A stretch of DNA of 32,948 nucleotides. Source: Terriglobales bacterium. Its GTDB lineage: Bacteria > Acidobacteriota > Terriglobia > Terriglobales > SCQP01. The first letter of the stretch is position 1; each line of letters starts with the position of its first letter. The notes under the pieces are model-generated. The model was not told the origin of the DNA and ran no database searches. It saw nothing but the letters and a program-made list of their open reading frames with translations. Positions 1 to 32,948 of the stretch are shown here, piece after piece. The translations under genes were made by a program, and so were the position numbers. The stretch is from positions 1 through 32,948 of the forward strand of contig JANWJU010000098.1 of assembly GCA_025451775.1 (NCBI GenBank), read 5' to 3'.

Positions 1-2
1 AT

Positions 3-770
3 TTCGGCCGCAATCTGCTCTTCCGCCGCAACGTGGTCCGCCATATCCGCCATGCCAACGGGATCTGGCTCGACAGCAACAACATCAACTGCCGCATCAG
101 CAGCAATGTGTTCGCGGACGTGCTCACTGTCAGTGCCGCGGTCCACATGGAGATGAACCTCCAACGGAATCAGATCGACACCAATATCATTTGGAACGTC
201 CGCAACGCCGAGCCGGGCACGCCGGGGCAGCGCGGCTGCGCGGGGTCGGGCATCTTCATCAACGCCACCGATCGCTTGACCATCGCTCAAAACCTGATTG
301 GACGCTGCGACAACTCCGGTATTTTTGCCATCACCCGTCCGGATCGCGCCCGCAGCGGAACGGCCTCGGGGAACAATATTGATAACAACATCTTTGCCAA
401 GTGCGGCAAGTCAGCGATCGTGTTCCTCAACCAGAACAATCAAGCTGACGGGAACCTCTACGCTGCCATGCCGGACCGGTTCCTGGGGTTTTTCACCGGC
501 GGCGCGCAACAGTGGCAGGACTTGCCGGCCTGGCGCCAGGCGCACGGCTGGGACACGCAGGGGGCGCTGGGCGACGTGCAGATTGACTTCGATCCTGACC
601 GCTTGGAGCTGACGCTGAGCAGCAGCCAGCCGTTTCCAAGACACCACGCATTCAATCATATCGAGACGGATATCCTGGGCCAGGCAACCGGGGACACCCG
701 GGCCCCCGGCCCTATTGCCGACCCCGGAGCCAAGCGGTTCTGGCCGGCGGACCCGCGCCGGCGGGCTTGA
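3..770 (+). CDS. Right-handed parallel beta-helix / pectate-lyase-like protein, C-terminal part (5' end outside window)
   Basis: Frame is open from base 3 to TGA at 768-770. Repeated N-rich turns (NGIWLDSNNINCRISSNVF, NQIDTNIIWN, DRLTIAQNLIGRCDNSGIFAI, GNNIDNNIFAKC) are typical of beta-helix coils. Confidence 0.75.
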   Translation, partial: FGRNLLFRRNVVRHIRHANGIWLDSNNINCRISSNVFADVLTVSAAVHMEMNLQRNQIDTNIIWNVRNAEPGTPGQRGCAGSGIFINATDRLTIAQNLIGRCDNSGIFAITRPDRARSGTASGNNIDNNIFAKCGKSAIVFLNQNNQADGNLYAAMPDRFLGFFTGGAQQWQDLPAWRQAHGWDTQGALGDVQIDFDPDRLELTLSSSQPFPRHHAFNHIETDILGQATGDTRAPGPIADPGAKRFWPADPRRRA

Positions 771-778
771 AGAAACTT

Positions 779-808
779 ACGGCGCCGGGGTTCGATTCCC
801 GGCGCCGT
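779..808. other. Perfect 11-bp inverted repeat (acggcgccggg / cccggcgccgt) with loop gttcgatt, between convergent genes
   Basis: Direct reading. The loop region GGGGTTCGATTCCC resembles a tRNA T-arm. Confidence 0.8.
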
Positions 809-839
809 GCCAGCCTTACGCCGGTTGTGTTTCTGCCAG

Positions 840-1991
840 CTAGGCTTTCGGCGTATCCACCCACTTGCGCGTTGTGTTGCTCTCCAACTCGGCCTCCAGA
901 ATTTGCAGCTGCCGCAGGCCGTCGCTGAACTGCGGGTACTCGAGCGGCGCCGAGGCGCTGCCGACCGAAGCGTAGAAGCGGCGGAAGAGCTGCTTGAAAG
1001 TGTCGGGGTAGCCTTCGGCGTGTCCGCCGGGGTAATCGGCGAAGGCGCGGGCTTCGGGTTTCAGCAGGGAAGGATCCTTGAGCAGCTCCTGGTTGTTGGT
1101 GTTGCGGTTCCCGATCCAGAGCTGGTTGGGGCGCTCCTGATCCCAGGTCACCGAACCCAGGGTGCCGTAGATCTCGATGCGCAGCTGGTTTTTGCGGCCC
1201 GCCGAGACCTGGCTCACGGTGAAGGCGCCGCGGGCGCGCTCGCCGAGGTGGAAGAGGCAGGAGCCGAAGTCCTCGGTCGTGATGGGCACCAACTCGTAGT
1301 CTTCGGGCTTCAACATCTTGCCCGAGAAGGTCTCGATCTCCCCTTTGGGCCGCTTGCGGTTCTTGTGGAAGGTCTGCACCTCCGCGCACACCGACTGGAT
1401 GCGCAGGCCGGTGACGTGTTCGGTCATATCGCACCAGTGCGAGCCGATATCGGCCAGGGTGCGGGAGGCGCCGTTGGCTTTTTGGTCGATGCGCCAGTTC
1501 CAGTCGGTGTCGTAAAGCAGCCAATCCTGCGAATATGTGCCCTGGACGACGAGAATCTCGCCCAACTCGCCGGCGGCGCACATGCGGCGCATCTGCTGCA
1601 CCAAGGGGTAATAGCGCAGGTTGTGGCAGGTGGCGTTGCGGAGCTTCTTCTCCGCCGCCAGCGCCACCAGCTTCTGCGCCTCCGCGGCTGAGATGGCAAG
1701 CGGCTTTTCGCAGAGCACATGCTTGCCCGCCTTCAGCGCCGCTTCCGCGATAGGGAAGTGCAGCGCGTTGGGGGTGCATACATGCACGACTTGGATGGCG
1801 GGGTCGTTGATGACCTCCGTGTAATCGGCCACCGCGCGGCCGATGCCAAACTCCTGCGCCAGCTTCTGGGCGGCGGGCAGTTGGGCGTCGGCGATGGCGC
1901 GGATGTCGACCGATCCCAGCCGGCGCAGGGCTTCCACGTGGGCGTGGCCGATGAAGCCAGCGCCGATGACAGCAGATGTATAGGTGCTCAT
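840..1991 (-). CDS. Gfo/Idh/MocA family NAD(P)-dependent oxidoreductase
   Basis: N-terminal Rossmann motif AVIGAGFIGHAHVEAL, EKP motif (HVLCEKPLAIS), GSHWCDMTEHVTG. Start set at MSTYTSAV because SD-like AAGGAAAG lies just upstream. Confidence 0.93.
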   Translation of the reverse strand: MSTYTSAVIGAGFIGHAHVEALRRLGSVDIRAIADAQLPAAQKLAQEFGIGRAVADYTEVINDPAIQVVHVCTPNALHFPIAEAALKAGKHVLCEKPLAISAAEAQKLVALAAEKKLRNATCHNLRYYPLVQQMRRMCAAGELGEILVVQGTYSQDWLLYDTDWNWRIDQKANGASRTLADIGSHWCDMTEHVTGLRIQSVCAEVQTFHKNRKRPKGEIETFSGKMLKPEDYELVPITTEDFGSCLFHLGERARGAFTVSQVSAGRKNQLRIEIYGTLGSVTWDQERPNQLWIGNRNTNNQELLKDPSLLKPEARAFADYPGGHAEGYPDTFKQLFRRFYASVGSASAPLEYPQFSDGLRQLQILEAELESNTTRKWVDTPKA

Positions 1992-2005
1992 GAACTTTCC
2001 TTGAA

Positions 2006-2965
2006 TTACACCCACCAGGCGGCGGCGGGCTGCTCGGCGGGGACGATGGGCAGCAGGAAGCTGGCCGCGCGCGTGAGGCCCTCGTTAGGCGACAACAGGC
2101 TGTCCTCGTGCTCGATCGAGAGGGTGTAGTCGTAGCCGTACATGCGCAGTGTGGAGACGAACTCCCGCCACCACTCCTCGCCGTGGCCGTAGCCGCAGGT
2201 GCGGAAGATCCAGCCGCGGTTGCGCTCGTCGGTGTAAGGTTTGGTGTCCAGCACGCCGGTGAGGGGCAGGTTACGGCCGTAGATCTGGGTGTCCTTGGCG
2301 TGGACGTGGAAGATGGCGTCGCCGAGGATGCGGATGGCGGCGATGGGGTCGATATTCTGCCAGAACATGTGGCTGGGATCGTAGTTGCACCCCAGCGCGG
2401 GGCCGGCGATGGCGCGCAGCTTCAGCATCGTCTCCGGGCTGTAGGCCACGAAGCCGGGGTGCATCTCGATGGCGATCTTGACGCCGTGGTCGGCGGCGAA
2501 CTTGGCCCGCTTCACCCAGTACGGTGTCACCACCTCATCCCACTGCCACTTCAGCACGTCGAGGAAATCGGGCGGCCAGGGGCAGGTGACCCAATTGGGC
2601 TGTTTGGCCGCGGGCGAATCGCCGGGGCAGCCGGAGAAGTCCACCACCACGGGCACGCCCAGCTTCTCGGCCAGCAGGATGGTCTTCTCATTCACCTGCT
2701 GGTCGTGCTTGGCGCGGGCCGGATCCGGGTGCAGCGGGTTGCCGTGGCAGCTCAGGGCGCTGATGGAAAAGCCGTGGTCGGCGAGCGTCTTTTTGAACGT
2801 GTCCAGCTCAGCCTTGTTGTCGAGCATGGAGAGCTTGCAATGGGCGTCGCCAGGATAGTTGCCGGTGCCCAACTCGACCGTGCTGATGCCGACCGATTGC
2901 AGCTTCTTGAGAACTTCAGGGAGAGAAAAATTCGACAATAACGGGGTAAAAACGCCGACTTTCAA
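2006..2965 (-). CDS. Sugar phosphate isomerase/epimerase (xylose isomerase-like TIM barrel), probable TTG start
   Basis: MKVGVFTPLLSNFSLPEVLKKLQSVGISTVELGTGNYPG; IAIEMHPGFVAYSPETML; YDPSHMFWQ; HVHAKDTQ; LSIEHED. Perfect GGAGGTGATC SD 5' of the TTG. Confidence 0.92.
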   Translation of the reverse strand: MKVGVFTPLLSNFSLPEVLKKLQSVGISTVELGTGNYPGDAHCKLSMLDNKAELDTFKKTLADHGFSISALSCHGNPLHPDPARAKHDQQVNEKTILLAEKLGVPVVVDFSGCPGDSPAAKQPNWVTCPWPPDFLDVLKWQWDEVVTPYWVKRAKFAADHGVKIAIEMHPGFVAYSPETMLKLRAIAGPALGCNYDPSHMFWQNIDPIAAIRILGDAIFHVHAKDTQIYGRNLPLTGVLDTKPYTDERNRGWIFRTCGYGHGEEWWREFVSTLRMYGYDYTLSIEHEDSLLSPNEGLTRAASFLLPIVPAEQPAAAWWV

Positions 2966-2967
2966 AG

Positions 2968-3016
2968 ATCACCTCCGACTGGACAACGCTAGCAGCGTAG
3001 CGCAGCCGGAGGTGAT
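2968..3016 (-). promoter_or_regulatory. Leader hairpin overlapping the SD of the downstream isomerase gene (14-bp stem, nested 5-bp hairpin in the loop)
   Basis: 2968-2981 atcacctccgactg versus 3003-3016 cagccggaggtgat (13 Watson-Crick pairs plus one G-U as minus-strand RNA). Inner hairpin acgct-agc-agcgt at 2986-2998. Confidence 0.75.
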
Positions 3017-3027
3017 TCGCAAGGCAA

Positions 3028-3045
3028 AACCAGCGCCCGCTGGTT
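3028..3045 (-). terminator. Hairpin followed by TTTTGCCTT on the minus strand, just downstream of the TonB receptor stop; weak intrinsic terminator or processing hairpin
   Basis: aaccagcg-cc-cgctggtt inverted repeat. The minus-strand continuation is TTTTGCCTTGCG. Confidence 0.45.
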
Positions 3046-3049
3046 GCGC

Positions 3050-6000
3050 CTACCAGTGCAGGCGCAGCCCTAATTCCATCTGCCGGGGACCATTTTGGGT
3101 GCCCGTGATGGTGCCGAAGTCGGCTGGATCTTGCAGCATCAGGCTGGGGTCGGCCCAATTGACGTGATTGAAGGCATTGGTCATCTCCACGTTGAAGGTC
3201 GCGCCCAAACGCTCAGTGACTTGGAAGTCTTTGCGCAGATTCATGTCTACGTTCCAGAACGCCTGGCCATAGCCAAAGATGGTGGTGCGGGAGTGGTCCT
3301 GCCCCAGGATGGCGGGACGGAACGAGGCCAGCACCGCCGCCGGGTCGGCAAAGGCATTGATGCCGGTGCCGCCGCCGGTGGGATCTTGGTTGGCCCCCAC
3401 GACGCCGTTGCTGGTGAAGTTGAAGTGCGGAGTCACCTGGGGAATGGATTTGAGCGGGATCGCCGAGACATCGTTATCGGAGTTGACGGTAGGGGAGCCG
3501 TACTCCTCCCACGATCCGTCAATGACCGAGAGCGGATCGCCGCTGTGCCAGGTCAGGATGGGGGCCACCGACCAGCCCCCGAACAGCCGTCCCTCCCAGC
3601 CCGCGCCCTGGTAAGGGATTTGATAGAGCGCGGTGATGTTGGCGATCCAGCGCAGGTCGTAGAGAGACGTGCCGTAATCGGCGGTACGGCTGAAGGCGTC
3701 AACCGTCTGCGAGCCGCTCGCCGCCTGGTAGTAGGCGCCCATGTCGAGGGCGTGGGACCAGGTGAGGTTGCCATCGAGCGTGAGCCCGTTGGCGGCCCGC
3801 TTTTGCAGGCTGAGGACGCCGGCGTTGTAGGTCGAGCGGCCATTCGAGGAGGCCAACTCGGCGCCGCCCAGCCCCTGGCTCTGAATCAAGGCGGGGCCGA
3901 AGACCCAGTGGTTTTCCAGATCACCCCAGAGGTTGGCCACGTTCTGGAGGCCGATGTTGTTGGTGCCAGTGGGGCCTTCGGCGGCGGCCACGGCGGCGGT
4001 GCAGTTGGCGGCATTGGCGCAGAAATTTCCGGGGCCCTTGGCCAGCGCTGCTTCAAAAAACGGTTGCGGGGTGACGGCGCTGGGGCTGATCGATGGGTCG
4101 GCGTTGAGCTGGTTGGCGAGTGCGGCGTAGGCTTGGGCGAAGGATTGGCCGCCCAGGGTCATCATGTAGGGCACTTGGTTGAGGTCTTCGGTGCGGTACT
4201 GATGCCGCTCCCAGCGGCCCACCCAGGCGAGTTGCAAGATGGTGTTGCCGGGGAGTTGGCGCTGCAGGCTGACGGTGAACTCGTCAATCGCTGCCGGCTG
4301 GAAATCGGGGGAGATGCTACCCCCGCTGGCGATGGCGGCACTGTTTACCCCGGGCTGAATGGGCGTTGCCAGCGTGGCCGGCAGCGCCGGCAGCGGGGCC
4401 ACGTTGCCGTCGGTACCGAGGCGGAAGGCGGTGGCGGCCGTCTGCGTGGCGGTGCCGTTACAGGCTGCCGCCGAGCTGGTCACGCTGGGTGAGTTCACGC
4501 CGTAGCAGGTGGCAGCTTGGGCGAAGCCGACGCCGTTGAGCGGGGAAATCACCAAGGTGGTGCCGTTGCTGCGATCGTAGACGCGTCCCCAACCGGCGCG
4601 CAGCACGCTGGCATCGCTGCCGAACAGGCGTTGCCTCCAACCCCCGCCAAAGTGCGGGTTCCAGGCGGCGGCCAGACGCGGGCTGGCGTCCGCGTAGACG
4701 GGGTGGAACGGATACTGACCCAGGCTCTTGACCGCGCCCACCGGCTCATAGCCGAGCACCGGATTATAGTTCTGACCCGCCAAGGCGGCCTTGGCCTTGG
4801 CGCTCAGATAGCCGATGGTGGTGATGGGGGTGCCATTGCCGTCGACCAAAATATCCTGCGCGCCGTTTTGCTCGACCGGCGGCATCTGCGCGCCCCAGTT
4901 CACTCCATAGGTTAGTGTCAGCCGCGGCGTGATGTGCCAACTGTCGCTGGCATAAATGCTCCAATTGTTGATGGCGCTGGTGGCGCCAATGGGGGTGCCC
5001 TGCGGTTGCAAGGTGAGGTTGGCGCCGGTGCGGCTGCCCACCACCTTGGCGCTATCCAGGGTGCCGATGGTCTCGTAGTAGAGCTGATCCCATTGGGCGG
5101 AGGTGGCGGCGATACAGTTGGTGAGGAGCGTGGCCGTGCAGGAGGGCGGGCGGTAGTCCGCGGAAGCGAGAATGCTGTGAGCGCCGCCCAGCGTGTATTC
5201 GGGCGTGGTCAGTGCCCCGCCGGCGTCGTCGCGGACGAACCGCACCCAGGTGTGGTCCCAGTTGGCGCCGAATTGCACCAGATGGTTGCCATGATTCCAG
5301 CTCACGTTGTCGCTGTAGTTCCAATCGTGGCCGTTCCAGGTGCGCTGGCGGGCGCCGGGCCAGTTGATGTTCACGGGATCCAGCCCGCCGGTGATGCCGC
5401 CGCCGACGCTGACGCCGGCGGGTACGCCCGGGATCAGTTGGGGCACGCCACCGGTCTGCCACGACCACCAATTGCGGACGTAGTTGAAATGGAATTGATT
5501 GACCAGGTTGGGTGTGATCTGGCCGGTGAGCGCGGTGACGAAGTACCGCGGCTGCACCGGATGCACCGAAGTCAGCCGCGGCACGCCCAGCGTGTCGCCC
5601 GGTAAAACCCCGCCCCAGTCAAACTGCGGATAGCTGCTGGTTTCCGGATCAACCGACTTGTCCATGCGATAGCTGGCCATCCATTGCCAATTGGAGCCGA
5701 AGTCATGGTCCATGCGCGCCACGAAGCTGTTGTCGCTGGTGGGGATGCTCACTTGCTGGCTGTCGCCAATGGTGTTGAGGCCGTCGCCGACGGAAGTATT
5801 GTTGCCCACCGGCATGTACTTCGACCACAGCCCGCTTACCAGCGGACTGATGCCGATTTGGCGGGGATCGCACGGCTGTCCGCCCGTGGGCCCACAGGCG
5901 GTGGAAGTGGCCAAGTCAAACTGCTCGACCACCTTGTTGCCGTCGCGGAATTGCAGGATGCCTTGCCGCATCAGAGCCGAGGGCACGATGGTGGTCTCCG

Positions 6001-6982
6001 TCTGCGACAGCGGAAAGCGCCGGCCCTCGAAGTTCATGTAGAAAAACGTCTTGCCGCCCAGCATGGGAGGGAGCAGCGGTCCGCCCAACGCGCCGCCAAA
6101 CCGGTTCTGATGATTCTTCTGCTGATGGATGCCCAGCCGGTTGTCGTTCCAATCGTTGGCGTTGAGCCAGTTGGCCTGATAAAAGTCGTAGAGTGAGCCG
6201 TGCCAGGCGCTGGTGCCGCGCTTGGTGACCATCATCACCTCGCCGCCGGAGGCCGTGCTGTAATCGGCGGTGGGGTTGTTGGTGGTGACGCGGATCTCCT
6301 GGATGCTCTCCACCGGGGTGGGCACGACGCCGGAGCCGGAGTTGTTGCTGCTGAAGCCGGCGGTATAGAGGGCGCCGTTGCCGTCAATATCGCTGGTATT
6401 GTTGCCCCCGTCCAGCAGGTAGGTGTTCTGATCCTTCAAGGCCCCCGAGATCTCGCCTGCGGGGTTGGTGTTGCCCTGGTAAATCAACAGCGACGAAGCA
6501 TCGCGGCCGAGGTTGGGGAGCGCCAGGGCGGCATCGCCGGAGAGCGCCGTGCCGAGGGAGGCGTTCATGGTCTGCAACTCGGCGACGGGCGAGGCGCCGA
6601 CCTCCACCGTTTGATTGACGGTGCCAACCGTGAGCCGGACGTTTTCGGTGAGTGCCGCCGCCACGTTCACCGCTTGTCCGGTGATGCGGGCGGATTGGAA
6701 CCCGGCTTTGTCCACGCGCAGATCGTAGGTGCCCAGCCTGACCGCGGGGAAAAGGTAGCGGCCTGCGCTATTGGTCTGGACCGTGCGTATCACGCCCGTG
6801 GCATTGTCGGTCAGCGTGACGTTAGCCGCGGGAATCGCGGCACTGCTCGGATCGGTCACAGCCCCCACAATCGTGCCCGTTGCCGTGGCTTGCCCCTGCA
6901 GGCGCAGAGCGCCGCCGCCAGTTAATCCCAGCAAAATCACTGCTGCGCACGCCCAGCGCCAGCTATCAGTTAGTCGGTGCAT
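3050..6982 (-). CDS. TonB-dependent receptor, Oar-like, with N-terminal carboxypeptidase-regulatory-like domain
   Basis: Signal peptide, then GTIVGAVTDPSSAAIPAANVTLTDNATGVIRTVQTNSAGRYLFPAVRLGTYDLRV; plug-like region; C-terminal GPRQMELGLRLHW ending in an aromatic residue. Confidence 0.94.
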   Translation of the reverse strand: MHRLTDSWRWACAAVILLGLTGGGALRLQGQATATGTIVGAVTDPSSAAIPAANVTLTDNATGVIRTVQTNSAGRYLFPAVRLGTYDLRVDKAGFQSARITGQAVNVAAALTENVRLTVGTVNQTVEVGASPVAELQTMNASLGTALSGDAALALPNLGRDASSLLIYQGNTNPAGEISGALKDQNTYLLDGGNNTSDIDGNGALYTAGFSSNNSGSGVVPTPVESIQEIRVTTNNPTADYSTASGGEVMMVTKRGTSAWHGSLYDFYQANWLNANDWNDNRLGIHQQKNHQNRFGGALGGPLLPPMLGGKTFFYMNFEGRRFPLSQTETTIVPSALMRQGILQFRDGNKVVEQFDLATSTACGPTGGQPCDPRQIGISPLVSGLWSKYMPVGNNTSVGDGLNTIGDSQQVSIPTSDNSFVARMDHDFGSNWQWMASYRMDKSVDPETSSYPQFDWGGVLPGDTLGVPRLTSVHPVQPRYFVTALTGQITPNLVNQFHFNYVRNWWSWQTGGVPQLIPGVPAGVSVGGGITGGLDPVNINWPGARQRTWNGHDWNYSDNVSWNHGNHLVQFGANWDHTWVRFVRDDAGGALTTPEYTLGGAHSILASADYRPPSCTATLLTNCIAATSAQWDQLYYETIGTLDSAKVVGSRTGANLTLQPQGTPIGATSAINNWSIYASDSWHITPRLTLTYGVNWGAQMPPVEQNGAQDILVDGNGTPITTIGYLSAKAKAALAGQNYNPVLGYEPVGAVKSLGQYPFHPVYADASPRLAAAWNPHFGGGWRQRLFGSDASVLRAGWGRVYDRSNGTTLVISPLNGVGFAQAATCYGVNSPSVTSSAAACNGTATQTAATAFRLGTDGNVAPLPALPATLATPIQPGVNSAAIASGGSISPDFQPAAIDEFTVSLQRQLPGNTILQLAWVGRWERHQYRTEDLNQVPYMMTLGGQSFAQAYAALANQLNADPSISPSAVTPQPFFEAALAKGPGNFCANAANCTAAVAAAEGPTGTNNIGLQNVANLWGDLENHWVFGPALIQSQGLGGAELASSNGRSTYNAGVLSLQKRAANGLTLDGNLTWSHALDMGAYYQAASGSQTVDAFSRTADYGTSLYDLRWIANITALYQIPYQGAGWEGRLFGGWSVAPILTWHSGDPLSVIDGSWEEYGSPTVNSDNDVSAIPLKSIPQVTPHFNFTSNGVVGANQDPTGGGTGINAFADPAAVLASFRPAILGQDHSRTTIFGYGQAFWNVDMNLRKDFQVTERLGATFNVEMTNAFNHVNWADPSLMLQDPADFGTITGTQNGPRQMELGLRLHW

Positions 6983-7014
6983 GGTCCCCTGAATATGGCT
7001 TTAACGGTGGCTCC

Positions 7015-7042
7015 ATCCTACGCGACACCGCCACTATGTCAA
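7015..7042 (-). promoter_or_regulatory. Sigma70-like promoter for the TonB receptor gene
   Basis: Minus strand TTGACA - 16 nt - TAGGAT, about 33 nt upstream of the ATG at 6982. Confidence 0.6.
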
Positions 7043-7359
7043 GTTAAAACAACGAGATGGAACACTTCCCGTCACTACATCGGCGGCAGGAAGGGCGGAC
7101 TTGAGGTGCCACCTCAGATCGGCGCAGGCCTCACGACGTAGAGACTCTGGGAGACGCTGATGTGCCGCCTGACGATTAAAGCGCCCCCGCACGGTCCACG
7201 CCACACCATCGCAGTCGGGCAGACGGTGGTCTGGCCCGCAAGGATCAAAACGCCGCCTCCATGCGGTGGCGAGGCCATGGGGTTTTTGCATGGCGGCGCG
7301 CACGGGCGCCCGCGGGCGGGTCAGGCCGCCGCCCTATACTAGAATTTTGTGGCCACGCC

Positions 7360-9282
7360 ATGGAGACCTTCTTTCTCACCACCCCGCTGTACTACGTCAA
7401 CGCCCGGCCGCATCTGGGGCACGCCTACTCCACCATCGTCGCCGACACGATGACCCGCTTCCAGCGCCAACTGGGGCGGGAGGCCGCCTTCCTCACCGGC
7501 ACCGACGAGCACGGCCAGAAGATCCAGCGCGCGGCCGAGGCCGCGGGCATTTCCCCGCAACAGTTCGCCGATCAAGTTTCGGCCCAGTTCCGGCAGGAGT
7601 GGGACCGGCTGGGGCTGGACTACAGCTTCTATATTCGCACCACCGAGCCGCGCCACACCGCCGCCGTCACCGAGATCTTCGCCCGCCTGCAGAAGAACGG
7701 CTATATCTACAAGGGCAGCTACAGCGGCCCCTATTGCGTGAGCTGCGAGCTGTTTATCGGTGAGGGCCAACCCGGCAATCCCTGCCCGACGTGCGGTAAG
7801 CCCACCGAACTGGTGACGGAGGAGAACTACTACTTCAAGCTGTCGGCGTTTTCTGACCGCCTGTTGGAGCTGTACCGCGCGCAGCCGGACTTCATTCGCC
7901 CCGAGAGCCGGCGCAACGAGGTGCTGGGGTTCGTGGAAGCCGGGCTGAAGGACGTCTCCATCACCCGCACCTCGATCCACTGGGGTATTCCCGTCCCGGG
8001 GGACGAGAAGCATGTCCTCTATGTCTGGTTCGACGCCCTGATTGGCTATCTCAGCGGCATCGGCTACGGCTCGCCCGCCGCCGCCGACCAGCAGCGCTGG
8101 CAGAAGCTGTGGCCGGCGTGGCATTTGGTGGGCAAAGAGATCGTCCGTTTCCACTGCGTCTACTGGCCGGCGTTCCTCATGGCGGCGGAGCTGCCGCTGC
8201 CGCGCGGCATCATCGCCCACGGCTGGCTGCTTTTTGACGAGCAAAAAATGTCGAAATCGGTGGGCAACGTGCTGCGCCCTGAGCCCATCCGCCAGGTGTT
8301 GGGCGCCGACGCGCTGCGCTACTTCCTGCTGCGCGAGATCAGCTTTGGCCAGGATGGCAACTTCTCCACCACGGCGCTGGTGACCCGCTACAACGCCGAC
8401 CTCGCCAACGGCTGGGGCAACCTCGCCAGCCGCACGCTAGCCATGATCGCCAAATACCGGGACGGCGCCGTGCCCGAGGGAGAGAGTGATGCGGCCATGC
8501 GCGAACTGGCCGGGCAGGCCCGCCGCACGCTCATCGCCGAGTTTGAAGGCTGGCAGTTTTCCCGCGGATTAGAAGCCGTCTGGCAGTTGATCGCAGGCAT
8601 GGATCGTTATCTGGCCGAACAACGCCCTTGGACTCTCGATAACGACGCGGGCCGGGCGCAACTGGATCGCGTGCTGCGCACCGCCTACCTGGCGCTGCGC
8701 TGCAGCGCCGTGTTGCTCGCGCCGGTGCTGCCCGAGAGCGCACGCGCACTGTGGGCTCAGCTGGGGTTGCCCGCCGGACCGGAGCAGAACATCGAACACC
8801 TCCACTGGGACGATGTGGCGCCCGGCCAGCGCATTGGGGTGACGGCGGCGCTATTTCCCCGTCTGGAGAAGGAGAAGACCTTGGAAGAACTTAAACGCCT
8901 GGAAGTGATGGAGGAGCAGCTGCCCGCCCCGGCGGCCAAGCCAGCGGCGGATGTCCATATCGCCATCGACGATTTCGCCAAAGTCGATCTGCGCGTGGGC
9001 GAGGTGCTGACCGCCGAACGCATCAAGGGCGCCGACAAGCTGCTGAAGCTGACCGTCGATATCGGCAGCGAAGTGCGGCAGATTGTGGCCGGCATCGCGC
9101 TCGCCTACGAGCCGGAAACGCTGCCCGGCCGCAAGGTGATCATTGTGGCCAACCTCGCCCCGCGCAAGCTGCGCGGGGTGGAGAGCAACGGCATGATCGT
9201 GGCCGCCTCCGTGGGCGACGCCGGAGCGCCGGTGCTGGTGAGCGTGCCCAGCGACACGCCCAACGGCGCCCGCCTGCGGTGA
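7360..9282 (+). CDS. metG: Methionine--tRNA ligase with C-terminal tRNA-binding (EMAP-II/Trbp111-like) domain
   Basis: ETFFLTTPLYYVNARPHLGHAYSTIVADTMTRF; CxxC knuckle CPTCGK; EQKMSKSVGNVL; C-terminal KVDLRVGEVLTAERIKGADKLLKLTVDIG. Confidence 0.97.
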   Translation: METFFLTTPLYYVNARPHLGHAYSTIVADTMTRFQRQLGREAAFLTGTDEHGQKIQRAAEAAGISPQQFADQVSAQFRQEWDRLGLDYSFYIRTTEPRHTAAVTEIFARLQKNGYIYKGSYSGPYCVSCELFIGEGQPGNPCPTCGKPTELVTEENYYFKLSAFSDRLLELYRAQPDFIRPESRRNEVLGFVEAGLKDVSITRTSIHWGIPVPGDEKHVLYVWFDALIGYLSGIGYGSPAAADQQRWQKLWPAWHLVGKEIVRFHCVYWPAFLMAAELPLPRGIIAHGWLLFDEQKMSKSVGNVLRPEPIRQVLGADALRYFLLREISFGQDGNFSTTALVTRYNADLANGWGNLASRTLAMIAKYRDGAVPEGESDAAMRELAGQARRTLIAEFEGWQFSRGLEAVWQLIAGMDRYLAEQRPWTLDNDAGRAQLDRVLRTAYLALRCSAVLLAPVLPESARALWAQLGLPAGPEQNIEHLHWDDVAPGQRIGVTAALFPRLEKEKTLEELKRLEVMEEQLPAPAAKPAADVHIAIDDFAKVDLRVGEVLTAERIKGADKLLKLTVDIGSEVRQIVAGIALAYEPETLPGRKVIIVANLAPRKLRGVESNGMIVAASVGDAGAPVLVSVPSDTPNGARLR

Positions 9283-9296
9283 TTGCATAAATAAGA

Positions 9297-9385
9297 AGTT
9301 GCCAGTACGCTCGCTGCGCTCGCTCCCAGTTGCCAGCGGCCAGTGGGGCCCCGATGGCCTGGCGGAGATGCGTTCGCTGGCAACT
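9297..9385. repeat. Short inverted/direct repeat cluster of AGTTGCCAG / CTGGCAACT in the metG-tatD intergenic region
   Basis: agttgccag at 9297-9305 and 9328-9336; its reverse complement ctggcaact at 9377-9385; gctcgctgcgctcgct between the first two. Confidence 0.6.
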
Positions 9386-9397
9386 GGTAACTGAACC

Positions 9398-10201
9398 GTG
9401 CTGATCGATTCCCATTGCCATCCCGACGGAGACGAGTTTGACGATGATCGCGCCGCCATGTTCGAACGCGCGGCGGCGGCGGGCGTGGACGGACTGGTGG
9501 CGATTGGCGGCGGCGCCGAGCCGGGCACGCTGGCAGTGGGTCTGGAGTGCGCCCGGACGTTCCAGGGGCACGCAGGGTTGAAGCTCTGGGCGACGGTGGG
9601 AATCCATCCCCACGACGCCGCCCGCGCCACCAGCCCAGCCAACGCCGCCATTTGGGAAGAGCTCGGCCAGCTCGCCGCCGATCCGCTGATCATTGCCATC
9701 GGCGAGATTGGATTGGATTATCACTACCACCACTCGCCCAAGGAAGCCCAGCGCGACGCCTTCGAGCGGCAACTGCGGCTGGCAGCCGCGTGTGGGTTGC
9801 CGGTGTCCGTACACTGCCGGGAGGCGTTCGACGATTGTGTGGCGCTGATCGCCGCGCATAATCCGCCCGCCCGCGGCGTGTTCCATTGCTTCGCCGGGTC
9901 CTGGGCGGAAGCCGAGCAGGCGCTGGCCTTGGGGTGGTATCTGTCCTTCTCCGGGGTGCTGACGTTCAACAATGCGCACGGTTTGCGCGCGACGGCAGCG
10001 GCCGCTCCCGCCGACCGCATCCTGATCGAGACCGATGCCCCCTTTCTGGCGCCGGTGCCGTACCGTGGAAAGCGTAACGAGCCCGCTTTTGTGGCGGCCA
10101 CGGCCGCGCGGCTGGCCGAAATCCGGAACGTGAGCCCGGAGGCGATTGCCCGCCTGACGCGGGAGAATTTCTTCCGCCTCTTTCCCCGCGCCATCCTCTA
10201 A
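9398..10201 (+). CDS. TatD family metal-dependent hydrolase / DNase (GTG start)
   Basis: LIDSHCHPDGDEFDDD; IGEIGLDYHYHHSPKEAQRDAFERQL; VHCREAF; HCFAGSW; ETDAPFLAPVPYRGKRNEPAFV. Confidence 0.95.
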   Translation: MLIDSHCHPDGDEFDDDRAAMFERAAAAGVDGLVAIGGGAEPGTLAVGLECARTFQGHAGLKLWATVGIHPHDAARATSPANAAIWEELGQLAADPLIIAIGEIGLDYHYHHSPKEAQRDAFERQLRLAAACGLPVSVHCREAFDDCVALIAAHNPPARGVFHCFAGSWAEAEQALALGWYLSFSGVLTFNNAHGLRATAAAAPADRILIETDAPFLAPVPYRGKRNEPAFVAATAARLAEIRNVSPEAIARLTRENFFRLFPRAIL

Positions 10202-10218
10202 ATCCCGCATAATGGCGT

Positions 10219-10725
10219 ATGGCCGCTCACGAGAACTCCTTCGATGTCGCCAGCGAAGTGCAGATGCCCGAAGTGTCCAATGCGGTGCAACAGGCGCTCA
10301 AGGAGATCACCACCCGCTACGACCTCAAGAACTCCCGTACCACCATTCAGCTGGATGAAAAGGAAAAGACGCTGACGCTGGCCACGCAGGACGACTACAA
10401 ACTCACCGCGGTGACGGAGATCCTGCAGCAAAAGCTGGTCAAGCGCGGGGTGTCGCTGCGGGCGCTGACCTTTGGCGCGGTCGAGGCCGCGTCCGGAAGC
10501 ACGGTGCGCCAGAAGGTGACTCTGCAGAGCGGCATTGCCAGTGAGAAGGCGCGCGAGATCGTGCGCGTCATCAAGGACGCCAAGCTCAAGGTGCAGGCGG
10601 CGATCCAGGGCGATGTCGTCCGGGTATCGGGCAAGGACCGGGACACACTGCAGGAAGCCATTGCCAAGCTGCGCGCCCACGACTTCGGCATTGATCTGCA
10701 GTTCATCAACTTCCGCAGCCAATGA
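10219..10725 (+). CDS. yajQ: YajQ family nucleotide (c-di-GMP)-binding protein
   Basis: ENSFDVASEVQMPEVSNAVQQALKEITTRYDLKNSRTTIQLDEKEKTLTL; KDAKLKVQAAIQGDVVRVSGKDRDTLQEAI; C-terminal DLQFINFR. Confidence 0.96.
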   Translation: MAAHENSFDVASEVQMPEVSNAVQQALKEITTRYDLKNSRTTIQLDEKEKTLTLATQDDYKLTAVTEILQQKLVKRGVSLRALTFGAVEAASGSTVRQKVTLQSGIASEKAREIVRVIKDAKLKVQAAIQGDVVRVSGKDRDTLQEAIAKLRAHDFGIDLQFINFRSQ

Positions 10726-10744
10726 TTCCCCAGTGATTTCATCG

Positions 10745-11758
10745 ATGCCGCCCGCCATTCCATATCCTGGCCCACACCCCGGTCTCGGAGCCGGTCTGGA
10801 TGTGCTGCTCCCCATCCGCGAGGATCTGGATCTGGTCGAGGCGGAGCTGGCCCGGCGGTGCGCCTGCGACGCTCCGGCAGCCACGGAGATTGGCGAGTAC
10901 CTACGGCAGAGCGGCGGCAAGCGCATTCGACCGGCGCTGGTGTTGCTGGGCGCCCGCTTTGCCGATTGTGCGCCGACGACGCGCATCCGCCTGGCAGCGA
11001 TCGTGGAGATGATCCACGCCGCCACGCTGGTGCACGACGATATCATTGATGCCGCCGCCACCCGCCGCGGCCGCCCCTCCGCCAACGCCCGCTGGGGCAA
11101 TCAGAAATGCGTGCTGGCGGGCGACTGGCTCTACATGCAGGCGTTCCGCCTGGCGCTGGAGGAACGGCACTTCGGCATCCTCGATGCCTTGATCGCGCTC
11201 ACCCAAAAGATGGTCGAGGGGGAACTGCTGCAGTTGGACCGATTGGGCCGCGTGGTCACGGCGGCCGAGCACCTCGATCTCATCGAACGCAAGACGGCGC
11301 GGCTATTCGAGGTGTCCTCGCAGTTGGGCGCAATGGCCGGCGGCCTGCCTGCGGATGCGGTGGACCGCCTCAGCCAGTTCGGCCGCCACCTCGGGCTGGC
11401 TTTTCAGATGGTCGACGACATCCTCGATTTCACCGCCGACGAGCGCCAGCTCGGTAAGCCGGTGGGCAATGATCTGCGGGAAGGGAAGATGACGTTGCCG
11501 GCCATTTACGCCTACGAAGCCTCCGCCCCGGCGGCGCGCGCGGTGTTGGAGCAAGTGATGCGCGACGGGGGCTACGGCCAAGTCCCGTTTGCCGAGGTGC
11601 AGCGGCTGGTGGAAGCGAGCGGGGGGCTGGAGCGCGCCCGGGCCGAGAGCCGGGAACACGCGCGCTGGGCGGGACAGGCGCTCGAAACTCTGCCGCCCTC
11701 GCCGTGGCGGGATGCGCTGGCCCGCCTGCCCGAGCTGGTGATTGAGAGGAGCGCGTAA
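10745..11758 (+). CDS. Polyprenyl synthetase (trans-isoprenyl diphosphate synthase)
   Basis: GGKRIRPALVLLGAR; first Asp-rich motif LVHDDIIDAAATRRGRPSAN; second Asp-rich motif QMVDDILDFTAD. Confidence 0.94.
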   Translation: MPPAIPYPGPHPGLGAGLDVLLPIREDLDLVEAELARRCACDAPAATEIGEYLRQSGGKRIRPALVLLGARFADCAPTTRIRLAAIVEMIHAATLVHDDIIDAAATRRGRPSANARWGNQKCVLAGDWLYMQAFRLALEERHFGILDALIALTQKMVEGELLQLDRLGRVVTAAEHLDLIERKTARLFEVSSQLGAMAGGLPADAVDRLSQFGRHLGLAFQMVDDILDFTADERQLGKPVGNDLREGKMTLPAIYAYEASAPAARAVLEQVMRDGGYGQVPFAEVQRLVEASGGLERARAESREHARWAGQALETLPPSPWRDALARLPELVIERSA

Positions 11759-11799
11759 CGCGGGACGCGCGGCGAAGCCGCGCCGCGGGGCTCGCGCCA
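11757..11799 (+). repeat. GC-rich palindromic repeat, copy A
   Basis: aacgcgggacgcgcggcgaagccgcgccgcggggctcgcgcca, matching copies B and C. Inner hairpin gcgcggc-gaa-gccgcgc. Confidence 0.7.
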
Positions 11800-11802
11800 G
11801 CC

Positions 11803-12510
11803 ATGGAGATCGAGCTCAAGTTCCGGGTGCCTGATCCGGAGCCGCTGCGGGCGCGCCTGCGCCAACTAGGGTTCCGCGTGCATGTCCGGCGGCAACCGGA
11901 AGCCAATTGGATTTTCGACGATTCCCGCGCCAGCCTGCGCCGCCACGGCCGCCTGCTGCGCTTGCGGCAGAGCGGGACGCGGTGGCTGTTGACGGTCAAA
12001 GGGCCGCGCCTCCCAGGACCCCTCAAGCGCCGGGCGGAAGCTGAAACCGGCGTGGCCGATGGCCCGGCCTGCCGCTGCGCCCTGGAAGCCCTGGGCTATC
12101 ACGCTCAACTTGTTTACCGCCGCTACCGGACGGTATTCAACCGCGCCGGTGCAGCCGGCGAGCTCGCCTGGGACGAAACGCCCATGGGCGTCTACCTGGA
12201 GCTCGAGGGCTCGGCCGCCTGGGTGCGCCGCACGGCAAAAGAGCTCGGCTTCGCGGCGGGCGCAGCCGAGCCGCGTTCTTATCCCGAGTTGTACGCGGCG
12301 CCGTCGGCCGCTGGCAGCGGGCGCGCTGGCGGGGTTGGGGCCGAGGGGTTCCCCGACCCCGCCGGCGCGCAAGCGGGAGGCGCGGCGCAGCCGCGCCGGG
12401 GCCCGCGCCAATTAATGGCTACTGTTCGTCGGCGGAAGGCCCATACGCCCCCGGCACCGCGACGTTCAACAGCCGCAGATAAACGCCGAGCTGGGCGCGG
12501 TGATGAATGA
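11803..12510 (+). CDS. CYTH domain protein (class IV adenylate cyclase / triphosphatase-like), probable read-through C-terminus
   Basis: MEIELKFRVPDPEPLRARLRQLGF (ExExK); LLTVKGP; RAEAETGV; YRRYRTVF; ELAWDETPMGVYLELEG. The conserved region ends near PELYAA; the rest is low complexity. Confidence 0.85.
   Translation: MEIELKFRVPDPEPLRARLRQLGFRVHVRRQPEANWIFDDSRASLRRHGRLLRLRQSGTRWLLTVKGPRLPGPLKRRAEAETGVADGPACRCALEALGYHAQLVYRRYRTVFNRAGAAGELAWDETPMGVYLELEGSAAWVRRTAKELGFAAGAAEPRSYPELYAAPSAAGSGRAGGVGAEGFPDPAGAQAGGAAQPRRGPRQLMATVRRRKAHTPPAPRRSTAADKRRAGRGDE
12321..12370. other. Long hairpin with 20-bp stem and 10-nt loop
   Basis: gcgcgctggcggggttgggg - ccgaggggtt - ccccgaccccgccggcgcgc; two G-U type positions, otherwise fully paired. 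Confidence 0.8.
12371..12410 (+). repeat. GC-rich palindromic repeat, copy B
   Basis: aagcgggaggcgcggcgcagccgcgccggggcccgcgcca. Inner hairpin ggcgcggc-gca-gccgcgcc. Confidence 0.7.
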
Positions 12511-12910
12511 GGTGGTTGAGGAACACCCGCCGGTAGGCCACGAAACGCGCGCCCTCGTACAGAGTGAAGGCTCCTCGGCTGAGCTTCCAGTTTTCGCTCC
12601 AACTGGCGTCGGAGGCCGCCCCCAGGGCACTCCGCACCCGGGCCGCGGCGGCATCGAACGCGGCCACCACCTGCGCCGGCGACTCGAACGGCAGGCGTTG
12701 GAATTGTGCGGTGGCGAAATCCAGGCCCGGCGTGGTGAGCACCAGCACGCCCAATGCGGGCAACTGCGCTACGTGGGGCGCCAGATTTTTGAGCGGCATC
12801 GACTTGGGATGGGCGGTGAACTCCGGCTGATTCGGAACGCGCTCCAGGGCGGCGCGGGTGGCTTGCATCTCCGCGTCGAACTCGGCCAGCAGCAGCGAAT
12901 TGATGTCCAT
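12419..12910 (-). CDS. DinB-family (DinB/YfiT-like four-helix) protein
   Basis: MDINSLLLAEFDAEMQATRAALERVP; HPKSMPLKNLAPHVAQLP; LNHLIHHRAQLGVYLRLLNVAVPGAYGPSADE. Confidence 0.9.
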   Translation of the reverse strand: MDINSLLLAEFDAEMQATRAALERVPNQPEFTAHPKSMPLKNLAPHVAQLPALGVLVLTTPGLDFATAQFQRLPFESPAQVVAAFDAAAARVRSALGAASDASWSENWKLSRGAFTLYEGARFVAYRRVFLNHLIHHRAQLGVYLRLLNVAVPGAYGPSADEQ

Positions 12911-12991
12911 GGCTAACAGCATGCCATAGCGCCCGCGTTGCCGCCGCTGGCTTAACCGGGCGAAATCCAGTAGACTGACGGCCGAGGTTTG

Positions 12992-15424
12992 GTGCACGAT
13001 TTCGTCCAAGTCTCGTGGGTCACCGCGGTGGGCCGCGACCTGCGGCAAGCGTCACGGCGGCTGCGCCACCAGCACAGCCTGAGCGTGGTGATGGTGGGGA
13101 CGCTGGCGCTGGCGCTGGCAGCGGGGTTGGTGGCCTTCAGCGTGTTTAGCACGTTGTTATTGCGGCCGCTGCCGTACCCGCGTCCGGATGAGCTGGTGAG
13201 CGTGAGCGCGTCGGCGCCGGGCAGCGGCGGCGGCAGCCTGTCCGCGCCGGATTTTCTCGATCTGCGCGACCAGACCCGGGGCCAGTTGTCACTGGCGAGT
13301 TACTTCCCCAACGTGGCCACTCTGGCGGGAGGCGCCCCGCCGCAGCACATCGCCTACACCAACGTCTCCGGCAATTTTTTTGCGGTGCTGGGGGTCGCGC
13401 CCGCGCGCGGACGCGCGCTGCGCCTGAGCGATGAAGCGCTGGCGTTGCCGGAAGTGGCGGTGTTGAGCGATGGGCTCTGGCGCCAGCGCTACGGAGGCGA
13501 CCCGCAGATTCTGGGCCGCGGCATTAACCTCGATAACCGTTTCCTGACCGTGGTGGGGGTGATGCCGGCGGGTTTCGACTTTCCCGCCGGGACGGAGTTG
13601 TGGGCCCCCGAGCCGTTTTCCAACGCGTTGCTGGCGCGGCGCAGCGCCCGTTTTCTGCAATGCCTGGCGCGCTTGCCGGCGGGGGGCGGCCTGGCTCCGG
13701 CGGCGGCGGCCTTAAACCGGGCAGCGGCGCAGTTGGCGGTGACCTATCCGGACACCGACAGCGGTTTGGCGATCACGGTTACGAATTTGGGAGAAGCGTT
13801 AACGCTGCCCTATCGGGCCACGTTGTGGCTGTTGCTGCTGGCGGGCTTGTTGCTGTTCGGGGTGGCCGGCGCCAACGTCGCCAATCTGCGCCTGGCGGAG
13901 GCGGTGGGACGGCGGCGGGAGATGGCCATTCGCGCCAGCCTGGGGGCGGGCCGGCCGCGGCTGGTGGCGCAACTGTTGACGGAAGCGGCGCTGTTGGCCG
14001 CCCTGGCCGGCGCGGTGGGCTGGCTGCTGGCGGCGGCCTCCCTGCCGCTGGTGCGCGCCTGGCGGCCCTTGGAGTTGCCGCAGTTGGCGGCGATTGCCCT
14101 GGACGGCCGGGTGCTGGTGTTTGCTCTGGGCGTGGTGGCGGCTACCGCCCTGGGCGTGGGCTTGGCGCCGGCGTGGGAGGCACTGCATTGGCGCCGGGGC
14201 CGCAGCCTGCAGGCCGCGCTCCGCGCCGACGGCAGCGCCTCCCGCTTTCAATATTGGGTGGCCGGCGCCGAGGTGGCGATTACGGTGGTGCTGCTCGCCG
14301 GCGCGGGGCTGCTGTTGCAGAGCGTGCGCCGCCTCAACGCCGTGGTCCCCGGGTTCGATGCCCATCAGGTGCTCACCTTCCGGGCCTCGCTGCTCTACAA
14401 CAACATCGACGAACTCGACGCCGGCGCCGCTTACTTCCGCCAATTGAACCAGCGCCTGCAAACGCTGCCCGGGGTCGCCTCCGCCGGATGGACCTCGAAC
14501 CTGCCGCTGGGGCCGGATCAGTCCCAATTGCACTTTTATGTGCCCGGCACCAGCGCCGCCGGATGGCGGGAGGTCGAGCGCCCAGTGGCCACGGTGGCGC
14601 GGGTGTTACCCGGCTACTTCCGCACCCTGCGCATTCCGCTGCGCGGCCGTGATTTCACCGGCAGTGATCAACGCGGTTCCGGGCGCGTGGTCATCGTGAG
14701 CCAAAATCTGGCGCGCGCCTGGTACCCGTCCGGCGATGCGCTGGGGGCCGCGATCGCCTGGGGCCGCGGTTCTACGGCGATGACGGCGCGCATCGTTGGC
14801 ATCGCCGGCGACGTGCGTCAAGAAGCGTTGGCGGCTCCGGCGGGCTGGACCATCTACGCCGCCTATGAGCAATCGCCGGTCGGGGACATGAGCGCGGTGG
14901 TACGGGCGGCGCGCGGGAATCCAGCAGACCTTGTGCCGGAATTGCGGCAGGCCGCCGCTGCGCTCAACCCCGAGATCCCGCTCTACCAATTTGCCCCGCT
15001 GGACGCACCCCTGCGCCGCGCCACCGCCCCGGCGGACTTCCGCGCCACCCTGCTGCTGATCATGGGTCTGCTGGCGCTGGTGCTGGCCGCAGCCGGCATC
15101 TACAGCCTGCTGGCCCAAAATGTCGCCCGCCGTACCCGTGAAATCGGCGTCCGCATGGCCTTGGGCGCCAGCGCCGCGCAGGTCCGCAGCCTCATCATGG
15201 CGCAGGCGCTGCGCTTGATGGTGGGCGGCGCTTTGTTGGGCCTGATCGCCACCGCCGCCCTGGCGATGGCGCTCCCGCACTGGCTCTACGGCGTCCATCC
15301 CGGCGATCCGCTCGTCGTCGCCGCCGTGCTGGCGCTGCTGATCGCCACCGGCCTGGTGGCCAGTTACCTGCCCGCCCGCCAAGCCACCAAGGTGGACCCC
15401 GTCATCACCCTGCGCTGCGAATAG
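12992..15424 (+). CDS. MacB/FtsX-type ABC transporter permease (ADOP-like duplicated orphan permease)
   Basis: TM helix after N-terminal RDLRQASRRLRHQHSLSVVMVGTLALALAAG; RPLPYPRPDELVSV; LRLAEAVGRRREMAIRASLGAGR; second half ARRTREIGVRMALGASAAQVRSLIMAQALRLM; PARQATKVDPVITLRCE. Confidence 0.94.
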   Translation: MHDFVQVSWVTAVGRDLRQASRRLRHQHSLSVVMVGTLALALAAGLVAFSVFSTLLLRPLPYPRPDELVSVSASAPGSGGGSLSAPDFLDLRDQTRGQLSLASYFPNVATLAGGAPPQHIAYTNVSGNFFAVLGVAPARGRALRLSDEALALPEVAVLSDGLWRQRYGGDPQILGRGINLDNRFLTVVGVMPAGFDFPAGTELWAPEPFSNALLARRSARFLQCLARLPAGGGLAPAAAALNRAAAQLAVTYPDTDSGLAITVTNLGEALTLPYRATLWLLLLAGLLLFGVAGANVANLRLAEAVGRRREMAIRASLGAGRPRLVAQLLTEAALLAALAGAVGWLLAAASLPLVRAWRPLELPQLAAIALDGRVLVFALGVVAATALGVGLAPAWEALHWRRGRSLQAALRADGSASRFQYWVAGAEVAITVVLLAGAGLLLQSVRRLNAVVPGFDAHQVLTFRASLLYNNIDELDAGAAYFRQLNQRLQTLPGVASAGWTSNLPLGPDQSQLHFYVPGTSAAGWREVERPVATVARVLPGYFRTLRIPLRGRDFTGSDQRGSGRVVIVSQNLARAWYPSGDALGAAIAWGRGSTAMTARIVGIAGDVRQEALAAPAGWTIYAAYEQSPVGDMSAVVRAARGNPADLVPELRQAAAALNPEIPLYQFAPLDAPLRRATAPADFRATLLLIMGLLALVLAAAGIYSLLAQNVARRTREIGVRMALGASAAQVRSLIMAQALRLMVGGALLGLIATAALAMALPHWLYGVHPGDPLVVAAVLALLIATGLVASYLPARQATKVDPVITLRCE

Positions 15425-15444
15425 AAACTTTGGGTCTATAAATC

Positions 15445-15493
15445 GCACGAGCGCAGGCGCTGGGCGAAGGGGCCCCAGCGTCTGCGCTCGTGC
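15445..15493. terminator. Long hairpin (20-bp stem, 9-nt loop) between convergent genes; bidirectional terminator or REP-like element
   Basis: gcacgagcgcaggcgctggg - cgaaggggc - cccagcgtctgcgctcgtgc; one G-U type position. Confidence 0.6.
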
Positions 15494-15494
15494 C

Positions 15495-15560
15495 AAGCGG
15501 GCGGCGAACTCTCCCCGCGCTGCTCCAGCGGGGAAAGGAAGCCGGGCGCCCGCGCCCAAT
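15495..15560 (+). repeat. Diverged fourth member (copy D) of the GC-rich repeat family
   Basis: Begins aagcgggcggcg (copy B: aagcgggaggcg) and ends gccgggcgcccgcgcccaatt (copy B: gccggggcccgcgccaatt). The centre is replaced by another hairpin, tccccgc...gcgggga. Confidence 0.45.
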
Positions 15561-17360
15561 TTAGAAATTGGCTTGCGGCATCTGCGTGACCTTGCCGTTT
15601 TCCGCATCCAGGATGGAGATGCGATTGGCGGCCAGCGTGCGCCCGGTGAGTTGCTCCAGGCTGACCTTGGCCTGGGCATAGGTGGATTCGGCGGTGACCA
15701 GGTTGGCGTTGGCGGCCGTCAGATTGCTCTGATCGAGCAGCACCTGCGTCAAGGTCGTGGCGCCCAGTTCCAACCGCTTCTGGTCGGCGTCGACCGTCTC
15801 GCGGTTGAAGGTCACGGCCTGGCCGGCCGCCAGCACCTGCGCCCGGCTGGATTCCAGCGTGAAGCGGGCTTGCTCGACGCTGATGACAATGTTATTGATC
15901 TGCTGCTGTTGCTGCAGATGAGCCTGTTGCATTTGCAGTTGGGCGCGCGCCACCGAGGCTTGTCCGGAGTGGTTGGTCAACGGAATCTGCAGGTTGAAGC
16001 CGACCGAGTAGCTGGGGAAATTGCCCGCGAAAACGTCGCCGAAGGTGGAACCGTAAGTCGGTTGCACCGAGTTGGCGTTATAACCCCCAATGAGGTTCAG
16101 GGTGGGCTTGAGCAGGTCCTTGCTGGCCTTGATATTCATCTCCGAAATCGACATGTTGATGCGGGTTTCGGCCAGTTCGGGCCGGTATTGCAGCGCCAGC
16201 TTGACCAGATCGCTGGCCGGCAGGATGGGCTCGTTGGGCACGACGTTGAGGCTGTCGGTGGTCACCACGTCAGCGTCAGCCAGGGTCGGATCGGCCATGT
16301 TCTTGGTGACCGCATTTTTCAACAGCAGCGCGTCGTACTCGAGCGTGTTTTGAGCGGCGATCAAGGCCTGCTGCGAGGTGGCCAAGGTGGCCTTGGCCTG
16401 GGTGGTTTGCAGCGGGGCCATGGTGCCCACCTCCACCTGCCGCTGGGTGTTGTTCAGCGTGGTCTGAGCATAATCGACTGATTCCTGGGCGTTGCGCACG
16501 GCTTGGTTGGCGGTGACGTCGTTCCAATAAAGATCCTCGATCTGGGCCACGGTGGACATCACTTGCTGCGAGAAGGCGATGTCGGCCAGTTCGCGGTCGT
16601 CCTTGGCAGTGACGATGTTTCTGGTGTTGAGTTCGATGCCAAAGCCTTGCAGCAGCGGCTGCGTGAAGGAGAAGGAAATGCCAGAGCTGATTTGCGGGGC
16701 GAACACGGAACTGGAGCTGCGGGTGTTGCTATAGCCGAGGCTGACCGTGCCGCCGGTGACAAAACCCTTGTTAAAGCTGAAGTCCGCCAGAGTGTTGTGG
16801 CTCTGCAGTGCAGCTTGACTGTTGAAGGAGGAGCTGCCGAGGGTGGAATGGCCCGGGGGTTGGACGTTATCGGCGATGCTGAAGTTGGTGCTGAATGTGG
16901 GGTCGAGGTTGGGCACCGCCGGTCCGCCGCCGTTCACCGCTGCCACCGCACCCCCGCCGCCGCCGGCGCCGCCGCCGGGCGTGCCGCTGGAAATCCCGGT
17001 GGAGACGCCACCCGGCGAAGCTCCTGATTTGGCTTGCAGAATCCCGGTATCGGCGATCGGCAAGTTGAAGCGTTCGATGGCGATATCGAGGTTGTTCTCA
17101 AGCGCCAGCGCGATGGCGTCGTTCAACGACAGATAAAGCTTGCCGCCGCGCAAGAGGCCCTGGAGACGGCTGCTGTTGGCTAAACTGATCGGCGCTACCG
17201 TGATCGGCTGCTGGCCGAACAGGGTATGGGTCCAACTGCGCCCTTGGGCAAAACTGATGCCGGCAGGGTTGAAATCGACGCTGTGGTCCTGAGCCATCGA
17301 GGGCAGAGCCGTGGCGAAGATGAGCAGAAGGGTAAGGAGCGGAAGCCTGCGCATGTTCAT
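15561..17360 (-). CDS. TolC family outer-membrane efflux protein
   Basis: Signal peptide MNMRRLPLLTLLLIFATALPSMAQ; LYLSLNDAIALALENNLDIAIERFN; FTQPLLQGFG; YWNDVTANQAVRNAQESVDYAQTTLNNTQRQVEVGTMAPLQTTQAKATLATSQQ; second repeat EQARFTLESSRAQVLAAGQAV. Confidence 0.94.
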   Translation of the reverse strand: MNMRRLPLLTLLLIFATALPSMAQDHSVDFNPAGISFAQGRSWTHTLFGQQPITVAPISLANSSRLQGLLRGGKLYLSLNDAIALALENNLDIAIERFNLPIADTGILQAKSGASPGGVSTGISSGTPGGGAGGGGGAVAAVNGGGPAVPNLDPTFSTNFSIADNVQPPGHSTLGSSSFNSQAALQSHNTLADFSFNKGFVTGGTVSLGYSNTRSSSSVFAPQISSGISFSFTQPLLQGFGIELNTRNIVTAKDDRELADIAFSQQVMSTVAQIEDLYWNDVTANQAVRNAQESVDYAQTTLNNTQRQVEVGTMAPLQTTQAKATLATSQQALIAAQNTLEYDALLLKNAVTKNMADPTLADADVVTTDSLNVVPNEPILPASDLVKLALQYRPELAETRINMSISEMNIKASKDLLKPTLNLIGGYNANSVQPTYGSTFGDVFAGNFPSYSVGFNLQIPLTNHSGQASVARAQLQMQQAHLQQQQQINNIVISVEQARFTLESSRAQVLAAGQAVTFNRETVDADQKRLELGATTLTQVLLDQSNLTAANANLVTAESTYAQAKVSLEQLTGRTLAANRISILDAENGKVTQMPQANF

Positions 17361-17521
17361 GATTTCTCGTCGGTTCGCTGAATTCTGAGGTTGTGTCTTG
17401 AGCCAGTACACAATTCGGATTCTGAAGATACGATGAACTGTGGGGTAATGTTTCACCCGATCCGCCGAAGCGGGCATAAATCCATGCCAGATGACACCGC
17501 GCGCACCTGTACCGGGCTGTG

Positions 17522-17549
17522 TTGGCAGCTGGGTGGCAGAAGGTACAAT
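17522..17549 (+). promoter_or_regulatory. Sigma70-like promoter for truA
   Basis: TTGGCA - 16 nt - TACAAT, upstream of the ATG at 17623. Confidence 0.5.
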
Positions 17550-17622
17550 CTTAACAGCTTTTCCGCTCCCGGCCACGGTTTCGGCGATAGGGAACCGGCA
17601 TGAAGCGGGCCGGGCGCCATCC

Positions 17623-18423
17623 ATGCCGGAATCACCACGAACCCTGCGTCTGCGCCTGAGCTATGACGGCAGTGACTTCCATGGCTGGCAGGTGCAGCCG
17701 GGGCTGACGACGGTACAGCAGACGGTGCAGGATGCCTTGGCCGCCCTGAGCGGCGAGCCCGTACATCTGCATGGGTCCGGACGCACCGACGCCGGCGTCC
17801 ATGCCCTGGCGCAGGTGGCCCACTGCGAGGTCCAGAGCCTGCGCATTCCACTTCCCAGCCTGCAGCGGGCGCTGAACTCCCATCTGCCGGCCAGCATCCG
17901 GATCGATGCCGTGGACGAGGTGGCGGCCGGCTTCGATGCCCGCCGCGATGCGGTGTCCAAGCTCTACCGCTACCGCATCTGGCGCGATGCGGTGTGCCCG
18001 CCGTTTTTGCGCCGCTATGTGTATCACCACCCCTATCCGCTGAACGAAGTCGCGATGGTGGCAGCGGCGCCGCGCTTCTCGGGCTCGCACGACTTCCGCT
18101 CCTTCGCCGCCACCCCCGCCAAGGGGGCGCCGGCGGTGGCCACCACGGTCCGCACGGTGTTGCGTTCGGAGCTGCACCGGCAGGGCCCCGAGTTGGTCTA
18201 CGAGGTGGAAGGACGCGGCTTTCTGCATCACATGGTCCGGAACCTTCTCGGCTTTCTATTGGATGTCGGACGGGGCACGCGCCGCGGTGAAGAGATTCCC
18301 ACCGTGCTGGCGGCCGCCAACCGGCGCGCCGCTGGGCCCACCGCACCGGCCTGCGGCCTCTACCTGGTGCATGTCCGTTACGACCATAATATCGACGGAA
18401 AAAATGGAGTCCATGGACTCTAA
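17623..18423 (+). CDS. truA: tRNA pseudouridine(38-40) synthase TruA
   Basis: LRLSYDGSDFHGWQVQPGLTTVQQTVQDAL; HGSGRTDAGVHALAQVAHC; YRYRIW; GSHDFRSFAA; FLHHMVRNLLGFLLDVGRG. Confidence 0.97.
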   Translation: MPESPRTLRLRLSYDGSDFHGWQVQPGLTTVQQTVQDALAALSGEPVHLHGSGRTDAGVHALAQVAHCEVQSLRIPLPSLQRALNSHLPASIRIDAVDEVAAGFDARRDAVSKLYRYRIWRDAVCPPFLRRYVYHHPYPLNEVAMVAAAPRFSGSHDFRSFAATPAKGAPAVATTVRTVLRSELHRQGPELVYEVEGRGFLHHMVRNLLGFLLDVGRGTRRGEEIPTVLAAANRRAAGPTAPACGLYLVHVRYDHNIDGKNGVHGL

Positions 18424-19687
18424 ATCTGGAGCTGTGAGCCTCGGCGCCTGGGAGGAAATGCTGCGCAGCGCCCGGACGGGCCGCGCCCTGCACCGGCTCA
18501 CCGTGATTGAGCCCTGGATCGAGCGGCAGCAAATCGAGATCACCACGATCGCGGCGCCCACCGGCTTTGAAGGCTTGCGGGCCGAGTGGTTTTTGAAAGA
18601 GTGCCAAGCCTGGGGGCTGCACGCCGCCATCGACGAAGCCGGCAACGTGGTGGCTGAGCGTCCCGGACGTGCCGCCACCGCGCCGGCGCTGGCGCTGACG
18701 GCGCACTTGGACACTGCGTTTCCGCCGGGCACGCCGGTCGAGCCGCAGCGCCGCCGCGGTCGCATCCTCGCTCCTGGAATCTGCGACAACGGTGCTGGCT
18801 TGGCGGCGTTGCTGGGCTTGATGCGGGTGATGCACGAAACCGGCGTCGAGACCGCGCGGCCGGTGTTGTTTGTGGCCAATGTGGGCGAGGAGGGGGAAGG
18901 CGACCTCAAAGGCATGCGCCACCTGTTCCGGCCGCGCGGAACCTATGCCCGCCGGATCGGCGCCACCGTGGTGCTGGACGGTCCCGGCTGCGAGCCGGTC
19001 ACCATTGAAGCGCTCCCGAGCCGGCGGCTCAAGCTGGTGTTTGAGGGTCCGGGCGGACATAGCTGGTCCGATCTCGGCCGAGCCAGCGCCATCCACGCCG
19101 CCGCCCGGACGGCAACGGCACTGCTGGCCCAAGTCCAGCCCCAGGCGGGCGAGTTGGGGTGCAATTTGGGATGGATGCAAGGCGGCAGCGCCGTCAACGC
19201 CATCGCCGCCAGCGCCAGCTTGAAGATCGATCTCCGCGCCCGCCGCAGCGCTGCCCTGGACGGGCTGGAGCACGCCGTCCGCCGGGCCTTGGCGCTGGGG
19301 CTGGAACAGGAGAACGCCGCCGCCTTGAGCGGAACCGTCCACGGGCGGATCGAACCGCTGGGCGAGCGCCCGGGGGGCGAGTTGGCCGCCGATGCGCCCC
19401 TGCTGCAACTGGTGCAGCGCGTGGACGCGCACTTGCGCATCGCCACCCATCTGCAATGCGCCTCCACCGACGCCAATATCCCCATCTCCCAGGGGCGGCA
19501 GGCGCTGCGCCTGGGCGCGGGCGGCAGTGGCGGCGCCTTTCATACGCCCAAGGAGTGGTACGACCCCACCGGCCGCACCCGTGCCCTGGAGCGCGTGCTG
19601 CTGATTACGTTAGCTTGGGCGGGGGCATGGACAGGGGCTCGGGCTGGCGGCGCTACTTCTTCACCGCCTCCCGCTCGGCTTCCATGA
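18404..19687 (+). CDS. M20-family-like metallopeptidase/hydrolase
   Basis: ITTIAAPTGFEGLRAEW; LALTAHLDTAFP; ICDNGAGLAALLGLMRVM; VANVGEEGEGDLKGMRHL; GPGGHSWSD; STDANIPISQG. Confidence 0.9.
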   Translation: MESMDSKSGAVSLGAWEEMLRSARTGRALHRLTVIEPWIERQQIEITTIAAPTGFEGLRAEWFLKECQAWGLHAAIDEAGNVVAERPGRAATAPALALTAHLDTAFPPGTPVEPQRRRGRILAPGICDNGAGLAALLGLMRVMHETGVETARPVLFVANVGEEGEGDLKGMRHLFRPRGTYARRIGATVVLDGPGCEPVTIEALPSRRLKLVFEGPGGHSWSDLGRASAIHAAARTATALLAQVQPQAGELGCNLGWMQGGSAVNAIAASASLKIDLRARRSAALDGLEHAVRRALALGLEQENAAALSGTVHGRIEPLGERPGGELAADAPLLQLVQRVDAHLRIATHLQCASTDANIPISQGRQALRLGAGGSGGAFHTPKEWYDPTGRTRALERVLLITLAWAGAWTGARAGGATSSPPPARLP

Positions 19688-20123
19688 GGTTCTCCCACAA
19701 GTTGCCGTAGCCTGTCCAACGGATGGCGCGGCTGCTGGACAGGTGCACATCCGGCACGTACAGCTTGCCGTGGCCGTAGGTGCAGATGTAGGTGGTAAAT
19801 GGCGATCCGCCCAGCATGGTATGGCTGAGGTTGCCGCCCTCGGACGCAGGCATCTTCAGGCGCCGGGCGCAGGTGTGGCAGCGGTACAACTGATCGGCGG
19901 CACAGAGCCAGAGCAACCCGAAGGCGACGATCACGGCGAGCGCCATGGCCACCGTATACGACAAGTCGCTGCCGAAGCGTGGCCAATTGGCCAGCAAGCC
20001 GGTGGGACCGGGGCCGGCCACATCCACAGCCAAGCACCAGAACCCGTACGCCAAACCCGCCGCCACCGCCAGCTTGGCCGCCAGCCAGCCCCAGTACCTC
20101 ACGGCCATGAATTTCGACGCCAT
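19653..20123 (-). CDS. Conserved hypothetical membrane protein with CxxC motif
   Basis: Two hydrophobic segments, then CHTCARRLKMPASEGGNLSHTMLGGSPFTTYICTYGHGKLYVPDVH, a zinc-ribbon-like C..C...C pattern. Confidence 0.75.
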   Translation of the reverse strand: MASKFMAVRYWGWLAAKLAVAAGLAYGFWCLAVDVAGPGPTGLLANWPRFGSDLSYTVAMALAVIVAFGLLWLCAADQLYRCHTCARRLKMPASEGGNLSHTMLGGSPFTTYICTYGHGKLYVPDVHLSSSRAIRWTGYGNLWENLMEAEREAVKK

Positions 20124-20152
20124 TTCAAGCCCGGGCGGTTCCGACTCCTCAG

Positions 20153-20158
20153 TATAAT
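20153..20158 (+). promoter_or_regulatory. Consensus -10 box TATAAT, 9 nt before the ATG at 20168
   Basis: cagTATAATggcgtccgcATG; implies a very short or absent leader. Confidence 0.5.
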
Positions 20159-20167
20159 GGCGTCCGC

Positions 20168-21040
20168 ATGAAGAGAGCGCGCGCCACCCGCTTTGTTGTT
20201 TTTTTGATGCTCGCCTGCTGCTGCGCGCTGGCGGCCGCGCAGGGCACGCGGGTGGATTACATCAGCTTCGGCCCGGTGGCCCTCCACGATCACGTTCGCT
20301 TCGACCTCCATCTCAAAATCCGCAACGACCCGTATCCACATGAGACGAAGGAAGCCTACGACTACGACGGGGTGGACTGGGAGGCCACGATGGGGTGGCA
20401 CTGGGCTGGCATTCCGTTGATCACGACAGTGCGGGCCACCCCTGCCTCCCGCCTCCACCCCGCCTACGACCAGGACACCGACTTTGAGCCCGGCAATAAC
20501 GCCACCCATGGCAACGCCGGACAGGCGCGCAGCCGCAGCTTCGCTCTGGAACAGCAGATGCCGCTGACCTCGTCGCGGGGCTTGACTTCAGGACGGGGCG
20601 CGCTGCGCTACGATTTCACCCTGCTGCGGCAGTGGACGCGCTACCGCCAAGTCACCACCTACGATCTCAACTCGAACCCCAGTCTGCCGTCCAACACCTA
20701 TGCCAGGCTGATCAGCGAACAGGCGATTGTGTACGAACTGCGCTCCGGCGTGACTTGGAACCGCGCCTGTGCCTGCGCCGGCTGGCCGATCACCGCCAAT
20801 GTGGGCGTGGTACCGCTCACCGCGATCTATTTGCATAACTACATTCCGGTCGAGCTCGCCGCCACCTCGGAGCTGGCCTATGGCGCCACCGCCAGGTTGG
20901 GCGTCGGGCATCGGTGGGGCGCCTGGCAGATCAGCGCGCGCGGCGAAGGCGGCTGGTGGCGCGGCTACCGCCACGATGGCGGCTTCCAGCGCCGGGAGTA
21001 CGGCGTGGCGTTGACGCTCACGCCGCCGCGGTTCTGGTAA
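20168..21040 (+). CDS. Hypothetical secreted/outer-membrane beta-barrel-like protein
   Basis: Signal peptide ATRFVVFLMLACCCALAAAQG; alternating aromatic/polar strands; C-terminal aromatic residue (TLTPPRFW). Confidence 0.65.
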   Translation: MKRARATRFVVFLMLACCCALAAAQGTRVDYISFGPVALHDHVRFDLHLKIRNDPYPHETKEAYDYDGVDWEATMGWHWAGIPLITTVRATPASRLHPAYDQDTDFEPGNNATHGNAGQARSRSFALEQQMPLTSSRGLTSGRGALRYDFTLLRQWTRYRQVTTYDLNSNPSLPSNTYARLISEQAIVYELRSGVTWNRACACAGWPITANVGVVPLTAIYLHNYIPVELAATSELAYGATARLGVGHRWGAWQISARGEGGWWRGYRHDGGFQRREYGVALTLTPPRFW

Positions 21041-21070
21041 AACCCGCCATCTGAGCGACAATAAAGGGAC

Positions 21071-23938
21071 GTGACGGCGGACGCAACTATTCCTAGAGTG
21101 GATGCTGGGGAGTCCTCCCTGTTGGTCCAATTGCTGGAGCGGGCGCCGGATCCGGACGCGGCGCGGGCCGGCTGGCGCCGCTTTGCCGCCGCCGCCCCGG
21201 GCGCCGTGCGCCAGGCGCTGCACGCCGATCCCACCCTCGCCGAAGCGTTGCTGGCGCTGCTCGGACATAGCGAGTTCCTGGCCGAAACGCTGGTCCAATC
21301 CCCGGAGTTGCTGCTCTGGCTGGATGAATCACGCCGGGAGACGAGTGGACGCGCCCGCGACCGCTGGACGCAGGCGCTCGCCGACTTTACCGCCGCCCTG
21401 CCCGCCGCCGAGCGCAGCGCCGGTCTGGCGCGCTTCAAGCGGCGCGAGTACCTGCGCATCGTCCTGCGCGATCTGCAAGGCCAGGCCACGCTGGCGGAGA
21501 CCACCGAAGAACTGTCGCGTCTGGCCGACGCCCTGCTCGCCCAAGCCTACGCCTGGGCCTGGAACGAGTTGGCGGGCCGCTTTGGCACCCCGCGCGGCCG
21601 CCACGGCGAAGGGGCGGAACTGGCGGTCCTGGGGTTGGGGAAGCTGGGCGGCCTGGAGCTCAACTACAGTTCCGATATCGACCTCATGTTTTTGTACAAC
21701 GTGGGCGGCGAAACCAGCGGCGGAGCCGAAGTCACCAGCAACCGCGAGTTTTTTACCCGCATGGCGCAAGCCATCACCCAGTACGTCTCGGGGGTGACGG
21801 CGGAGGGTTCCGCCTATCGGGTCGATCTCCGCCTCCGGCCCGGCGGGCGGGAGGGCGAGCTGGCGTTGGCGCTCGATGGGGCGTTGCACTACTACATCCA
21901 TCAGGCGCGGGACTGGGAGCTGCAGATGTTGATCCGCGCCCGGGCCTGCGCCGGATCGTGGCGGTTGGCACAGCAGTTTTTGGAAGCCGTGCAGACGCGC
22001 GTGTATCCAGCGGCGCCCGACACCGGGGCGGTGGCCGAGGGCGTGCGCCTCTCCCGCCAGCGCATCAGCGCGCAGTTGGAGCGGCACCGCGCCCTGGGAC
22101 GGCGGCGGCCGGAGCTGGACGTGAAGCTGGACGCGGGCGGCATTCGGGATATCGAATTTCTGGTGCAGTATCTGCAGCGCTTGCACGGCGGCGCCGAACC
22201 CTGGGTGCGTACCGGCAATACCATGTTCGCGCTGCAGCGGTTGCAGGATAAACGCCGGCTGGGGGCGGGCGAGTACCAGCGGTTGTCGGCGGCGTACTGG
22301 CTGCTGCGCCAGGTCGAGCACCGGTTGCAGCTCCGCTTGGGGCAGCAGACGCATACCTTGCCGACGCAGACGGAGCGGCTCTGGTCGCTGGCGCGCAGTT
22401 TGGCCTGGGCCGAAGGCGGACGTTTGGCGACCGCCGTGGGGGCGGAATTATCGGAGATGGCGGTGCAAGGCGCCGGCCCGGAGGCGCTCGCCGCGGCCTT
22501 GCTGCACGAGCTCAACGCTCGCATGAGCGGTGTGCGCGAGATCTACGATGGCTACTTGGGACCGGAGGCGGCGGCGCTGTCCGTCCCTCGCGCCGCTGCT
22601 GGAGCCACGCCGGCGGTGATCGAGCACGAGGGCGAGCACGACCGCTGGCCGGGCGAGGAGAAGCTGAGCCGCCACGGCCAGCGGCAGTGGCGGCGCTTGC
22701 TGCGTTCGGCGGCCACGTTGCCGGAGTCGGAGGCGGCGCTGCGCCAGCTCACGCCGGCGGCGCTGCCGCGGCTAGCGCTCGCCCTCGAGGCCAGCGACTG
22801 GATGGCCGAAACGCTCATCCGCCAACCGCAACTGCTGGCGATGCTCAACCCCGGCGCCACTGCCGAGCCTTGGCCAGGGGGCGAATTTAGCGCGGGCATG
22901 GCGCATCTGCGCCGCTGGCGTCAACAGCGCACGCTGCAGTTGATCCTGCAGGAGTGGTACGAGGCCCGGGAGCAGGCCGCCCCCATCGCGACCACCTTGT
23001 CACGCTACACCGCACTGGCGGAGGAGATCTTGGAAGCGGCGCTGGCGCTGGCGCGTCCGGCGGCCGCGCCGGTGGAGTCGTTCGTGGTGGGGGGGGTGGG
23101 AAGGGTGGGGCGGGGGGGACAGGACCTGCTCACCGCCCTGGACATGGTGTTTTTGCCACGCGAAGCCCAGCGCGAACCCGCCAATCGTTTGGCGGCCAAG
23201 TTTATTGAGGTGCTGACCGCCTACACGCAACAGGGCGGCCTCTACGCCGTGGACACGCGCCTGCGCCCCGGCGGGCGGGAGGGTGAACTGGTGCAAACGC
23301 CGGCCAGCGTGGAGGCGCACTTTCAACGGACCGCAGGCGCCTGGGAGGCGTTGAGCTACCTCAAGGCACGCGTGGTGGCCGGGGACGGACGAACCGGCCA
23401 GGAGGTGCTGCAGGCGTTGGCGGCCACGCTGGCGGCGCGGTTCTCGGGTCGTGGCACCGATCACGAGGCGATGGGCGCGGCGCTAGCCGCGCTGCGGCTG
23501 CGCATGCAAAAGGCAGGCCGGCCCGGGCGCTGGGGGCTGAAAACCCCGCCCGGCGGTTACTACGACGTGGATTTCCTCGTCTCCCGCCGCTGGCTGGGCG
23601 CCGGGCGGCTGCCGCCGCCGGCGGCGGGTTTGGCGGGCACCGCGCGGGCTCTGGCGCCGGAGCTGCTGCCGCCGGCAACGGCCGGCGAGTTGGCCGCCTT
23701 AACCGAGTTTCTACGCGCCGCCGATCACGCGCTGCGCGTGGCCAGCGGCAAGGCCGGCAGCGACATCCCTGCCGCCGGCGAGGTCATTACCCGCGCCAGC
23801 GCTTGGTTGGAGCGTATTCAACCGCTGGCTTGGCCCGGTCATCGCGTGGACGCCGGGCGGGGCGGGGAACGGGATCTGGCGGCCGCCGTGGCCGCGGCCT
23901 GCGCTCGAATTCATGAACTTTATGAGCAATGGCCCTAG
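21071..23938 (+). CDS. glnE: Bifunctional glutamine synthetase adenylyltransferase/deadenylylase-like protein (GTG start), second catalytic motif degenerate
   Basis: First domain [56 protein letters not shown]. Second domain [40 protein letters not shown]. Confidence 0.93.
23089..23118 (+). other. Putative G-quadruplex motif inside glnE
   Basis: G8-T-G3-AA-G3-T-G4-C-G7 read directly. Confidence 0.85.
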
Positions 23939-23941
23939 GAA

Positions 23942-24156
23942 ATGCCGATGAAGCTCGCGGTTCCACTACTATACTGGTTGGGTCTGCTCATCGTGCTGGC
24001 CGGTTTGTTCCTGCGTTTTTGGATGGGCCAACCGGAGATGGCGCGATGGGGCCTGGCGATGGCGCTGGTGGGCATGGCCCTGGTGCTGGCGGCTCGCGTG
24101 GCCCAGGCGATGATCCATCGCCGCGGCAGGCATCAGAAGGAGCCTCCCGCAACCAC

Positions 24157-24160
<4 letters not shown>
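23942..24160 (+). CDS. Small (72 aa) two-TM membrane protein between glnE and icd
   Basis: ATG 3 nt after the glnE stop; TGA overlaps the icd ATG (ATGA). Two hydrophobic helices ([42 protein letters not shown]) and a basic tail. Confidence 0.65.
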
Positions 24161-25428
<1,268 letters not shown>

Positions 25429-25431
25429 GTC

Positions 25432-26358
25432 ATGAGAAAAAAAATCACCGTCGTCGGTGCCGGCAACGTCGGCGCCACCACCGCCCACTGGCTCGTGACG
25501 CGCGAAATCGCGGACGTTGTCCTCATCGATATCGTGGAAGGCGTGCCCCAGGGCAAGGCCCTCGATCTGCGGGAGGCCACCCCCATCGCCGGCTCCGATG
25601 TTGCCGTCACCGGCGCCAACGACTACGCCGCCACCGCCAACTCCGACATCGTCATCATCACCGCCGGCCTGGCCCGCAAGCCGGGCATGAGCCGCGACGA
25701 CCTGCTGAAGAAAAACCACGAGATCATCAGCGCCTGCGTCGAGCAGGCGGTGGCGCGCTCGCCCAACGCCATCCTCATCCTGGTGACCAACCCGCTGGAC
25801 GCCATGGCGCAGGCCGCCTACAAGCTCAGCAAGTTCAGCCGCAACCGCGTCATCGGCATGGCGGGCGTGCTGGACTCGGCCCGCTTCGCCGCCTTTATTG
25901 CCATGGAACTCGACGTCTCGGTCGAGAACGTGAACGCCTTCGTGCTCGGTGGCCACGGCGACACCATGGTGCCGCTGCCCCGCTACACCACCGTCGCCGG
26001 CATCCCCATCACCGAGTTGATGGACGCCGCCACCATCGAGAAGCTGGTGCAGCGCACCCGCCAGGGCGGCGCCGAGATCGTTGGCCTGCTCAAGACCGGC
26101 AGCGCCTTCTACGCCCCCAGCGCCGCCGCCGTGCAGATGGCCGAGGCCATCCTCAAGGACAAGAAACAGATCCTGCCCTGCGCCGCCTACCTCGAGGGCG
26201 AGTACGGCATCCACGGCGTCTTTGTGGGCGTGCCCTGCAAGCTGGGCGCCCGCGGCATTGAAGACGTGATCCAAGTCAAGCTCACCGCCGACGAACAGGC
26301 GGCGCTCAACAAATCCGCGGACTCTGTCCGCCAACTCGTGCAAGTGATCGGAGTCTAA
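25432..26358 (+). CDS. mdh: Malate dehydrogenase (LDH-like type)
   Basis: [98 protein letters not shown]. Confidence 0.97.
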
Positions 26359-26371
26359 ACAAAGGAACCCC

Positions 26372-26887
<516 letters not shown>

Positions 26888-27062
26888 CGCTGCTGTAGAG
26901 CGCGTCCAAGGCAGCCATGCGCCCGGCTCTCCAGCGGTGAACGACCGCTTCCGGATTCGGCTTCAAAATTCGCGGCGAACCTGTGCGCCGCCCGGCATCA
27001 GCCCGCGCCGCGGTCTCGGTCGAGAGCGCCGCCGCCCGCGCCTGAGCGCGGCGCCCGGCGGG

Positions 27063-27725
27063 CTACACCGTGGAAAACGTCTTGTCTTTCGAGCGGCAGA
27101 GCGGCTCGATGGGACAAGCGGCGCACTTGGGTTTGCGCGCCACGCAGCAGGCGCGGCCGTGGGCGATGGCGAGGTGGGCGTAGTCGATCCAGCGTTCGCG
27201 CGGGAGGAGGCGTTGCAAGTCCAACTCGATCTTCTCCGGCGTGGTCGCGGCCGTAAGCTGCAAGCGGCGGCTGATGCGTTGGACGTGGGTATCGACCACC
27301 ACGCCCACGGCTTGGTGGAACCAGACGCCCAGCACCACGTTGGCGGTCTTGCGGGCGACGCCGGGAAGCGTGAGCAGGGCGTCCATCGTATCCGGCACTT
27401 GGCCGTGGTAGGTGTCGACGAGGCGGCGGGCGGCGCCGGCAATGGATTTGGCCTTGTTGTGATAGAAACCGGTGCTGCGGATATCGGGCTCGATCGACTC
27501 CGCGCTGACCCGCGCCATGGCGGCGGGGGTGGGATATTTCTGGAACAGCGCCGGGGTGACGAGGTTGACGCGCGCGTCGGTGCATTGGGCAGATAAGATC
27601 GTGGCCACCAGCAACTCCCAGGCGTTGCGGTGATGCAGGGCGCAGGCGGCGTCCGGGTAGGCGCGCGCCAGCCCGTCCAGGATGGCGTGCACGCGGCGAG
27701 AATCGCGGGGCTTAGCGGCCGGCAT
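27063..27725 (-). CDS. nth: Endonuclease III
   Basis: ELLVATILSAQCTDARVN; GFYHNKAKSI; LPGVARKTANVVLG; VVDTHVQRISRRL; 4Fe-4S ligands CCVARKPKCAACPIEPLC. Confidence 0.97.
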   Translation of the reverse strand: MPAAKPRDSRRVHAILDGLARAYPDAACALHHRNAWELLVATILSAQCTDARVNLVTPALFQKYPTPAAMARVSAESIEPDIRSTGFYHNKAKSIAGAARRLVDTYHGQVPDTMDALLTLPGVARKTANVVLGVWFHQAVGVVVDTHVQRISRRLQLTAATTPEKIELDLQRLLPRERWIDYAHLAIAHGRACCVARKPKCAACPIEPLCRSKDKTFSTV

Positions 27726-28299
27726 GGTGGATCCATTCCGCGATTTGGCGCACGGCGGCGCCGCGGTGGCTATAGCGGCCTTTGGCGGCGGGATCGAGCT
27801 CGGCGAACGTGCATCCGGCGCCGGAGGAGAAAAACAGCGGATCGTAGCCGAAGCCGCCGTCGCCGCGCGGCGCTTCTAAAATCACTCCCGCCGCGCGGCC
27901 GGTGAAACACGCCAGCGTGCGGCCGGCGCGCGCCACCGCCAAGACGCAGACGAACTCGGCCTGACGCTGGTTCAGCGGGACGCCGTGCAGCCGCTCCAGG
28001 ACCAGCCGGTTATTGGCCTCGTCATCGCCGTGCCGGCCGGCGTAGAGGGCCGAATCGACGCCGGGTTCGCCGCCCAGCGCGGCGACCTCCAGGCCGGAGT
28101 CATCGGCGACCACGGTTGCATCGGTGTATTGGCTATAGAACTCGGCCTTCAACCGGGCGTTGGCCTCGAATGTGCGTCCGGTCTCCTCGGCTCGGGGCAG
28201 GGAACTGAAGCCGGGCAGCAACTCCCAATGAACCGTCGGCGCCAACCCGGCGAAGTCGGCCAGCTTGCCTTGGTTGCTGGTGGCCAAATAGAAGGTCAT
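27712..28299 (-). CDS. rdgB: XTP/dITP diphosphatase (RdgB/HAM1 family)
   Basis: [78 protein letters not shown]. Confidence 0.96.
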
Positions 28300-29039
28300 A
28301 GCCGCGGCAAGGGAAGTTGCAGCATTTCGTGCTGCGCGGCCATCAGTTGGGCGATGCCCAGCCGTCCCAGGCGGTTCATCTCGGCGGCCTCGGCATCGCT
28401 GAACGGTTCACTTTCGGCTGTGGCTTGCACTTCCACGTAACGGCCGTCGCCGGTCATGGCGAGGTTCATATCGACGGCGGCGTGGGAGTCTTCGGTGTAG
28501 TTCAAATCGAGCGCGGGCTGGCCGGCGATGATGCCCACGCTGACCGCCGCCAGGTAATTGCGCAGCGGCAGGCGGGAGAGGGTGCGGGCGGCAACCAATC
28601 TTTGCATGGCCATGGCCATGGCGACGAAGGCGCCGGTGATGGAGGCGGTGCGAGTGCCGCCATCGGCTTGGAGCACGTCGCAATCCAAGGTCAGGGTACG
28701 TTCGCCCAAGGCGGCCAAATCCACCACGGAACGCAGCGCCCGGCCGACGAGGCGCTGGATCTCCATGGTGCGGCCCGAGGGGCGGCCCTTGACGACTTCC
28801 CGCGGCGTGCGGCTGAGGGTGGCGCGGGGCAGCATGGCGTACTCGGCGGTGACCCAGCCCCGGCCTTGGCCGCGCAGGAAGCCGGGGACGGTTTCTTCCA
28901 GGGTGGCGGCACACAAGACCCGCGTGGCCCCCAGTTGAATCAGAACGGAGCCTTCGGCGGTAGGCTGAAAGTCGGCTTCCAGCCGCAGCGGGCGCAATTG
29001 GTCATAGGCGCGGAGGTCGACGCGAGGAGCGGTGGGCAC
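28296..29039 (-). CDS. rph: Ribonuclease PH (GTG start)
   Basis: [106 protein letters not shown]. Confidence 0.97.
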
Positions 29040-29044
29040 AGAAC

Positions 29045-29050
29045 ATTATA
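29045..29050 (-). promoter_or_regulatory. -10 box TATAAT for rph, 5 nt before its GTG start
   Basis: Minus strand TATAAT-gttct-GTG. Confidence 0.55.
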
Positions 29051-29093
29051 GGCGCGGGCCCCAGCCGCGCTGCGCCGCGCTGGGGCCCGCGTT
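29051..29093 (-). repeat. GC-rich palindromic repeat, copy C
   Basis: Minus strand aacgcgggccccagcgcggcgcagcgcggctggggcccgcgcc. Outer arms cgcgggccccag/ctggggcccgcg are a perfect 12-bp inverted repeat. Confidence 0.7.
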
Positions 29094-29098
29094 ATAAT
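29093..29098 (+). promoter_or_regulatory. -10 box TATAAT for nuoI, 6 nt before its ATG
   Basis: gcgtTATAATtccgacATG. Confidence 0.55.
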
Positions 29099-29104
29099 TC
29101 CGAC

Positions 29105-29563
29105 ATGCCCGATCTCATGCAGCCCGCCAAGGATCTCGCCGCCATCGCCCACGGCTTGGGGGTGACCTTGAAGAACATGTTCATCCCTCCAGTGACGGAG
29201 TTTTACCCCGACGAGCCGGTGCGGTTCGAGGCGCGCTTCCGCGGTGTGCACGTGCAGCAACGGGATGAAAACGGGCTGGAAAAGTGCGTGGCCTGTTTTT
29301 TGTGCGCGGCGGCGTGTCCGGCCAACTGCATCTACATTGAGGCGGCGGAGAACACCGCCACGCAGCGCATCAGTGCGGGTGAGCGCTATGCCAAGGTGTA
29401 CAACATCGACTACAATCGCTGCATCTTCTGCGGCTACTGCGTCGAGGCCTGCCCCACCGACGCCATTACGCATGGCCATGGCTTCGAACTCGCCACCTAT
29501 GATGCGGGGACGTTGGTATACCGAAAAGAACAGCTTTTGGCCCCGGCCCCGGCGGTTCGCTGA
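29105..29563 (+). CDS. nuoI: NuoI-type 2x[4Fe-4S] ferredoxin subunit (NADH-quinone oxidoreductase subunit I)
   Basis: LGVTLKNMFIPPVTEFYPDEPVRFEARFRGVHVQQRDENGLEKCVACFLCAAACPANCIYIEAAEN; RYAKVYNIDYNRCIFCGYCVEACPTDAITHGHGFELA. Confidence 0.93.
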   Translation: MPDLMQPAKDLAAIAHGLGVTLKNMFIPPVTEFYPDEPVRFEARFRGVHVQQRDENGLEKCVACFLCAAACPANCIYIEAAENTATQRISAGERYAKVYNIDYNRCIFCGYCVEACPTDAITHGHGFELATYDAGTLVYRKEQLLAPAPAVR

Positions 29564-29654
29564 TTTTTCGTTTCTTCCGGATTGATTCGCTGCTACGATG
29601 GCTACCGTCAAAATTGGCAAGAACAAGCAAGCACAAGAAAGAGGGCTTATTCAC

Positions 29655-30827
29655 GTGTCACGCCGCACCCTTTTTACCTCCGAATCGGTGACCGAAGGCC
29701 ACCCCGATAAAATTGCCGACCAGGTTTCCGATGCCGTGCTCGATGCCGCGCTGAGCGGGGACCCGTCCAGCCGTGTGGCGTGTGAAGCGCTGCTGACCAC
29801 GGGTTTGATCGTGGTCGCCGGCGAAATCACCACCCGCGCCCAGATCGACTACCAGCAGGTGGCGCGGGAGGCGGTGCGCACGGTGGGGTACACCGATGCC
29901 AGCTTTGGTTTCGACTGCGATACGTGCGGCGTGTTGGTCAGCATCCACCGCCAATCCGGCGACATTGCCATGGGCGTGGACCGGGACGGGGCGGGGGATC
30001 AGGGCATGATGTTTGGCTACGCCTGCGATCAGACGCCGGAGAAGATGCCGCTGCCCATCGCGCTGGCGCGCCGGCTCACCAACCAACTCTCGAAGGTGCG
30101 GCGTGACGGCAGCCTCGATTTTCTGCGCCCGGACGGCAAAAGCCAGGTCACGGTCGAGTATGAAGACGGCCGTCCGCGGCGTATTGATGCGGTGGTGATT
30201 TCCACGCAGCACAGCGATGCGATCGCGACCGATGCGCTCCGCCACGCCATCCGCCGCGAGGTCATCGACCCCGTGATCCCCGCCGACATGGTGGACGCGG
30301 CCACGCAGTACCACATCAACCCCACCGGACGCTTTGTCACCGGCGGCCCCATGGGCGACACCGGCGTGACCGGACGCAAGATCATCGTCGACACCTACGG
30401 CGGCATGGGCCGCCACGGCGGCGGGGCGTTCAGCGGCAAGGATCCCTCCAAGGTGGATCGTTCCGGCGCCTATATGGCGCGCTACATCGCCCGCAACGTG
30501 GTGGCGGCCGAGCTGGCGCGGCACTGCGAGGTCCAGTTGGCCTACGCCATTGGCGTGGCCGAGCCGGTCTCGGTGCTGGTGGATACGTTCGGGACCCAGG
30601 CCGTGGATGAAGACAAAATCAGCCAAGCCGTGCGCAAAGTGTTCCAGCTCACGCCCAAGGGCATCATCGAGACGCTGAAGCTGCGCCGTCCCATCTACCA
30701 GAAGACCGCCGGGTTCGGCCACTTCGGCCGCAACGATCCCGACTTCACTTGGGAGCGTGAGGACAAGGTCGATGAGTTGCGGGCGGCCTGCGGCGTCAAC
30801 TCCGGCGCCTTGGCTTCAGCGCGCTAA
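29655..30827 (+). CDS. metK: S-adenosylmethionine synthetase (GTG start preferred; upstream ATG at 29598 is in frame)
   Basis: [108 protein letters not shown]-type SD before the GTG. Confidence 0.95.
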
Positions 30828-30860
30828 ACGGGTCGGCACCGCGTTTACGGGAACGACCTC

Positions 30861-32357
30861 ATGCAAGACATTGCCGCTTGGGGATTGGACGCGGCGGTGG
30901 CGTCGGGAGCCAACTACGCGGATGTGCGCGTCATTGAAGAGCGCCATCGCAGCCTGACCACCAAAAATGGCAAGCTCGGCCACGCCGCCGACGACGATAC
31001 CCAGGGCATCGGCATCCGGGTGCTGTTGCAGGGGGCGTATGGCGGGGCCTGGGGCTTCGCTTCCAGCGACGACTGCTCCCGCGCCGCCGTCACCGCCACC
31101 GCGCGCCGTGCGGTCGAGATCGCCCGCGCCTCGGCTCAACTCGGACAGCGCCAGCTGCGGCTGGCGCCGGAAGCCGCCCATCAGGCCATCTGGGTCGCAC
31201 CCTGTGAACTGGATCCCTTCAGTGTTGGCGTCAGCGAGCAACTCGATCTGCTGCTGGCCGTCGACCGGGAACTGCGCGGCGTGGCGGGCGTGACGCTGGC
31301 CGAGGCGCAGATGAACTTCCAGCGCCATCACCAGCTCTTCCTCTCCAGCCAGGGCGCGCGCATCGAGCAGACGCGGGTGCTCAGCGGCGCAGGCTTCGCC
31401 GCGCTGGCGTTCGCCAACGGCGACATCCAAAAGCGCTCCTACCCCAACTCCTTCGGTGGCCAGTTTCAGCTCAAAGGCTACGAGCTGGTGCGTGAACTGC
31501 ACCTTTTGGACCATGCCCGCCGCGTCGGCGAGGAGGCGGTGGCCCTGCACCGTGCGCCCCAGTGCCCGCAAACCGTGGGCACGCTCATCCTCGACAGCTC
31601 CCAACTGGGCCTGCAGATCCACGAGTCCATTGGCCATCCCATCGAGTTGGACCGGGTGTTGGGCAGCGAGGCCAACTTCGCCGGCATGAGCTTCCTCACG
31701 CTTGATCAGTGGAAGAAACTCCGCTATGGATCGGAGCTGGTCAACGTGGTGGCGGATGCGCGGCTGGAGCACGGCCCCGGCCTGGGCACGTTCGCCTTCG
31801 ACGACGAGGGTGTCGCTGCACAGCGCACCGACATCATCCGCAACGGGGCATTCCTCAACTACATCAGCAGCCGCGAAACCGCCGCTGCCATCGGTGAAAC
31901 CCGCTCCAACGGCTGTATGCGGGCCGAGTCCTGGAACCGGCTGCCGTTGGTGCGGATGACCAACATTAGCATCGTACCCGGCCCCGAACCCCTGAGCCCC
32001 AGCGAGCTGATCGCCGACACTGAGGACGGCTTTTATCTCGAGACCAACCGCAGCTGGTCCATCGACGACAAGCGTTTCAACTTTCAGTTCGGCACCGAGA
32101 TCGGCTGGGAGATCAAGCACGGCAAAAAGACGCGCATGTTGAAGAACCCGAGCTACTCGGGAATCACCACCGAGTTTTGGAATTCGATGGATGCCATTTG
32201 TTCGCGCGATCATTGGACGCTGTGGGGCACGCCCAACTGTGGCAAGGGGCAGCCGCAGCAGACCATGGGCACCGGCCACGGCGCCGCGCCCGCCCGCTTC
32301 CGCAACATCAAAATCGGCACCGCCTATCAGCAAAGCCAAAGCGGGGCGGGACAGTGA
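30861..32357 (+). CDS. tldD: TldD family metalloprotease
   Basis: HExxxH zinc motif in LGLQIHESIGHPIELDRVLGSEANFAG; TNISIVPG; EDGFYLETNRSWSIDDKRFNFQFGTEIGWEIKHGKKTRMLKNPSYSGIT. Confidence 0.95.
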   Translation: MQDIAAWGLDAAVASGANYADVRVIEERHRSLTTKNGKLGHAADDDTQGIGIRVLLQGAYGGAWGFASSDDCSRAAVTATARRAVEIARASAQLGQRQLRLAPEAAHQAIWVAPCELDPFSVGVSEQLDLLLAVDRELRGVAGVTLAEAQMNFQRHHQLFLSSQGARIEQTRVLSGAGFAALAFANGDIQKRSYPNSFGGQFQLKGYELVRELHLLDHARRVGEEAVALHRAPQCPQTVGTLILDSSQLGLQIHESIGHPIELDRVLGSEANFAGMSFLTLDQWKKLRYGSELVNVVADARLEHGPGLGTFAFDDEGVAAQRTDIIRNGAFLNYISSRETAAAIGETRSNGCMRAESWNRLPLVRMTNISIVPGPEPLSPSELIADTEDGFYLETNRSWSIDDKRFNFQFGTEIGWEIKHGKKTRMLKNPSYSGITTEFWNSMDAICSRDHWTLWGTPNCGKGQPQQTMGTGHGAAPARFRNIKIGTAYQQSQSGAGQ

Positions 32358-32948
32358 CGACAGAGACGCCCCCGCGCCTCGACCTGGAACGCGCCCGCGC
32401 GGTGCTGGAGCAAGCGCGGCAGGCCGCGACTGGAGTTCCTGGCGCCGAGGTCGAAATCACGCTGGAGGAGACGCAGGGCGGCCTCACGCGTTTTGCCAAC
32501 AACGCCATCCATCAACACGTCGGAGAGGCCGCGCTGGCGCTCTCGGTGCGGACCCAGTTTGATCGCCGCTGCGCGCGCGCTTCGACCCACCGCCTGGACG
32601 CCATTGGCATTCGGGAGGTGGTCGACCGCGCCCTGCACTTGACCCGTTCGCAAAGCGAAGATCCGGATCTGCTCGAGATGGCCCCGCCGCAGCCGATCCC
32701 TGCCGCGATGCCAGCCATCGACCGGTTTGACGCCGAGACGGCCGCCATTACTCCGGCGCAGCGCGCTACGGCGGTGCAAGCCATGGTCGCGGCGGCGACC
32801 GCACGCCAGCTCACGGCCGCGGGCATTTGCGCGACCCGGATGGCGCGCCTGGCGCTGCTGAACTCGCGCGGGTTGGAGGCTTTCTACGCCTCCACCGGCG
32901 CCGAGTACTCGGTCACCATGCTCGCCGCCAACAGTTCGGGATGGGCTA
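32354..32948 (+). CDS. pmbA: PmbA/TldE family protein, N-terminal part (GTG start, runs off the window; absent from the supplied ORF track)
   Basis: Translation from GTG: VTTETPPRLDLERARAVLEQARQAATGVPGAEVEITLEETQGGLTRFANNAIHQHVGEAALALSVRTQF...GICATRMARLALLNSRGLEAFYASTGAEYSVTMLAANSSGWA. GTGA overlap with the tldD stop. Confidence 0.88.
   Translation, partial: MTTETPPRLDLERARAVLEQARQAATGVPGAEVEITLEETQGGLTRFANNAIHQHVGEAALALSVRTQFDRRCARASTHRLDAIGIREVVDRALHLTRSQSEDPDLLEMAPPQPIPAAMPAIDRFDAETAAITPAQRATAVQAMVAAATARQLTAAGICATRMARLALLNSRGLEAFYASTGAEYSVTMLAANSSGWA

Follow-up and report, generated by a model that had tools for sequence, protein, structure and literature searches.

The start codon of an apparently acquired isomerase gene of sugar catabolism on the minus strand of the window (the whole stretch of DNA that was analysed, 32,948 nucleotides from a soil-dwelling Terriglobales bacterium) is preceded by a hairpin that pairs away a perfect Shine-Dalgarno (SD) sequence. 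We tentatively favor the view that this lineage-specific hairpin, formed around the promoter of the gene itself, mutes translation of read-through RNA and acts as an insulator rather than as a switch that responds to a ligand or to heat. Promoter activity, transcription start, read-through and selection for muting are parts of this view that we infer.

The hairpin lies between the stop codon of a TonB-receptor gene (3050) and the TTG start of the isomerase gene (2963..2965, minus strand). Its 5' arm ATCACCTCCGGCTG, complementary to the SD (3003..3016), pairs as 3016-3003 with the 3' arm CAGTCGGAGGTGAT (2968..2981) as 2981-2968, forming 14 bp including one G-U, and the loop holds a nested 5-bp hairpin, ACGCT-GCT-AGCGT, exactly as described in the original prediction. 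The 10-nt SD GGAGGTGATC (2967..2976), within the 3' arm, also stands as predicted, 6 nt (TGATCT) separating GGAGG from the TTG at 2965; it occurs once in the window against 0.04 expected, and its duplex with the 16S tail amounts to -18.4 kcal/mol. The TTG at 2965 is the correct start, since alignments with homologues of 50-84% identity begin at residue 1, where these have ATG, GTG or TTG; TTG is also used by the three nearest relatives. Folding of the leader, proposed earlier as a check, gave an extreme energy (-54.8 kcal/mol for 111 nt, z = -4.3, equalled in 0 of 200 shuffles), with -34.0 kcal/mol for the 51-nt hairpin element. A stem of at least 14 bp arose in 1 of 4000 shuffles in which the SD was kept and the upstream part shuffled, and just one of at least 12 bp was present among about 414 neighbouring genes. 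The hairpin exceeds chance at the isomerase gene, yet it is not beyond chance across many genomes. The sole comparable case among the roughly 414 genes sampled is a 15-bp stem over an SD-like site at another gene start, in locus L051 near 7371 (plus strand).

The 5' arm had also been described as a mimic of the 16S rRNA tail. Its pairing with the SD is real, but the resemblance to 16S is no separate coincidence, because any complement of a perfect SD looks so. An rRNA-derived fragment was rejected, the match being of about 10 nt only and entirely explained by SD complementarity. The genome's own assembly includes no 16S gene, and GGATCACCTCCTT was found in a genome of the same family (G006) and in another of the same class (G132).

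The isomerase (2006..2965, minus strand, 319 aa) is a xylose isomerase-like TIM barrel protein (PF01261) followed by a GFO/IDH/MocA oxidoreductase (840..2015, minus strand). Upstream lies the gene of a TonB-dependent receptor-type outer membrane protein (3050..6982, minus strand, PF25183 and PF13620), co-directional with the catabolic genes and 84 nt away. Since the pair formed by the MetRS and TonB genes is syntenic in genus mates, the contig belongs to its own genome, and misbinning was rejected. No copy of the isomerase turned up in the four genus mates, two of which are incomplete, and the identity of the isomerase is 60-64% to the other members of the family having the gene versus 80-84% to another family of the class (f6), where the oxidoreductase adjoins it in L162, L164 and L165. 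The two genes, at 843-2965, apparently form a horizontally acquired cassette behind the resident TonB gene. In the other loci examined, for which upstream coverage varies, the isomerase is never immediately preceded by a close homologue of the TonB protein, which indicates that the isomerase is independent of the TonB gene elsewhere. The TonB gene may have a weak terminator in a short hairpin followed by TTTTG (AACCAGC-GGGC-GCTGGTT, 3025..3045, minus strand, -13.6 kcal/mol), which the terminator scan did not score as one. Clear terminators of the hairpin-plus-T type close the TonB genes that adjoin MetRS in G003 and G004. A locus of one genus mate (L157, G004:C14:393000-412000) has three tandem TonB-receptor paralogues by MetRS, each followed by a terminator-like hairpin.

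What suggests a promoter inside the hairpin is a putative extended -10 element in its loop, TGCTAGCGTTGTCC (2981..2994, minus strand; TG at 2994-2993, hexamer TAGCGT at 2991-2986). It aligns with a motif in the leaders of relatives and matches TGNTAGNCTTGTCC, found there before the same gene, at 12 of its 14 positions (shuffles give P 0.0013, for a motif that was noticed first and tested afterwards), while a match of at least 11 positions occurred in none of 376 other genes. Among 107 homologue leaders, TGNTA[TG]NCT is present in 20 against 0.5 expected and TAGNNTTGTCC in 6 against 0.03; upstream of other genes of these loci, the extended -10-like TGNTANNNT is likewise more frequent on the coding strand (20 vs 6 of 376). 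In the tree, the window gene groups with L008, L162 and L137 (100/97 support) and its clade is placed between two clades carrying the motif, which was therefore probably inherited from an ancestor. Against the favored reading, the motif is absent from these three nearest sequences, and the window hexamer TAGCGT is without the CT of the TAGNCT of relatives. No -35 element was seen, and a sigma-70 scan found nothing.

Under the favored reading, the isomerase/oxidoreductase cassette would keep its own extended -10 (2994-2986) in the hairpin loop, behind the resident TonB gene, and the hexamer would set the transcript start near 2980. The match of the loop to the ancestral promoter-like motif thus suggests a start downstream of the 5' arm, which would probably be absent from this mRNA. 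Its leader of about 15 nt, AGTCGGAGGTGATCT and then TTG, would leave the perfect SD exposed and be translated, whereas RNA read through from the TonB gene would have both arms, form the 14-bp hairpin, hide the SD and mute the cassette. On and off would be set by which promoter made the RNA, with no ligand. In silico at 37 °C, opening the SD costs 18.6-20.2 kcal/mol in RNAs that begin at 3016 or anywhere upstream of it, and 18.9-19.9 kcal/mol in RNA entering from the TonB gene, against 18.4 kcal/mol gained by pairing with 16S, a net of about +1 kcal/mol and therefore no gain; in RNA starting at 2980 the cost is 6.1 kcal/mol against the same 18.4, a net of -12.3 kcal/mol. The concealment of the SD first proposed would consequently hold for read-through RNA but probably not for RNA from the putative promoter.

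A comparison of 99 distinct homologue leaders including that of the window (at least 70% identity) sets the hairpin apart. Its stem of 14 bp is the extreme against a median of 5, none of the 98 other leaders has a comparable stem, and opening the region just before the start costs 24.4 kcal/mol in the window, where the median is 4.2 and the runner-up reaches 14.4. No relative with the arms was found. In its own genome, the 8+8 inverted repeat of SD and anti-SD occurs once, and a repeat element was rejected on this ground. For 399 genomes of the class, our count of the rows listed gives 27 such repeats versus about 18 in the backwards control. Few of the remaining 26 stand before a plausible gene start. 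The 98 leaders without the stem and a repeat count near the control level indicate that there is no conserved switch, and a recurrent class-wide SD/anti-SD device was likewise rejected.

This distribution speaks for the main rival and close second, a neutral palindrome: the gene would be expressed from its own promoter, with the hairpin of little consequence, which we regard as quite possible. In sequence comparison, the inner stem half (CCGGCTG ... TCGG) is similar to the flanks of the motif in relatives; the outer one (ATCACCT/AGGTGAT) is a novelty of the window gene. A partial inverted repeat flanking the promoter could have been extended by chance or template switching into a strong SD and its complement. 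In favor of muting over such an accident, the stem coincides precisely with the SD of a genuine start, and stems of this length are rare per gene, as in the shuffles; nevertheless, the lack of conservation counts against showing selection on muting.

The original prediction was of a designed off/on element, in which a TonB-isomerase mRNA would have its SD hidden by default until opened by a ligand, a helicase, a translating ribosome or temperature. The near balance between opening cost and 16S pairing in read-through RNA is consistent with it, as is the co-directional arrangement of receptor and catabolic genes, but we consider it unlikely. The promoter-like motif downstream of the 5' arm speaks against it, and the stem is absent from all 98 other leaders. 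Rfam returned no family at gathering and nothing meaningful at E <= 1; a known RNA family was rejected, the weak P35 match (E 0.39) lying far under its cut-off. A translational riboswitch is not supported, for want of an Rfam match and of conservation in the 99 leaders. An RNA thermometer was rejected, since in silico the SD helix stays closed up to about 70 °C (mean unpaired 0.16-0.17 from 20 to 70 °C). As to a translating ribosome, one that halts at the TonB stop (3050) would still be 33 nt away from the stem and should not directly open it. Finally, the palindrome could act as DNA, as a two-armed repressor operator over the promoter core, its arms flanking the putative -10 and the predicted start; this is the least probable of the readings weighed, because the arms were found neither in any relative nor elsewhere in the own genome and no transcription-factor family is present among the window proteins scanned.

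The favored insulator reading has a close parallel in phage T4, where a helix conceals the SD on long transcripts of e (lysozyme), soc, 49 and I-TevI. For gene e, a promoter situated where the 5' strand of this helix is encoded yields short transcripts without that strand, which are translated (PMC3014915). In silico, the window SD is likewise sequestered in a helix on long transcripts, the putative promoter at 2994-2986, with no -35 seen, would start RNA after the 5' arm, and the predicted energies agree (net -12.3 kcal/mol for the short RNA vs about +1 for the long one). Unlike T4, which uses a late phage promoter, the window has a chromosomal catabolic gene, and the extended -10 in its loop is putatively of host type; its hairpin, unlike the T4 leaders, is without conserved relatives. 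In the fold-back inhibition of the IS10 transposase, folding over the ribosome site affects transcripts that enter from outside and spares those begun at the promoter of the element itself. Read-through and own-promoter RNA would differ in the same manner here, but no transposase or element ends were seen and the cassette is a catabolic one. Base pairing also hides the SD in RNA thermometers and translational riboswitches, whereas the window hairpin is without sensor domain, conservation or melting in the physiological range. If the favored reading is true, it would extend to a cellular gene the logic of gene e, whereby the position of the promoter inside an SD hairpin decides translation, and would give a freshly arrived operon a means of insulation from its neighbor. 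It would also warn that a perfect SD/anti-SD hairpin in a leader may lie outside the main transcript. That acquired Acidobacteriota cassettes can evolve a palindrome round their own promoter, so that only the RNA made there is translatable and the newcomers are shielded from host read-through at the level of RNA, with no terminator needed, is doubtful.

Extended -10-like motifs are present in the isomerase leaders of relatives. TGATATTCTG, which marks one clade, usually lies 25-45 nt before a GTG start; it is strikingly conserved before the isomerase in L010, L011, L014, L015, L022, L025, L027, L031, L034, L041, L047, L051, L061 and L073, whose leaders usually combine the GTG start with an SD, and it could be a promoter or an operator. 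GATATTCTG is present in 12 of the 107 leaders and in none of the shuffles. TGNTAGNCTTGTCC marks other clades and is mostly found 7-15 nt before the start, so that the mRNAs are predicted to be nearly leaderless; TANNNT near the start is a signal of leaderless genes (PMC3160421). In L030, L035, L145 and L147, the TAGNCT hexamer lies just 7 nt before the TTG (last 16 nt examined), and a leaderless mRNA starting on the TTG is predicted.
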